Part shown: positions 1 through 64,000 of the stretch, piece by piece | How positions within the stretch are numbered: position 1 is the first letter of the stretch | Layout of the letters: every line of letters begins with the position of its first letter | NCBI GenBank assembly: GCA_022820505.1 | Contig: JAJEFK010000026.1 | Span: 44,827-108,826 of the forward strand | Direction of reading: 5' to 3' | DNA: 64,000 nt | Source of the DNA: Acidimicrobiia bacterium | GTDB taxonomy: Bacteria; Actinomycetota; Acidimicrobiia; Acidimicrobiales; Poriferisodalaceae | The notes under the pieces: model-generated | Told to the model about the DNA's origin: nothing | The model's database searches: none | Seen by the model: only the letters and a program-made list of their open reading frames with translations | Program-made: the position numbers and the translations under genes

Positions 1-711
1 TTCCAGGCTTCCGAGCGGCAAGTGATGGCCTCCGACCCGAGCTGCCAAGGCCTCGGCGTGCGAAGGCGTGCGGTTGGCAACCTGCACCGCCGCGGGACCG
101 GCTGCCGCAAGCGCGACGATCATGCCCTCGGCCATCTCGCCGGCGCCCACGACGAGCACCTGGGCATCCTCCAGGGTGCCGAGATGGCTCTTGGCCATGC
201 TCACTGCCGCGTGACTGATCGACGCCGTCCCCCGCGCGATGCCGGTCTCGGTGCGTGCGCGCTTGCCGGCACTGATGCTGTGGCGAAACAGCTGGTTCAG
301 GACTGCGCCCGTTGCGCCCTCGGTTCGTGCCGTGTCCCATGCAGCGCGGACCTGGCCCAAGATCTCGTGCTCCCCGACCACGGCGGATTCCAGACCGCTG
401 GCCACACGGAACAGGTGACGCGCCGCGTCGTCGTCGTAGTGGACGTAGAGATGGTCGGACAGCTCAGCGGGTGCCGCACCCGACAGCGTGCAGAAGAAAT
501 CTCGCATCTCGCCGAAAGCCGCATGGAATTTTTCGGCCACGACGTAGGCCTCGGTGCGGTTGCAGGTGGACACGACGACGGCCTCGCTGACGTTCGCGCA
601 CGATGCGAGATCAGAAAGTCGTTTCGGCACGTCGGCGGCGCCAACCGTGCAGCGCTCCAATAGCTCAAGCGGTGCGCTGCGATGGCTCACGCCCATGACA
701 ACGATGGACAC
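1..711 (-). CDS. hemA: Glutamyl-tRNA reductase (partial, runs off left edge; start codon approximate)
   Basis: Minus-strand frame reads SIVVMGVSHRSAPLELLERC...VVSTCNRTEAYVV...VGEHEILGQVRAAW...GKRARTETGI; absent from the ORF track because it is open at the edge. Confidence 0.93.
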   Translation of the reverse strand, partial: MSIVVMGVSHRSAPLELLERCTVGAADVPKRLSDLASCANVSEAVVVSTCNRTEAYVVAEKFHAAFGEMRDFFCTLSGAAPAELSDHLYVHYDDDAARHLFRVASGLESAVVGEHEILGQVRAAWDTARTEGATGAVLNQLFRHSISAGKRARTETGIARGTASISHAAVSMAKSHLGTLEDAQVLVVGAGEMAEGMIVALAAAGPAAVQVANRTPSHAEALAARVGGHHLPLGSLE

Positions 712-819
712 GCGGACTACCCAGGGTTCGGAAATGCGGCCCGCACAGTCTCGCCGATCCGGCACCCCGTTTCCACGCGTTCAACGAAAGATCGCGCAGC
801 AAACGGGGACACAGGGCGG

Positions 820-909
820 TCAGTCGAGGGCTACGAGCAGTTGGATGGTGGCGGCGAGCAGGATGACTGCCGCGAGCACGGCCAGCACGAGCGCTGTTCG
901 AGGCCTCAT
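820..909 (-). CDS. Small single-TM peptide MRPRTALVLAVLAAVILLAATIQLLVALD
   Basis: 29-codon ORF between the SAM hydrolase-like gene and hemA; one hydrophobic helix. Confidence 0.4.
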   Translation of the reverse strand: MRPRTALVLAVLAAVILLAATIQLLVALD

Positions 910-918
910 GTCACCTTC

Positions 919-1743
919 TCATGCAGCAGCGCGCAGCCGGACTTCGGCGCCCACCGCGAAGCCGAGATGAACGGCGCTCCCGCCGGCGACCGTCAACTCG
1001 AGCAGGCCGAAAGGATCGTCGCACAACCCAAGGCTGCCCGAGTCCGCCGATCCCGCCGCCGCCAGCCGGACCGACTGCGAATTCGCTTCCCCGGGCTGTG
1101 ACGCACTCGCGCTTGCCGTCCATTCCATGACCAGGAGATCGCCGAGGGCCGCCAGCGTCTCGCGGTCGACGTTGAGCTGCACCGTGCCCCAGCGCGTGAC
1201 AGACAGCACCTCGGCGGTCACGGAACCGTCGTCCTCGACGCGGGGCACGGCAACGAGCGACGGCAGCAGCAGCGAGGGGTCGATCGGCGCGCCCAGGGCT
1301 TCAATCGGCTCTCCGGCCGCCAGCCGGCCGGTTGCGGGCGCGAGCACATCGCGCGCCGGGTGAAGCACGGATTGGGGATCGCCGCATCCGGCGGTCTCGA
1401 TGCGCACTGCGATGTCCGCGCCGCCGACCGCGGCGGTGGCAGCGGCGAGCACTCCGTTGTCGGGGCCGACCAGCATCGACTGGCCGTCGCCGACCGAGAC
1501 GGCGATGGCGGGCCTGTCCAAACGGCGTCCGACCGATGCGAGCACCACGCCCGGCGCTAGGTGCGACACGCTGCGCGCCAGCATCAAGGCCGCCGTGCGC
1601 GTATCGCCCGGATCGATCTCGTGGCACAAGTCGATCACGGCGGCATGGGGAGCGGCCTGTCGCACGATCGAGTGAATGACGCCCACCGACTCGTCTGCGG
1701 TGCCCAGATCACTCAGGCACGTGATCGTGTCGAAACCTGTCAT
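919..1743 (-). CDS. SAM hydroxide adenosyltransferase-like protein (DUF62 / chlorinase-fluorinase fold family)
   Basis: MTGFDTITCLSDLGTADESVGVIHSI...VIDLCHEIDPGDTRTAALMLARS...VGPDNGVL. Confidence 0.85.
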   Translation of the reverse strand: MTGFDTITCLSDLGTADESVGVIHSIVRQAAPHAAVIDLCHEIDPGDTRTAALMLARSVSHLAPGVVLASVGRRLDRPAIAVSVGDGQSMLVGPDNGVLAAATAAVGGADIAVRIETAGCGDPQSVLHPARDVLAPATGRLAAGEPIEALGAPIDPSLLLPSLVAVPRVEDDGSVTAEVLSVTRWGTVQLNVDRETLAALGDLLVMEWTASASASQPGEANSQSVRLAAAGSADSGSLGLCDDPFGLLELTVAGGSAVHLGFAVGAEVRLRAAA

Positions 1744-1777
1744 GGCTAGGGGCCGGCTCGTCGTCGCGGGCGCTCGA

Positions 1778-2569
1778 TCACGCCGAGCCGAGTTCGGCGG
1801 AGCGGCGCGTGGCTGCTTCGACGGCCGCAGCGAATGCGGCACGCACGCCGTGGCCCTCCAGCTCGCGGAGCCCAGCCGCCGTCGTGCCGCCCGGCGACGT
1901 CACGTCGGCTCGCAGATCGGCCGGCGAACGTCCCTCGGCCAGCAGCGTCGCGGCACCCAGCAATGTCTGGTTGGCCAATTCCGCCGCCACCGGTCGGCCC
2001 AGGCCCATGAGCACGCCCGCCTCGATCATTGCCTCGGCCACCAGGAAGATATACGCCGGTCCGGACCCAGACAGACCGGTCACCGCATCCATCAGGTGCT
2101 CGGGGACGCGCACAACGCGGCCTACTGCACCAAGGATCTCCTCAGCCCATCCGAGGTCATCTTCGGTGGCTCGGTCGTTGCCGCAGATCGCCGCCGCGCC
2201 CTCCGACACCAGTGCGGGTGTGTTCGGCATGGCCCGCACGATCGGGGTGCCAGCGCCGGCAGCGGCGTCGAGTGTCGAGAGCGTGACTCCGGCAGCGATC
2301 GAGAGGATGCGCTCGGTGCCGGCGGCCGTGACCGCGGCGGCGACGGTCGGGATGACGTCGGGCTTGGTGGCGAGGATGGCACCGGCCGACGCCGCGACGT
2401 CACCGGCGACAGCGACGCCGTAACGATCGGCCAGCTCATCGCGGCGCGCGGCAATCGGCTCAGCGACGCAGATGCTCTCGGCGCTTCGGCCGGCCGTGAG
2501 CAACCCGCCCAGCAGCGCTTCGCCCATTTTGCCGCCGCCGACGATCAGCAGTTCGACGCTGTCAGCCAT
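1778..2569 (-). CDS. proC: Pyrroline-5-carboxylate reductase
   Basis: MADSVELLIVGGGKMGEALLGGLL...RAMPNTPALVSEGA...GLSGSGPAYIFLVAEAMIEAGV...DVTSPGGTTAAGL. Confidence 0.95.
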   Translation of the reverse strand: MADSVELLIVGGGKMGEALLGGLLTAGRSAESICVAEPIAARRDELADRYGVAVAGDVAASAGAILATKPDVIPTVAAAVTAAGTERILSIAAGVTLSTLDAAAGAGTPIVRAMPNTPALVSEGAAAICGNDRATEDDLGWAEEILGAVGRVVRVPEHLMDAVTGLSGSGPAYIFLVAEAMIEAGVLMGLGRPVAAELANQTLLGAATLLAEGRSPADLRADVTSPGGTTAAGLRELEGHGVRAAFAAAVEAATRRSAELGSA

Positions 2570-2739
2570 GCGGTCACGGTACCGGACGGCATCAGGACCG
2601 CTGCCAAGCCCAATGGCGGTGCCGGGGCACTCGCGGTGAAGTGGGACGCTTCCCTGCGGCCTGCAGGCGAGTGCCCCGGCGAAACTCAAATCAATCAGAA
2701 ATCAATGAAAAGCGTCAAATGATTTTCGCGGGTTATGCG

Positions 2740-2803
2740 GAGGCTGAGCCGGCAGGCGAAGCCGTGGCCCGAGCGGCCCGTGAGCGCAGCGAACAAGAGC
2801 GGG
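2740..2803 (+). repeat. Dispersed ~63-bp repeat, copy A
   Basis: GAGGCTGAGCCGGCAGGCGAAGCCGTGGCCCGAGCGGCCCGTGAGCGCAGCGAACAAGAGCGGG; near-identical copy at 8828. Confidence 0.9.
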
Positions 2804-2829
2804 AGATAACTGGTGCAGCAACGGGAGGT

Positions 2830-3321
2830 TCAGCCGTCCGCGCGACCTGGTTGGAAGCCCAAGCGGATCAGCGTCGTGAAGTCACGCTCGATGTACGCCC
2901 AGAGCGACCCGACGATCCGGTCCAGCTCGTCCTCGTCGACGCAGTGGGTGGGCAGCTCCCCCGTCAGGTACACGGCATCCTCGGGGCCGATGCCGTATTG
3001 GGCGCCCACCAGCGAGTAGTTGCGGCGCAGGACGAAGTCGGCCACCTGGTCTGCTCGATGCTGCGGCGTCGGCAGCACGTAGGACTCATACGCCAGCGTG
3101 CGCTGGCGCAGCGTCAGCCAGATGGCGATGACATCGCGCGATTCCCCGGCCAGACGCACGTACCAGCGCCGCGGAACCTCCTCGTCACGGGTCACGTCGA
3201 GCAGCATCGGGCGCTCGTCGGCGCCGCCATCGGCCTGTGAGTGGGCCCAGTCGGCGAGCCAATCGTCCATGCGAGACTCGAGCCGATCAAGCTCGGCGTC
3301 GGTCGCCGGCCGGCGGGTCAT
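2830..3321 (-). CDS. YbjN-domain protein
   Basis: MTRRPATDAELDRLESRMDDWLADW...NYSLVGAQYGIGPEDAVYLTGELPT. Confidence 0.7.
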   Translation of the reverse strand: MTRRPATDAELDRLESRMDDWLADWAHSQADGGADERPMLLDVTRDEEVPRRWYVRLAGESRDVIAIWLTLRQRTLAYESYVLPTPQHRADQVADFVLRRNYSLVGAQYGIGPEDAVYLTGELPTHCVDEDELDRIVGSLWAYIERDFTTLIRLGFQPGRADG

Positions 3322-3340
3322 GGTGCGCGAACCGGGCGCT

Positions 3341-4576
3341 TCACAGACAGGCGACGAGCTCTCGCCGGGCCGCGGTGTCGAGCACGTCCAGCGCCGCGGC
3401 CGCACTCGCACGCCAGCTATGGCGCTCGGCGCGGCGAGAACCGGCATCGCCGAGGCGCAGCGCCAGCAGCGGATCAGCGAGGATGTCGATGACCCGGCGG
3501 GCGAACGCGTCGCTGCTGCGGTCGGAGATGAGGTAGCCCGTATCGCCCTCGACGACGTTGTCGCGCAGACCGCCGACGTCGGACGCGACGACCGGTGTCC
3601 CGCACGCCGCGGCTTCGAGCGCAACCAGCCCGAACGATTCTGAGCGGCTGGGCACCAAGCACACATCGGCGGCCCGGTAGTAGGTCGACAGCAGGTAGTG
3701 CGGGAGCGGATCGACGAACCGCACGTGGTCTGTCACGGCCAGCTCGTCGGTCATGGCTTTCAGGCGGGACAGCGTGGCCTCGCCGCGCGGACCGCTGGGC
3801 CCACCGACGACGACGAGCTGGGCGTGGGCGCCCGCTGCGCCGGCAGCTCGCGTGGCTGCGAGCGTCTCAACGGCCAGCTCGGCGCCCTTCAGCGGCTGCA
3901 GGCGACCCACGAACAGCAGCACCGGTCCCGGTGGAAGGCCGATCGCTGCACGAGCCCCATGGCGCTGGCCGGGCGCGAACATGGCCCGGTCCACGCCGGG
4001 TGTCAGCACGTGGAGACGCTCGGGCGCAACGTCGTACAGCGACGTGAGCTGGGCCGCCTCAGCGTCGCCGGAGGTGAACACGGCGTCCGCGCAGTCGATA
4101 ACTCGTTGCTCCGCGTCACCCCGGTGGCGTGGCTCGGCGTCGCCGGTGCTCGTCTTGACGCGCCCCAAGGTGTGAAACGTGACTGCCAGCGGAATGTCCA
4201 AGCGGTGCTTCAGTTGGTGACCGGCCATGCCGCTCAACCAGTAGTGAGCGTGAATTGCGTCGACTGGGCGATGTGCGAGGCGTTCGCCGACCCGGTCGGC
4301 AAATGCTGCAACGACCGCCGGCAGGTCGTCCTTGTCGAGCGACGGGGCACCGGCGTCGACATGGGCGACCGTCACCCCCGACTCCACCTCGAGCTGATCG
4401 GGCTGCGACGGATCGGTGCGGCGCGTGTAGATGTCGCAGTCGACGCCGAGATGCGCCAGCGCGGCAGTGAGTTCGCGCACGTACACGTTCAAGCCGCCGC
4501 CGTCGCCGCTGCCGGGCTGGTGCAACGGCGAGGTGTGCATGCACAGCACGGCGACCCGCAAGACGCGGCCAGGCAT
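3341..4576 (-). CDS. mshA: GT4-family glycosyltransferase, MshA-like (D-inositol-3-phosphate glycosyltransferase)
   Basis: VLCMHTSPLHQPGSGDGGGLNVYVRELTAALAHLGVDCDIYTRR...HAHYWLSGMAGHQL...VPSRSESFGLVALEAAACGTPVVASDVGGL. Confidence 0.88.
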   Translation of the reverse strand: MPGRVLRVAVLCMHTSPLHQPGSGDGGGLNVYVRELTAALAHLGVDCDIYTRRTDPSQPDQLEVESGVTVAHVDAGAPSLDKDDLPAVVAAFADRVGERLAHRPVDAIHAHYWLSGMAGHQLKHRLDIPLAVTFHTLGRVKTSTGDAEPRHRGDAEQRVIDCADAVFTSGDAEAAQLTSLYDVAPERLHVLTPGVDRAMFAPGQRHGARAAIGLPPGPVLLFVGRLQPLKGAELAVETLAATRAAGAAGAHAQLVVVGGPSGPRGEATLSRLKAMTDELAVTDHVRFVDPLPHYLLSTYYRAADVCLVPSRSESFGLVALEAAACGTPVVASDVGGLRDNVVEGDTGYLISDRSSDAFARRVIDILADPLLALRLGDAGSRRAERHSWRASAAAALDVLDTAARRELVACL

Positions 4577-4674
4577 CTGGCGGTCGGGGACATCGGGAGC
4601 CACGGCCGACAACGCTACGCAGATCACCGCAGCGTCACGAACTGATGGCGCCGCAGCGCCGTGGGATGAGACGT

Positions 4675-5691
4675 TCAGATGGCGAGAAGTCCCAAGCCCC
4701 ACAGCCACGCCAGGGCCGTGACGCTCAGCGAATCGAGCCTGCGCACTGCCCACTCCCCGGCCAGACGCTCCCGCGCACGCTGGAGCCTGCCGGCGGGCTC
4801 CGATGCACCGCTGCCGGCGGCTGATCGCCTGTTGGCGTTCGGCGGGCCTGCCCGGACATGCTCTCGGCGTGCGGCGAGCGCGGTATTCGGCCGGGCGAGC
4901 GCGGGGCCGAGCGGCAGGGTCAACGCCGCGAGCACACCGAACCTGAAGACGTCGGTGGGTGCAAACGGCGGCACGCTCAGGCCGGTCAGGGCAAAGACGG
5001 CGATCACGGCGGCAATCGCTCCCGTCAGCGGACCGCGAAGCCCCGGCTGCCGACCCGACGCGCTGAGGTGCGCGCCGGCGTCGTGAGCGGCGGCCGCGCT
5101 CACGAGCACGAGTGCCGCTCCCAGCGAGTAGCGAGCGATGGCTGCCAAGCACGCGGCCGCGACGGCGACCTGCATCCAGGTGCGGATCAGCAGCCCTGCA
5201 CCGCTCACGTACCGCAGCGGCGACGCCTGTCCCCCCATCGCAGTGCCGGGGGCGGGGCGGCGGGGTCGCAATGCTGCGACCACGATGAAGCTGGCGGCGA
5301 CCGCCCCGCCCATAACGACCCCCGCCAGGCGGGTGTCGAGGACACCTGCAAATCCGACTGCACCGGCGAGCGCGGCAGCGGGCAGCCGATGACTCTGGGG
5401 AAGCACCAGCGATTCGGCAATCTGCGGCCGCGCCCCCGTCGCGCTCGACGATGGGCGTGTCGCTCCGGCGCGGCTGCGAACGCCCGCAGCTTGCCAGGCG
5501 CCGAGCATGGCGACCGCTGTCAGTGCGATGCCAAACGTCACCGCCCCCGCCCACAAGGCACCGATCAGCCCGACGAACCAGATCAGTCCGCCGCTGATGG
5601 TGGCGTCACCCAATTCGACCGCAGGGCCGAGCCACTGCGCCGCTGCGGAGGTTCGCGGCCGCGCCAGCTCGAGATCCGGCGACGCTGCCAC
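4675..5691 (-). CDS. Multi-pass integral membrane protein, unknown function
   Basis: 338-aa ORF with many hydrophobic helices. Confidence 0.6.
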   Translation of the reverse strand: MAASPDLELARPRTSAAAQWLGPAVELGDATISGGLIWFVGLIGALWAGAVTFGIALTAVAMLGAWQAAGVRSRAGATRPSSSATGARPQIAESLVLPQSHRLPAAALAGAVGFAGVLDTRLAGVVMGGAVAASFIVVAALRPRRPAPGTAMGGQASPLRYVSGAGLLIRTWMQVAVAAACLAAIARYSLGAALVLVSAAAAHDAGAHLSASGRQPGLRGPLTGAIAAVIAVFALTGLSVPPFAPTDVFRFGVLAALTLPLGPALARPNTALAARREHVRAGPPNANRRSAAGSGASEPAGRLQRARERLAGEWAVRRLDSLSVTALAWLWGLGLLAI

Positions 5692-5705
5692 GGCGCGGCC
5701 GCCGC

Positions 5706-5948
5706 TCAGCCGCCCGAGACGGGCGGCAAGACGGCGATCTCGTCTCCGGTGCTGAGCTTCGACTCCCCGAGCGCCGGTTCGCCGTTCAGCCAGACCCTGC
5801 TGGCGGCCAGAACAGCGCTGAAGCCCTCACCGAAGCTCGCCTTCGCCCAGTCCAGTGCCTCAGCGACTGAGGACGCCTCGGTTTGGGTGCTGCCGAGACC
5901 GGCCGCTTCGCGCGCCCCCGCGAACAGGCGGATTGTCACCGTCGGCAT
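5706..5948 (-). CDS. MoaD/ThiS-family ubiquitin-like sulfur carrier
   Basis: MPTVTIRLFAGAREAAG...LNGEPALGESKLSTGDEIAVLPPVSGG; C-terminal GG. Confidence 0.88.
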   Translation of the reverse strand: MPTVTIRLFAGAREAAGLGSTQTEASSVAEALDWAKASFGEGFSAVLAASRVWLNGEPALGESKLSTGDEIAVLPPVSGG

Positions 5949-6010
5949 CGCCGCGATGCTACCGATCACGTCCCAGAGGCAACGCGGACGAGCCTCTAGG
6001 GTCGGGCGCC

Positions 6011-6715
6011 GTGACACAGTATTCAGAGCTGCTGGCGGTGCGGCATGGTCAATCCGAATGGAATCTGCGCGGCCGCTGGCAGGGACAGGCCGATCCGGTA
6101 TTGACCGGCCTCGGCGAGCGGCAGGCGCAGATTGCCGGCGACGCCTTGGCCACCACGCTCGCTGCCGCGGACGACAGCTGGCGGACGCCGGTGATGCGGG
6201 GGCGCGATCTGCACACCGGTCGGCATGGGTTCGACTTGCCTGCGTTCGACCTGATCGTGTCCAGCGACTTGCAGCGGGCGCGGCGGACCGCTGAGATCAT
6301 CGCCAAGCAGCTCGGCGTGGGCGATGTCGTGACCGATGAGGCACTGCGCGAGCGCAGTGCGGGACCGTGGGAAGGCCTCACCCGGGCCGAGATCGACGAG
6401 GGCTGGCCCGGCGATGTCGCAGCGAGGAGATGGCCGCCGGGCTTCGAGTCTGAAGACAGCATTGCCCGGCGGCTGCTGCCGGCGCTGCGGCGGCATATGT
6501 CCGTCTGCGGCCGCGTCCTGCTCGTGGGCCACGCAGGTGTGCTCAAGACAATCGACGCGCGTGTGGGTCTCGGCGACGAGCGGGTGCCGAACCTGGCGGG
6601 CCGCTGGTTCTGGCTCGACGGCGCAGCAGCCGACGCCACCTGGAGCTGGGATCAGCTGGAGCCTCGTAACCGGGTCGAGCTGGTCTCGTCGAACATCGAC
6701 CTCACCATCGAGTAG
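6011..6715 (+). CDS. Histidine phosphatase (phosphoglycerate mutase-like)
   Basis: LLAVRHGQSEWNLRGRWQGQADPVLTGLGERQA...SSDLQRARRTAEI; GTG start. Confidence 0.88.
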   Translation: MTQYSELLAVRHGQSEWNLRGRWQGQADPVLTGLGERQAQIAGDALATTLAAADDSWRTPVMRGRDLHTGRHGFDLPAFDLIVSSDLQRARRTAEIIAKQLGVGDVVTDEALRERSAGPWEGLTRAEIDEGWPGDVAARRWPPGFESEDSIARRLLPALRRHMSVCGRVLLVGHAGVLKTIDARVGLGDERVPNLAGRWFWLDGAAADATWSWDQLEPRNRVELVSSNIDLTIE

Positions 6716-6753
6716 CTGCGCCGGCAAGCAGGCTCGCCTGTTCGCGCCGCCGC

Positions 6754-6951
6754 TCAGGACTCAGCGAGCCAGGCCGTCGCCGCTGCGGCATCGATGTCGT
6801 CGTCGGCCAGCAGGCTCAAGGTTCGCTCCGCTCGTGCCAGATCATCCTCGATGGCATCCAGCTCAGCATCGCTCAGCAGCTCCGACTCGGGGGGTGCAGC
6901 CGGCGTTGCGGCAGGCGAAGGCATCTCTTCGGGCGCGGATGCTGGTGACAC
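6754..6951 (-). CDS. Small acidic hypothetical protein
   Basis: 65-aa ORF MSPASAPEEMPSPAATPAAPPESELLSDAELDAIEDDLARAERTL... Confidence 0.5.
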   Translation of the reverse strand: MSPASAPEEMPSPAATPAAPPESELLSDAELDAIEDDLARAERTLSLLADDDIDAAAATAWLAES

Positions 6952-7031
6952 TGGCGTCAGGCTAGGGTGAGAACCTCCGCCAGTAGCCTCGATATGAGTG
7001 CCGGAGCGCCGGATCGGCGCCCGCGGACGTC

Positions 7032-7104
7032 GGGCCGCTAGCTCATCGGGTAGAGCAGGGGACTTTTAATCCCAAGGTGCCGGGTTCGAGTCCCGGGCGG
7101 CCTA
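7032..7104 (+). tRNA. tRNA-Lys (anticodon TTT)
   Basis: Cloverleaf GGGCCGC...GGGGACTTTTAATCCC...GGGTTCGAGTCCC...GCGGCCTA. Confidence 0.95.
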
Positions 7105-7152
7105 CCGCAGCGACCAATCACCGGCATCGAGCCGGCTCAGGCCTCACCTACA

Positions 7153-7599
7153 GTGCTCGCCGTGGTGGCAGTTCCGATACGGCGCCTCGACCCCGACCTT
7201 CCGCTGCCGGCGTACGCCAAGCCCGGCGACGCAGGATGCGACCTGCTGGCCGCCGAGACGGTCACGCTGGCCGCAGCCGGTGGCCGGGCCATGGTGCCGA
7301 CCGGCATCGCCGTGGCAATCCCGCCTGGATATGCAGGTTTCGTGCAGCCCCGCAGCGGGTTGGCGTGGCGGCATGGGGTCACCTGCGTCAACTCACCCGG
7401 TCTGATCGACAGCGGCTACCGGGACGAACTGCGGGTGCTGCTGCTGAATACCGATCCGAGCGAGCCTTACGAGATCCAGCGCGGCGACCGGATCGCCCAA
7501 CTGGTCATCCAGCGAGTCGAGCAGGCCGAGTGGGACGAGGCGGATTCTCTCGACGAGACCGAGCGGGGTCTCGGAGGGTTCGGGCACTCCGGCCGCTGA
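7153..7599 (+). CDS. dut: dUTP diphosphatase
   Basis: [12 protein letters not shown]...[34 protein letters not shown]...[12 protein letters not shown]...[12 protein letters not shown]. Confidence 0.96.
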
Positions 7600-7621
7600 A
7601 GCCGAGCATCGTTCGCTTCGG

Positions 7622-7942
7622 TTGTCACACCCCATCGGTAGCCATGACGGCATGGCCACCAACCCGCCGACGCAGCCACCGCTCACCCTGTTCGATCTCT
7701 CCCAGTTCGAATTCGAGGCCGATCGCACGGCCAAGACGCCGTCCCGACCCCCGTCCACGGGGCTAGCAACCAGCGGCCTTGCTGTCGCGGGCGCTGCCCG
7801 AACGGTCGCAAGCACCGAGACCGTGCAGGCCCGCAGGCGTCGCGCACGGGCGCGGCTGGCGAAGCGCCGGTACCTCGCCGACACCGAGGGCTACGAGCGC
7901 ATCGAGCAGGCCCGCCGGGCGCTCCACCTCGTGGCCGACTGA
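7622..7942 (+). CDS. Hypothetical protein
   Basis: 106-aa ORF with basic central region. Confidence 0.5.
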   Translation: MSHPIGSHDGMATNPPTQPPLTLFDLSQFEFEADRTAKTPSRPPSTGLATSGLAVAGAARTVASTETVQARRRRARARLAKRRYLADTEGYERIEQARRALHLVAD

Positions 7943-7957
7943 GTCACGCCGTCGCTG

Positions 7958-8785
7958 TCACGCCACCGGTTGGCCGGCGCCGTCGTCGGCTGCGTCCTGA
8001 CGCAGGGCGGCCTCGGCCATGTGCGCTCCGCCGATCTGGTGCGGGTTGATGACGCGATCAGCACCGGCTTGTTGCAGCTTCGGCAACGCGTCGCCCGAAT
8101 TGGCTCTCGCCACGATGAACAGCTCGGGGCACAGGGCGCGGGCGCTCAAGGCCACATAGAGATTGTCGGCATCGGAATCCAAGGCCACCACGAGCGAGCT
8201 GGCCCGCTCAAGTCCGGCGTTCCGCAAGGTGCTGTCGTGGGTGGCATCGCCGGGCACCAAGTGCAGGTCGCCGGGATCGACGTCGGAGTTGCTGTCGATC
8301 AGCACCACATCGGTGCCTGCGTCGATCATGGCCGCGGCGATGGCTTGGCCGACCTGGCCGTAACCGCAGACCACCGCGTGGCCGGAAAGACTGTCGATGG
8401 AACGCTGCATGCGCCGCCTCCTGATGTGGTCGTCGAGCCGTCCCTCGAACAGCATTTCAATGACAACACCGACGGTGTACAGCGACGTGCCGGTGCCGAA
8501 CAGGATGAGGGCGATCGTGAAGATCTGGTAGCGGCCTCCTGTGCCCGCTGGATCGCTGTAGCCAACCGTCGAGACGGTGATGACCGTCTGATACAGCGCG
8601 TCGAGCAGATCGAGGCCGAGCAGCACATACCCCGTTGTGCCGGCCGCCAAGATGACCGCAAGCACCGTGAGGCCGGCGATGAGCCGCTCAACGGGCTCAA
8701 GTCCGCCGGAAACGAGGCGTCGCCGCGATCCGCCGCGAGATCGCTGAGCGCGGCGCGCCTGCCGTCGTCCCAACACGACCTTCAT
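7958..8785 (-). CDS. Ion channel / TrkA-N domain potassium channel
   Basis: Pore VITVSTVGYSDPAG followed by RCK/TrkA-N domain HAVVCGYGQVGQAIAAAM...VLIDSN. Confidence 0.9.
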   Translation of the reverse strand: MKVVLGRRQARRAQRSRGGSRRRLVSGGLEPVERLIAGLTVLAVILAAGTTGYVLLGLDLLDALYQTVITVSTVGYSDPAGTGGRYQIFTIALILFGTGTSLYTVGVVIEMLFEGRLDDHIRRRRMQRSIDSLSGHAVVCGYGQVGQAIAAAMIDAGTDVVLIDSNSDVDPGDLHLVPGDATHDSTLRNAGLERASSLVVALDSDADNLYVALSARALCPELFIVARANSGDALPKLQQAGADRVINPHQIGGAHMAEAALRQDAADDGAGQPVA

Positions 8786-8827
8786 CGATGGAACGCTATT
8801 GCGGCCAGTAGCCCGGGTCGTGCCCCA

Positions 8828-8890
8828 GAGGCTGAGCCGCAGGCGAAGCCGTGGCCCGAGCGGCCCGTGAGCGAAGCGAACAAGAGCGGG
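8828..8890 (+). repeat. Dispersed ~63-bp repeat, copy B
   Basis: Differs from copy A by one indel and one substitution. Confidence 0.9.
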
Positions 8891-8937
8891 CAACAACAGC
8901 CAGCGCAACGAGAAGCTCCGCCTGCGGCGCCTCTACG

Positions 8938-9558
8938 ATGGCCGCCGTGATGGTCTGGCTCGACCTGGAGATGACTGGACTGGATCATCGACGCCATCGA
9001 ATCGTGGAGATCGCGACAGTGATCACCGACGATGCACTCGACGTGATCGCCACAGGTCCGTCGTTGGTCATCGGGGCCTCACAGGCAGACCTGGACGCGA
9101 TGGACCCGGAAGTGCACACCATGCATGCCAGCACCGGGCTGCTCGACGAGATCGGGGCGTCGCAGGTCACCGTGGCCGAGGCGCAGGATCGCACGCTCGC
9201 GTTCGTGACCGAACACGTTCCCGAGCCCCGTACCGCGCCGCTGTGCGGCAATTCGATCGGGACCGACCGCCGTTTCTTGGACCAGTACATGCCGGCGCTG
9301 GAAGAGCACTTGCACTACCGGGTGGTCGACGTGTCGTCGATCAAGGAACTCGCCAAGCGCTGGCGGCCAGGCGTCGCTGCGGCCTGGGCGGATCTGAGCC
9401 GGTCCCGTGCCGGCACCACCAAGCACCGGGCTCTCGACGACGTGCTCGAAAGCATCGACGAGCTGCGCTTCTACCGCGACCAGTGGCTCGAACCGAGTGG
9501 CAGTGGCTCAACCACCGAGGCAGCTGCAGAGCCCGGCACAGAATCGAACGCTCCTTAG
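8938..9558 (+). CDS. orn: Oligoribonuclease
   Basis: MVWLDLEMTGLDHRRHRIVEIATVITD...CGNSIGTDRRFLDQYMPALEEHLHYRVVDVSSIKELAKRW...HRALDDVLESIDELRFYR. Confidence 0.95.
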   Translation: MAAVMVWLDLEMTGLDHRRHRIVEIATVITDDALDVIATGPSLVIGASQADLDAMDPEVHTMHASTGLLDEIGASQVTVAEAQDRTLAFVTEHVPEPRTAPLCGNSIGTDRRFLDQYMPALEEHLHYRVVDVSSIKELAKRWRPGVAAAWADLSRSRAGTTKHRALDDVLESIDELRFYRDQWLEPSGSGSTTEAAAEPGTESNAP

Positions 9559-9589
9559 AAGGTTGGGGCGGCTCGCTAGTCTGCACCCC

Positions 9590-10678
9590 GTGTCACGTCC
9601 GACTCGCGAGGAGCAGATGCCGCCCGACGGCAAGATCACTGAGCTCGCGCCCGACGTGCGCCGGCTGCAGCTGCCGATGTCGATGCCCGGTCTCGGGCAC
9701 GTGAACTGCTACATCCTTGACGACGATCGCGGCGCCGCCCTCGTCGATCCCGGTCTGCCGGGGCCGGCCAACTGGAAGGCGCTGATGGCGGGGCTGGCCG
9801 AAGCCGAGGTGCCGCCGGAGCGCATCCACTCGATCATCGTCACCCACAGCCATCCGGATCACTTCGGGGCTGCGGGGCGCTTCCACCGCGAGTACGGCGC
9901 CGATGTTGTGACCCACAGGCATTTCCGGCTGTGGTGGGACACCGCCGACGAGGACGAGGAAGCGCTGGAGCAGGTGTCCTCCGACGGCGAGAACAACGAG
10001 CTCGTGGCCGACCCGGTCTACGGCGGGCGCGACACCGGTCCGGGCGGCCCCACACCATGGGGCGGTCAGCGCTACAAGATGCCCATCCGGGCCAAGCTCG
10101 GCTATTGGGCGATGCGCAATGGTTGGGGCGGGCGCTGGTTCGCCACACCGCACCCCACGCATCACGTCGAAGATGCCGACCGGATCAAGCTGGCGCGGCG
10201 TGAGTTCGTGGCAGTGCACACCCCCGGGCACACCATCGATCACCTGTGCCTGTTCGATCCCGAGGGCGGGCTGATGATCTGCGGCGACCATGTCCTGCCC
10301 ACGATCACGCCGCACATCTCGGGTATCACCACGGCGCGTGACCCGCTGAAGGACTTCTTCACCAGCCTCGACCGGGTCGCCAGCTTCGACGGCGTGACGG
10401 TGGGCTTGCCGGCCCACGGCCAGCCGTTCACTGACCTGTCGGGGCGAGTGGATGACATCAAGCGTCACCACAACGAGCGCCTGGACCTGCTTCGCACCTC
10501 CTCGGACCGGCTCGGCCGTGCCCCGGTGCAGGACTACATGAAGCAGCTGTTCAAGGAGCGTTCGTGGGGCCCGATGGCCGAGAGTGAGACGTTCGCTCAC
10601 CTCGAGCATCTGCGCTACATCGGCGAAGTCAGCGTCTCCCGGCGCGCCGATGACGTGCTCGAATACGAGTTCGACTGA
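9590..10678 (+). CDS. MBL-fold metallo-hydrolase
   Basis: IIVTHSHPDHFGAAGRF...VAVHTPGHTIDHLCLF...ICGDHVLP. Confidence 0.9.
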   Translation: MSRPTREEQMPPDGKITELAPDVRRLQLPMSMPGLGHVNCYILDDDRGAALVDPGLPGPANWKALMAGLAEAEVPPERIHSIIVTHSHPDHFGAAGRFHREYGADVVTHRHFRLWWDTADEDEEALEQVSSDGENNELVADPVYGGRDTGPGGPTPWGGQRYKMPIRAKLGYWAMRNGWGGRWFATPHPTHHVEDADRIKLARREFVAVHTPGHTIDHLCLFDPEGGLMICGDHVLPTITPHISGITTARDPLKDFFTSLDRVASFDGVTVGLPAHGQPFTDLSGRVDDIKRHHNERLDLLRTSSDRLGRAPVQDYMKQLFKERSWGPMAESETFAHLEHLRYIGEVSVSRRADDVLEYEFD

Positions 10679-10790
10679 AAATAACTTGACACGACCTGCC
10701 GGGACGTGGTGCTGTTGGCGCCGCTGCGGCCTATCGTCGGGTATCCGCAGCTGGCCACCAGCCCCGACCATCCACCGGATTGGATCCCCA

Positions 10791-11033
10791 ATGTTCGACC
10801 ACGGCGCCTACACCACAGCGCGTGCCTGCGGGTATCGCGTACGGGTGCCGGCAACTGGCGTGCGTTGTTGGCGGCCCATCACCCGCATGCGGGAGCGCGG
10901 CACGGCCATCGGCCAATTCGCGGCGGTGGGTCCCATGCCGGTCATGTTCCAGCATGCGGTGCGCGGTCACGGTGCCAACCCGACGGCAACGACCAAGCGT
11001 CACCACCTGCGGCCTTCGGAGTATCTGATGTAG
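10791..11033 (+). CDS. Possible small hypothetical protein
   Basis: 80-codon ORF with GC-biased third positions between a TTGACA box and a terminator; other frames are also open. Confidence 0.3.
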   Translation: MFDHGAYTTARACGYRVRVPATGVRCWRPITRMRERGTAIGQFAAVGPMPVMFQHAVRGHGANPTATTKRHHLRPSEYLM

Positions 11034-11059
11034 TCCACTGAGACACCAGAACTCTCCGA

Positions 11060-11091
11060 ACGGCCGCTGGGACAACCCGGCGGCCGTTTTT
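11060..11091 (+). terminator. Rho-independent terminator
   Basis: ACGGCCGC ctgggacaacccg-type loop GCGGCCGT followed by TTTTT. Confidence 0.85.
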
Positions 11092-11169
11092 CGTTTCCGG
11101 TACACGCACCGACACCACTGCCCCTCAACCACCACCACTTCGCAACCCACACGACACAGGAGAAAGCTC

Positions 11170-11523
11170 ATGCTGGAACTGGTCATCGACAACACCGACA
11201 ACGCCGCGGCCCTCACCAATGAGGGTTGGCGCGCACGGGGTCGCTGCCGCGACCTCGTGGGCACCCTGACGCCGCTGTTCTTCTCGGAGAACTTCTACGA
11301 GATCGCTCGCGCCAAGGCCATCTGCTCGGCCTGCCCGGTGATGAGCGAGTGCTTCGACGCCGCCAAGGCACGCCACGAGCCATGGGGCGTGTGGGGCGGC
11401 GAGCTCTTCGAGAACGGGCGCGTCTGCAGCGACAAACGCCCGCGCGGCCGGCCGCCCAGGAGCGGCCACCCGCAACTCGTGATCGAGGAGGTGCCGCTGC
11501 CTCCCGACTTGGCCCGCGCCTGA
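11170..11523 (+). CDS. WhiB-family iron-sulfur transcriptional regulator
   Basis: GRCRDL...FSENFYEIARAKAICSACPVMSECFDAAKARHEPWGVWGGEL. Confidence 0.92.
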   Translation: MLELVIDNTDNAAALTNEGWRARGRCRDLVGTLTPLFFSENFYEIARAKAICSACPVMSECFDAAKARHEPWGVWGGELFENGRVCSDKRPRGRPPRSGHPQLVIEEVPLPPDLARA

Positions 11524-11544
11524 GTCTTCCCCTGCTCAGGCGCG
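11515..11544 (+). terminator. Perfect hairpin overlapping the whiB stop codon (no T-tract)
   Basis: CGCGCCTGAG tcttcccctg CTCAGGCGCG. Confidence 0.5.
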
Positions 11545-11652
11545 TCCTCCGAGTGGACCGAGCCTCTGCCACGGGTCCCTCTGCTGGGTCTGCCGACCCC
11601 CTCCGGCAAGCCCGGCACCAAGGCCTGCACTGCCCCCGCAGGCCTCATCGAG

Positions 11653-11718
11653 ACGGCCCGCCCCGGCGGACTGAGGCTGCCCGAAATGGGCGGCCGGCAG
11701 CCCCGGGGCGGGCCGTCG
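11653..11718 (+). other. Large intergenic inverted repeat (15-bp arms) with nested GCCCgaaatGGGC hairpin
   Basis: GACGGCCCGCCCCGG ... CCGGGGCGGGCCGTC. Confidence 0.75.
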
Positions 11719-11820
11719 AGCGGTGATGCGATGCGGCCATCGCGGTTCGTCGGCGCAGCCCCGTCGCCGTTGCCGTCCTGAATCAATCGCCGCAAGGGGC
11801 GCAAGTAGCCTCGCCCCTGC

Positions 11821-12558
11821 ATGGAGTCACGGGGTGGCGCACGCTGGCGAACACAGCTCAGGGGCTGGCGCGGCGGGCTGTTCGCTCTGCTCGGCCTCTA
11901 CGCACTCGGTGCGACCGTGTTCCTGCTGGCGGGCGGCGGTCAACCCGCCATGACCTCGCTGGTGGCGATGGAAGCCGAGGTCGAGGGCGGCGAGGCTGCA
12001 GCCGACTCCGGCCAATCCAGTTCGGTCGACGCGTCCACTGCCGACGGCGCTGCAACCGATGCGGCCGCGTCGGTTTCCACAGCCACAGCGCCCGAACCGC
12101 CTCCGGCATGCAGTGACATCGACCCCGTCGAGCATGACGTGGATGCGCGCCTGACCGGCGTGCACGCGCTGGGCTTCGTGACGCTCGAAGAACAACCGGC
12201 AGCGTTCGCCGGGTATGAGGGCTGCCCGCTCATCGTGAACTTCTTCGCGTCGTGGTGCGTGCCCTGCGTCACTGAGATGCCCGACTTCGAACGCTTCTGG
12301 AATGAGTACGGCACGCAGGTCGCGGTGCTGGGTCTGGCAGCCAATGATCGGCTGGAAGACGCCATTGCCACGGTGATCGACCGCGGCGTGACCTACCCCA
12401 CCGGGCTCGACGAGGGTGAGCTGTTCATCGACTTCGGCGGGCTGGGCATGCCCACCACGGTGTTCGTGTCGCCCGAAGGCCAGATTCTCGAGACACACAG
12501 CGGCCTGCTCACCCTCGAAGACATCACCACCCGAGCAGAGGAGCACTTCGGTCTATGA
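11821..12558 (+). CDS. Membrane-anchored TlpA-like thioredoxin-fold protein
   Basis: N-terminal TM; CPLIVNFFASWCVPCVTEMPDFERF...GMPTTVFVSPEGQI. Confidence 0.88.
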   Translation: MESRGGARWRTQLRGWRGGLFALLGLYALGATVFLLAGGGQPAMTSLVAMEAEVEGGEAAADSGQSSSVDASTADGAATDAAASVSTATAPEPPPACSDIDPVEHDVDARLTGVHALGFVTLEEQPAAFAGYEGCPLIVNFFASWCVPCVTEMPDFERFWNEYGTQVAVLGLAANDRLEDAIATVIDRGVTYPTGLDEGELFIDFGGLGMPTTVFVSPEGQILETHSGLLTLEDITTRAEEHFGL

Positions 12559-12583
12559 GCCCGAAGAAAGGACACAGCGGTCT

Positions 12584-13501
12584 ATGAACAGCGCTCGACT
12601 CACCTTCGCCTTCACCGCTGGCATCGTGGCCACGGTGAACCCGTGCGGCTTCGCCATGCTGCCCGCGTACCTGTCGTTCTTCTTGGGCATCGACCGCCGA
12701 GCCAGCGGGGGCAGCGCCCGCGCCGGCGTCGGCCGGGCGCTGGCCACCGGTGCCGTCGTCACCACCGGCATCGTGGTGGTCTTCGGCATCGTCGGCATTG
12801 CGCTGTCGGCGGGTCTGAGCGCCTTGCGCGACTACGTGCCGTGGGCAGCCATCGTGATCGGTGTCGGCCTCATCGCACTCGGTGTCGCCATCCTCGCCGG
12901 CTTCCGCCTCACGGCGTACTTGCCCAAGTTCGAGCGGGGCGCCTCGGGCCGGGATGTGCGCTCGCTCTTCCTGTTCGGCGTCAGCTACGCCGTGGCGTCG
13001 GTGTCATGCGGGCTGGCGACATTCCTGGTGGTGGTCACCGCTTCGGCCGGCGACGACAGCTTCGTCGGCGGCATCGTGTCGTTCGTGCTGTATGCGCTCG
13101 GCATGGGCCTGGTGCTCACCTCGCTGGCCGTCAGCCTGGCGCTGGCTCGCGGCTGGCTGCTGAGCAAGCTCCGCGTGCTCATGCGCTACACCGACACGAT
13201 CGCGGCAGTGCTGATGATCGCCGCCGGTGCGTTCACCATCTGGTACTGGTTCATCGACCTGACCGACCGCGGCGGCGACGGGCTGGTGGTGACGGTCGAA
13301 CGGTGGAGCAGCAGCCTGAGCAACTGGGTCGCCTCGGTCGGCGGGCTGCGGCTGGGTCTCGTAATGAGCATCGTGCTCGCCATCGGCGGCATGGCCATGC
13401 TCGTGTCGGGGCGCGGCGGCGACGACTCGGCGGCGACGGACCTCGCAGATGAGTCCTCAGGACCGGACCAAGCGGGCAGTGCCGCTGAGGTGCTGAACTA
13501 A
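12584..13501 (+). CDS. ccdA: Cytochrome c biogenesis protein CcdA family
   Basis: FTAGIVATVNPCGFAMLPAYLSFFLG...SVSCGLATFLVVV. Confidence 0.9.
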   Translation: MNSARLTFAFTAGIVATVNPCGFAMLPAYLSFFLGIDRRASGGSARAGVGRALATGAVVTTGIVVVFGIVGIALSAGLSALRDYVPWAAIVIGVGLIALGVAILAGFRLTAYLPKFERGASGRDVRSLFLFGVSYAVASVSCGLATFLVVVTASAGDDSFVGGIVSFVLYALGMGLVLTSLAVSLALARGWLLSKLRVLMRYTDTIAAVLMIAAGAFTIWYWFIDLTDRGGDGLVVTVERWSSSLSNWVASVGGLRLGLVMSIVLAIGGMAMLVSGRGGDDSAATDLADESSGPDQAGSAAEVLN

Positions 13502-13507
13502 GCCACC

Positions 13508-14206
13508 GTGGCACTGCACCTGAAGGACCGCACGCTTCTCGACGCGGAGCGGCCATTTGCCGAGCTGCTCGGCCGTCCGGGTGTGACCGAGGTGCTGCAA
13601 CTCCGTTCGCGATTCGGCTTCATGGCGTTTCACGGCGGGTGGCTCGAAGAGGTCACCGACGACATCGCCTCGGCGGCCGCCGAGCGCAGCGGCGCCTCGG
13701 TGTATGCGTGCCTGCAGGGCCCCGACGATCAGTGGCACCTGCCCAGCCACTGCTTCGATCCCGCAGACTCGCCGGTGCTGCGCGAGTTCCTCGACCATGT
13801 GGATGTCGTCGTGGCAGTCCACGGATTCGGCAGCCCCCGGCTGCTGCGAGCGGTGCTGCTGGGCGGGCGCAACCGGACGCTGGCGGCCCATGTCGCGGTG
13901 CATCTGATCGGGCGGCTGCCGCACTACGAGGTTCTGCACCGTCTCGACGAGATCCCCAAGACGCTGGCCGGCCAGCACCCGCGCAACCCGTGCAACCTGC
14001 CCCGTGGCGGCGGCGTCCAGATCGAGCTGCCGCCGCGCATCCGCGGCAAGAGCCCGATGTGGACCGGATTCCGCGGCCCCGGACGGGTGCCCCATCACGA
14101 AGCGCTCATCGAAGGCTTGGCTGCGGCGGCCCGTGCATGGACGGCCTCGGAGGACTCGCACGGCGCCGGCAGCGAGCTGGTGCCCGAGCCTGCTCTGGCC
14201 GACTGA
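13508..14206 (+). CDS. Poly-gamma-glutamate hydrolase family (DUF867-like)
   Basis: FMAFHGGWLEEVTDDIASAAAERSGASVYACLQG...VVVAVHGFG...LLGGRNRTLAAHV; GTG start. Confidence 0.75.
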   Translation: MALHLKDRTLLDAERPFAELLGRPGVTEVLQLRSRFGFMAFHGGWLEEVTDDIASAAAERSGASVYACLQGPDDQWHLPSHCFDPADSPVLREFLDHVDVVVAVHGFGSPRLLRAVLLGGRNRTLAAHVAVHLIGRLPHYEVLHRLDEIPKTLAGQHPRNPCNLPRGGGVQIELPPRIRGKSPMWTGFRGPGRVPHHEALIEGLAAAARAWTASEDSHGAGSELVPEPALAD

Positions 14207-14216
14207 GACGCCCTCG

Positions 14217-14633
14217 ATGTCATTGCGCGTCGCAGCCACGGTTGCGGCAGCAGGAATCGTCGGTGCCGCCGTGCGCTGGAGCGTCGCCACGCAGATCGAC
14301 GACAACTGGGCGCTGCTCATCGTCAACGTGATCGGCTGCGGCGTCGTGGGCTGGGCCACCGCCCGGCACGAGCAGACCCGACACCGCAGGCTGGTTCAGC
14401 CCCGCATCAGCAGCGCCAGTCGAAGTGCTGCCGGCCCGCCGCCCGGGCTGACGGTCGGCTTCTGCGGGGCGCTGACCAGCATGTCAGCGCTCGCGCTGCA
14501 GCTCGCGACGCACCTCGACGACGGCCGTATCGCCACCGCGGGCGCATGGCTCGGCCTGACGGCCGCGGCGTGCACTGCTGCTTTTGTGATGAGCCGCCTC
14601 GCGGTCGTATTCGCCTGCGGCACACGGCCATGA
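14217..14633 (+). CDS. crcB: Fluoride channel subunit CrcB (copy 1)
   Basis: GIVGAAVRWSV...LLIVNVIGCGVVGW...VGFCGALTSMSALALQL. Confidence 0.85.
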   Translation: MSLRVAATVAAAGIVGAAVRWSVATQIDDNWALLIVNVIGCGVVGWATARHEQTRHRRLVQPRISSASRSAAGPPPGLTVGFCGALTSMSALALQLATHLDDGRIATAGAWLGLTAAACTAAFVMSRLAVVFACGTRP

Positions 14634-14959
14634 CGGTGCTCGCCACAGCGGTCGGTTTCGGCGTGGCGGCCGCCATCGGCACGTTGCTCCGCTGGCGAGC
14701 GAGCACCACGCTCGGGCCGGGCGGGACGCTGCTCATCAACATCGCAGGGGCCTTCGCACTCGGCCTGCTCGCAAGCGCGTCAGGCGCCGCAGCAACCATC
14801 TTCGCCACCGCGGGCCTCGGGGCCCTCACCACGGTGTCAGGCATCCTCCCCGAGAGCGCACGTCTCATGCGAGCCAGCCCGCTGCTCGCACTCGGCTACG
14901 TCTCGCTCACCATCACCGGCGCAACCGCCGCAGCCACGCTCGGCCTCCGACTCGTCTAG
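14630..14959 (+). CDS. crcB: Fluoride channel subunit CrcB (copy 2)
   Basis: AAAIGTLLRWRAS...GTLLINIAGAFALGLL...ATAGLGALTTVSGI; start overlaps previous stop (ATGA). Confidence 0.85.
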   Translation: MTVLATAVGFGVAAAIGTLLRWRASTTLGPGGTLLINIAGAFALGLLASASGAAATIFATAGLGALTTVSGILPESARLMRASPLLALGYVSLTITGATAAATLGLRLV

Positions 14960-14983
14960 CGCCAGCCAGCTGGCCGGTGCGGT

Positions 14984-16237
14984 TCAGGCCGGGGCGGGGA
15001 TCTCGGTGAAGTTGAGCCAGGGGTGGAGCACTTCTGGTACGGAGATGGAGCCGTCGGGCTGCTGGTGGTTCTCCATGATGAACACGAGCGTGCGGCCGAC
15101 GGCGCATGCCGTGCCGTTCAGGGTGTGGACCAGCCCTTGGCCGTCCTCGTCGAACCAGCGGGTGCCGAGGCGCCGGGCTGAGTAATCGGTGTAGTTCGAG
15201 CACGAGGTGACCTCGCGGTAGGCGCGCTCGGACGGCAGCCATACCTCGAGGTCGTACTTCTTGGCCGCCGCAGCGCCTAGGTCGCCGGCCGCCACGTTGA
15301 TCACCCGGTAGGGCAGGTCGAGCGAGCCGACGATCTCCTCCTGGATGGCGCGCAGCGCCTCCAGCTCGTCCCAGCTCGTGTCGGAGTCGCAGAACGAGAA
15401 CATCTCCACTTTGTCGAACTGGTGGACCCGGAAGATGCCGCGGGTGTCCTTGCCGTACGTGCCGGCCTCGCGCCGGAAGCACGATGAGAACCCGGCATAG
15501 CGCAACGGCAGCCCAGCCCGCTCCAGCCGCTCGCCCCGGTGCAGGCCCGCCAGCGCCACCTCCGAGGTGCCGATCAGGAACAGGTCGTCGCCGTCGATCT
15601 CGTACACCTGGTGACGGTCGGCGGGGAAGAACCCGGCCTCGACCATCATCTCCTCGCGCACGAGCACCGGCGGCACGACAGGCAGGAAGCCGTTGCGCTC
15701 CAGCAGGTCCATCGTCCACTGCACGAGGGCGAACTCCAGCCGCACCGCCGCGCCCTTCAGGTAGGCGAACCGCGAGCCGCTGTTGCGGGCACCGCTCTCG
15801 GAGTCGACCAGGCCGGCCAGCGCACCGATCTCGGCATGGTCGTGAGCAGGCGGATCGCCTCGCTCCCCCACCTCACGCACCGTCTCGAAGTGCTCCTCGC
15901 CGCCGGACGGCACCTCGGCCGCGGCCGGGTTGGGCACCTGCAGCGCCAGCTCGGTTCGCCGCTCGACGGCCTCCCGCTCGGCGACCTCCAGGCGCTCCAC
16001 GTCGTCCTTGAGGCGCGCCGCCTCCGCGATCTTCGCCGGACGCTCGTCGGGAGCCGCCCGCCCGATGTCTCGCGATGCGGCGTTCTGCGCCGCCCGCGCC
16101 TGCTCAGCCTGATGGGTGACTGACCGCCACGCCTCGTCTGCCGCGAGCACGTCGTCGATGAACTCCAGCGAGGCGCCCTTGCGGGCAGCGCCATCGCGGT
16201 ATGCGGCGTCCTCGCGAAGCCGGCGGAGGTCGATCAC
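14984..16237 (-). CDS. serS: Seryl-tRNA synthetase
   Basis: VIDLRRLREDAAYRDGAARKG...VPPVLVREEMMVEAGFFP...CFRREAGTYGKDTRGIFRVHQFDKVEMFSF...NGTACAVGRTLVFIMENHQQPDGSISVPEVLHPW. Confidence 0.97.
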   Translation of the reverse strand: MIDLRRLREDAAYRDGAARKGASLEFIDDVLAADEAWRSVTHQAEQARAAQNAASRDIGRAAPDERPAKIAEAARLKDDVERLEVAEREAVERRTELALQVPNPAAAEVPSGGEEHFETVREVGERGDPPAHDHAEIGALAGLVDSESGARNSGSRFAYLKGAAVRLEFALVQWTMDLLERNGFLPVVPPVLVREEMMVEAGFFPADRHQVYEIDGDDLFLIGTSEVALAGLHRGERLERAGLPLRYAGFSSCFRREAGTYGKDTRGIFRVHQFDKVEMFSFCDSDTSWDELEALRAIQEEIVGSLDLPYRVINVAAGDLGAAAAKKYDLEVWLPSERAYREVTSCSNYTDYSARRLGTRWFDEDGQGLVHTLNGTACAVGRTLVFIMENHQQPDGSISVPEVLHPWLNFTEIPAPA

Positions 16238-16332
16238 GCCGGCCGAAGCTACCGGCCCCGCCCGCGTCCCAGCCCTCGGGAGGCGAGCCGGCGGTGCTTG
16301 CGCTGGCCAGTGGCGGCCGCGAGGATCGCCGG

Positions 16333-18087
16333 ATGCCCGAACAAGCACCGACCTCCTCCCGGCACATTCGCTTCGAGGCTGACGACAAGCCACCGTTGCC
16401 GCTCACCGCAGGGCTGGGATTGCAGTTCGCAGTTCTGGCCATCGCCGGTGTCGTGCTGACGCCTGCGATCGTCGTCCGGGCTGCCGGCGGAACCGACGCA
16501 TACCTGACGTGGGCCGTGTTCGCCGCCGCGGCAATCAGCGGCATCAGCACGATCCTGCAGGCCGTCCGGCTCGGCCGCATAGGCGCCGGGTACGTGCTGC
16601 TGATGGGCACCTCCGGCGCCTTCATCGCCGTCTGCGTCACTGCCCTCACCGACGGCGGGCCGGGCCTGCTGGCCAGCCTCGTCGTGGCCTCATCGCTGTT
16701 CCAGTTCCTGCTCGCGACGAAGCTGTCGCTCTTTCGGCGGCTGCTGACGCCGACTGTGGCAGGCACCGTGGTCATGCTCATCGCCGTGACGGTGATGCCG
16801 CTCATCTTCGACATGGTGACGGCCTCGCCTGAAGGCAGTGCAGCGGCGAGTGCTCCGCTGAGCGCGCTCGCCGCCATGGGCGTCATCATCGTCATCGCGC
16901 TGAAGGCCAGGGGCAGCCTGAGGCTGTGGGCGCCGGTCATCGGCATCGTCGCCGGATCGATCGTCGCGGCGCTCTTCGGGCTGTACGACTTCGACCGGGT
17001 CACAGAGGCAGGCTGGATCGGCCTGCCCGACGGTGGCTGGCCCGGCTTCGACTTCTCGTTCGGCGCCGAATTCTGGGGCTTGCTTCCCGCGTTCATCTTC
17101 GTCACGCTCATCGGCGCCGTCGAGACCATCGGCGACTCGGTCGCCATCCAGCGTGTGTCGTGGCGCCGGCCCCGGGCCGTCGACTACCGGGCCGTGCAGG
17201 GCGCCGTGGCCGCTGACGGCACCGGCAACCTGCTGTCGGGACTGGCAGGCACCGTGCCGAACACCACCTACTCCACCAGCATCTCCATCACCGAGCTGAC
17301 CGGCGTGGCGGCGCGCCGGGTGGGCGTGGCCATCGGCATCTCATTCATCGTGATGGCGTTCGTGCCCAAGCTGCTGGCCCTGGTGCTGGCTGTGCCTGAC
17401 GCAGTGGTCGCGGCCTACGTGACCGTGCTGCTGGCGCTGCTGTTCGTGGTGGGCATGAAGATCGTGATCGCCGACGCCACCGACTACCGCCGGGGGCTGA
17501 TTGCGGGCTTCTCGTTCTGGATCGGCGTGGGCTTTCAGAACAACCAGATCTTCCCCGAGTACCTGTCTGACTTTGCGGGCGGCTTCCTCCAGAACGGCAT
17601 GACCGCCGGCGGGCTCACCGCCATCGTTCTGACGCTGTTCGATGAGGTCACGCGGGCCCGTCCCCAGCGGTTGCGCTGCGATCTGGCGGCGTCGGCGCTG
17701 CCGCAGGTTCGCTTGTTCGTGGGCCGCTTCGCAGACCGCAACGGCTGGAGCCGAGCGATGTCAGACCGTCTCGACGCAGTGGCCGAGGAAGCGCTGCTGA
17801 CGCTGATCGAGGTCGAACGGCCTGCGGGCGCTGGCGAGGGTCGCAACTTGCGGCTGACAGCGAGCAAGCAGGACGGCGGCGCCGTGCTCGAGTTCGTGGC
17901 CACCGCCAGCGGGGAGAACATCGAGGACCGGCTCGCCGTGCTGGATGCCCACAGCGTAGAACGGCCTGTCGAGCGGGACCTCTCGCTTCGAGTGCTGCAG
18001 CATCACGCCGCATCGGTGAACCATCAGCAATATCACGAGGTGGATATCGTGACCGTCCACGTCGACGTGCCCGATCCAAGAGGCTGA
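16333..18087 (+). CDS. NCS2-like (uracil/xanthine family) permease with C-terminal RsbW/HATPase-like domain
   Basis: Multi-TM permease with GAVETIGDSVAIQRVSWRRPRAVDYRAVQGAVAADGTGNLLSGLAGTVPNTTYSTSI; C-terminal ~140-aa soluble domain. Confidence 0.85.
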   Translation: MPEQAPTSSRHIRFEADDKPPLPLTAGLGLQFAVLAIAGVVLTPAIVVRAAGGTDAYLTWAVFAAAAISGISTILQAVRLGRIGAGYVLLMGTSGAFIAVCVTALTDGGPGLLASLVVASSLFQFLLATKLSLFRRLLTPTVAGTVVMLIAVTVMPLIFDMVTASPEGSAAASAPLSALAAMGVIIVIALKARGSLRLWAPVIGIVAGSIVAALFGLYDFDRVTEAGWIGLPDGGWPGFDFSFGAEFWGLLPAFIFVTLIGAVETIGDSVAIQRVSWRRPRAVDYRAVQGAVAADGTGNLLSGLAGTVPNTTYSTSISITELTGVAARRVGVAIGISFIVMAFVPKLLALVLAVPDAVVAAYVTVLLALLFVVGMKIVIADATDYRRGLIAGFSFWIGVGFQNNQIFPEYLSDFAGGFLQNGMTAGGLTAIVLTLFDEVTRARPQRLRCDLAASALPQVRLFVGRFADRNGWSRAMSDRLDAVAEEALLTLIEVERPAGAGEGRNLRLTASKQDGGAVLEFVATASGENIEDRLAVLDAHSVERPVERDLSLRVLQHHAASVNHQQYHEVDIVTVHVDVPDPRG

Positions 18088-18125
18088 GCCCCGGGCCCGC
18101 GCAGGCACCGCAGGGGGACGCTCCC

Positions 18126-19874
18126 ATGACTGAACCGTCGTATGACGTCGTCTGGCCTGGAGCGCCGTCGGGCATCGAGCAGCGGGAGCTGGCGCCGAGG
18201 CTCGACACGCTGGCCGGCAAGCGGATCGGGTTCCTGTGGGACTACCTGTTCCGCGGCGATGAGCTGTTCCCGATTCTCGAGCGCGAGCTCGCTGCCCGCT
18301 ATGCGGGCGTGACGTTCGTCGGCTACGAAACGTTCGGCAATACACACGGCGGCGACGAGGCCGCCGTCATCGACCGCCTGCCTGACTCGCTGCGTTCACG
18401 AGCTGTCGACGCCGTGGTGTCGGGAATGGGCTGCTGAGGCAGCTGCACGCCCGCCGTGGCGCGGGCAGCAGTCGCATCCGAAGCCGCAGGCGTGCCGTCG
18501 GTCTCGATCGTGTGCGAGAGCTTCGACGGCCAAGCCATCGCGACCGCACGCGGGTTCGGGTTCGAAGGGTTGCCCTTGGCAGTCACGGTGGGCCACGTGG
18601 ACGCCCAGTCCGCTTCGGACATGGAGAGCAACTTCGTCGATCGCACCGTGGACGCCATCGTCGCCGGGCTGACCGGAGCGTCCGCCGCACGCAACGGCAC
18701 GAACGGAACGGCTTCGCCCGGCGATCAGGACATGGGCGAATCGACTGCCTTGGGCCCGTACGACACAGCGATCAGCGGTTCGGTGGACGAGGTCAACGAT
18801 GCCTTCGCCGAGCGAGGATGGTCGGACGGGCTGCCGATCGTGCCGCCGACGGTGGATCGTGTCGAGCGTTTCCTGGCCGGCACGGGCTTGGACCCGCAGC
18901 AGTCGCTGGGTATCGCCCGGACGACCGGCCGCGACATGACCGTGTGGTCGGTGGCAACCAACGCTGTCATGGCGGGCTGCGAGCCGCGTCACCTCGGCGT
19001 GCTGCTCGCCGCAGCGCGCATCCTGGCCGACCCGCACTACGGCGCAGAGCACTCGGGCAACACCACCGGAGCCGACGCACTGATGATCCTCGACGGCCCG
19101 AATGCAGCAGCGCTGGGCTTCAATTCCGGCGTGGGGGCACTGCGCGACGGGAGGCGCGCCAACACCAGCGTCGGCCGCTGGCTGCGGCTCTACCAGCGCA
19201 ACGTGTTCGGTTTCACTGCGGCCGAGCATGACAAGTCCACCTTCGGGAACTCGTTCCGCGTGGTGCTGTGCGAGGACGCCGCCGCCCTCGCCGACATCGG
19301 CTGGGACCCCGTCAGCGCCGAATTCGGCTTCGGCCGCAACGACGACGTGCTCACCATGGCCCGCTTCAACAGCGGTGCCATTGTTGGCAGCGCGTTCGGC
19401 TCGACCCCCGACGAGATCGTGCCGTATCTTGCCGACGGCCTGGCGCGGATCACCGGCTGGGACCTCGGGCATCTGTACGGCCTCGGGCGCATGCACTACC
19501 GGCCGCTGCTGGTGCTGTCGCCGATCCTGGCGCGCACCTGCGCAACCGCGGGCTGGACCAAGGCGAACCTGGCCGAGGCGCTCTTCGAGCACGCTCGCAT
19601 CCCGGCGTGGCGATTCGAGAAGCTCATCGGCGAGTGGACCAACCTGGCGGCAGGCCGCCCCCGGCTCACCGATGTCGTCGCGGCCGGCGATTTGCCGTCG
19701 CAGTTCGCAGCCTCAGACGATCCCGACCGCCTAGTGCCGATCGTCTCGGAGCCGGCGAAGTTCGTGATCGCGGTGGCAGGCGACGCGAACCGCACCAACG
19801 CCTACGTGTTCAGCCACGACGGCCCCCACGGCGACTACACCGCCCAAGCGGTCGAACGCCTCGGCCACGGCTGA
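18126..19874 (+). CDS. UGSC-family selenoprotein; in-frame TGA at 18435-18437 read as Sec (residue 104)
   Basis: Track ORFs 18126..18437 and 18456..19874 share a frame; junction reads AVVSGMGC-U-GSCTPAVARAAV; SECIS-like hairpin follows. Confidence 0.88.
18442..18472 (+). promoter_or_regulatory. Candidate bacterial SECIS element
   Basis: CTGC-ac-GCCCGC-cgtggc-GCGGGC-a-GCAG; apical loop starts 17 nt after the TGA and contains GU. Confidence 0.7.
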
Positions 19875-19912
19875 CGGTCGAGTGGGCTGCGCGCCGCCAC
19901 GCGCAGCGAAGC

Positions 19913-20290
19913 TCAGCAGTCGAGGTTGGGACTGAGATCGCAGCCGGCCGGGTCGGTCCAGAACAGCATTGAGGTGCCCATCGCCGCGTAGACCGCGATG
20001 GCGAGCACCAGCCCTCCGACGAACATCCACGTGAACAGCTTGCTGTCGAAGCGCAGGTGCATGAAGTAGGCCACCACGATCCAGAACTTCACCACCATCA
20101 GGATCAGCAGACCAGGCACCTCAATGGGGCCCGTATCGACGAAGTACAGCAGGACCTCGGCGGCCGTCAGCACGCCCAGCAGCAGGGCGACCTTGATGTA
20201 GCCGAAGTCGCTCAGGCCATGGTCATGGTCGTCGTGAGCCTCTTCGGACTCGTGGATCTCTTCGGATGCGGCTTCGGTGGCGGTGCTCAT
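19913..20290 (-). CDS. ctaF: Cytochrome c oxidase subunit IV (prokaryotic type)
   Basis: YIKVALLLGVLTAAEVLLYFVD...LLILMVVKFWIVVAYFMHLRFDSKLFTWMFVGG. Confidence 0.88.
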   Translation of the reverse strand: MSTATEAASEEIHESEEAHDDHDHGLSDFGYIKVALLLGVLTAAEVLLYFVDTGPIEVPGLLILMVVKFWIVVAYFMHLRFDSKLFTWMFVGGLVLAIAVYAAMGTSMLFWTDPAGCDLSPNLDC

Positions 20291-20301
20291 CGCTGCACTT
20301 C

Positions 20302-20985
20302 CTACGGGATCAGGTAGACGACCGCGAAGATCACGATCCAGACGATGTCGACGAAGTGCCAGTACAGGCCGATGATCTCGACGGTCTCCGCCCGCTCGGG
20401 ACCGATGATCCCTCGATTCACCATCACCCACAGCGTGACCAGCATGATGATGCCCAGCGACACGTGGACGCCGTGGAATCCGGTCAACGTGTAGAAGGCC
20501 GACGACGAGATGCTGACGGTGTACCCGAGGCCTTCCCGGTAGAAGCTCGTGAACTCGTACACCTGACCGGCGATGAACACGGCACCCTGCGCTGCGGTGG
20601 TCAGCAGCCACAGCTTGCAGCGCTCCATCTCGCCCCTGGCGATCGCCGACACCGCGAGCACCATCGTGAGCGAGCTCATCAACAGCACGAACGAGCTCAC
20701 CGAGGTGAACGGGATGTCGAACAGATCGGCCGCTTTCAGCGACCCCTCGCCCGACAGCGGTTGGCGGTTGCGCAGCAGCAGGTATGTGGAGATCAGCGCC
20801 CCGAAGAGCAGGCAATCCGAACCCAGGAAGGTCCACATCGTCAGCTTCTCGTTGGACAAACTCGTGGTGGGCGGGATGATCTCGTAGTCGTCCCACTCCG
20901 TGCGGGGGTAGGCGATCTGCGGTTCGTCGCCTTCGGCCGGTTCGACGGCGGCCGCTGTGCTGCCCGTGGCGGGGGTGTCAGTCAC
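20302..20985 (-). CDS. ctaE: Cytochrome c oxidase subunit III
   Basis: KLTMWTFLGSDCLLFGALISTYLLLRNR...SSAFYTLTGFHGVHVSLGIIML...YWHFVDIVWIVIFAVVYLIP; GTG start. Confidence 0.95.
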   Translation of the reverse strand: MTDTPATGSTAAAVEPAEGDEPQIAYPRTEWDDYEIIPPTTSLSNEKLTMWTFLGSDCLLFGALISTYLLLRNRQPLSGEGSLKAADLFDIPFTSVSSFVLLMSSLTMVLAVSAIARGEMERCKLWLLTTAAQGAVFIAGQVYEFTSFYREGLGYTVSISSSAFYTLTGFHGVHVSLGIIMLVTLWVMVNRGIIGPERAETVEIIGLYWHFVDIVWIVIFAVVYLIP

Positions 20986-23074
20986 CGGCGGCCTCCCCGT
21001 TCGCTGTGCTGGCGGCCAGCACGCCGTCCCCGTCACTGTGGTCATCGGGGCCGTCGTCAGGTTTCTCGGCGCCATGATCATCGTCGTGGTCGCCATGCCC
21101 GTCGTGGCCGTGGCCCGCGTCGGGGTCGGTGGCCGGTTCGAGCGTCCAGCCGAACATGGAACCGACCAGCAGCAGCAGCCCGATGCCGGCGATCCACAGG
21201 TTGTAGATCAGCCCGAACCCGATGAGCGGCATGCCCATCGCCAGCACGATCGGCCAGTACGACGGCGACGGCAGGTGCGGGTGCTGATCGCCGATCTGGG
21301 CGATGTCGTTGCCGTAGGCAATCCGTCGCAGCTTGCCGGTCTCGTCGGGCTGGTATTTCTTGTGCCAGAAGTCGTCGACATCGCTCACCACGGGCACGTA
21401 GTCGAAGTTGTGCTCGGGCACCGGCGACGGAATGGCCCATTCCAGCGTGCGGCCGTCCCACGGGTCGGCTCCGGCCCCCGGCTCCAGACCCCGGCGGTAG
21501 CGGCCCCACGTGCGGAAGATGTTGACGGCCAGGATCACCATGGCGATGAGCATGAAGAAGTAGCCGATGGTGGCGATCTTGTTCCAGAACTCGAAACCGT
21601 CGAATTCCCCGTAGACGCTGTGGCGCCGGGCCATCCCCTGCAAGCCCACGATGTGCATGGGACCGAAGGTGACGTTGAAGCCCAGGAGCATCAACCAGAA
21701 GTGCCAGCGGCCGAGCCGGTCGTTCAGGTGGTAGCCGAACGCCTTGGGCCACCAGTAGTACATGCCGGCGAACATGCCCATGAGGGCGCCGCCTACGAGC
21801 ACGTAGTGGAAGTGCGCCACGATGAAGTACGTGTCGGTCTGCTGGGTGTCGGCGGGCGCGATCGCATGCATGACGCCCGACAGGCCGCCGATCGTGAACA
21901 TCGCCACGAGCGACACCGAGAACATCATCGGCACGGTGAAGCGGACCTTGCCCGCCCACATGGTCGCGATCCAGTTCAGGATCTTCACGCCTGTGGGCAC
22001 CGCAATGAACATGGTGGTCGCCGAGAACGCCGCCACCGAGACCGGCCCCATGCCCGAGGTGAACATGTGGTGCGCCCACACACCCCACCCCATGAAGCCG
22101 ATGGCCGCACCCGACAGCACCACGATCGGGTAGCCGAACAGCGGCTTGCGGCTGAACACCGGCAGCGTCTCGGACACCACGCCGAATGCCGGCAGGATCA
22201 GGATGTAGACCTCCGGATGGCCGAATATCCAGAACAGGTGCTGCCAGAGCAGCGGGTCGGCGCCGGCGTCGACGTTGAAGAAGTTGGCGTCGAAGGTTCG
22301 ATCGAACGTCAGCAGGATCAGCGCCACCGTGATGACCGGCAGGGCGAACACCAGCAGGAACTGCACCACCAGGATCATCCAGGTGAACACCGGCATGCGC
22401 AGCAGGCTCATGCCCGGGCAGCGCATGTTGATGATGGTCACCAGCAGGTTGATGGCACCCAGCAGCGAGGCGATGCCGGCGATCTGCAGGCCCAGGGCGT
22501 AGAAGTCCATGCCGTGGCCTGGGCTGAAGGTCATGCCGGTGTTGGGCGCATAGGCGAACCAGCCGCCGTCGGCGCCGCCGCCCAGGAACCAGCTGAGATT
22601 CAGGAAGATGCCGCCGAAGAAGAAGACCCACAGGCCCAGCGCATTCATGCGCGGGAAGGCCACGTCCCTGGCGCCGATCTGCAGCGGCACGAGATAGTTC
22701 GCGAACGCGTTCGCCAGCGGCATGATCACCAGGAAGACCATGGTGACGCCATGCATGGTGAACAGCTGGTTGTAGAAATCGGCGCTGATCACCTCGCCGT
22801 CGGGCGCCCACAGCTGCAGGCGCACCAGCCCGATCTCGAGGCCGCCGATCAGGAACCAGAACAGCGCGAGGGCGCCGTACATGATCCCGATCTTCTTGTG
22901 GTCCACCGTGAAGAGCCACTCGCGCCAGCCGGTTGCGTGCATGGGGCGGGCGAAGACGCCGGTGCGCGGGGAGTCGTCTCCGTGCGAGTCCGGCTCGGCC
23001 ACCTCGAGCTCGGTGCCCGGTCCAGAGCTGTCCGGAAGATCAGGACTCTCCGGCTGATCGGTGATGATTGCCAT
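20978..23074 (-). CDS. ctaD: Cytochrome c oxidase subunit I (catalytic)
   Basis: TMHGVTMVFL; FGHPEVYILILPAFG; WGVWAHHMFTSGM; VAHFHYVLVGG. Confidence 0.98.
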   Translation of the reverse strand: MAIITDQPESPDLPDSSGPGTELEVAEPDSHGDDSPRTGVFARPMHATGWREWLFTVDHKKIGIMYGALALFWFLIGGLEIGLVRLQLWAPDGEVISADFYNQLFTMHGVTMVFLVIMPLANAFANYLVPLQIGARDVAFPRMNALGLWVFFFGGIFLNLSWFLGGGADGGWFAYAPNTGMTFSPGHGMDFYALGLQIAGIASLLGAINLLVTIINMRCPGMSLLRMPVFTWMILVVQFLLVFALPVITVALILLTFDRTFDANFFNVDAGADPLLWQHLFWIFGHPEVYILILPAFGVVSETLPVFSRKPLFGYPIVVLSGAAIGFMGWGVWAHHMFTSGMGPVSVAAFSATTMFIAVPTGVKILNWIATMWAGKVRFTVPMMFSVSLVAMFTIGGLSGVMHAIAPADTQQTDTYFIVAHFHYVLVGGALMGMFAGMYYWWPKAFGYHLNDRLGRWHFWLMLLGFNVTFGPMHIVGLQGMARRHSVYGEFDGFEFWNKIATIGYFFMLIAMVILAVNIFRTWGRYRRGLEPGAGADPWDGRTLEWAIPSPVPEHNFDYVPVVSDVDDFWHKKYQPDETGKLRRIAYGNDIAQIGDQHPHLPSPSYWPIVLAMGMPLIGFGLIYNLWIAGIGLLLLVGSMFGWTLEPATDPDAGHGHDGHGDHDDDHGAEKPDDGPDDHSDGDGVLAASTANGEAAGD

Positions 23075-23100
23075 CAGGTCGTTCTCCTAGGCCCTGCTCA

Positions 23101-24264
23101 TCAGGGCAGCACCGGCGGGCTGCCGAGGGTCTTCAGGTACTCCACCAGGTTGTCGAGGTCTTGATCGGTCAGCACCTCGGAGAAATCCAGCATGCCCTGC
23201 TGGTTGTCGGCGCGAGCGGGCTTCATGTCGGGCGCATTGCGCACCCACTCACGCAGCTCGGCAACGTTGACCTTGAGACTCCCGTCGGGATTGCGCAGGT
23301 ACTCGCCGCCGGGTCCGGTCTGGTAGGTCTCGTACAACGCTCCAGCAAAGGCCGTGCGGCTCATCAGGTTGGTGAGATTCGGTGCGATGCCCGCGAGCAG
23401 GTTCGCATTGCCCCCGGCCGCGCTCTCGTAGACGCCGTCGACGACGTGGCAGCTGATGCAGTGGGTCTCGAACAGTGCCGCGCCGGCCGCTGCGGCCGAT
23501 CCCTCGACGAGCGCTTCCTGCGCCGCCTCCTTGCCGGCGAGCTGTTCTTGCTCCCAGCGCTTGTAGTCGTCGGGTGTGAGCACGATGGTCCGCATCTGCA
23601 TGTTGGCGTGGCTCAACCCGCAGAACTCCACGCACTCGCCGTAGAAGATGCCGGGCTCGTCGGAGCTGATCAGCCAGTGGTGAACCCGGCCGGGCACCGC
23701 GTCTTTCTTGCCGTTCAGCTGGGGGATCCAGAACGAGTGGATGACGTCATTGGAGTGGATCTCGAGATTGACCTTTTCTCCGGTCTGGATGACCAGGTCG
23801 TTCGCCGTGACGATGTCGTCGTTGCCGTCCCCGTCGAGGTCGTAGCTGAACTGCCACCACCACTGCTGGCCCTCGACCTTGATCGTGGGTCCGTCGCTTG
23901 CGCGAGCGAGATCGAACACTGTCCCGAGCGTGTAGATCGTGAGGAACACCAGCATCGCCGTCGGGATGAGCGTCCACGTCAGCTCGGCCTTGCGATTGCC
24001 GTGGATCTGCGGCGGCAGGTCGTCGGGGTCGTCAGTCGGCTTGGCCCGAAACTTCACGATGATCGTGACAACTGCGGCAGCCACGAAGATGCCGACGCCG
24101 ACTGCCATCCAGCCCGACAGGCGCATCAAGCCGTCGATGTCGCGGGCTTCCTCCCCGATCGGCTTGGTGGCATCGAGGCGACCGGTGGCACAGCCCGCCA
24201 GCAGCACACCGAGCAGCGCCGGTACGGCCAACCGCCAGCGCCGGGCGAAGCGAGCGCCCATCAC
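23101..24264 (-). CDS. ctaC: caa3-type cytochrome c oxidase subunit II with C-terminal cytochrome c domain
   Basis: Lipobox-like LLAGC; VEGQQWWWQFSYD; VIHSFWIPQLNGK; GECVEFCGLSHANM; CISCH heme motif. Confidence 0.97.
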   Translation of the reverse strand: MMGARFARRWRLAVPALLGVLLAGCATGRLDATKPIGEEARDIDGLMRLSGWMAVGVGIFVAAAVVTIIVKFRAKPTDDPDDLPPQIHGNRKAELTWTLIPTAMLVFLTIYTLGTVFDLARASDGPTIKVEGQQWWWQFSYDLDGDGNDDIVTANDLVIQTGEKVNLEIHSNDVIHSFWIPQLNGKKDAVPGRVHHWLISSDEPGIFYGECVEFCGLSHANMQMRTIVLTPDDYKRWEQEQLAGKEAAQEALVEGSAAAAGAALFETHCISCHVVDGVYESAAGGNANLLAGIAPNLTNLMSRTAFAGALYETYQTGPGGEYLRNPDGSLKVNVAELREWVRNAPDMKPARADNQQGMLDFSEVLTDQDLDNLVEYLKTLGSPPVLP

Positions 24265-25031
24265 TCGTGCCCTCCGTCGGACTCGCTCATCTCGCCCGAG
24301 CCGCCGGCGCCGTGATCATCGGCCTCGGCTTGATCGCCGACGTGATGGAACTCACGCTCGCCGATCACGGCTGAGGTGATGCCCGCAACGATGAGCGCGA
24401 CGCCGCCCAGCACCAGCATCGACGCCGTGACGGTACGTCGCAGCTGCGGCTTGGCGTACACCAGGAAGGCGAAGGCCAGGATCACCGCAGCAATCACGAT
24501 GGCTGCATAGCTCGCTGCCGTCTTGCTGACGGTCAGGAAGATGCGCGAAGCGAGCACCACCGGAATGGCGATGCCCAGCGCGCCGTAGAGCGAGATCTCG
24601 AATGGCCGCAGCAATCGTGCGCGCTCGACTGCGTTCGACTCTGCATCAGTGGACAGATGCTCCGCCCATGCGCTCATGGTCCACTCGATGGCGGAGATCA
24701 GCAGCAAGGCCACGCCCGCGATCGTGAGCAGGGAGTCAGTCACCAGCCCCACCATGAGCACGCCCATGCCCACCGCCGCCATGATCGGCCAGTACGCCGG
24801 GGTCGGACGGTGCTCGTGCGAGTGCTCCCGATCCAGCGAGTCGCCGTCACCCACCGTCAGTGCCAAGGCGAACAGCAGGGCGAAGGCCCCGGCGGCCACT
24901 CCCAGCACGATCGTGGCGTACATGACCACGTGCCCGGTGCCGTCCATGCCCGTGAGCAGGCCCACCGCCACTGCGGCCGCGGCAGCCAGCGCGATGCGCC
25001 CGGCGAAGTACCTGCTGGCGATGCCGACCAT
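24261..25031 (-). CDS. Membrane protein, subunit IV-like, in the oxidase operon
   Basis: HEHRPTPAYWPIMAAVGMGVLMVGLVTDSLLTIAG resembles the C-terminal region of CtaD/subunit IV proteins; overlaps ctaC start. Confidence 0.6.
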   Translation of the reverse strand: MVGIASRYFAGRIALAAAAAVAVGLLTGMDGTGHVVMYATIVLGVAAGAFALLFALALTVGDGDSLDREHSHEHRPTPAYWPIMAAVGMGVLMVGLVTDSLLTIAGVALLLISAIEWTMSAWAEHLSTDAESNAVERARLLRPFEISLYGALGIAIPVVLASRIFLTVSKTAASYAAIVIAAVILAFAFLVYAKPQLRRTVTASMLVLGGVALIVAGITSAVIGEREFHHVGDQAEADDHGAGGSGEMSESDGGHE

Positions 25032-25038
25032 CGATCCC

Positions 25039-25659
25039 CTACTTCACCACGTACACGACGTACCAGGTGGCGGCCCACGCAAGCACGGCGAAGTCCCAGA
25101 AGAAGACCGCTGCGCCCAGCGGCGTCGAACGGTCGCGGCCCACGCTGCCTCCCAGCGACCGGAGTGTCATCAAGCCCAGGTAGAACATCCCGACAATCAA
25201 GATGGCCAGCGAGAGCCCGGTGACCGCGAATGCCAAGGTCGCCCATTCGCCCGAGCCGATCTCGAGCCCCATGCGGTTCAGGCTGAACATGACCATGTTG
25301 AAGAAGGCGAGCCCCATCACCAGGGTGAGCGCCATGCCCACCCAGGTGTGGCTGCGCTCACCGCGGGCGCTGGCCCACACCGCCCAGTGCGCTGTGACCA
25401 CAGAGACCAGCAGGGTGATGAGGGCGTAGACAAGCTGCGGATTCGGCACCGATTGGCCGGCCAGCCAGTCGTGGCCGGGGTCGATACCCGATGCATGCCG
25501 GCGCGCCATGTAGTGGCCCAGTGCTCCGGCCACCGCCATAGCCCCGGCCGCGATGGCGAACCCGGTGCCGACGAGCTGGCTGCGGGGACGCGGCGGCGGG
25601 CCGGGAACGCTGTAACGCCCCGGCTGCGGAGCTTCGAGGGTGCTCGTGGTGTCCGCCAT
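25039..25659 (-). CDS. Heme-copper oxidase subunit III-like protein
   Basis: Multi-TM; C-terminus FFWDFAVLAWAATWYVVYVVK aligns with YWHFVDIVWIVIFAVVYLIP of ctaE. Confidence 0.75.
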   Translation of the reverse strand: MADTTSTLEAPQPGRYSVPGPPPRPRSQLVGTGFAIAAGAMAVAGALGHYMARRHASGIDPGHDWLAGQSVPNPQLVYALITLLVSVVTAHWAVWASARGERSHTWVGMALTLVMGLAFFNMVMFSLNRMGLEIGSGEWATLAFAVTGLSLAILIVGMFYLGLMTLRSLGGSVGRDRSTPLGAAVFFWDFAVLAWAATWYVVYVVK

Positions 25660-27425
25660 CAGGCCGGCACCTCTTCCGCGGCGCGTTCGGCGGCGGCTCC
25701 GCTCCCGTTGAGCCCATTCCCATTGAGCTCAGCGTCGAGCAGGGGGGTTCCCGAAGTGAGCTCCGGCAGGGCAGCGGCGGGGCCGAGCGGGGGCGGCGAG
25801 GGCAGCAGCCACTCAGGTGTCAGCCCGTCCCACGGGTCGGCCTCGGTTTCGGCGCCCTTGCGCATGGCCACGCTCACGAGCAGGTTCAGCACCACGAGCG
25901 CCACGCCGACCAGCACGATGACGACGCCGACAGCGCCAAGCGCCGACAGGCCTTCAGCGCCCGAATCGTCGACCTGACTGCCATAGCGAGTGGTGAGCAG
26001 CGGCGCGCCGTAGACGAACTGCGGCTGCTCGGTGAAAACGCCTGACAGCGTCGGGCCCAGCCATGCCACCAGAGCACCGACGCCGATCGCCAGGAGGCTG
26101 GCGAACCCGGCAAGCTCGGACAGCCGCCGGCCCCAGATCTTGGGCGCCCACCAGTGCAGCGCAGCCAGCCCGCCCAGCAGCCCTGCGCCGTAGATGAGCA
26201 GACTCTGCTGGCCGGTGACCCAGGTGGTGAATCGCAGCGGGGCGTTCCCGTCGGTGCCGCGTCCCGCGATCTGCAGCCAGTCCACGCCGGTGCCGATCAA
26301 GCCCACCAGTGCGGCCACAGCGATGAGCGTTCCGGCGCCGAACGCAGCGACTACCGCCGTGTTGGGCCGCGTCAGTGATACTGCGCCGCTGCGAGGCCGC
26401 GGCCGGTTGCGGCTCTGCCACAGCGTGAAGCCCAGCAGCGCCAGCAAGCCCGAGACTCCTGCGAGGGCGCCCGCATAGAGGCCGACCAGCACGATGCCTT
26501 CGAGGCCGTCGACGATGTCAGCGCCTTCGTCGGTGATGCCGAAGTTGGCCCACGCGCCGAAGCCGAAGAGCCCGACGAGTCCCATGGTGAAGTAGAGCGC
26601 CAGCGGCTCGAAGACCCAGCGGCGGGCGGCGGCGAGCATGATCTCAGCGACCACGCCGAGCACGGGCACCACGTAAATGAACAACTGCGGCGTGCGGTAC
26701 ATCCAGTCGATGCGCGACCAGATGCCGTAGTTGCCTCCGAGAAAGCGGGGTCCGTAGCGGTGCTCGATATAGAGAATGACGATCTGGCCGAGCACCACGC
26801 CGAGGCTCACCACGAGCATTGACGCCGTGACGAGCGCCGACCAGGCGAACGGCGGGGTGCGGTCCATGTACATGCCCGGCGCACGCATGGTGAGCGTGGT
26901 GACGGCAACACAGATCGCCCCGGTGAGCAGCGAGATCACGAGCCCTGCGAGAGCCAGCAGGTGCAGATCCACCCCGTCCGAGAAGCCGCCGCCGGGACCG
27001 CCGTTGGCGATGTACGCCCCCACGAGCACGCCCGCCGACACCAGCCAGCCCCAGAACGACAGGGCCGCTGCGCGTCCGAAGGCGATGTTCGGCGCCCCCA
27101 CCTGCAGTGGCACTACATAGATGGCGATGCCCAGGAACAGCGGGATGAGCATGCCGAACACCAGGGCGTCGCGGGTGAACGTGAAGACCTGCACAAACGA
27201 ATCGCCGTTGAGGACGGTGTGCCCGCTGGACGACGCCAGGTCGAAGCGCACAAGCAGATCTGCGATGGCGCCGGCCAGGGCGAACAGCAGCGAGCAGGCG
27301 ATGAACAGCCGGCCGATGCGCTTGTGGTCGGCGGTGTTGAGCCAGCCGAACGCCGTCGGGTCTTCTGCCGGGACGGCCCCGGCAGTTCCTCCCGAATGCG
27401 TCGCTTCGGTGGTGGCGTCGGTCAT
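25659..27425 (-). CDS. Divergent heme-copper oxidase subunit I-like protein lacking metal ligands
   Basis: TADHKRIGRLF; VPLQVGAPNIAFGRAAALSFWGW; MRAPGMYMDRTPPFAWSALVT; DPWDGLTPEWLLPSPPP; ligand motifs replaced. Confidence 0.85.
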   Translation of the reverse strand: MTDATTEATHSGGTAGAVPAEDPTAFGWLNTADHKRIGRLFIACSLLFALAGAIADLLVRFDLASSSGHTVLNGDSFVQVFTFTRDALVFGMLIPLFLGIAIYVVPLQVGAPNIAFGRAAALSFWGWLVSAGVLVGAYIANGGPGGGFSDGVDLHLLALAGLVISLLTGAICVAVTTLTMRAPGMYMDRTPPFAWSALVTASMLVVSLGVVLGQIVILYIEHRYGPRFLGGNYGIWSRIDWMYRTPQLFIYVVPVLGVVAEIMLAAARRWVFEPLALYFTMGLVGLFGFGAWANFGITDEGADIVDGLEGIVLVGLYAGALAGVSGLLALLGFTLWQSRNRPRPRSGAVSLTRPNTAVVAAFGAGTLIAVAALVGLIGTGVDWLQIAGRGTDGNAPLRFTTWVTGQQSLLIYGAGLLGGLAALHWWAPKIWGRRLSELAGFASLLAIGVGALVAWLGPTLSGVFTEQPQFVYGAPLLTTRYGSQVDDSGAEGLSALGAVGVVIVLVGVALVVLNLLVSVAMRKGAETEADPWDGLTPEWLLPSPPPLGPAAALPELTSGTPLLDAELNGNGLNGSGAAAERAAEEVPA

Positions 27426-27536
27426 GCGGCGATGTGGTTCCCGAACTCGGCTGGCGGCGCCGCTTTGGGGCGACGCCAACGGCGCACTCTAGCGACCCGC
27501 GGCCCCCTCAACCAGATTGTTCCCAGCACAACTGCG

Positions 27537-28436
27537 TCACCAGCTGAGCCGGACGACCACGTCGACAGCCATCGCCGCGAACAGCAGCCCCAAGTACGCG
27601 ATCGAGGTGTGGAACACGCGCATCGCGGTCTGGGGCGTCAGCGCTCGCCACAGCGTCACGAGCTGCCATCCGAAGGCAGCGCCGCCGGCCAATGCGACTG
27701 CCCAGTACAGGCCTCCGACACCGGCGACCACGGCAAACCACAGCGACAGCGCGATCACCGCGAGGGTGTGCAGCGTCATCTGGATCAGCACCGAGCGCTC
27801 ACTGGCCACCGACGGCAGCATCGGCACCTCGGCGGTGTCGTAGTCGTCGGCATAGCGGATGGCCAGCGCCCAGAAATGCGGCGGAGTCCAGAAGAAGACG
27901 ATCGCGAACGCGATCCAGGCCTCGAGCGACAGCGTGCCGGTCACGGCCGCCCAGCCGACGAGCACCGGCGCGGCACCCGCCGCACCGCCGATGACGATGT
28001 TCTGGGCCGACGACCGCTTCAGCCACAGCGTGTACACGAACACGTAGAACAGGCACGCAGCCAGCGCGAGCAGGGCTGCGAGCAGATTGGCGCCCCACCA
28101 CAGAATCCCGAACGCTGCCGCTTCGAGCACCACGCCGTAGATCAACGCAGCGCGCGGTGTCACCGTGCCGACCACCAGCGGGCGGTGGGCCGTGCGGGCC
28201 ATCGTGGCATCGATGTCGCGATCGATGTACATGTTGAAGGTGTTGGCGCCGGCCGCCGACAGCGTGCCGCCGACCACGGTGAACAGCATCAGCGCGAGCG
28301 AGGGCACGCCACGCTCGGCCACGAACATCGGCGGCACCGTCGTCACCAGCAGCAGCTCGATGATGCGCGGCTTGGTGAGCGCGACGTATCCCCGCAATGT
28401 CGATCCACGCAGTGTTGGGCGCAGCGCCGCCAGCAT
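27537..28436 (-). CDS. ctaB: Protoheme IX farnesyltransferase (heme O synthase)
   Basis: YVALTKPRIIELLLVTTVP...GANTFNMYIDRDIDATMARTAHRPLV...FFWTPPHFWALAIRYADDY. Confidence 0.97.
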   Translation of the reverse strand: MLAALRPTLRGSTLRGYVALTKPRIIELLLVTTVPPMFVAERGVPSLALMLFTVVGGTLSAAGANTFNMYIDRDIDATMARTAHRPLVVGTVTPRAALIYGVVLEAAAFGILWWGANLLAALLALAACLFYVFVYTLWLKRSSAQNIVIGGAAGAAPVLVGWAAVTGTLSLEAWIAFAIVFFWTPPHFWALAIRYADDYDTAEVPMLPSVASERSVLIQMTLHTLAVIALSLWFAVVAGVGGLYWAVALAGGAAFGWQLVTLWRALTPQTAMRVFHTSIAYLGLLFAAMAVDVVVRLSW

Positions 28437-28472
28437 TGCTGTGAGGCTACGAGTCGCCCCTAACGTTTCAGC

Positions 28473-29462
28473 GTGAATTTGCCGGAGCCGTCGCCGCAAG
28501 GGCGCAGGCGGTACGTCACCCCCGAGCGCTTCGCTGTGATCGCGCGCTGGGCCCTGTGGTCGCTCGTGGCGATCGTGGTCACTGGCTCGCTTGTGCGTCT
28601 CACGGGCAGCGGCCTGGGATGCAGCGACTGGCCGACCTGCGAACCTGGCGAGTTCGTGCCCGCGGCCGATTTTCACGGCTGGGTGGAATTCGGCAATCGC
28701 ATCGTGACGGGCCTGGTGTCGGTGGCTGTCGTCGCGGCTGTCGCGGCGTCGTGGTGGCGGCAACCGCGCCGGGGCGACTTGGTGTGGTGGTCGCTGGGCC
28801 TGGTGGCCGGCGTGATCTTCCAGATCGGCCTCGGCGCCGTGACCGTGCTGACCCACCTGTCGCCGCCGATCGTGATGTCGCACTTCCTGGCATCACAGGT
28901 GCTGGTGTCGGCCGCAGTCGTGTTGCAGCATCGGGCGTCCTGGGAGGCGCCACCCGTCGGCGGCGGCGCGGCCCGGCTGCCGACCCATGTCCGGACACTC
29001 GCATGGCTCGCTGCGACGCTCACGGCTGCGGCCCTGTGGACCGGGACGGTGGTGACCGGCACCGGGCCCCACGGCGGCGACGAGCATGTGGAGCGTCTGC
29101 AGTACGCGCTGCCGTCGGTGGCCCGCATTCACGGCATCACCGTGGCAGTGCTGGCCGCGGCCACCCTGTTGCTCGCCTTCCGGGTACGGCGGCTGGCCGC
29201 GACGCAGGGGGGCGACGCAGCGGCCGATCTTGGGCGGCGCATTCGGACCGTGATCGGCGTCATGGCCGTGCAGGCCGCGATCGGGTACGTGCAGTACTTC
29301 AATGAGCTGCCGGTGCTGCTCGTGGCGCTGCATGTCGTCGGCGCAACGCTGCTCACGATCACGATGACCCGCTTGGTGCTTGCGGCTTCGAGCCGCGGAG
29401 CCGGCGACGACTGGTTCGCCTACACGCCCGACGCCACGTCGGCCTCCGGTCGAGGCCGATGA
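28473..29462 (+). CDS. ctaA: Heme A synthase (COX15/CtaA family)
   Basis: [27 protein letters not shown]...[13 protein letters not shown]...[25 protein letters not shown] start. Confidence 0.95.
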
Positions 29463-29533
29463 TCCGGCGCACGCACGGTGTGGGGTTCGCGAATCGGTTG
29501 GCATCGCGGGCCGCGGCTTCGCAGGATGAACCC

Positions 29534-29872
29534 GTGAGCCCGACCGCTCCGACTGTCGCACCTCGGTTGGCGCAAGCGCCAGCCGTTGCCGACCCCGAAG
29601 TTGTCCGCGATCCGACCAACGAGGATGAGCACAGCACTGATGTGCCGTGGGTGGTGCTGGTCTGGAACGACCCGATCAACTTGATGAGCTATGTCGTGTT
29701 CGTGTTCCAGAAGCTGTTCGGCTACAGCGAGGCCAAGGCCACCGAGCTGATGCTGGATGTGCACAACAAGGGTCGTGCCGCAGTCGCGTGGGGCTCACGT
29801 GAGAAGGCCGAGCTGGATGTGTTCAGGCTCCACGAGTACGGCCTCTGGGCCACCATGCAGAAGGACAACTGA
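29534..29872 (+). CDS. clpS: ATP-dependent Clp protease adaptor ClpS
   Basis: [56 protein letters not shown]. Confidence 0.93.
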
Positions 29873-29928
29873 GCTGTGCCCGCAGTGCTGCGCCAGCGAC
29901 TGAGCGACGCTCTGACGACGGAGCTTCC

Positions 29929-30417
29929 GTGAGCGGCACGCGGTTCGGGGCTCGCGGCTCGCTGGTGAGCGTGCATCTCGCCGACTGGGAGCGGCGTCTG
30001 CTGGCCGAGATGGTGGGCGAGCTGCGGTCCAACCTGCTCGACCACACGCCTGCGCGCGACGGCGGCGACGGGTTGGATCCCTCGTTGCGCCGCCTGTTCC
30101 CGCCCGCGTACCTGAGCGATCCCGACCGCGATGCCGAGTACCAGCGGCTGATGCGCGACGAGCTGCTGGCCGAGCGTCTCGACCACCTTGACCTACTCGA
30201 CGGCACGCTCGCCGTGGATCATCTCGATGACGAGCAGATCACCGCATGGATGCAGGGCCTGAACGAGCTGCGCCTAGTGCTCGGCACCCAGCTCGACATC
30301 TCCGAGGAGGACGATCCCGCCGAGATCGATCCGCACGACCCCGCACAGCGCCCGCGGCTGCGCTACCACTACCTCGGCGGGCTGCTCGCAGAACTCATCG
30401 ACGCCACCACCGCGTAG
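29929..30417 (+). CDS. DUF2017-family protein
   Basis: LADWERRLLAEMVGELRSNL...RLFPPAYLSDPDRDAEYQRLMRDELLAERL; adjacent to clpS. Confidence 0.8.
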   Translation: MSGTRFGARGSLVSVHLADWERRLLAEMVGELRSNLLDHTPARDGGDGLDPSLRRLFPPAYLSDPDRDAEYQRLMRDELLAERLDHLDLLDGTLAVDHLDDEQITAWMQGLNELRLVLGTQLDISEEDDPAEIDPHDPAQRPRLRYHYLGGLLAELIDATTA

Positions 30418-30430
30418 CCTGAGACGCCCT

Positions 30431-30503
30431 GCCCCCATCGTCTAGCGGCCTAGGACACCGGCCTTTCACGCCGGCGGCACGGGTTCAAATCCCGTTGGGG
30501 GTG
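30431..30503 (+). tRNA. tRNA-Glu (anticodon TTC)
   Basis: GCCCCCATCGTCTAGCGGCCTAGGACACCGGCCTTTCACGCCGGCGGCACGGGTTCAAATCCCGTTGGGGGTG. Confidence 0.95.
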
Positions 30504-30522
30504 CTGGAATCCGGCGGCCGTC

Positions 30523-31923
30523 TCAGTCAGGTTCGGGCGCTAGGGGGAGCCGGAGTTCGACGGTGGTGCCGGGGCCGTCGGTGTCGATGACCGACGCTGA
30601 GCCGTTGTGGCTGCGAGCTACGTAGTCGACGATGGACAGTCCGAGGCCGGAACCGGGCTGAGCGCGTGCTTCGGGGGCGCGGTAGAAACGCTCGAAGACG
30701 GTCTCACGCAGGGCTGCGGGGATGCCGGGTCCGTGGTCGCGAACCCGGACATGTGCCTCCCGGTCGACTGCTGCAACGCTGATCTCGATCAGCTCGCCGG
30801 GCGGCGACCATTTCACCGCATTGTCGACGAGGTTGCCGATTGCTCGCTCGACCAGTGCTGCATTCACGACCACCTCGCACGGCTCGAACGCGGTCACAAA
30901 ATCCGTCTCGGTCCGGCGGCGGTGCCGGTCCACCACCGACGCCGCCAGCTCGGCCAGATCGACGCGCTCCGGCTCGCCCTGGGATCGCTGGTCGGTCGCC
31001 AGCTCGACGAGCTCGTTCACCAGTTCGGTGAGCTGGTCGAGCTCGAACTGGACATCGTCGAGCATCTGGCGGCGCTCATCGCTGTCGAGTGCAACGACTG
31101 CATCGCCGACGTCGCCAGAATCCGCCACGGCCTCTGCCGGCTTCGTCGCCTGCTCGCTGCGTGCCAGCAGTTCGATGTTGGTGCGGATGCTGGTGAGCGG
31201 TGTCCGCAGCTCGTGGCCTGCGTCGGTGACCAGTCGATGCTGCTGGGCGCGCGACAGCGCCAACGCCTGCAGCATCGCGTTGAAGCTGCGCGCCAACTCG
31301 CCCAGCTCGTCGTCGCGTTCAAGTTCGATGGGCTGGTCCAGGTCTTGGGTCTGGGCGACGTTCCGTGCCGCATCGGTGAGCCGCCGAACCGGCCGGATGG
31401 CGCGGCCCGCCACCAGGAATCCCAGCAGTCCGGCTCCCGCGACGCCGATGGCGGCCACAACAGCCAGCGCGTTGCGCAGGCCCGCCACGTTCGCGTCGAC
31501 CTCGTCGAGCGGGCTGGCGACCATCAGCGCTCCCACGGGCGCTACCGGCACGGTCAACACTCGCAGGCGTACACCGTCCGCTGACACATCGGTTCGATGC
31601 CGACGAGCCCGGCCATTGGCCACGGCAACGTCTGCGGGTGTTACCGGCAGCACCTCGTCAGACGCGTACACCACTGCGCCGTTCGGGGCCACGATCTGGG
31701 CGAGCACGTCCCGGGGAACGAATCGCCCGAAGAACTGCACGCTGCGGCGCTCGGGCAGGCGACCGCCGCTCGCGACCAGCACGGCGACGCGGTCGTCCAG
31801 CTTGCGGTCGAGCGCTGACCGGGCCTCGGCTCGGGCAATCCAGAGCGCTACCCCCGAGATCGCCAGCACGGCGACGGCAACCGAGGCTGCCACCAGCAGC
31901 CCGAGCCGGGTACGGAAGCTCAT
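30523..31923 (-). CDS. Sensor histidine kinase
   Basis: HAMP region; VTDAGHELRTPLTSIRTNIELL; NLVDNAVKWSPPG; RDHGPGIPAALRETVFERFYR; GSGLGLSIVDYV. Confidence 0.95.
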   Translation of the reverse strand: MSFRTRLGLLVAASVAVAVLAISGVALWIARAEARSALDRKLDDRVAVLVASGGRLPERRSVQFFGRFVPRDVLAQIVAPNGAVVYASDEVLPVTPADVAVANGRARRHRTDVSADGVRLRVLTVPVAPVGALMVASPLDEVDANVAGLRNALAVVAAIGVAGAGLLGFLVAGRAIRPVRRLTDAARNVAQTQDLDQPIELERDDELGELARSFNAMLQALALSRAQQHRLVTDAGHELRTPLTSIRTNIELLARSEQATKPAEAVADSGDVGDAVVALDSDERRQMLDDVQFELDQLTELVNELVELATDQRSQGEPERVDLAELAASVVDRHRRRTETDFVTAFEPCEVVVNAALVERAIGNLVDNAVKWSPPGELIEISVAAVDREAHVRVRDHGPGIPAALRETVFERFYRAPEARAQPGSGLGLSIVDYVARSHNGSASVIDTDGPGTTVELRLPLAPEPD

Positions 31924-32636
31924 GTGGGTCGGAGCACGTAGCCCACGCCGCGCACGGTCTGGATCGGCCTGTGGCCGTCGGAACCCGCTGCCGCAGCGAG
32001 TTTGCGCCGCAGGTAGCCGACGTAGACCTCCAAGGAATTCGAGGCCAGCGACGCGTCGTAGCCCCACACCGTGTCGTAGATCTCGTCGCGATGCAGAACA
32101 CGACCCGGGTTGCGCAGGAACAGCTCCAGCAGCCGGTGCTCGGTGCGGGTCAGCGAGATGGGCTCGCCCGCGCAGGTCACCTCGTAGCTGGCGGTGTCGA
32201 GCACGATGCCGGCGCACGCCAGCCGTTCGCCTTCTTCCGGCGACGAGCTCTCAGCGCTCCTGCGCAGCAGCGCCCGCAGTCGAGCCAGCAGTTCGTCGAG
32301 CGCGAACGGCTTGGCCAAGTAGTCGTCGGCGCCGGCATCGAGGCCTTCCACCCGATCTGCAGTGGTGCCCCGAGCCGTCAGCAGCAGGATCGGCAGGCGG
32401 CTCCCGGCAGCGCGCAGGCGGCGGCACAGCTCGAAGCCGCCCAGGTTCGGCATTGTGGCATCCAGCACCATCACGTCTGCGCGGCCCGCCAGCGCCTCGC
32501 CCTCGAGGCCGTCGCTGCCTTCGAGCACGTCATATCCCTCGAGCTGCAGGGCGCGTCGCAATGCCGCTCGGATGCGCTGATCGTCGTCGACGACGGCTAC
32601 CGCGGGGCTGCTCCGGTTCGGCAGATCAGCACCCAT
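31920..32636 (-). CDS. OmpR/PhoB-family response regulator
   Basis: VAVVDDDQRIR...VMVLDATMPNLGG...LLTARG...GADDYLAKPFALDELLARLRALLRR; winged-helix TVWGYDASLASNSLEVYVGYLRRKL. Confidence 0.96.
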   Translation of the reverse strand: MGADLPNRSSPAVAVVDDDQRIRAALRRALQLEGYDVLEGSDGLEGEALAGRADVMVLDATMPNLGGFELCRRLRAAGSRLPILLLTARGTTADRVEGLDAGADDYLAKPFALDELLARLRALLRRSAESSSPEEGERLACAGIVLDTASYEVTCAGEPISLTRTEHRLLELFLRNPGRVLHRDEIYDTVWGYDASLASNSLEVYVGYLRRKLAAAAGSDGHRPIQTVRGVGYVLRPT

Positions 32637-32699
32637 GGCCTCATTCTGGAACGCCGTTCATGAGAAACCCATGAGAGGCCGACCGCACAGACGCGGCGA

Positions 32700-33239
32700 C
32701 TAGCCGGCGGCGGCGCTGCGGCGGCGCAGGTGCGGGATGGTGAGCGCGGCGCAGGCTTCGCGTTCGGTTTCATAGCTCAGCGCTCGTACGGCGTCGGCGA
32801 TGTCCCACCAGGCCACCTCGTCGACCTCACTCGGGTCGCCCGCGAGCCGCTTGGGCATCTTCGTCGGGGCCATCGCGTAGAAGAGCACCAGCTTGGGCAC
32901 CCCGCTCGCGATCAGGTAGCTGACCGGGTAGGGCGCAGACGTGATCGCGCACCGCACGCCCGTCTCCTCGCGGACCTCGCGCAGTGCCGCCTCCTCCCAG
33001 GATTCGCCCCGGTTGAGGTGGCCTTTCGGCAATGACCAGTCGTCGTACCGCGGCCGGTGCACCACCAGCACGGCGCCGTCGTGGCACACCACCCCGCCGG
33101 CCGCTCGGTCCACGGGCGCATTGGAGTAGCGGCCCCGCTCGATATGGCGCCGGCGTGCCTTCACTGTGAGCTGCGCGGCAGGAGCTTGGGCCGCCTTCTT
33201 GCGGCCCTTCTTCGACGACTTGGCCCCATCGGATGCCAC
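32700..33239 (-). CDS. NUDIX hydrolase
   Basis: SLPKGHLNRGESWEEAALREVREETGV. Confidence 0.93.
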   Translation of the reverse strand: MASDGAKSSKKGRKKAAQAPAAQLTVKARRRHIERGRYSNAPVDRAAGGVVCHDGAVLVVHRPRYDDWSLPKGHLNRGESWEEAALREVREETGVRCAITSAPYPVSYLIASGVPKLVLFYAMAPTKMPKRLAGDPSEVDEVAWWDIADAVRALSYETEREACAALTIPHLRRRSAAAG

Positions 33240-33314
33240 GGTTCGTGTCTAGCGTGTCCACGCTGGCCGGGATGTACATGCCCGAGGTCGGCGGGGTCGA
33301 CACAGGGGACAGAC

Positions 33315-34400
33315 ATGGACTTGGGGATCTGCATCGCATCGCACATCGGCGATCTCGACTACGTCGAGCGTGCCGAGGAGCTCGGCTACACGCATGCCTG
33401 GTTCGCGGACAGCCACATGCTGTGGTCGGACTGCTACGCCACCCTGGCGCTCGCCGCTGAGCGCACCAGCACCATCGGTCTCGGCACCGGCGTGTCTGTC
33501 TCGGGCACACGGCCCGCTCCGGTGACCGCCGCGTCGATCGCGACGATCAACGCGCTCGCGCCCGGACGGACATTTCTCGGCATCGGCACCGGCAACACAG
33601 CGATGCGGATTATGGGACACAAACCGCAGCGCATCGCCGAGTTCGACGAGTACTTGGCTGCGCTGCGGCCGCTGCTGCGTGGCGAGGAAGCCGTCCACCA
33701 CTTCGGCGGCAGCGCGCAGCCGATCCGCCACATCATGCCCGACAACGGGTTCGTCAACTTCGACGACGAGATCCCGCTGTACGTGTCGGGTTTCGGGCCG
33801 CGGTCGCTGGGGCTGGCGGGCCGCTACGGCGACGGCGCGGTGCTCTCGGTGCCGCCCGACGGCTCGGCCACGGCGCGCGTCTGGGAGTACATCGAAGAAG
33901 GTGCCGCCGCTGACGGGCGCAGCATCGACCGCAGCCAGTACCTGATGTGCTCGCTCACCACGATCGTGATCCTCGACAACGGCGAGACGCTCGCCAGCCA
34001 GCGCGAGCGGGTTCACCACGAGGCAGGTGCCTTCGCGATGGCGTCGCTGCACTACTCCTACGACCAGTACCGGCAGTTCGGCCGGTCGCCCGGTGCACGC
34101 CTGGAGGCGGTGTGGGACGAGTACTGCGCGATGCTCGATGACACCGATCCCGAGCGCATCCACCAGCGCATCCACGCTGGCCACAACTGCTGGGTACTGC
34201 CCGAAGAGGCTCGGTTCCTCACCGACGAGCTCATCGATGCCACCTGCATCGTGGGCACTGCCGATCAGGTCGCCGAACGGCTGGCCGACCTGGGCGAGCG
34301 AGGGCTCGACCAGATCATGATCCTGCCCAACTTCGATCCCCGCTACGAGGTGCTCGAACGCGTCGGCCGCGAGATCATCCCCCGGCTTGCAGCCGGCTGA
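33315..34400 (+). CDS. LLM-class (probably F420-dependent) oxidoreductase
   Basis: [60 protein letters not shown]...GIGTGNTA. Confidence 0.9.
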
Positions 34401-34471
34401 GTGGGTCAGTAGGAGACTGCTCGCTAGCCTTGTGCGCCGCTGTCAAGCCCACCCGCAGGGAGCTGCTTCGA

Positions 34472-34708
34472 ATGAGCAACATCTGCCAAGTCACCGGCCG
34501 TCGGCCGCACTCGGGCTTCAACGTGTCGCACTCGCATCGGCGGACGAAGCGCTGGTTCAAGCCGAACATCCAGCGGAAGCGGTTCTGGGTGCCCAACGAG
34601 GGGCGCTGGGTCACACTGACCGTCAGTGCCAAGGGCATCAAGACCATCAACAAGCGCGGCATCGAGTCGGTGGTGGCCGATCTGCGCCGGCGTGGGGAGA
34701 AGGTCTGA
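34472..34708 (+). CDS. rpmB: 50S ribosomal protein L28
   Basis: [34 protein letters not shown]. Confidence 0.96.
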
Positions 34709-34872
34709 TGCCCAAGAGCGACAAGCGTCCTGTCATCAAGCTGAAGTCCACCGAGGGCAGCGGCTACACGTACACGACGCGCAAGAACAAGACGAACACC
34801 CGCGACCGGATCGAGCTGCGCAAGTACGACCCGGTGCTGCGCCGGCACGTCATCTTCAAAGAAGAACGCTGA
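34708..34872 (+). CDS. rpmG: 50S ribosomal protein L33
   Basis: [54 protein letters not shown]. Confidence 0.95.
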
Positions 34873-34908
34873 TCGGCGGCGCCGTCGAGTGCGCTGCATG
34901 AGCACCGC

Positions 34909-36177
34909 ATGACGGCGGCGCAGCCTGCTCGCCTGAGCCTGCGGGCGGCGCGACGTCTTGCCATCGGCACCCAGGGGCTCGCCGCGCCGCTGCCGGGCGG
35001 ACGGCTGGACATCCGGCATCTGCGACGGGCGATGGACAGCATGGGCCTGCTGCAGATCGACGCCGTCAACGTGCTGGCTCGCTCGCACCTGCTGGTGCTG
35101 CGAGCCCGGATGGGCGGCACTCACGATGCTGTGCTGGCGCTGCTCGAGCGCGCGGCGTACGCCCGGCGGCCGGACGAGCGCGAACTGACCGAGTACTGGG
35201 GCCATGAGGCGTCGTTCGTGCGTGTGGCCGACTGGCCACTGTTCGGCTGGCGGATGCGCCGGGGTGCTGCCGGCGACATGTGGAGCGGGAATGCCCGCTT
35301 CGGAGAGGCCAACCAGCCCAAGATCCGAGCGGCACTCGATTGGCTCGACGCCAGCGGTCCCGCATCCACGGCCGAAGTGGATGCCGCAATGAGCTGGGGA
35401 CCCGGCGTGCGCGGGCCATGGGGAACACGCAGCAACGGGAAGCTGGCGCTGGCGTGGCTGTTCTGGGCGGGGCGGGTTGGCGTGGCCGACCGCACCGGTT
35501 TCGTGCGCCGCTATGACGTGATCGAACGGGTGCTGCCGAGCGCGGTGGTCGATGCTGTTGTGGACGAACCCGACGCGCACCGGGCGCTGCTGGCAGACGC
35601 CGCCCGTTGCCTCGGCGTAGCCACTGCCGACGATCTCATCGACTACCACCGCCTGCCCAAGCGCATCGCGCCCGCCCGCATCGCGGACCTCGTCGAAGAC
35701 GACCAGCTCATCGAGGTGGCAGTGGAGGGCTGGGACCGGCCGGGGTATGTCCCCGCCGGCCAGCGCGCTGCCCGGCGACGGTCTCGATCGGTGTTGCTCA
35801 GCCCATTCGACCCGCTGGTATGGCACCGCCCCCGCGCCAAGCGGCTGTTCGGCTTCCACTACCGCATCGAGATCTACACGCCCAAGGCCAAGCGGCAGTA
35901 CGGCTATTTCGTGCTGCCGTTCCTGCACGACGATGCGCTGGTGGCGCGCCTCGATGTGCGCTTCGACCGGGAGCGCAACGTGCTGGAGGTACCGGCTTCG
36001 TGGGCTGAACCGGGGTCGTGGCCCAGCGGCGCCGCGGCCGCTGCAGACGCTCTGGAGGCACTGGCGACCGAGTTGCATGCGCTGTCTGCGTGGTGCGGCG
36101 CCGACGGAGTGTCGGTGCTGTCTCGCGGCGATCTCGCCGGCCGCCTGCGTGCTGCGGTCGCTGGCGCTGATTGCTGA
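34909..36177 (+). CDS. Winged-helix DNA-binding / YcaQ-like DNA glycosylase family protein
   Basis: SLRAARRLAIGTQGL...MGLLQIDAVNVLARSHLLVLRARMG...YWGHEASFV...RRSRSVLLSPFDPLVWHRPRAKRLFGF. Confidence 0.85.
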   Translation: MTAAQPARLSLRAARRLAIGTQGLAAPLPGGRLDIRHLRRAMDSMGLLQIDAVNVLARSHLLVLRARMGGTHDAVLALLERAAYARRPDERELTEYWGHEASFVRVADWPLFGWRMRRGAAGDMWSGNARFGEANQPKIRAALDWLDASGPASTAEVDAAMSWGPGVRGPWGTRSNGKLALAWLFWAGRVGVADRTGFVRRYDVIERVLPSAVVDAVVDEPDAHRALLADAARCLGVATADDLIDYHRLPKRIAPARIADLVEDDQLIEVAVEGWDRPGYVPAGQRAARRRSRSVLLSPFDPLVWHRPRAKRLFGFHYRIEIYTPKAKRQYGYFVLPFLHDDALVARLDVRFDRERNVLEVPASWAEPGSWPSGAAAAADALEALATELHALSAWCGADGVSVLSRGDLAGRLRAAVAGADC

Positions 36178-36188
36178 TCGAGGTGGCT
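36162..36188 (+). repeat. 27-bp direct repeat, left copy
   Basis: TGGCGCTGATTGCTGATCGAGGTGGCT; identical copy at 40455..40481; spans the 3' end and stop codon of the YcaQ-like gene. Confidence 0.95.
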
Positions 36189-36218
36189 GATCCACCCCCT
36201 TTGCCGCACTCGATTAGC

Positions 36219-36881
36219 CTAATTCTTGGCTGGCTCCAAACTGTGAGCATGGAATGCTCCATCAGTCAGCCTTGAACATTCTGTTGGCACATCACGGTCA
36301 TATCCACCGCCCGCAGTGATGAGGTCGCCATCATTCATCGGGCCGTCTCCCCAGACCCAGATGTTCTTGGTAACGGGATCTTGCCTTGTGCCAGCACTTG
36401 GCAATGACAGGAAAATGACGGATGAGTTGCCCGCTTCGTCGGGCACAGACAAGTCGCCTTGCTCGTCAACAATATCAATACCATAGATGCATGATCCTTC
36501 GATTCTCAATCGTCCCGAATATTCGGCATCATGGTGCTGATCACCGAGAATGTAGTCATTCATACCGGTAAAGCTGGCCAAGGGAAAGTCTGGGATAGGT
36601 GGCTGGGGCACAGACACAGGCCTAGCAAAGGAAAACGATCCGCTTCTGAAACCAACAAAGGCAGCATCGGCTCGCTCGCCGACTGCTGATTCTACCGGTC
36701 CACACGAATATGAATCGTGGATGCACGCATCAGACTGCGACGGCAAAGTCGGCTGGTTGCTGGACACAAGTGCTTCAGAGACTCGAACCGGGTCTTGCTC
36801 GGTCATCTCCGTGCAGGCTAAGCAGGTTACGACCACGAGGATCACACCTACATGGCGATAAGTCAACGCTGCACCTGTCAT
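36219..36881 (-). CDS. Putative lipoprotein, unknown function
   Basis: Signal/lipobox-like VGVILVVVTCLACTEMTEQD. Confidence 0.65.
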   Translation of the reverse strand: MTGAALTYRHVGVILVVVTCLACTEMTEQDPVRVSEALVSSNQPTLPSQSDACIHDSYSCGPVESAVGERADAAFVGFRSGSFSFARPVSVPQPPIPDFPLASFTGMNDYILGDQHHDAEYSGRLRIEGSCIYGIDIVDEQGDLSVPDEAGNSSVIFLSLPSAGTRQDPVTKNIWVWGDGPMNDGDLITAGGGYDRDVPTECSRLTDGAFHAHSLEPAKN

Positions 36882-36908
36882 CCGCGCGGATGCGGAGAAT
36901 GCCCGCGC

Positions 36909-38238
36909 TCAGCCAATGGTGACATTGTGGGACACCATTACATCAACACCGAGAAAGCTCTCAACTTCATCGATCGAGGAAAAGACGGCAACGACTCCGA
37001 GCCTTGTGCAGTCGTTTTCGCTGTTGCTCGACTTATGTATTCCATATGCTGTTGTATCTCGGTACCATGGCCCACCACTGTCGCCACTACAGCTCTGCAG
37101 TGCCGTACCGTGTACACGCACGAAGTAAGCACCGCAGGTAGCTGGCCCGCCGAGTTCGGACGCCTCACAAGCCCCAGAATTCTTTGGCTGGTAGTAGATG
37201 TGGGTGACTTCTCCGCAAGACACACCGCTCCTCTTGCCGGTGTGACAGATGAAATCGCCTCGCATATTGGTGCGCGTCTCGGTTCCTTGAACCACACGTA
37301 CACGTGGCGGTGAGTGCTCGGTATAGGCGAACTGTGACTTGAGCTGGTGTCCTGCCCCTGTGGGAATTTTGTGGAACTGCGCGTCGGCAGTAGTACCCGC
37401 ATATCCAGTCACCCAAGGCAAGTTGACACCATGCATGCGTTGAATGTCTCGACAGTGACCGGCGGTGACGATTCCGTAGGTACGAGTCGTACTGTGCCAC
37501 GCAGCAAAGCCGGACGTACAGGTGCTCGTGCTGCGACCGCCGTCGAACATTGCGTCGTCAGCGAGGTTACGCCCGTCGACGATGGCGTATGAGACACCGA
37601 TTCGTCCTTGGTAGGCAGCGGTCATCTGTGCCGCGAGGGCGACCAGCTCGGCGTCGGTCGCAGTCGTCGAGCCAGCAGGGGCATCGATATTGCCCACGGG
37701 GCCGGTACCGCCAACTGGGCCTTGTAGCTCCGAGGGTTCGATCGGTCGCAGCAAGGCGGGATCGATACCGATGTGAAGCGAATTGCTGCCCATGTCTGGG
37801 GCCGTGAAGGTCACAGCGGCGGAATAGTCCGCGACCAATGTCTGATCGTCGACGCGCCCAACAGGGCCGAGGCTGCTGCCGTTGCCGAAGCGATCCTGCG
37901 CATCAAGGAGTTCGGCCAAGGAGTGCTCGGCCCCGGCGCGAATCGTGATGTCGTCGTGGATGCTTGCGATCGAGACGCGACGCCGCCTCGGCCTCAGTCA
38001 CGCCGTACTCGGCGGCGTAAGCAGCAATAGCGGGATCAACGGCCGACGCGGCATCCGTTGTCGTGCCGACACCTGCGTCTGGCACCTGTGTGTCGTCGAT
38101 GACCGTATCGGCACCCTGTGCAGCAGCGCTTGCAGTGCTCGTCAGCAACGCCGCCAATAGGACTAACGAGACAACTGTTCGACATCGCCATCGACAGTTC
38201 GGTCGAGGCTGAGGCACAGGAGCGTTGGTGATGGTCAT
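36909..38238 (-). pseudogene. Secreted chymotrypsin-like serine protease split by a frameshift in the propeptide (genuine pseudogene or assembly error)
   Basis: 38238..37903 encodes signal peptide and AYAAEYGVTEAEAASRLD; 37919..36909 encodes VTAGHC, ADAQFH, CSGDSGGPWYRDTTAYGIH; frames differ by one. Confidence 0.7.
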
Positions 38239-38360
38239 GAGGTCACCTCCTGAACGTTCATTAAGTACTGCTGCCGAAGCTACACCCCACTTTGAGGACC
38301 CTTAACCATCACCGTGTCAAGCCGAGCTCGTAGTGCGGTCGCTCACGCAACCGCAGGCAT

Positions 38361-39287
38361 TCAATCCGCGCCGAGCAGTGCTGCCAGACGTCGAAGGGTG
38401 GCAAGCACCTCTTCCGCACGCGCTGCGCTTCCTCCCGCGAGCACATCAGCGGCTTCGGCGCTCAAGAGTGACCAAACGGTCTCTGGATCGCTGTCGTCGG
38501 TGTGCTTTCGCAAGAACGCTGTCCAGTCGCGAGCAGGAATGCCGGCCAAGGGCTGACGGATCGCGGCATCGATCCAGTCGTCCATGATCCCGATGCGAGC
38601 AATCCTGCCGAAGTTGTGACCGCTGTCAGAGACCGGTTCGTCGACCGTGCGGTCCCGGCCGCTATACGGCTCGACGCCGGTGGGAACGCGGATTGCCGTG
38701 TCGCTGTGAGCATCGCGGATGTTCTGCCACCAGTAGTTGCGGTACTCCGCCGCATATCGGGCTGACCAGATGCCGGGTGCAAGCACGCGCGGCTTCCCCG
38801 ACACCACATTCGACAAGCACCAAGGCACCACGACGAGCAAGTCCCACTGACTGCAAGCCATCGGCGTGACCGTGTATCGAAAACTCGGTACCGCCTCCTT
38901 CGCGAGCAAGTACCAGCCTTTCAGCTCGATTCCCATCGCCACATCGTCAACCCCCTGCGCGCTGCGACTGCGTAGGAGGACATCCGGAAACGTCTGCGCC
39001 TGCCTCACAAACTCGTGCAAGGGCCACTCGCCATCGGGATCCCAGACATCGCGCATCCTGTTCAGTGCTTCCACCACCTGCACTTCGATCGTCGCTCCGA
39101 GAACCGTGTTCAGCGCGAACAGATCCGTCGCATCGAGACCCTCCATAACGGTCGGCGACTGGAAGTGAATCGGCAACGCGGTGAGCGCATCCCGAACCCG
39201 GTTGGAGAGAGATGTGACCCGATGGTCGGGGTCCGGCTCGGGCGGGGTTGGCTCGTCCGCGCTCGCGGCGCGAGCTTCGTTGGGCAT
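38361..39287 (-). CDS. Putative PD-(D/E)XK restriction endonuclease
   Basis: TFPDVLLRSRSAQGVDDVAMGIELKGWYLLAKEAVPSFRYTV (PD...ExK); start abuts the methyltransferase stop. Confidence 0.65.
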   Translation of the reverse strand: MPNEARAASADEPTPPEPDPDHRVTSLSNRVRDALTALPIHFQSPTVMEGLDATDLFALNTVLGATIEVQVVEALNRMRDVWDPDGEWPLHEFVRQAQTFPDVLLRSRSAQGVDDVAMGIELKGWYLLAKEAVPSFRYTVTPMACSQWDLLVVVPWCLSNVVSGKPRVLAPGIWSARYAAEYRNYWWQNIRDAHSDTAIRVPTGVEPYSGRDRTVDEPVSDSGHNFGRIARIGIMDDWIDAAIRQPLAGIPARDWTAFLRKHTDDSDPETVWSLLSAEAADVLAGGSAARAEEVLATLRRLAALLGAD

Positions 39288-40393
39288 CAGACGTTCTTGC
39301 GCGGAGCAGCCGATGCGTCCAAGAGCCGCTGCTCGGCGACATCGGCAAAGTGGTCCACGCGCTCAGCTGCAAATGCATGCCGCCCACACGCAATTGCTGC
39401 TGCTGCGGCACTGCACAAACCGCCGAACGGCTCCCAGACGACATGGCCTGGACGGGTGGCCGCTGTGATGATGCGCTCCATGAACTCGACCGGCTTCTGG
39501 TTGAGGTGGACAGACGCATGGCGGCCCGGATTGTGGACACGCGGTGCGGAGCGGATGCCATTGCCCTTGTAGCGCTCGTCGCTGTGCAGCGCGGGTCGGC
39601 GCCACACGTTCGTCAGGCCGTGGGCATGAGTCCAAGCGTGGCGCAGCCGCGACCACTCTGACGCAGTGAGGGGCGTAGGACCATCCACGGAGTAGTAGGG
39701 GGCACCCTTTGGGTCACCATGGTGATTCGCGTAGGCGACCAACCGCTCCAGCATCTCGGGCGGTGGGAAGTACCAAAGCCAATCCTGGGTCAGATACTTG
39801 CGAGTTGCTGCATTGGCGACTCCACACGCCTCGTTTGCGCGGTACAGCGGCAAGCCAGCCCGCAGCCATTCATGGCGCAGCCACTGCTTGGCGGGCATGA
39901 CGCCCTCTGCGGTCTCGAATTCCAGGCGTCGCCGGTAGAAAACGCAGACTTCAGTGGTCACCGGGAACTGGCGGATCGTGTCGCCGTTGACGTTGCCAGC
40001 GATGTGACTGAGCCCCTTGTCCCAGACGATGCTCTGGACGTAATCCCAGCCAGCGTCCGCCAGCAGCGGATGCACACTCGCCCAGCCGATCTCCGTGTTC
40101 CAGAACCACAGCGTCGTAGCCGGGTGGGCGAACTTCGTCCAGTTCTCGATATGCGGGGCATACCAGTTCGGCAACTCCGACGGAGTGCGCGGATCGCCTG
40201 GAAACCCGCCGACACCGTACGCGCCGTCGGACATGATCAGCGAAGGCTGAGGCCATTCCACGTAGACGTCAAGAACGTCGCCGCGGTGCAGTGACCAATG
40301 CGGCTGCGATTCGTCAAACCTGACGGAAGCGCGCGTTCGTTCGGTCACCACACGACCAGAATAGGCAGGGGGTGTCACCGAATCACTGCTCAT
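39287..40393 (-). CDS. Site-specific DNA methyltransferase (N4/N6 amino-MTase-like)
   Basis: IMSDGAYGVGGFPGD (motif IV position), NQKPVEFMERII, VVWEPFGGLCSAAAAA (motif I position). Confidence 0.8.
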   Translation of the reverse strand: MSSDSVTPPAYSGRVVTERTRASVRFDESQPHWSLHRGDVLDVYVEWPQPSLIMSDGAYGVGGFPGDPRTPSELPNWYAPHIENWTKFAHPATTLWFWNTEIGWASVHPLLADAGWDYVQSIVWDKGLSHIAGNVNGDTIRQFPVTTEVCVFYRRRLEFETAEGVMPAKQWLRHEWLRAGLPLYRANEACGVANAATRKYLTQDWLWYFPPPEMLERLVAYANHHGDPKGAPYYSVDGPTPLTASEWSRLRHAWTHAHGLTNVWRRPALHSDERYKGNGIRSAPRVHNPGRHASVHLNQKPVEFMERIITAATRPGHVVWEPFGGLCSAAAAAIACGRHAFAAERVDHFADVAEQRLLDASAAPRKNV

Positions 40394-40454
40394 CGCCAAC
40401 TGTCGTCGATGATCGCACATCGGGCATCCGATAGCTGGACGAGCACTCCGAAAT

Positions 40455-40481
40455 TGGCGCTGATTGCTGATCGAGGTGGCT
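40455..40481 (+). repeat. 27-bp direct repeat, right copy
   Basis: TGGCGCTGATTGCTGATCGAGGTGGCT. Confidence 0.95.
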
Positions 40482-40550
40482 ATCGTTGCTGCGCTTGCAT
40501 CGGCAGAGATCCCGATCTCGACCTCGGCGCAAGCACACAGCAATACAGCT

Positions 40551-40625
40551 GGTCCCGTGGTGAAGTCTGGAGTTCACGCTGGCCTGTCAAGCCAGAGGTC
40601 GCGGGTTCAAATCCCGTCGGGACCG
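40551..40625 (+). tRNA. tRNA-Asp (anticodon GTC)
   Basis: GGTCCCG...CTGGCCTGTCAAGCCAG...GGGTTCAAATCCC...CGGGACCG. Confidence 0.95.
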
Positions 40626-40626
40626 C

Positions 40627-40699
40627 GGTCGGGTAGCTCAGTTGGCAGAGCGCGCGCCTGAAAAGCGCGAGGTCACCGGATCGACGCCGGTCCCGACCA
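40627..40699 (+). tRNA. tRNA-Phe (anticodon GAA)
   Basis: GGTCGGG...CGCGCCTGAAAAGCGCG...CCCGACCA. Confidence 0.93.
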
Positions 40700-40781
40700 C
40701 TGGGAACAAGCGGCCTCGAAGGGCTTCGCCCCTCGGCCGCTAACTCAAGGGGTGCCGTGGCGGCACGCCCCCGCGGGGTGT

Positions 40782-42197
40782 TTAGCGGCGCGTGACTTTG
40801 TCCTCTCGGGCGGCCGTTGCTACGGCGGAGGCCACTGCTGGGACTACTGAGCGGTCGAAGGCTGTGGGGATCACTAAGTCGGGACTCAGGTCGTCGCTGG
40901 AGACGCCTGCGGCGATGGCCTCGGCGGCGGCGATCTTCATGTTCTCGGTGATGTCGGTAGCGCCCGCGTCGAAGGCACCCCGGAAGATCCCGGGGAATGC
41001 CAGCACGTTGTTGATCTGGTTGGGGTAGTCGCTGCGGCCGGTGGCGACCACGGCGGCGATGTCGCCGATGTCGTCGGGCAGGATCTCAGGGTCGGGATTG
41101 GCCATCGCGAAGACGATCGGTCGCTCCGCCATCTTCGCCACGTCGTCGCGGGTGATGAGCCCCGGACCGCTCAATCCGAAGAACACGTCGGCGCCCGCCA
41201 TGGCATCGGAGACTGAACCGGCGACACGCTCGGTGTTGGTGTTGGCCGCCAGCCATTCCTTGGCGTGGTTCAGCTCGGAGCGACCCGGGTGAATGGTGCC
41301 CTTGCGGTCACAGGCGATCACGTCGCCGATGCCGGCGCCGAGCAGGATCTTGGCGGTCGCAACCCCGGCCGCACCGGCCCCCAGGATGACGCAGCGCAGG
41401 TTCGCCAGCTCCTTGCCCACGATCCGCGCCGAGTTCTCGAGCGCCGCCAAGGCGACTACTGCGGTGCCGTGCTGGTCGTCGTGGAACACGGGGATGTCGA
41501 GCGCGGCACGCAGCGCCTCTTCGACCTCGAACGCCCCGGGGGCCGCGATGTCCTCCAGGTTGATGCCGCCGAAGGTGGGCGCCAGCCGGATGACCGTCTC
41601 CACGATCTCGTCGGGCTCATTGACGTCGAGGCAGATCGGGAACGCATCCACGCCGGCGAATTCTTTGAACAGCAGCGCCTTGCCCTCCATGACCGGCATC
41701 GCGGCCGACGGGCCGATGTCGCCGAGACCCAGCACTGCCGTGCCGTCGCTGACTATCGCGACCGTGTTGCCCTTGATCGTCAGGTCGTGGACCCGCTCGG
41801 GCTCATTGGCGATGGCCCGGCAGACACGGGCCACACCGGGCGTATATGCCATGGAGAGGTCGTCGGCATCGCGCAGCGGGATGCGGCTGACGGTGGAGAG
41901 CTTGCCGCCGTCATGCAGTTCGAAGGTGCGGTCGAGCGCTGAGATGACCTTGATGCCCTCGAGGCCATCGACCGCCGCGCAGATACGAGCGACATGCTCC
42001 TCGCTCGACGCATCCACCACGATGTGCTGGCGCAGCGAGCCTTGCGTGATCGTGAAGCCGTCGAGGCTCTGGATGTTGCCGCCCACGTCGCCGATCGCGG
42101 TGCACAGCCGGCCGAGCGTGCCCGGCTGATGAGCGAGCTCGACTTCGAGCGTGGCGGAATAAGCGGCGGTGGGTCGAGACCCTGCAGTGGCCGTCAT
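40782..42197 (-). CDS. NAD-dependent malic enzyme with N-terminal ACT domain
   Basis: VELAHQPGTLGRLCTAIGDVGGNI; YTPGVARVCRAIA; VFHDDQHGTAVV; FAMANPDPEI. Confidence 0.95.
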   Translation of the reverse strand: MTATAGSRPTAAYSATLEVELAHQPGTLGRLCTAIGDVGGNIQSLDGFTITQGSLRQHIVVDASSEEHVARICAAVDGLEGIKVISALDRTFELHDGGKLSTVSRIPLRDADDLSMAYTPGVARVCRAIANEPERVHDLTIKGNTVAIVSDGTAVLGLGDIGPSAAMPVMEGKALLFKEFAGVDAFPICLDVNEPDEIVETVIRLAPTFGGINLEDIAAPGAFEVEEALRAALDIPVFHDDQHGTAVVALAALENSARIVGKELANLRCVILGAGAAGVATAKILLGAGIGDVIACDRKGTIHPGRSELNHAKEWLAANTNTERVAGSVSDAMAGADVFFGLSGPGLITRDDVAKMAERPIVFAMANPDPEILPDDIGDIAAVVATGRSDYPNQINNVLAFPGIFRGAFDAGATDITENMKIAAAEAIAAGVSSDDLSPDLVIPTAFDRSVVPAVASAVATAAREDKVTRR

Positions 42198-42398
42198 CAG
42201 TGCTCCCTGCGTGCTCGGGTAACGGCAGGGTATTGGCCGGACGTTCGATCTCGATGATGCAGCAGGAGTCGGCGGCCGCGCCAAAGCGATCGCCTTGCCA
42301 CAGCATCGCTCAAGCTCGAATCCGAGCGAGTGCTAGCATTCGGCGAACGTGAATGGGCTGCCCGGCGAATGGGCTGCCCGGCGACGAAAGGACCGCCG

Positions 42399-42590
42399 AT
42401 GTCTGAAGTTGATGAGCAGCCCGACCCAGAGGCGGTCATTGCGTCTGATGGCGACGAGTTGACCGAAGCCGAGCTGGAACAGGTCCAAGGCGCAACCGGC
42501 GTCAGCACGGGCGGCCAACAAGTCAACCCCGGGGCCGGGGCCGCCGCGTCGGGCCAGGCCAAGGCCGCGGCCGCCGCAGGACGGGTGTAA
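42399..42590 (+). CDS. Putative leader-containing precursor peptide (double-glycine-like leader ELTEAELEQVQGA)
   Basis: MSEVDEQPDPEAVIASDGDELTEAELEQVQGATGVSTGGQQVNPGAGAAASGQAKAAAAAGRV next to NHLM transporter genes. Confidence 0.6.
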   Translation: MSEVDEQPDPEAVIASDGDELTEAELEQVQGATGVSTGGQQVNPGAGAAASGQAKAAAAAGRV

Positions 42591-42695
42591 CGCCACTCAC
42601 CCGGCGTCGGCGTCGGCAGATCATGCCGGAGACCGACAGGGCAACATCGGCCGAGTGGCAGATCGACCTGATCTGAAGAGTTGCGGTACCCGAGG

Positions 42696-45689
42696 CTAGG
42701 CGAGCTGGCGCTCCACGAGCCGCCGGAACACGCCATCGGCACCGTACAGCTCGTCGAAGCTGCCGACCTGCACGACGCGCCCCGCCTGCATCACATAGAT
42801 GCGGTCGGCCTGCCGGATGGTCGACAGACGGTGGGCGATCACGATGCGGGTGGCGGCGAGGCGCTCAATGCCGGCCATCACCTGTGCTTGGCTGCGCGAG
42901 TCGAGCCAGCTCGTGGCCTCGTCGAGCCATACCACGCGTGGGTTTCGTGCCAACGCCGCAGCTATGCGGACTCGCTGGGCCTGCCCGCCCGAGAATGTCG
43001 AGCCTTCGGTGACGACGGTGTGCATCTGCATCGGCATCTCGGCAATCTCGTCGGCGACGTCGGCGCGACGCGCCGCATGCCACGCGTCATCGACGGTCAA
43101 GTCGTCGCCCATCCCGATGATGTTGTCGAGGAGGCTGCCCGGTTGCAGAGCGGCGTCCTGGGTGACCACGCCGAGTTGCCGACGCAGCACATGACGATCA
43201 AGGAACGCGATGTCGCGGCCGTCGTAATACACGCTGCCCGAGGTCGGGTCTTCGAGACCGAGCCCCAGCCGCATCAGCGTGCTCTTGCCGGCGCCGGAGT
43301 CGCCCACGATCGCGATGAACTCGCCCGGGCGGGCGCTGATCGACACGTCGGTGATGATCTCGGTGTCAGGGTCGTAGCGAAAGCTGACGTGGTCGAAGCT
43401 GACCTCGCCCCCGATCTCGAATCCGCCGCGGCCGATGCCGGACGGCTCCGGGCGTTCCCGCAGCACCGGGCGGACCTGCTCATACGCGGGCACTGCCGCT
43501 GCCACCGCCTCGAACGAACGGGCCAAGTTGGCCGCGGCTGCGTAAAAGGTCATGGCGACGGCGTAGACGACGAGGAAATCGCTGACCTGCAGCCGATCTC
43601 CCCCCCCGCGCCACACGGCGACCCCGCACAGGGCTGCGCCGATCAGCGCAGGCGTCGCCGCGCCCAGCGACATCAGGTGCTCGTTGAGGCGTGCAACCGC
43701 AATGGTCGCGAGCTGCTGGTCGCGATAGTGGCCCGCCCATCGTGCGAAGGCGGACGGCTCGGCGCCGGCACTGCGCAGCTTGCTGATCCCGCTGATCGAC
43801 TGCAGCAGCTCGCTGGTGGCGCGACGCTCAGCTGCGAACCTGCGCCGCTGCGGGCCGAACTGCCACAGCCCGACCAGCGCGCCGACGGCCACGCTCAGCG
43901 CACCCAGCGCGAGGCTGACCAGCGCGAGCGTCAGGTCATAGGCGAAGGGGATCGCAAGCGTGGGCGCCAGGAACGCCACCGCCAGCAGCGAGTTCGCCAC
44001 CACACCCGACACTTGATCGCGCATCCACTGGAAGCTCGCCATGCGCGAGGCGAGATCGCCGGTCGTGAACCTCCGAAGGAAACTCGGCGGAAGCGACAGC
44101 ACACGATCCCAGGCTGCGGCACTGACGCGTGCCGCAGCGCGCCCTTCGATACGCATCAGCGAGGTCCCGAGCAGAATCTGCAACACCACGCCCACCGCGG
44201 CGAAGCCGGCGAGAGCGATCATCACCTGAACCAGCATGTCGCCGGCCGCGCTCACGAGCACCCAGTCGGTGAGCACACCGACTGCCACCGCCGGCACCTG
44301 CATCAGCACAGCCGCGACAAGCCCGACCGCAACGAAGCGCACCAGATCTCCCGCGAGCCCTTGACGGGCGACGCGGGCAAGGTCGCGTGCGCTCGCCGGC
44401 TTCTCAGGCGGAAACGTCGGGTAGCACAGCCAAGCCGTCTCCGCGAGTTCGGCGGCGCGCTCGGCGCTGAGGCGACGTGAGGTTCCGTCGACAGGATCGA
44501 CCACGCGATAGCGGCCGGTCCAATGCGGCAGCAGCGCTACCGGCTGACCATCTGCTGCGCGGCGGCCCAGCATCGCGCCGCTGTCGCCGAGCCACCAGCG
44601 GTCCTCGGAGCTGAGCCGCACCTCGCGCGCTCGCACGCCCGATGCGCGCACGACGTCGGCCAAGCTGGGCTCAGCGTCGCCCGAGTCGCCATAACGGACC
44701 GGCGCCCGGAAGTCGATGCCTTGGCGCTTGCCGATCAGCGCCAGCGCCGACATCAGCATCGAGGCGCCGTGCACGTCCTGCGTGGGGTGGCGTTCATGGA
44801 TCCGGCTGAGGCCGACCGCAGCCGACTCGGCGTCACGGCGGCGCAGCGCCTCGCGTGCGGTCTGCTCGTTGACCGCATCGGCGCGCGCCAGCATCCGGTT
44901 GAGCTGCTCCGCGCTCAGCGCGAGCCGATGAAAGTCGTCGAGCGCTTCGAGGAGCCGGCCGTCGGCTGCGAGGCCCGCCGAGGTGGAGATGCGCAGCGTG
45001 CCGTGGGGGGGGGCGGTGAGCCAGGTGTCGGAGGTCAACGGCACGGCGGCGGTGGACTGCGAGAGCGTTTCGGTGCCCAAATAGGCGACATCGACGGCAT
45101 CGGACGCGGCCCACGCAACGGTGCCAGGCCGCGCCGACACGATCGTGGCGACGGCTGAGGCGGGCAGGCTCTGTGAGGCAGCGGGGTCGACGACGGCATC
45201 GGGGCGCGGGCGCGGCTCGATCGGTTCAGCAATAGCGCGCGAGACCGAGGCGATCCAGGCGTCGGCCTGAGCGGCGAGCTCGTCGGCCAGTGCGGGATCG
45301 GCCAGATCCGAGCGCTGCAGCCTCGCCAGTCGCGTGCCGGGCAGGCCCTTGCCGACGGCGGTCAATGACACACCGCTCGCCTCGAACCCGAACACCAGCT
45401 GACCCGCTTGGACGCGTGCCACATGGCGTGCGCTCGAGGCGGCCTGTCCGTCATCGACTTCGAACAGGAACACATCGACTGCGCCGCGAACCACGAGGCA
45501 GACCTGAGACGGATCGTCGAGCGTGATGGGCATGTTGGCCGCGCTCGACACGTCTTCGCTCTCGTCCAGCGCGACCCGCGCGATGAGCGACGTGCGGCTC
45601 ATCTGCGCCAGCGCGGCCTCCGCAGGCTGAGCATCGTGCGGGCGTCCGTCATCGCCCCACGTTGCCGATGCCGCCCGCAGCGTGCTCAT
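42696..45689 (-). CDS. NHLM-type bacteriocin ABC transporter (permease/ATPase, long N-terminal region)
   Basis: 997 aa; VGDSGAGKSTLMRLGLGLEDPTSGSVYYDG, TFSGGQAQRVRIAAAL, VVWLDEATSWLD; N-terminal regulatory-like region; overlaps next gene. Confidence 0.85.
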   Translation of the reverse strand: MSTLRAASATWGDDGRPHDAQPAEAALAQMSRTSLIARVALDESEDVSSAANMPITLDDPSQVCLVVRGAVDVFLFEVDDGQAASSARHVARVQAGQLVFGFEASGVSLTAVGKGLPGTRLARLQRSDLADPALADELAAQADAWIASVSRAIAEPIEPRPRPDAVVDPAASQSLPASAVATIVSARPGTVAWAASDAVDVAYLGTETLSQSTAAVPLTSDTWLTAPPHGTLRISTSAGLAADGRLLEALDDFHRLALSAEQLNRMLARADAVNEQTAREALRRRDAESAAVGLSRIHERHPTQDVHGASMLMSALALIGKRQGIDFRAPVRYGDSGDAEPSLADVVRASGVRAREVRLSSEDRWWLGDSGAMLGRRAADGQPVALLPHWTGRYRVVDPVDGTSRRLSAERAAELAETAWLCYPTFPPEKPASARDLARVARQGLAGDLVRFVAVGLVAAVLMQVPAVAVGVLTDWVLVSAAGDMLVQVMIALAGFAAVGVVLQILLGTSLMRIEGRAAARVSAAAWDRVLSLPPSFLRRFTTGDLASRMASFQWMRDQVSGVVANSLLAVAFLAPTLAIPFAYDLTLALVSLALGALSVAVGALVGLWQFGPQRRRFAAERRATSELLQSISGISKLRSAGAEPSAFARWAGHYRDQQLATIAVARLNEHLMSLGAATPALIGAALCGVAVWRGGGDRLQVSDFLVVYAVAMTFYAAAANLARSFEAVAAAVPAYEQVRPVLRERPEPSGIGRGGFEIGGEVSFDHVSFRYDPDTEIITDVSISARPGEFIAIVGDSGAGKSTLMRLGLGLEDPTSGSVYYDGRDIAFLDRHVLRRQLGVVTQDAALQPGSLLDNIIGMGDDLTVDDAWHAARRADVADEIAEMPMQMHTVVTEGSTFSGGQAQRVRIAAALARNPRVVWLDEATSWLDSRSQAQVMAGIERLAATRIVIAHRLSTIRQADRIYVMQAGRVVQVGSFDELYGADGVFRRLVERQLA

Positions 45690-47887
45690 TGCGACCGCAC
45701 CAGCTGGCTATAGAGGCCGTCGGCGTCGGCGAGCAGCGTGTCGTGGCTGCCCCGCTGCACCTCCCGGCCGCCGTCCATGACGATGATCTGGTCGCAGTCG
45801 CGGATCGTGCTGAGACGGTGCGCGACAATGAGGCACGAGCAGCCGCGACGGCGCAACGCGTCGTCGATGCGCCGTTCGGTCTCGGCGTCGAGCGTGCTGG
45901 TGGCCTCGTCGAGCAGCAGCACCGAGGGGCGAGCGACAAGAGCACGCGCTATCTCGAGCCGTTGGCGCTGGCCGCCGCTGAAGTTGGCGCCCCCTTCCCG
46001 GACATGGGCCTCATAGCCGCCGCGTCGGCGCATGATGTCGTCGTGGATCATGGCGTCGCGCGCTGCGGCCACCATGTCCGCCTCCGAAGCGGCGGCATTC
46101 CACATGGTGATGTTGTCGCGCACGCTGCCGTCGAACAGCGCTATCTGCTGATCGACCGTGGCCACCGATCCGACGAAGACCGGGCGCGGGATCTCACGCG
46201 TCGGCACACCGTCGAAGAGGACCTCACCCGACCACGGCTCGAACTCGCCGCTGACCAGGCGCAGCAGCGTCGATTTCCCCGAGCCGGTCGGCCCTACCAC
46301 CGCGATGCGCTGGCCGGGCTCGATGGCGAGGCTGAGCCCGTCGATGAGCGGTTCGGTCCGACCCCGGTAGCCGAAGCGAAGCTCGCTCACCTCCACCCGG
46401 CCCGCCAGCCGCAGGCAGCCATTCAGCGTCATCACGCGGCCGGGCTGCGACCCGTCGCCGGTATCGCCTGCCGCGTCGGCGGCAACCGCGGGGTCCGGCT
46501 CGGCTGCGGAGATGTCGCGCACCCGCTGCACATCGGCGCCGAGCAGCTCGAACGTGTCCACGTACAGCACGAAGCGCCCGATGGGAGCGAGGAAGCTGCC
46601 TGCCAGGACGTACACGGCGATCAGCTCGCCGATGCTGAGATCCCCTTCGATGACCTGCCAGCCGCCGAGCCCCAGCACGACCAGCGTGCCGCACGCGAGG
46701 AACAGCCCCGGCAGCGCCGCGTTCACATACGCCAGCTCGACCACCCGCTGACGAGCCGAGAGCTCGCGCGCTTGGTGGCCGCTCCAGCGGACGAAGAAGT
46801 CGTTCTCGGCTGCGGTGGCGCGCAGCATGTCGGCTTGGCGCAGCCCGGTGGTCTCGATGCCGAACAGCAGGGCCTGCTCGCGCCGCAGCAGCCGCTGGTG
46901 ATCCGTGCGGCGCAGGCTCACCAAGCGCGCGATGGCGACGTTGATCAGTGCTACAGCCAGCACGCTCGCGGCAATGAGCGGGTCGTAGACCACAAGCAGC
47001 GCCCACAACGCGACACTGGTCACCAGTTCCACAGCGAGTCCCACGAGATGTCGGCCGGCGCCATCGGCGATCTCGTCCACCAATCCGACTCGGGTGGTGA
47101 GATCGCCCGCGAAGCGGTGAGCGAAGTACTGCTTGGGCAGGCGCAGCAGATGCTGCAGCAGTCGCTGGGAACGCACCACGGCTACGCCGATGGCGATCCG
47201 GCGCAGCATGCGCTGCTGCAGCCAAGTCAGCAGGTAGACCGCAGCGCCCGCCAGCGCCATGGCGGCAACCACGAAGCCGCCCCAGTGGGGCGCCTCGCCG
47301 CCCAAGACGCTGTCGACGAAGACGCCGAGCAGCACGGGCAGCGCGAGGGCCGGGATTGCCAGCAGCAGCCCGGCCAGCGCCACGTATGCGAGTGCGCCGC
47401 GGGTGCCCGCAAGCCACGGCCACAGTGCACGCCACGCACTGGGGCGCTCCCCGACTGGCCGAAATGACGCCGTCGGCGACGCGGTGAGCACCACGCCCGC
47501 GTATGCGCGCTCCAGAGTCGAACGGCTCACGCGGCGACGGCCATTGGCCGGATCGTTCAGGTGGTACCGGTCGCCGACGATGCCTTCGAGCACCAAGAAG
47601 TGGTTGAACTCCCAGTACAGGATGGCCGGCAGGTCTGTCTCAGCCAGCGAGTCGACCTCCTTGCGCCAGCCGCGGACCTCCATGCCGTGCTTGTTGCCGG
47701 CGCGCACGATCCCTGCGGCACTGGCGCCGTCACGGCCGACGCCGCAGTCGTCCCGCAATTCCTCCAAGGGAACCCAGCGGCCGAAATGGGCCATGACGGC
47801 TGCCAGCGACGCTGCTCCGCATTCGGCCGCTTCAAGCTGAGGAATCAGCGGCGTGCGAATGCTGCGTCGTCGCAGCTGCGTCGGCAC
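45686..47887 (-). CDS. NHLM-type peptidase C39/permease/ATPase bacteriocin exporter
   Basis: IPQLEAAECGAASLAAVMAHFGR, FNHFLVLEG, LNDPANGRR (C39 Cys/His/Asp); VGPTGSGKSTLLRL; FSGGQRQRLEIARAL. Confidence 0.92.
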   Translation of the reverse strand: MPTQLRRRSIRTPLIPQLEAAECGAASLAAVMAHFGRWVPLEELRDDCGVGRDGASAAGIVRAGNKHGMEVRGWRKEVDSLAETDLPAILYWEFNHFLVLEGIVGDRYHLNDPANGRRRVSRSTLERAYAGVVLTASPTASFRPVGERPSAWRALWPWLAGTRGALAYVALAGLLLAIPALALPVLLGVFVDSVLGGEAPHWGGFVVAAMALAGAAVYLLTWLQQRMLRRIAIGVAVVRSQRLLQHLLRLPKQYFAHRFAGDLTTRVGLVDEIADGAGRHLVGLAVELVTSVALWALLVVYDPLIAASVLAVALINVAIARLVSLRRTDHQRLLRREQALLFGIETTGLRQADMLRATAAENDFFVRWSGHQARELSARQRVVELAYVNAALPGLFLACGTLVVLGLGGWQVIEGDLSIGELIAVYVLAGSFLAPIGRFVLYVDTFELLGADVQRVRDISAAEPDPAVAADAAGDTGDGSQPGRVMTLNGCLRLAGRVEVSELRFGYRGRTEPLIDGLSLAIEPGQRIAVVGPTGSGKSTLLRLVSGEFEPWSGEVLFDGVPTREIPRPVFVGSVATVDQQIALFDGSVRDNITMWNAAASEADMVAAARDAMIHDDIMRRRGGYEAHVREGGANFSGGQRQRLEIARALVARPSVLLLDEATSTLDAETERRIDDALRRRGCSCLIVAHRLSTIRDCDQIIVMDGGREVQRGSHDTLLADADGLYSQLVRSQ

Positions 47888-47893
47888 GGGCGC

Positions 47894-48475
47894 CTACCAG
47901 AGGCCGACGGTGGCGATGAAGCGAATCGGCGAGCGGTGCTCGGTCACGATGCGCACACGGCAGGCACTGCCCGACAGCGCCGCGCCGGAGGCGTCATCGG
48001 TCAGTTCCAGCCAGACACGGTGTGTGGCGGCAGGGTCCCGCAGCGCGGTGTCGAGCAGAAATTCGCTTCTTTGCGAGTCGCCGAGCATGACTTCCCGGAC
48101 GACTGCGCCCAAGGCGCCGTCGGTGCCAACCGGTGTTACACGCGCACCCATGCCGACCGTGACATCACTCGCTTGATGAGGGTTGAGGAGCGCGAGAACT
48201 GCCGGTTGCGAGTTCGCAGGCACAGCAACGTCTGCGCTTGACGCTTCACCGACGTTGTCACGCCCTACGAGCAGGCAGTCGGCTGAATGGCCCCGCTCAA
48301 TCGTCCCGAAGACCGTCCAAGCCAGCACGCCCAGCAGCGCCGCGGCGAGCAGCGCCAGGAACAGCCACTCGTGCGGTGCTGTGATGCGCAGCAGCCCGTC
48401 GACGGGTTCGGCCCGCCCACGGCGAGCGAGGGCTTCCTCGCGAAACAGATGTCTGCGTCGTGCCATCGGATTCAC
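47894..48475 (-). CDS. Compact HlyD-like / NHLM secretion adaptor
   Basis: RHLFREEALARRGRAEPVDGLLRITAPHEWLFLALLAAALLGVLAWTVFGTI; one TM near the N-terminus. Confidence 0.7.
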   Translation of the reverse strand: MNPMARRRHLFREEALARRGRAEPVDGLLRITAPHEWLFLALLAAALLGVLAWTVFGTIERGHSADCLLVGRDNVGEASSADVAVPANSQPAVLALLNPHQASDVTVGMGARVTPVGTDGALGAVVREVMLGDSQRSEFLLDTALRDPAATHRVWLELTDDASGAALSGSACRVRIVTEHRSPIRFIATVGLW

Positions 48476-48580
48476 ACACTAGAACGCACGCGTGCCGACG
48501 GACCCTTGCTGTGGCGCGGACACTTCCCGCGCTGGCCGATCGTGTGTATCCGAGGGGAATACGCCAGAGGAAACGTTGCC

Positions 48581-48748
48581 CTACTTGTTGGATCCCGAAT
48601 AGTTGTTCTGGGTCGTGTGAGTGCTGTAGGGGGATGACGAGCTGCTCGACCCAGACCCTTTGCCGCCGCTCACGTGCTGCAGCTCCTCAGAGGTGAGCTC
48701 GCGCTCGTCGATGTCTCCTTCAACGGGGGGGACCTTCGCATCAGACAT
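48581..48748 (-). CDS. Putative leader-containing precursor peptide 1
   Basis: MSDAKVPPVEGDIDERELTSEELQHVSGG|KGSGSSSSSSPYSTHTTQNNYSGSNK; GGAGG RBS; below the 60-aa ORF cutoff. Confidence 0.75.
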   Translation of the reverse strand: MSDAKVPPVEGDIDERELTSEELQHVSGGKGSGSSSSSSPYSTHTTQNNYSGSNK

Positions 48749-48880
48749 CCAGCAACCTCCAGAGGCCGACTCGGAACGGCCAGTATGTCACAGCAGCAGC
48801 CACGACGCGAAACTCGCCCAAGCAGCGCGGCATGTCTGCAGAAACCAAGGCCGACGCCGACACGCCCGGGGGTACGACTT

Positions 48881-49038
48881 CTAGATGTGATAGTAGGACG
48901 AGTGTGCGTTGTTATACGCAGTCGTCTTGTTGCCACCGCCGCTCACATCTTGGAGCTCTTCGGAAGTCAGCTCGCGCTCGTCGACATCCGCTTCAACGGG
49001 GGGGGGGGGGAGGCCTTCTCGACCTTCGCATCAGACAT
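48881..49038 (-). pseudogene. Putative precursor peptide 2, out of frame as assembled because of a G13 tract
   Basis: MSDAKVEKASPPP[frameshift]VEADVDERELTSEELQDVSGG|GNKTTAYNNAHSSYYHI; same RBS and upstream region as peptide 1. Confidence 0.65.
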
Positions 49039-49142
49039 TCAGCAACCTCCAGAGGCTAACTCGGGACGCCCAGTATGTCACAGCCATCGCAGCAGCCAAA
49101 ACACTGGATACGTCCGGCTGCTCATTCGAACAGAGCGGCGCT

Positions 49143-50198
49143 TCAGCGAGGATCAGGGTCGATGAGGTGGGCATTGCCCGCGCCCGGGCGGATCTCACCG
49201 ATCACCCAGGCCTCGTGACCCGCGCCGCGCGCAGTCGCAACCGCCGCGTCGGCCTCCGGCGGGGGCACTGCAACCACCATGCCGATGCCGAGGTTGAAGA
49301 CGCGTTCCATCTCTTCGGGCGCGATTGAGCCAGCATCCGCGATGCGGTCGAAGATCCTGGGCGCCGGCCAGGAGCCGCGCCGGAGCACGGCATCGACGCG
49401 GGGGCCGAGCATGCGGGCCACATTGGCAATCAGTCCCCCGCCCGTGATGTGCGCTGCACCCGCGGCACCGCATTCGTCGAAGAGCGCGAGCACCGCAGGG
49501 GCGTAGATGACCGACGGTCGCAGCATCTCGTCGCCCAAGGAGTGATCGGCACCGGGCCAGGCTGGCGAGCCGAGCACGGCCGGATCGGGCGTCTCACCGA
49601 GCAGGACACGGCGGGCCAGGCTGTAGCCGTTGCATCGAAGCCCACCCGACGCCAGTCCCACGAGCGTTGCATCGCCGGTGGTGATGGGGCCTCGCACCCG
49701 CGCGCGTTCGGCCACCCCCACGGCAAAACCGGCGATGTCATAGTCGCCGGGAGCGAGCGCATCGGGGTGCTCGGCCAACTCGCCTCCGACCAGCGCGCAG
49801 CCGGCGCTGCGGCAGCCTGCAGCCAGACCCGTCACGATCGCCTCGACGATGTCAGGGTCGAGGCAACCTGCAGTGATCTGATCGTGGAACAGCAGCGGCT
49901 GGGCACCGAGCGTGACGATGTCGTCGACACACATGGCCACCACATCGATCCCGATCGTGTCCCACCGGCCAAGCGCCGCGGCAATGAGGGGCTTCGTGCC
50001 CGCGCCGTCATTCGCGCTCACCAGCACTGGGTCGGTGAAGCCCTCCGGCAGCGCCGTGACCGCCCCGAACGCTCCGATGTCGCTCAGCACCTCAGGCCGG
50101 TACGTGCTGCGGGCGTGGGGCACCAGGCGCCGCACTGCTTCATCGCCCGCGTCGATGCTCACTCCCGCCGCTTCATAGGTCAACGGTTCGGGAGTCAC
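49143..50198 (-). CDS. purM: Phosphoribosylformylglycinamidine cyclo-ligase
   Basis: LTYEAAGVSIDAGDEAV...DGAGTKPLIA...DIGIDVVAMCVDDI-type motif; HITGGGL. Confidence 0.96.
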   Translation of the reverse strand: MTPEPLTYEAAGVSIDAGDEAVRRLVPHARSTYRPEVLSDIGAFGAVTALPEGFTDPVLVSANDGAGTKPLIAAALGRWDTIGIDVVAMCVDDIVTLGAQPLLFHDQITAGCLDPDIVEAIVTGLAAGCRSAGCALVGGELAEHPDALAPGDYDIAGFAVGVAERARVRGPITTGDATLVGLASGGLRCNGYSLARRVLLGETPDPAVLGSPAWPGADHSLGDEMLRPSVIYAPAVLALFDECGAAGAAHITGGGLIANVARMLGPRVDAVLRRGSWPAPRIFDRIADAGSIAPEEMERVFNLGIGMVVAVPPPEADAAVATARGAGHEAWVIGEIRPGAGNAHLIDPDPR

Positions 50199-51898
50199 CC
50201 TCCCACGGGCTCGGCGACAGCGGCAGGCTGCACGCTGCCCGTCGCGATCATCGACCGATTCGGCTCGTCGGCAGCGCTGCCGAAGACTTCGGCCCGTGCT
50301 CCCGCTCCGATCTCCACCGGATACTCACCGGTCAGGCATGCGTGGCAGAAACCGCCGCCAGGCACGCCAGTGGCTTCGACGAGCTGATCGAGGCTCAGGT
50401 AGGCCAGCGAGTCGACACCCAAGTATGCCTCGATCTCGGCCAGGTCGCGATTCGCGGCCAGCAGCTCGTCGGAGGTGCCGGTGTCCATGCCGTAGAAGCA
50501 CGGCCAGCGGTACGGGGCCGAGGAGATGCGCAGGTGCACCTCAGCAGCGCCGGCGCCGCGCAGCATGTCCACAATCGACCGGGTGGTGGTGCCACGCACG
50601 ATCGAATCGTCGACCACCACGAGCCGGCGGCCGTCGATGTTGGGGCTGATGGGATTCAGCTTGGTCCGCACGCCGAGGGATCGGACGTGCTGGCTGGGAG
50701 CGATGAACGTGCGACCGATATAGCGGTTCTTGACCAGGCCGTCGCCGTAGGCAATGCCGCTGGCGCGTGCGTAGCCCTGTGCTGCGGGAATGCCCGATTC
50801 GGGAACGGGCATCACCAGGTCGGCATCGACCGGTGCATTGGTGGCCAGATGCGCGCCCATGCGCTGGCGGGCAGCGTGCACGTTCTGGCCGGCCAGCGCG
50901 GTGTCCGGGCGCGAGAAGTACACGAACTCGAAGATGCACAGATGCGGCGGCGCCCCGTGACCGGTTGCCGGCCTGGCCGCGAACGGCCACAGTGAGCGGC
51001 ATCCGGCTGCGTCGATGATGATCATCTCGCCCGGCTGGATCTCGCGCTCGAACGTCGCGCCCACCACCTCCAGCGCAGGGTTCTCCGACGCCAGCACCCA
51101 GCCGCCGCTGGACTGGCTGACGCTGGGCTGATCGACACTGGGCTGATGGCCGCCGGGCTGATCGATGCCGGACAGGCCAGTGCTGGGTTGGCTGCGCTTG
51201 GGCCCCTCGGCTGCGTGCTCGTCGGCATCGAGTCGACCCAGGCACAGCGGCCAGATGCCGTGCGGATCGCGAACGCCGATCAGGCGGTCGCGGTCGGCGA
51301 CCACGAACGTGAAACCGCCGCGCAGGCTGGGCAGAACCTCGAGCAGCGCCTCGGTGACCGCTTCGCGTGGACGGGTGCGGGTGATCTGCGGCGTGGCGGT
51401 GATGCGCTGAGCGACCAGTTCGGCGACCAAGTCGCTGTCGCTGGTGACAGTGCCGTCGAGCATGCCCGAGGCCGCCGCGAGCTCGGCCGTGTTGGTGAGG
51501 TTCCCGTTGTGCCCGAGTGCGAATTCGGTGCCGTCGAGCCCCCGGTAGAACGGCTGCGCCCCACGCCAAGAGCTCGATCCCGTGGTGGAGTATCTGGTGT
51601 GCCCGATGGCCAGATCACCTTCGAGCCCTGCGAGCACGCGGTCGTCGAATGCGCTGGCCACCAAGCCCATGTCCTTCACGACCGTGATGTGAGTGCCGTC
51701 GGACACTGCGATGCCGGCTGATTCCTGACCGCGGTGCTGCAGGGCATACAGCCCCAGGTAGCTCAGGTGAGCGACGGGGCCGCCCGGCTGATACACGCCG
51801 AAGACGCCGCAGGCCTCGCGCGGCTTGACCAGATCCACGCCCGCCTCCGGCACGCTCGCCCCGGCGAGGTGCGCTCCCCTCTCCGGCGTGACGCTCAT
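50195..51898 (-). CDS. purF: Amidophosphoribosyltransferase
   Basis: [56 protein letters not shown]. Confidence 0.96.
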
Positions 51899-54258
51899 GC
51901 CGCCGCCCCTTCGACGGGTTGCGAGAACACCTCGGGCAACGCACCGCTCCACCGGGCACGTGTGTCGTCGAGCGCGAGGTCGATGTCGAGACTGGGTTCG
52001 GCGATACGGCCGATCTGCACTCTCGACCCGCCGAACGACCCCAGCGGGCGGCAGGCAACGGCCGCTGCTGCGGCTGCGCTCGCCAGGCGCTCGACGTTGC
52101 CCGGCTCGACAGCTACCAGGACGCGGCCCGGCGGCTCGGCGAAGAGCGCTCGTGCCGCCGGCGCCGGGCTTCCCAGCGACGGCACTCTCGCATGCACGCC
52201 CGCACCGCCGTGACAGCACATCTCCGCGATGGCCACGGCGATGCCGCCGTCGGAGACATCGTGCGCGCACTGCACGAGGCCATCCCGCACGGCTGCAGCC
52301 ACGAATCGGGCGGTTGCGACGCTGCCTGCCAGATCGAGCTCGGGCAGCGCTCCGTCACGGCAGCCACGACGTTCCCAAGCCCAGCGGCTGCCGCCCAGCG
52401 CCACTTGGCGAGCCGGTCCGTCAGCCACGCTCGCTGTTTGCTCGGCGGCCGCATCGAGTGCAGCATCGACGTCGTGCGCGGCCGGGCCGGGCGGGGCCAG
52501 CAGCATGAGCGCTGTACCCGGCGGCAGCTCGTCAGCGACCGGTCGGCGCGCGAGGTCGGGATGCACGCCGAGCAGGCACACCACCGGTGTCGGGCTGATA
52601 TTGGTTCCGTTCGTCTCGTTGTAGAGGCTGACGTTGCCGCCGACGACGGGCACGCCGAGTGCGTCACAGGCTTCAGCCATGCCGTCGATGGCCTCGGAAA
52701 GCTGCCACATGACCTCGGGATGGGTCGGATTGCCGAAGTTGAGGCAGTTGACGAGTGCGAGGGGGTCGGCGCCTACACAGGCGAGGTTCAGCGCCGCCTC
52801 GATCACCACCATGGCGGTGCCACCGCGAGGATCGGCATCGCACCAGCGGTGATTGCCGTCCACCGACACGGCGAGGCCGCGACCGGTAGGAGTGCCGTCG
52901 CGGGGATCTCGCAATCGCAGCAGCGTGGCGTCGCGGCCCGGGCCGACAACCGTGTTCAAGAACAGTTGGTGGTCGTACTGGCGGTACACCCAGCTCGGGT
53001 CGGCGAGCATCGCCAGCAGATCGGCAGCACAGCCGCTGGAGCTGCCCGCGGCGGGATCGGCCGCCGGGTCGACGCTGCGCCGGAGGGCCAGATCCGCCGG
53101 CGGCCGCATCGGCCGGTCGTACGACGGCGCATCGTCGTGCAGCGTGCTCGCAGGCACTTCGGCCAGCAACGCGCCGTCCACCCCATCGCGCACGCGCAGC
53201 ATGCCGTCGCCGGTCACGCGCCCGACCACCGTCGAACTCACCTCCCAGCGTGAACAGATCTCGAGCACCCGATCGACGTTGGCTGACGAGACAATCGCCA
53301 GCATGCGCTCCTGAGACTCCGATGTCATGATCTCGAACGGTTCCATGCCGTGCTGGCGCAGCGGCACGACGCTGACATCCACCTCCATGCCGGTGCCGCC
53401 ACGCGAGGCCGTCTCGCTTGCAGCGCACGTCAAACCGGCGCCGCCGAGATCCTGGATGCCGCTGACGAGCCCTGCCTCCAGCAGTTCCAGGCATGCCTCG
53501 ATGAGACGCTTTTCCTCGAAGGGATCGCCGACCTGAACGCTCGGGCGCTTCGTGGCATCGTCGTCGGCCTCGTCGAATCCCGCCGACGCCAGCACGCTGA
53601 CGCCGCCGATGCCGTCGCGGCCGGTGCTCGCGCCCATGAGCACGGCCGCGCTGCCCACCTCGGTGGCGCGGCCGAGCACCAGACGCTCGGTCGGCATGAT
53701 CCCGAGCGCGGCAACATTCACCAGCGGGTTGTCTCGGTACGTCTCGCACGACACGAATTCGCCGGCAACAGTCGGAACGCCGACGCTGTTGCCATACCCC
53801 GAGATGCCGCTGACGATGCCCTCGGCAATCCAGTTGCTGCGCGGCTCGTCCAGCGGCCCCACGCGCAGCGGATCGGCGAGCGCAATGGGCCGCGCGCCCA
53901 TGGTGAAGATGTCTCGCAGGATGCCGCCGACTCCGGTTGCCGCACCTTGATATGGCTCGATGGCCGAGGGATGGTTGTGGCTCTCGATGCGCACGGCAAC
54001 GGCAATACCGTCGCCGACGTCGACAACACCGGCGTTCTCACCTGGTCCGACGAGCACACACGGGGCCTCAGTGGGCAAACGAGCGAGATGACGGCGCGAC
54101 GACTTGTACGAGCAATGCTCGGACCACATCACCGCATACATCGCGAGTTCGAGATGATTCGGTTCACGCTCCAAGAGCTTGCAAATGCGGCCGTATTCGT
54201 CATCGGTCAGGCCAAGTGCCGCATGAATGCTGGTTGTATCGGAAACTATTGCAGTCAC
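51895..54258 (-). CDS. purL: Phosphoribosylformylglycinamidine synthase II
   Basis: [53 protein letters not shown]. Confidence 0.97.
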
Positions 54259-54308
54259 ATCAACCCGAGTTCATTGGATACTGGAAAACGTCGTGCTATA
54301 CAGACGTC

Positions 54309-54710
54309 ATGAGCGAACGAACCATGTCCGACGAACACAAAGCGGCTATTGCCGCGGGTCGCATCGAGGCCGCAGCAGTGCGGGACTATCTTGAGGCCCT
54401 CGAAACTCACCGGCCACGTCCCGGTCGCAAGCAGAGTGCGGAGTCGCTGAACGCCAAGAAAGACGCAATCGATGCCCAGATTGCCGAGGCAAAGCCCATC
54501 AAGCGCTTGCTCCTGATGCAAGAGCGCCGAGATGTCGAGGCGGCCATCGAAGCGCTGCAGGTCGAGCCCGATATGGCTTCTGTCGAAGAGGGCTTTGTCA
54601 CTCACGCTGCCAACTACGGGCAGCGCAAGGGAATTCAGTACGCCACATGGCGAGAATTCGGCGTTCCTGCCGACATGCTGGCCCGTGCGGGCATCACACG
54701 GGGCGGCTGA
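54309..54710 (+). CDS. Conserved hypothetical protein between purL and purQ
   Basis: MSERTMSDEHKAAIAAGRIEAAAVRDYLEALETHRPRPGRKQSAESLNAKKDAI...LLLMQERRDVEAAIEAL. Confidence 0.75.
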   Translation: MSERTMSDEHKAAIAAGRIEAAAVRDYLEALETHRPRPGRKQSAESLNAKKDAIDAQIAEAKPIKRLLLMQERRDVEAAIEALQVEPDMASVEEGFVTHAANYGQRKGIQYATWREFGVPADMLARAGITRGG

Positions 54711-54770
54711 CACTTCAGATTCTCCGGTTCTCGGCGAGCGAAACGAGAGCCATCGCAGACAGACGCCTCT

Positions 54771-55493
54771 TCATGCGGCGCGGTGACCGGCGGCCTGGCG
54801 GCTGCTCGCTGCCGCATACAGCAACGCTTTGAGCAACTTGCGTCCGTCGGTAGAGCCCAACAGCTCCGATGTCGCCCGTTCCGGATGGGGCATCAAACCC
54901 ACCACATTGCCGGTTTCGTTGCAAATGCCAGCGATGTCGTCCACTGAACCATTGGGGTTGCCGACATAGCGCATCACCACTTGGCCGTTCTCGCGCAAAC
55001 GTCGCAATGTCGCACCATCGCACACATAGTTCCCCTCAAAGTGATTGATGGGAATGCTCAGTTCATCCGACGGCGACAGCCCATGTCCCAATACATGATT
55101 CACCGACGCCATCATCAGTTTTTGCGGCTGGCACAGGAACGAAAGCCCGGCATTGGGTCGCAATGCTCCTGGCAGCAGACCTGCCTCGGTCAGTACTTGG
55201 AATCCGTTGCAGATGCCGACCACGGGACCGCCGCCAGCCGCGAATGACGCCACTGCGTCCATGACCGGCGAGAAACGTGCGATTGCGCCGGTACGCAGGT
55301 AGTCACCGTGCGCGAATCCACCCGGAATGACGACGGCATCAACACCGCCCAGCGAGATTTCGTCACTGCGCAGCAGCGCCGTTCGCGCCCCGAGATCTGC
55401 CAGCGCATCGAGCGTGTCGAGATCGCAGTTCGTGCCGGGGAACTGGACGACGCCGACCGTCACACTCATTGGCACACTCATTGGCACACTCAC
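54771..55493 (-). CDS. purQ: Phosphoribosylformylglycinamidine synthase I (true start likely among repeated ATG/GTG codons)
   Basis: GVVQFPGTNCDLDTLDAL; VVIPGGFAHGDYLRTGAIA; VVGICNGFQVLTEAGLLPGAL; MPHPER. Confidence 0.96.
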   Translation of the reverse strand: MSVPMSVPMSVTVGVVQFPGTNCDLDTLDALADLGARTALLRSDEISLGGVDAVVIPGGFAHGDYLRTGAIARFSPVMDAVASFAAGGGPVVGICNGFQVLTEAGLLPGALRPNAGLSFLCQPQKLMMASVNHVLGHGLSPSDELSIPINHFEGNYVCDGATLRRLRENGQVVMRYVGNPNGSVDDIAGICNETGNVVGLMPHPERATSELLGSTDGRKLLKALLYAAASSRQAAGHRAA

Positions 55494-55500
55494 CGGGCGC

Positions 55501-55773
55501 TCACGTGCTGTGATCCTGCGCCACGGCGCGCAGCTCGATGCGGGCGTCCTCGATCACCGGGTTTGCCAGCAGGCGGTCGCACATCTGCTCCGTCACCGAA
55601 CGGGCCTCGGAAGCATCTGCGGCGGTGACCTCCATGCGGATGGCTTTGCCGACCCTCACGCCGCTCACGCCCCCGAATCCGAGCGCTGCGAGGGCTCGCT
55701 CGATCGTGGTGCCGGCTGGATCGGCAATCTCGGCTCGTGGCGAGACTTCCACCAGCACATCCCAGCGGTTCAT
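55501..55773 (-). CDS. purS: Phosphoribosylformylglycinamidine synthase subunit PurS
   Basis: VLVEVSPRAEIADPAGTTIERALAALGFGGVSGVRVGK...MCDRLLANPVIED. Confidence 0.92.
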   Translation of the reverse strand: MNRWDVLVEVSPRAEIADPAGTTIERALAALGFGGVSGVRVGKAIRMEVTAADASEARSVTEQMCDRLLANPVIEDARIELRAVAQDHST

Positions 55774-56705
55774 GAAGCGGTGGCTCCCGCCGGCACGCCG
55801 GGGTGCGCCAGCCAGTCGTCGAACGACTCGCCGGTCAGCGTCTCGTACGCCTCGATGTAGCGAGCACGGGTGGCGGCAACCACCTCATCGGTGAGCGGCG
55901 GCGGGGGTGGCTCCTTGTTCCAGCCGGTGGCTTCGGTGGCGTCGCGCACCGGCTGCTTGTCGAGCGACGGCGGCGATGCGCCGGGCTGCCAGTGATCCTT
56001 GGGCCAGAAGCGTGACGAGTCGGGAGTGAGCCACTCGTCGGCGACGACCAGGGCGCCGTCCACATAGCCCAGCTCGAACTTGGTGTCCGCGATGATGATC
56101 CCTCGCTCGGACGCATGAGCGGCCGCCGTGCTGTAGGCATCGACGCACACTTGGCGGGCGGCAGTGGCCGCGTCGTCGCCGACCAGCTCTGCGGCGGCGT
56201 CAAACGAGATGTTCACGTCGTGCCCATCGGTTGCCTTGGTGGACGGCGTGAAGACCGGCTCGGGGAGCTGCTGCGACTCGAGCAAGCCGGCCGGCAGCGG
56301 CTCGTCGTGCATGGTGCCGCGCTCGCGGTATTCCTTCCATGCCGAACCGGTGATGTATCCGCGCACGATGCACTCGATCGGCAGCATCTCGGCCCGGCGA
56401 ACGAGGAGGGCTCGGCCGGCCCATTCGGATCGTTGTGCCGCAGCCGGGAAGTCAGCGGGGTCGGCTGAGACCACATGGGTCGGTGCGATGTCGCCGAGCC
56501 ACGTCGACCACCAGGCCGTCATGGCCGTCAGCACCCGGCCCTTGTCGGGCACCGGCTCGTCGAACACGACGTCGAAGGCCGAGATGCGGTCGCTGGCGAC
56601 CATCAACAGATGCCTGTCGTCGACGCGGTACATCTCGCGTACCTTCCCCCGGTGGACTAGCTCGAGCTCGCTCACGTTGCCTCTCTTGTCATCGTTGATC
56701 GTCAC
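55770..56705 (-). CDS. purC: SAICAR synthase
   Basis: HRGKVREMYRVDDRHLLMVASDRISAFDVV; CIVRGYITGSAWKEY; IADTKFELGY; DEWLTPDSSRFW. Confidence 0.97.
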   Translation of the reverse strand: MTINDDKRGNVSELELVHRGKVREMYRVDDRHLLMVASDRISAFDVVFDEPVPDKGRVLTAMTAWWSTWLGDIAPTHVVSADPADFPAAAQRSEWAGRALLVRRAEMLPIECIVRGYITGSAWKEYRERGTMHDEPLPAGLLESQQLPEPVFTPSTKATDGHDVNISFDAAAELVGDDAATAARQVCVDAYSTAAAHASERGIIIADTKFELGYVDGALVVADEWLTPDSSRFWPKDHWQPGASPPSLDKQPVRDATEATGWNKEPPPPPLTDEVVAATRARYIEAYETLTGESFDDWLAHPGVPAGATAS

Positions 56706-56717
56706 CCGCTGCTCGGC

Positions 56718-58148
56718 TCACAGCACCTCGCCCGGCTCGTAGTCGACGGCTGCGCCGTACCGTTCCGCCACCTTGCCCGCGGCGGCCACGAACTCGTCGA
56801 CCTGATCCGCGGCGCGGCCGCTGAACGACGCCGGATCCGCCAGCGCCGCGGCGACGTCGTCGTGGCTGAGCTGCAGCTCGGGATCGGCCGCGATGCGAGC
56901 CGCGAGATCATTGCGGTCGACGGCGCCCTCGCGCAGCGCCAGCACCGTCGCGGTCGCATGGGCGCCGATGCGCTCGTGCGCCTCCTCGCGGCCGGCGCCT
57001 GCTGCCACAGCGGCGGCAAGCAGGCGGGTGGTGGCGAGAAACGGCAGGTATGCGGACAGTTCGGATTCGACCCGAGCCGGAAAGACGGCGAAACCGTCGA
57101 GGACGCTGAAGGCAGTCTCCAGCGCTCCGTCGAGTGCGAAGAACGCATCGGGGAGCACGATGCGGCGCACCACCGAGCAGCTCACATCACCCTCGTCCCA
57201 TTGGTCGCCGGCAAGCTGCGAGGCCATCGTGAGATGTCCGCGCAGGACGGTCACGAGGCCGGTGATCCGCTCGCACGAGCGGGTGTTCATCTTGTGCGGC
57301 ATGGCAGACGAGCCGACTTGACCGGCAGCGAAGCCTTCGGTGACCAGTTCGTGCCCGGCGGCGAGCCGCACGCCGAGCGCCATGTTGCCGAGCGGTGCCG
57401 CGGCGCCGACCAGCGCTGCGACAACGTCCAGGTCGAGTGAGCGGGGATAGATCTGCCCGGCGGAACCGAGCACCCGGGTGAACCCCAGCTCGGCCGCGAT
57501 GCGTCGCTCCAGGCGATCCACCGCCGCCTGATCGCCGCCCAACAGCTCCAGCATGTCCTGTTGGGTGCCCACCGGCCCGCGGATGCCACGCAGCGGGTAG
57601 CGCGCCACGAGCTCCTCGATGCGCTCGAGCGACGCGAGCGCCTCGGTGCCGACCGTGGCCCAGCGCTTGCCCAGCGTGGTTGCTTGCGCGGGCACGTTGT
57701 GCGTGCGCGCTGTCATCACGAGATCTCGGTGGGCGCCGGCCAATGCGGCGATGCGCACGATGAAGGCCGCCATGCGTTGGGCGGCCAGGCCCAACGCAGC
57801 GGTGACCTGACACTGCTCGACGTTCTCTGTGACATCGCGCGAAGTCATGGCGCGGTGGATCTGCTCGTATCCGGCGAGCGCGCAGAACTCCTCGATGCGT
57901 GCCTTCACGTCGTGGCGGGTGATCCGCTCCCGCTCGGTGATCGAGTCGAGGTCGACCACCTCGACGACGTTTCGGTACGCCTCCAGCGCGCCGTCTGGCA
58001 CGTCGACGCCCGCGTCTCGCTGCGCCTCGAGCACCGCTATCCACAGCCGCCGCTCGAGGATGACCTTGTGTCGGGGCGACCACAGTTCGGCCATCTCCGC
58101 AGAGGCGTAGCGCGACGCCAGAACATTGGGGACGACCTCGGGACTCAC
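56718..58148 (-). CDS. purB: Adenylosuccinate lyase
   Basis: VLASRYASAEMAELWSPRHKVILERRLWIAVLEAQ; MTSRDVTENVEQ; VGSSAMPHKMNTRSCERITGL. Confidence 0.94.
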   Translation of the reverse strand: MSPEVVPNVLASRYASAEMAELWSPRHKVILERRLWIAVLEAQRDAGVDVPDGALEAYRNVVEVVDLDSITERERITRHDVKARIEEFCALAGYEQIHRAMTSRDVTENVEQCQVTAALGLAAQRMAAFIVRIAALAGAHRDLVMTARTHNVPAQATTLGKRWATVGTEALASLERIEELVARYPLRGIRGPVGTQQDMLELLGGDQAAVDRLERRIAAELGFTRVLGSAGQIYPRSLDLDVVAALVGAAAPLGNMALGVRLAAGHELVTEGFAAGQVGSSAMPHKMNTRSCERITGLVTVLRGHLTMASQLAGDQWDEGDVSCSVVRRIVLPDAFFALDGALETAFSVLDGFAVFPARVESELSAYLPFLATTRLLAAAVAAGAGREEAHERIGAHATATVLALREGAVDRNDLAARIAADPELQLSHDDVAAALADPASFSGRAADQVDEFVAAAGKVAERYGAAVDYEPGEVL

Positions 58149-58155
58149 GCCGAAC

Positions 58156-58602
58156 TCACCGGGCACCAGCGGCGCGGAACTCGTCCAGACGCGCAGCGAG
58201 CTCCGCATCGGTCACGGCCAGCATCTCGGTGACCAGCACTGCCGCATTCGCCGAGCCGTTCACCGCGACGGTGGCGACCGGGATGCCCTTCGGCATCTGC
58301 ACCGTCGACAGCAACGCATCGAGGCCGTCGGCGAGGCCGCCGCTGAGCGGCACGCCGATGACCGGCAGGGTGGTGTGCGCAGCCACCACGCCGGCCAGAT
58401 GCGCTGCCATGCCGGCCCCGCAGATGACCGCAGCAAAGCCGGCGTCGCGTGCTCCGGTCGCGAACGACGCCACGGCTGCAGGTGTGCGATGGGCGCTCAT
58501 CACCTCGGTCACGTGTTCGACACCGAACCTGTCGAGCATCTCGGCAGCGGGAGCCATCTTCGACGCATCGTTCGGCGAGCCCATCAAGATCGCGACCTTC
58601 AT
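58156..58602 (-). CDS. purE: N5-carboxyaminoimidazole ribonucleotide mutase
   Basis: MKVAILMGSPNDASKMAPAAEMLDRFGVEHVTEVMSAHRTP; ICGAGMAAHLAGVVAAHTTLPVIGVPL. Confidence 0.96.
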   Translation of the reverse strand: MKVAILMGSPNDASKMAPAAEMLDRFGVEHVTEVMSAHRTPAAVASFATGARDAGFAAVICGAGMAAHLAGVVAAHTTLPVIGVPLSGGLADGLDALLSTVQMPKGIPVATVAVNGSANAAVLVTEMLAVTDAELAARLDEFRAAGAR

Positions 58603-58705
58603 AGGTGTATTCCCCTGTCACACGTCAGCTTGCGCTCAGAGTCTCGCCGCCCGGAGTCGGCGACGGGGCGATGTCCGATGCACCCGCGGGCATCCAGCGC
58701 CGCGC

Positions 58706-59977
58706 TCATCGGCTGAGCGCGGTGGATGCCGCGGCCTCGGCGGCCGCGATGTCGGTGCGGCAGGTCATGCCCGGCCAGCTGAGCTGCCGCACGGCTTCGT
58801 AGGCGCGGTCGCGTGCCACCGCCACATCGGGCCCGCGGCCGCAGACATTCAGCACCCGACCGCCCCCGGTCACCAGCGACTCAGGCGGAACTGTCCGCCC
58901 GTCGCCGGCCCCGACGCCCGCACAGAACACGGTGACTCCGGGAACTTGTTGCGCGCGCTCGAGGCCCGCGATGACGTCACCGGTGCGGGGCGCTGCCGGA
59001 TATCCCTCGGCGGCGCACACCACGCACACCATGGCATCGTCGGAGACGACGACCTCGTCGGTCAGCTCGCCCGCTGCGGCGCCCGCCAAGAGCTGGGCGA
59101 GATCGTTCTCGACACGCGGCAGCGTCACCTGGGCCTCGGGATCGCCGAAGCGGACGTTGAACTCCAGCAGGCGGGGACCGTCGGGCGTCAGCATGAAGCC
59201 CGCATAGAGCACGCCGCGGTAGTCGACGCCTCGCCGGATCAACTCGGCCAGCGTCGGCTCGAATGCCATCGCGGCCAGTTCGACGCAGGCGGCCCGGTCG
59301 ACATCTGCCAGCGGCGACACGCAGCCCATGCCGCCGGTGTTCGGCCCCGTGTCGCCGTCTCCGATGCGCTTGTGATCACGCACGGCCGTAGGCAACAGCA
59401 CGGCGCGGCGACCGTCGCAGAGCGCGAACAGCGACACTTCGGGGCCGCGCATTCCCTCTTCGATCACGATCCGGTGGCCGGCATCCCCGAACGCAGTGCC
59501 GTCCAGCTTGGCGTCGACGTCAGCATGGGCTTCGGCCAGCTCGTCGGTGACCAGCACGCCTTTGCCGGCAGCGAGGCCGCTGGTCTTGACGACATACGGC
59601 GGCGGCAGCGTCTCCAAGTAGGCGTGCGCTGCCCGGCGGCCTGCGGGGTCGCTGTCAAAGGTGGCGTAGCCCGCCGTGGGCACACCGGCGGCGCTGACGA
59701 CTTCCTTCATCCACGCCTTCGAGCTCTCCAGCATGGCGCCGTCGGCACCCGGTCCGAACACGAGCCGGCCGCTCGCCCGCAGGCGATCCGCCAAGCCGTC
59801 AGCCAGCGGCCCCTCCGGGCCGATGACGTACAGGTCAGCATCGATCTCGCCAGGACCAGCAGTGGTGCTGCCGGGTATGCCGGGATTGCCCGGCGTGACG
59901 ACGACATCGGCGGTCCGGGCCAGAGCGCTCGCAAACGCATGCTCGCGCCCGCCCTGGCCGACCACACAGACCTTCAT
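58706..59977 (-). CDS. purD: Phosphoribosylamine-glycine ligase
   Basis: MKVCVVGQGGREHAFASALAR; VVKTSGLAAGKGVLV; DHKRIGDGDTGPNTGGMGCVSP; LEFNVRFGDPEAQVTLPR. Confidence 0.97.
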   Translation of the reverse strand: MKVCVVGQGGREHAFASALARTADVVVTPGNPGIPGSTTAGPGEIDADLYVIGPEGPLADGLADRLRASGRLVFGPGADGAMLESSKAWMKEVVSAAGVPTAGYATFDSDPAGRRAAHAYLETLPPPYVVKTSGLAAGKGVLVTDELAEAHADVDAKLDGTAFGDAGHRIVIEEGMRGPEVSLFALCDGRRAVLLPTAVRDHKRIGDGDTGPNTGGMGCVSPLADVDRAACVELAAMAFEPTLAELIRRGVDYRGVLYAGFMLTPDGPRLLEFNVRFGDPEAQVTLPRVENDLAQLLAGAAAGELTDEVVVSDDAMVCVVCAAEGYPAAPRTGDVIAGLERAQQVPGVTVFCAGVGAGDGRTVPPESLVTGGGRVLNVCGRGPDVAVARDRAYEAVRQLSWPGMTCRTDIAAAEAAASTALSR

Positions 59978-60020
59978 GAAGGCTCTCCCCTCACGCGGCG
60001 CTGAGTCCAAACTTCGCAGC

Positions 60021-61304
<1,284 letters not shown>

Positions 61305-61461
61305 TCAGCCCATCGCCAGCCGGCAGGATGCTGTCGTCGTCACCAAATCAGTCTAGGGAGTGACCCCTCCGGGGCCGCCGGATTTCCGCTGGATTCGGCC
61401 GTCCGGCAGGGCATTCAAGGGTCTCGCACCCGGCTCAGCTCAGCTTGTCGGCGCTGGTCGT

Positions 61462-64000
61462 TCAGGAGGCTTGCGGCCACGGCTGCGGCGCGTCGGCGGC
61501 CGGAGGTTCAGCGCCTGCTTGACGCGACGAGGTGCTGAGGCTGAACGAGCCGTCGACGTTGTCCACTGTCACGGCGTCGCCGTCGGCGAAGCTGCCGTCG
61601 AGCAGGCCGGAGGCCAGCGGATCGGTCAGCTCACGCTGGATCAAGCGCCGGAGCGGCCGGGCGCCGTAGGCGGGGTCGTAGCCGCGGTTGGCGAGCAGCT
61701 CTGCGGCTGCCGCCGTCACGTCCAATGTGATCTCGCGATCGGCAAGACGGGTGCGCAAGATCTCCAGCTGCCGTTGCGCAATCGCAGCCACGTCGCTGCG
61801 GCTGAGGGCGTCGAACTGCAGGATCTCGTCGACGCGGTTGATGAACTCCGGTGCGAAGAACTCCGCTGGGTCCACCGCCAGGTTCGACGTCATGATGAGC
61901 ACAACGTTGGAGAAGTCGACCGTACGCCCCTGACCGTCCGTCAGCCGACCGTCGTCGAGCACCTGCAGCAGCACGCTGAAGACGTCGGCGTGTGCTTTCT
62001 CGATCTCATCGAGCAACACGACCGAGTACGGACGGCGGCGGACGGCCTCGGTCAGCTGGCCGCCGTCGTCATGGCCGATATACCCGGGAGGCGCGCCGAT
62101 CAGCCGGCTGACCGAATGCCGTTCCAGATACTCCGACATGTCGATGCGCACCATGGCTCGCTCGTCGTCGAACAGCGCCTCGGCCAGCGCACGCGCCAGC
62201 TCGGTCTTGCCGACACCGGTCGGACCCAAAAGCAGAAAGCTCCCGATGGGCCGATCCGGCTCGCTCAGCCCGGCGCGGCTGCGACGGATGGCATTGGCAA
62301 CCGCCGCAACGGCATGCACCTGGCCGACGACTCGGTGCGCCAGCGTCTCTTCGAGGTGCACCAGCTTGTGCACTTCTCCTTCGAGCAGCCGGCTCGTGGC
62401 GATGCCCGTCCAGCGCGACACCACCTCGGCGATGTCGTTCGCGTCCACCTCTTCCCGCAGGATCCGCTTGCCGGCCTGCAGTCGTGCCAGCTCCCCGGCT
62501 GCTTCATCGAGCCGCCGATGCACCTCGGGCAGCTGCCCGAAGCGGATCTCCGCGGCCCGCTCAAGATCTGTCTCGCGCTCGACCGCGACGGCCAGCGCCT
62601 CGGCTTCAGACTTCAGCACGCGGATCCGGTCGATCGCCGCTTTCTCCGCCTGCCAGTGCGCCTTGAGCCCGGCGACGCGCTCGCGCTCAGACGCCAGTTC
62701 CTCGGCAATCGACGAGTCCTCACCGCTCAGCGCCAGCTCCTCGATCTCGAGCTGGCGGATGCGCCGTTCGCACACGTCGATCTCGAGCGGCACCGAGTCG
62801 ATCTCGATCCGCAGGCGGCTGGCAGCCTCGTCCATCAGATCGATGGCCTTGTCCGGCAGGAAACGATCTCGCAGGTATCGATCCGACAGCGTGACCGCGG
62901 CGACCAAGGCTGCGTCGGTGATGCGCACGCCGTGGTGAACCTCGTAGCGCTCTTTCAGCCCGCGCAGGATGGCCACCGCATCGGTGACCGATGGTTCGCC
63001 CACATAGACGGGCGCGAAACGTCGTTCGAGCGCAGCGTCGTCCTCGATGTGCTGGCGGTACTCGTCGAGCGTCGTTGCGCCCACCAGGCGCAGCTGCCCG
63101 CGCGCCAGCATCGGCTTGAGCATGTTGGCCGCGTCGAGCGAGCTGTCGCCGCCCGCGCCCGCCCCGACCAGCGTGTGAACCTCGTCCAGGAACGTGATGA
63201 TCTCGCCGTCGGACTCGACGATCTCAGCCAGCACCGCTTCGAGCCGTTCCTCGAACTCGCCCCGGTACTTGGCGCCTGCCACCATCGCGGCCAGGTCCAG
63301 CGCGACGACACGCTTGTCACGCAAGCCGTCGGGAACGTCGCCCTCGGCGATGCGGCGGGCCAAACCCTCGACGATCGCTGTCTTGCCGACGCCTGGCTCG
63401 CCGATCAGCACCGGGTTGTTCTTGGTGCGCCTCGACAGCACCTGGATGATTCGGCGGATCTCGTCATCGCGGCCGATGACGGGATCGAGCTTGTCATCGC
63501 GAGCCTCGGCCGTGAGATCGCGTCCGAATCGCTCGAGTGCTTCATAGGAATTCTCCGGAGTCGGCGACGTGACCCGTGTGCTGCCGCGCAGCTCACCGAC
63601 CAGCGCCGCCAGCGCGTCGCGGTCGGCGTCGAGATCGTCAGCGAGCGCCAGCAACAGGTGCTCGGTGGACAGGTAGTCGTCACCCATCCGGGCGCGCTCT
63701 GCGTCGGCAGCCTGCAGCGCTTCGGCCAGCTCACGGGCGAGCCCGGGTTGCCGTGACTCTTGCGTGCTGAAGCTGCGCGGCAGCCGCCCGAGCGCCTCCA
63801 GAGCGCGCGTGCGCACGGCAGCCGGCTCGATGCCGGCGCGCGCGAGCACGGGGAGCACCAAGCCCTCTGGCTGGGAGACGAGCGCCGCCAGCAGGTGCAA
63901 CCGGGTGATCTCGGGATGACCCTGACTCTGCGCGGCGGCTGCCGCCGATGCCAGCGCCTCTTGGCACTTGTGCGTCAGCGGGCTGGACGGCAGCGGACGG
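61462..64000 (-). CDS. clpB: ATP-dependent chaperone ClpB (partial, N-terminus beyond right edge)
   Basis: [71 protein letters not shown]; frame stays open to 64000. Confidence 0.95.

Follow-up and report, generated by a model that had tools for sequence, protein, structure and literature searches.

The DNA analyzed here, a 64-kb window (the whole stretch under study) of contig JAJEFK010000026.1 from the assembly GCA_022820505.1 of an uncultured Acidimicrobiia bacterium (Poriferisodalaceae), carries what we take, with moderate confidence, to be an NHLP-type peptide-export cassette for short class-II-like peptides that has no tailoring enzyme, and in which one of the precursor genes, precursor 1, is a contingency gene. 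The evidence for this comprises the gene content of the cassette, the family of its peptidase-containing transporter, the absence of modifying enzymes of the classes tested, and a break in the reading frame of precursor 1 at a poly-C tract whose length varies between species. The source genome is 3.29 Mb in size and 95.5% complete; the sequences compared, including those of the relatives, are metagenome assemblies, in which homopolymer lengths could be wrong.

On the minus strand the genes follow one another in the order of transcription as precursor 1, precursor 2, an HlyD-type adaptor, and the ABC transporters ABC1 and ABC2, and precursor 3 faces ABC2 convergently from the plus strand (Table 1). 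Next to the cassette, neither an immunity gene nor a sensor was identified.

Table 1. Features of the export cassette, with positions in the 64-kb window.
Feature	Position	Strand	Sequence or basis
Precursor 1, ORF out of frame with its start	48881-49038	-	leader ..VEADVDERELTSEELQDVSGG and core GNKTTAYNNAHSSYYHI; ATG at 49036-49038
C13 homopolymer (G13 on the plus strand) close to the precursor 1 5′ end	48998-49010	-	candidate slipped-strand contingency tract
Precursor 2, intact	48581-48748	-	leader MSDAKVPPVEGDIDERELTSEELQHVSGG / core KGSGSSSSSSPYSTHTTQNNYSGSNK
Stripped HlyD-type adaptor, 193 aa	47894-48475	-	TIGR03794 over 52 aa; alignment; structure model
ABC1, C39 peptidase-permease-ATPase	45686-47887	-	TIGR03796, Peptidase_C39
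ABC2, permease-ATPase without peptidase	42696-45689	-	TIGR03797 best match, residues 311-996
Precursor 3	42399-42590	+	leader MSEVDEQPDPEAVIASDGDELTEAELEQVQGA / core TGVSTGGQQVNPGAGAAASGQAKAAAAAGRV
Tandem duplication with the 5′ halves of precursors 1 and 2	48663-49084	-	direct repeats

A Diverged NHLP-Type Exporter With a Stripped Adaptor

A sequence-only reading of this locus had proposed an NHLM-type transporter trio that included a C39-peptidase ABC transporter and a second ABC transporter. The trio is real, and the ends of ABC1 and ABC2 overlap by 4 nt. ABC1 scores 857.2 bits against TIGR03796 (NHLP exporter; cut-off 853.3), a threshold also exceeded by the clade members G007, G010, and G004, and it contains a Pfam Peptidase_C39 domain (4.8e-31); its predicted roles are leader removal and peptide export. 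The top model for ABC2 is TIGR03797 at 677.4 bits, which is under the cut-off of 709.4, and the matched region is preceded by an N-terminal extension of ~310 aa. In a transporter tree the cassette nests with NHLP-exporter homologues, within rather than outside that group, with support of 99/98 for the Acidimicrobiia clade. The sister group in this tree consists of L013, L014, and L020, and the closest transporters outside the clade have NHLP leaders or YcaO alongside.

The third component had been described as an HlyD-like adaptor, and while it is indeed of HlyD type, it is not an ordinary HlyD protein. Its match to TIGR03794 (NHLP HlyD) extends over 52 residues only and reaches 24.8 bits (9.3e-6), below the cut-off of 156.2; longer relatives score 81-90 bits against the same model. 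An N-terminal membrane helix with an APHEW motif, the single membrane helix of the protein, and a C-terminal beta-barrel-like domain are retained. According to the alignment, the adaptor is without ~100 residues of its 300-aa relatives, those in which the lipoyl domain and the helical hairpin sit, and neither a lipoyl domain nor a coiled-coil hairpin is present, while the relative in L014 carries Biotin_lipoyl and HlyD_3 domains. The structure model of the adaptor is weak (pLDDT 63), and the folds nearest to this low-confidence model are those of the membrane-fusion proteins BesA, EmrA, MacA, and Spr0693 (E ~1e-3); when the adaptor was compared with the PDB by sequence profile, no real match emerged. 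An adaptor this minimal would suit a cell that has no outer membrane. Given that two of the three transport parts miss their cut-offs and that the precursors fail the NHLP/Nif11 test (see below), the exporter, although NHLP-like in kind and in the way it would work, is better described as a diverged relative than as a typical member.

Precursors With Short Leaders and Cysteine-Free Cores

When a strict regular expression for the leader was applied to the 64-kb window, exactly the three reported leader ORFs were recovered, compared with none in 20 Markov-random windows. The leaders are 29-36 aa long and give weak, sub-threshold matches to bacteriocin-leader models. A search against the models of NHLM-associated precursors, which have the long NHLP/Nif11 leader (TIGR03793 and TIGR03798), returned no match for precursors 2 or 3. 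The cores comprise 17-31 residues, vary in sequence, and are hydrophilic or neutral with a weakly positive charge. Gly, Ala, Ser, Thr, and Asn are abundant in them, and Ser and Thr make up half of the precursor 2 core. The sequence-only reading correctly placed precursors 2 and 3, and rightly noted both the shortness of the leaders and the lack of Cys, which is absent from every core. It was mistaken in giving all leaders the ending ELTSEELQxVSGG: that of precursor 3 ends ELTEAELEQVQGA, which is a Gly-Ala type site.

Precursor 2 is intact in the window and in L009, L010, and L012, with an additional orphan copy in G007, and dN is lower than dS for every pair compared. In L009 its N-terminus is precursor-1-like and contains a C-run of its own, in frame. 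A convergent precursor occupies the spot of precursor 3 in L009, L010, L012, L011, G010, and G004 (three of them in G004); since a precursor facing ABC2 is found at the same spot in these relatives, precursor 3 is the one whose position is conserved. Having precursors upstream of the adaptor characterizes the present branch. A tandem duplication holds the 5′ half of precursor 1 and that of precursor 2; its direct repeats measure 69 nt (83%) and 64 nt (92%) and are spaced 273 and 290 nt apart.

The surroundings indicate a compact and mobile cassette that was inserted between purM and the malic enzyme gene. These two genes flank it in the window and in G001, G002, and G003, and in six sister genomes (G004, G005, G006, G008, G009, and G010) they abut, with 0 to ~40 bp between them or with overlapping ends. 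In G007 the same spot holds the intact orphan precursor 2 and apparently the first codons of the adaptor, the transporter having been lost there; a further transporter, 69% identical, lies together with a precursor of its own on a different contig of that genome. In L011 the cassette lies among other neighbours, with precursor 3 present and precursors 1 and 2 absent.

Tailoring Enzymes

The earlier observation that no modification gene lies between the malic enzyme gene and purM holds, and for three classes of enzyme it applies genome-wide: LANC_like/LanM, YcaO, and SPASM each gave zero matches in the 95.5%-complete genome, with positive results in control genomes. The genome-wide search covered these three classes, and an enzyme of another kind, such as a glycosyltransferase or an ATP-grasp enzyme, may still modify the peptides. 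The genes scanned around the L011, G007, and G010 cassettes are of ordinary kinds (metabolism, transport, or hydrolases), with no LanC-like, YcaO, or SPASM protein among them. A radical SAM gene adjoining the L011 cassette was weighed as a candidate for tailoring but dismissed, as its CofH/MqnC C-terminal domain suggests F420 biosynthesis. In G007 an O-methyltransferase is encoded ~6 kb away from the cassette, with none seen next to the others.

RiPP features do occur in the sister group of the transporter tree, where YcaO proteins are encoded near the L013 and L020 cassettes and an ORF of L014 is an NHLP leader precursor (TIGR03793, 78.9 bits); the present branch would thus have lost the tailoring part or never had one. 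The same features lend some weight to the idea that the peptides are RiPPs whose modifying enzyme is encoded far off in the genome, as do the Ser/Thr-rich core of precursor 2 and the precedent of cyanobacteria, in which lanM genes are known to be distant from exporter clusters (Wang, Fewer and Sivonen 2011, PMC3140520). Given the genome-wide result for the three enzyme classes and cores that offer no Cys, we consider a distant enzyme of this kind quite unlikely. Because LanC-like/LanM, YcaO, and SPASM proteins are missing and the mature peptides are Cys-free, "unmodified" is the best reading. An NHLM-type exporter for short-leader, Cys-free, apparently unmodified peptides is what the sequence-only reading had suggested, and the NHLP-group transporters together with the lack of such enzymes support it.

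A Frame-Setting Poly-C Tract in Precursor 1

The three precursors had been treated as equivalent, and precursor 1 as an intact gene. Precursor 1 stands apart, as it is not open from its start. Translation from the ATG yields MSDAKVEKAS and then enters a run of 13 C, beyond which leader and core continue in a different frame. This leader frame has a stop upstream, and no ATG, GTG, or TTG start was found in it. The tract differs in length among close relatives, with 13 C here, 12 C in L009, and 10 C in L012 (both sister species). In the 12-C allele of L009 the leader frame is open from a second ATG 7 nt downstream, away from the good ribosome site; the alleles of the window and of L012 would, judged by their frames, be in the OFF state. 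Precursor 1 has two hallmarks of a contingency gene, namely a long 5′ tract that sets the frame and a length that varies between close relatives, and the canonical ON state is not among the three alleles sampled.

That the canonical start is out of frame in three of three alleles would also be expected of a decaying pseudogene, that is, a tandem duplicate broken by a homopolymer, which would leave precursors 2 and 3 as the real substrates. Moreover, the tandem duplication of precursors 1 and 2 is prone to recombination, and the precursor 1 copy is wholly lost from a third sister species, L010, a loss of the sort that recombination between the duplicates would be expected to cause. Decay is nevertheless rather unlikely in our estimation, given that leader and core past the tract are almost unchanged, with a single amino-acid difference across three species and neither a stop nor a second indel, and that the tract itself persists and changes in length. 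A similar core motif (AYNxA, with I at the end) is furthermore held by the separate locus of G007, and all other long tracts of the genome are in contingency-type genes (see below).

Long C/G homopolymers are error-prone and the relatives are metagenome-assembled genomes, so the 13-C run might instead be a sequencing or assembly error in what is an ordinary, constitutive gene. Such an error appears quite improbable to us, because three separate assemblies give three lengths, none of which is in frame with the canonical start, because the matching copy of precursor 2, with 7 C, reads in frame, and because the long tracts occur in just a few genes and are not scattered over the genome.

In total, six C/G runs of at least 12 nt are present in the 3.29-Mb genome, all of them inside genes or at their 5′ ends. 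Besides that of precursor 1, there are a run of 12 directly after the signal peptide of a secreted protein, the remainder of which is out of frame; a run of 12 just before the signal sequence of a Calx-beta surface protein, the upstream start of which is out of frame; and runs of 18, 15, and 13 in a type IIG restriction-modification gene. Both secreted-protein tracts have a conserved position in sister species. For the Calx-beta protein, G002 has the start in frame, and G000 and G003 have it out of frame. The other secreted protein has a run of 12 here, as against 9 in G009, and the frame is broken at either length. Genes of these kinds, encoding surface proteins, restriction enzymes, or secreted peptides, are the usual targets of slipped-strand switching. 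The number of runs of at least 12 nt expected genome-wide is ~0.3 when extrapolated from the observed fall-off of run lengths in the window and ~10 when calculated under independent base composition; as these expectations diverge, the main argument comes from gene position and length variation and not from the count alone. Considering the run positions, the kinds of genes, and the length variation, the tract of precursor 1 probably mediates slipped-strand phase variation. As far as we searched, no published case of a phase-variable tract in an NHLP-type export cassette was found, and literature on phase variation in sponge symbionts yielded nothing relevant.

Proposed Mechanism and Implications

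In the mechanism that we propose, the C39 domain of ABC1 would cut precursors 2 and 3, as well as precursor 1 when it is in frame, after Gly-Gly or Gly-Ala, and ABC1, ABC2, and the minimal adaptor would together push the linear cores of 17-31 residues out of the cell. Slippage at the poly-C tract would shift the start of precursor 1 into or out of frame with its leader and core, and in a clonal population the third peptide would be made in only some of the cells. Our best guess for the role of the peptides is short-range signalling or narrow bacteriocin-like interference, either being likelier than pore formation. More tentatively, the tract in the precursor leader could create a bet-hedged subpopulation of peptide producers in a possibly host-associated actinobacterium, the genus of which would have an exporter-only peptide system, as part of a genome-wide poly-C/G contingency set that spans surface proteins, a restriction enzyme, and a peptide.

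If this is correct, an exporter of the NHLP type, familiar above all from heavily modified natural products, works here without a tailoring enzyme and with a minimal adaptor, and the slipped-strand control of peptide production that pathogens such as Neisseria use extends to environmental actinobacteria. Precursor 1 would also escape precursor-targeted genome mining because the gene looks broken. Switching could be checked directly in existing metagenome reads.

Comparison With Known Systems

The NHLP/Nif11-associated export system, defined by TIGR03794, TIGR03796, and TIGR03797 (Haft, Basu and Mitchell 2010, PMC2887384), shares with the present cassette the set of an adaptor, a peptidase-ABC transporter, and a second ABC transporter, as well as adjoining Gly-Gly precursors with variable cores. 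The cassette differs from it in having leaders of 29-36 aa compared with ~70-83 and no NHLP/Nif11 leader, in lacking a tailoring enzyme of the classes tested, and in its adaptor of only 193 aa. Class II (unmodified) bacteriocins and ComC-type peptides likewise combine a short Gly-Gly leader with a C39 transporter and no tailoring enzyme of these classes. Unlike them, the cassette has an exporter of a different subfamily, hydrophilic cores, and no identified immunity gene or sensor, and its hydrophilic or neutral cores also set it apart from pore-forming bacteriocins.

In the nap island of Neisseria, a 5′ poly-G tract of 6-12 nt in napR decides whether a Gly-Gly leader is made (PMC11798529). 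Gly-Gly peptides with a C39 peptidase, horizontally acquired in nap, and a poly-G/C tract in a peptide gene are common to both systems. In contrast to the cassette described here, no NHLP exporter pair has been described in nap, and the nap peptides are cationic helices as opposed to Ser/Asn/Gly-rich, hydrophilic cores (PMC11798529).

Groups IV and V of the cyanobacterial bacteriocin clusters, with their many double-glycine precursors of no named family, resemble the cassette in combining an HlyD protein, a short-type C39 ABC transporter, and an extra peptidase-less ABC transporter with several double-glycine precursors per cluster (PMC3140520). The present system differs from them in its phylum, in a genome without LanM, in its minimal adaptor, and in the poly-C tract in a precursor. 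The suggestion that the system was possibly new therefore stands only in part: short, unclassified double-glycine precursors beside such exporters had already been catalogued in cyanobacteria (PMC3140520), whereas what looks new is the joint occurrence of a stripped adaptor, a precursor probably switched by a poly-C tract, and the lack of a tailoring enzyme.

Long C/G runs elsewhere in the genome

In the window's own genome (G000), an Eco57I-like type IIG restriction-modification gene carries C/G runs of 18, 15 and 13 bases, all inside 550 bp; its reading frames are broken, and it is probably phase-variable. Runs also occur in genes for secreted and surface proteins. One lies immediately 3' of a signal peptide, past which the rest of the ORF (~500 aa) is out of frame, and the homologue in the sister genome G009, with 9 G, is likewise out of frame. 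In a Calx-beta surface protein the run precedes the signal sequence and is conserved among relatives; of the sister genomes, G002 has the start in frame, but in G003, as in G000 itself, it is out of frame.

Neighboring genes and related exporter loci

Beside malic enzyme in the window, a DNA N6/N4 methyltransferase gene and a gene with weak resemblance to restriction enzymes are likely a type II restriction-modification pair. In the sister genome G007, purM and malic enzyme flank an intact orphan precursor 2 and an apparent remnant of the adaptor start, which are what was left once the transporter genes were lost. Of the two MAGs in which YcaO proteins adjoin sister NHLP-type exporters, one is also from the Acidimicrobiia and the other from the Nitrospirales. 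The three precursors of the sister genome G004 are larger, with acidic cores of ~65 aa, whereas those of the window are small and weakly cationic.

Coordinates of C/G-run genes, neighboring genes and related exporter loci
Feature	Location	Locus or relatives
Type IIG restriction-modification gene, Eco57I-like	G000:C21:61664-62213	L103/L114
Signal-peptide protein, 12-G run	G000:C43:73499-73510	L116, L119; G009 homologue, L120
Calx-beta surface protein, poly-C/G run	G000:C16:26015-26026	L102, L128; relatives L121, L122, L123
DNA N6/N4 methyltransferase and weakly restriction-enzyme-like gene	window 38361-40543	
Orphan precursor 2, intact, and apparent adaptor-start remnant	G007:C83:26130-26720	L079
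YcaO proteins adjoining sister NHLP-type exporters	L020:3479-5767; L013:16100-18172	
Three larger Gly-Gly precursors, opposite ABC2	L039:6645-7700	G004

Follow-up and report, generated by a model that had tools for sequence, protein, structure and literature searches.

The stretch of DNA analyzed here (64,000 nt, hereafter the window) encodes a family of small, probably secreted peptides together with an NHLM-type exporter, and one of the precursors, precursor B, is probably phase variable by means of a poly-C tract within its leader. Differences in tract length among species, conservation of the sequence that follows the tract, the presence of NucS without MutS, and the sites at which other G/C tracts occur in the genome together point to phase variation of B. 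The gene anatomy, the identity of the exporter, the break in the reading frame, the tract lengths of three species, and the absence of MutS were observed directly.

Results

Anatomy of the precursors

The minus strand carries two leader/core units, whose ATGs (48748 and 49038) are 290 bp apart, in agreement with the coordinates and spacing of a preliminary description of this DNA. Precursor A (48581..48748, minus strand; from the ORF listing) is intact and encodes 55 aa, in which MSDAKVPPVEGDIDERELTSEELQHVSGG is followed by the core KGSGSSSSSSPYSTHTTQNNYSGSNK. Precursor B (48881..49038, minus strand) is interrupted in frame, and the same gene occurs in two congeneric genomes, G001 and G003. 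It consists of an ATG and MSDAKVEKAS at 49011-49038, a run of 13 C, and then VEADVDERELTSEELQDVSGG and the core GNKTTAYNNAHSSYYHI at 48881-48997. The two units matched each other with E = 1.8e-8 in a whole-genome search, and the shared leader (...DERELTSEELQ.VSGG) and both cores quoted earlier were borne out by the sequence. Also present in both places was the shared upstream block, which on inspection of the minus strand runs from GTGACATACTGG to CCTCTGGAGGTTGCTG 5' of A (48750..48791), contains a Shine-Dalgarno-like GGAGG, and might include a promoter. Its direct-repeat partner precedes B at 49040..49081 (minus strand), and the two blocks have the common pattern GTGACATACTGG...CCTC.GGAGGTTGCTG. 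A consensus scan for sigma-70 promoters and terminators around the A/B pair found none, such a scan being uninformative for this bacterial group.

The preliminary description had taken both copies for genes that merely fell under an ORF-length cutoff, and in doing so had read through the interruption of B at C13. From its own ATG, B reads MSDAKVEKASPPPPLKRMSTSAS and then reaches a stop, for a total of 23 codons, and no start codon occurs in the frame encoding VEADVDERELTSEELQDVSGG-GNKTTAYNNAHSSYYHI. Of the tandem pair, only A forms an open reading frame. The homopolymer shifts the frame of B in all three species that keep this copy, and an intact A/B tandem pair is ruled out for B, since the frame of its ATG is broken at the C tract.

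A third precursor, overlooked previously, is encoded on the plus strand at 42399..42590, convergent to the second exporter gene (ABC2). This unannotated gene, precursor C, encodes 63 aa (MSEVDEQPDPEAVIASDGDELTEAELEQVQGA followed by the Ala/Gly-rich core TGVSTGGQQVNPGAGAAASGQAKAAAAAGRV) with GA in place of GG; it matched the leader profile described below with E = 8.9e-13 and has orthologues in G001, G002, and G003. Leaders of this family are about 22-35 aa long. The GG-leader consensus (R/K)ELX3E(I/L)X2(I/V)XG(G/A), quoted by Wang et al. (2011, PMC3140520), is matched by A (RELTSEELQHVSGG) and B (RELTSEELQDVSGG) and, from EL onward, by C (ELTEAELEQVQGA). Searches of NCBIfam and Pfam returned only weak GG-bacteriocin-leader matches for A, e.g., TIGR01847 (bacteriocin_sig) at 15.5 bits vs. 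a cut-off of 15.7, and the same libraries revealed no nitrile-hydratase-like or Nif11-like leader domain on A, by which an NHLP/Nif11 precursor was rejected. Neither LanC (PF05147) nor YcaO (PF02624) is present in the genome, so lanthipeptides and thiazole/oxazole peptides made by the usual enzymes were likewise rejected. The precursor cores are of low complexity, 17-31 residues long, hydrophilic, and free of cysteine, and those of A and B are unrelated to each other. None matched a known toxin or a known pheromone in NCBIfam or Pfam, and no immunity or regulatory gene was recognised.

Exporter and gene neighborhood

A gene for a HlyD-like adaptor and two exporter genes adjoin A on the same strand, with purine-biosynthesis genes, purM first, upstream of the locus and malic enzyme downstream. 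NHLM exporter 1 (45686..47887, minus strand; 733 aa) combines a C39 peptidase, a permease, and an ATPase; it scored 857.2 bits against TIGR03796 (cut-off 853.3) and 4.8e-31 against Pfam Peptidase_C39, and its catalytic residues Q17, C23, H96, and D112 are invariant across four aligned exporters. NHLM exporter 2 (42696..45689, minus strand; 997 aa) has a permease and an ATPase and no peptidase, and covers the full TIGR03797 profile at 677.4 bits, just below the cut-off of 709.4. The adaptor (47894..48475, minus strand) is short, with 193 aa against a family model of 421, and fails TIGR03794: residues 24-75 alone matched, at profile positions 7-58 of 421, giving 24.8 bits vs. a cut-off of 156.2.

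Leader, exporter, and cores across the genus

We compared 11 congeneric genomes, all draft assemblies, among which G000 is the present one. The TIGR03796 exporter exceeded its cut-off in seven of them (G000 and six congeners). A profile of ten leaders had its hits in these same seven genomes, each with a best E of ≤4.6e-6, and detected no leader in the four exporter-less congeners, where the best E was 0.09 (Fisher p = 0.003). Single hits arise partly by construction, since some leaders of the profile were taken from these genomes; the absence from the four exporter-less genomes does not. Together with the fit to the GG consensus and the adjacent, intact C39 domain, this perfect co-occurrence within the genus supports the earlier suggestion that the units are precursors of exported, leader-processed peptides.

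Precursor A has orthologues in G001, G002, G003, and G007. In G007, it is an orphan beside purM, preceded by a block resembling the upstream block of A, and the exporter lies elsewhere with another precursor, SGAAKRNAYNAAQQPWQATI. Between G000 and G007, the core of A differs by 10 nonsynonymous and 2 synonymous codon changes, and the end of the leader by 1 nonsynonymous and 5 synonymous. The B-like core SGAAKRNAYNAAQQPWQATI, however, is identical in G007 and a second species (L015 7096-7278, minus strand; L036 about 4381-4479, plus strand), with 7 synonymous and 0 nonsynonymous changes; the leader of the second species differs, and its exporter is 84% identical. The cores had been called hypervariable; the unrelated cores of A and B and the drift of the A core are in keeping with this, but since cores are constrained in one lineage and drift in another, the term is too strong.

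Copy B is missing from G002, where the deletion joint falls inside the repeated upstream blocks; loss of B in this manner would be expected from direct-repeat recombination. Elsewhere in the genus, a congener (G004, L017 6645-7559, minus strand) has three GG-leader precursors in tandem near its exporter, with cores that are longer and unrelated. For the exporter, the named relatives come from metagenome bins of Acidimicrobiia, many of which we take to be sponge-derived from the bin names (RHO, IRC, CAR, APA) and from general knowledge; the host bacterium is probably sponge-dwelling. A bin assigned to Chloroflexota (JAPPNI010000027.1; L037) has an exporter 70% identical to that of the window and its own GG-leader precursors, for which inter-phylum transfer or a binning error are possible explanations.

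Poly-C tract of copy B

The proposed ON/OFF switch of B, as read from the sequence, is a tract of 13 C on the coding strand (G13 on the plus strand) at 48998..49010, minus strand. The tract is C13 in G000, C10 in G001, and C12 in G003, each length being taken from one draft assembly per species and every allele seen being out of frame, i.e., OFF. Lengths that would place B in frame are those of 2 modulo 3 (8, 11, or 14). These length differences occur among genomes whose exporter DNA diverges by only 2-4%. In G003, copy A has the same leader with C10 and then GG, in frame. A first-order Markov model of the window gives an approximate expectation of 0.1 C/G runs of at least 13 in the whole 3.29-Mb genome, so the C13 tract is beyond chance. 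A pattern search of the genome returned only eight C runs of at least 11, at six places, with the B tract among them.

Across the three species, the post-tract frame of B contains no stop codon and no other indel, and its three substitutions comprise two silent changes and one S to P. Since three changed sites in three species are too few for a dN/dS codon test, we compared site counts with flanking DNA instead. Variation was found at 3 of 117 post-tract sites vs. 25 of 235 flanking noncoding sites (p = 0.007); measured against the B-A spacer alone (10 of 132 sites), the difference was not significant (p = 0.09).

Mismatch repair and other G/C tracts

All 11 genomes encode NucS and lack the mismatch-recognition domain of MutS. 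The NucS of Mycobacterium smegmatis leaves indels of 1-2 bp unrepaired (PMC11551767). With NucS and no MutS, indels in tracts would not be efficiently repaired in this genus either.

Most of the other long G/C tracts are found where genes for exported proteins begin or within a gene for a type IIG methyltransferase; signal peptides were called by eye, and this GC-rich genome abounds in long spurious ORFs. Exported proteins and restriction-methyltransferases are the usual targets of phase variation. Three of these tracts, each 11-12 long, are out of frame in the G000 assembly: on contig C12 (L118), the tract at 4104 separates a signal-peptide-like start from a 1366-aa frame; on contig C43 (L122), that at 7500 separates a signal-peptide-like start from a 1075-aa Calx-beta frame; and on contig C16 (L119), that at 6016 separates a short start from the signal-peptide-like segment of a Calx-beta/fn3 protein. 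The 1366-aa frame of L118 (3-4100, minus strand) holds a pyruvate phosphate dikinase ATP-binding domain (PF01326, 2.3e-20), an unusual combination with a signal-peptide-like start and a C tract. On contig C40, a tract lies upstream of an exported-protein frame.

The 3' part of the type IIG restriction-methyltransferase gene (contig C21:58000-70000, L120; 3665-4214) contains three G/C tracts of 18, 15, and 13. The 13-G tract breaks the methyltransferase frame (PADLOC 1.5e-191), and a 12-G tract occupies the same place in the G003 orthologue (L157); the restriction system is probably phase variable. G003 also has a Calx-beta-like protein with a tract at the same place as in G000, and tracts in further exported-protein and restriction-like genes. 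In two other congeners, several G and C tracts are clustered within about 200 bp (G002:C99:19-217 and G004:C22:119003-119229).

Discussion

The main rival to phase variation is that B is a dying pseudogene: its C tract would have expanded after duplication and broken the frame, A and C would be the sole functional precursors, and the conservation of B would reflect recency or gene conversion with A. We consider this account unlikely. It accommodates the out-of-frame state of 3/3 alleles and the outright loss of B from G002 through a deletion whose joint is in the repeated upstream blocks, and the comparison with the spacer alone (only p = 0.09) leaves room for it. Decay, however, should let substitutions break up the tract, which is still long (10-13), and is difficult to reconcile with a post-tract frame that is free of stops and other indels in three species and in which two of three substitutions are silent. 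Moreover, like tracts occur at the frame junctions of other intact-looking genes in the same genome, and a B-like core elsewhere appears to be under strong purifying selection (7 silent, 0 replacement).

It is improbable that B is expressed through slippage in transcription or a ribosomal frameshift at the C run, with a constant, low amount of peptide B and no inherited ON/OFF states. A programmed frameshift in one fixed direction is unlikely across the three species, since the correction needed by a tract of 12 is opposite to that needed by tracts of 13 and 10; the tract is nevertheless long enough to slip, and the frame of the core is preserved, as this mechanism would require. We regard it as highly improbable that the tract owes its length to errors of assembly or sequencing and that B is an ordinary, intact precursor. 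While these are draft assemblies, and some sequencing methods are prone to errors in homopolymers of 12-13, a long and out-of-frame tract recurs in the separate assemblies of three species, one of which has only 10 C, where short-read errors should be rare; even then, a long homopolymer would be left in the leader in all three species.

In the phase-variation model that we favor, A, C, and in-frame B would each carry an acidic leader of the double-glycine type (GG or GA). Cleavage after GG would fall to the C39 domain of the neighboring NHLM-type ABC transporter, and the exporter, its peptidase-less partner, and the shortened HlyD would release the core peptide. Replication slippage would change the length of the C tract of B and so switch it reversibly, with A always in frame. 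Since only lengths of 2 modulo 3 join the ATG to the end of the leader and the core, cells would alternate between making and not making peptide B. Candidate roles for the peptides are inter-bacterial antagonism, signaling, and a contribution to the biofilm matrix. Most pore-forming bacteriocins are unlike these hydrophilic, cysteine-free cores, and signaling or a part in the matrix (cf. EbfG) is no less likely than killing. We would give roughly even chances to a broader proposal: that these MutS-free, probable sponge symbionts have a set of poly-G/C switches in their exported proteins and DNA methyltransferases as well as in a leader-processed peptide, and that cells within one host secrete different peptide mixtures, with one exporter serving an always-on A, a GA-leader C, and a stochastic B.

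Control of leader-processed peptides is commonly ascribed to regulators. If real, a frame switch within the leader would make peptide output stochastic and heritable, as in phase-variable surface proteins, and could offer an uncultured, probably host-associated bacterium a way to hedge among competing, signaling, and hiding. Genome miners searching for ribosomal peptides will overlook such genes, since precursor B cannot be found as an ORF. The combination of NucS without MutS and of shared tracts marks this genus as a place to seek more switches of this kind.

Comparison with known systems

Haft et al. (2010, PMC2887384) described the NHLM three-gene cassette (TIGR03794, TIGR03796, TIGR03797) together with NHLP and Nif11 leaders. 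The present locus resembles it in having a C39-peptidase transporter that exceeds the family cut-off, a peptidase-less partner, and small GG-motif precursors alongside; however, the leaders are short and lack a nitrile-hydratase or Nif11 domain, the HlyD of 193 aa is below its cut-off, and the genome is without LanC and YcaO. Closest in layout are the cyanobacterial double-glycine bacteriocin clusters of group V (Wang et al., 2011, PMC3140520), which have a HlyD, a short C39 transporter, a second transporter without peptidase, and about three precursors per cluster; many of these precursors lack an NHLP or N11P leader, show little conservation of the core, and are unannotated. The differences are that the host here is actinobacterial and that a hypermutable homopolymer lies within the leader of one precursor. 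EbfG1-4 of Synechococcus elongatus are likewise small GG-motif proteins, secreted by the C39-peptidase transporter PteB and involved in biofilm development (PMC4997328). The likeness is one of description, the organism is different, and the parts of that report consulted do not mention phase variation.

Frame switching at G/C homopolymers has precedents among actinobacteria, i.e., the phase variation of pglX through a G tract in Streptomyces (PMC4365076) and the polymorphic G/C homopolymer tracts of Propionibacterium acnes (PMC4746626), although what varies in those cases is a phage-defence methyltransferase or other genes and not a precursor of an exported peptide. In the literature searched, we found neither a hypermutable tract in the leader of one of several NHLM precursors in a MutS-free actinobacterium nor reports on NHLM in sponges or on phase variation in sponge symbionts. 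The closest, partial precedent is the nap island of Neisseria, in which tracts in napR (poly-G, with loss of the GG leader) and napC (poly-T) were proposed to confer phase variation (PMC11798529). There, too, homopolymers accompany GG-leader, C39-processed peptides; however, the peptides are unrelated to those described here and are cationic rather than hydrophilic, the exporter is NapP/NapF, and the tract of B, unlike those of the nap island, lies within a conserved leader that is paralogous to an unswitched copy. Peptides with a GG leader and an NHLM exporter form a known class, within which the proposed homopolymer switch inside the leader would be a new type.
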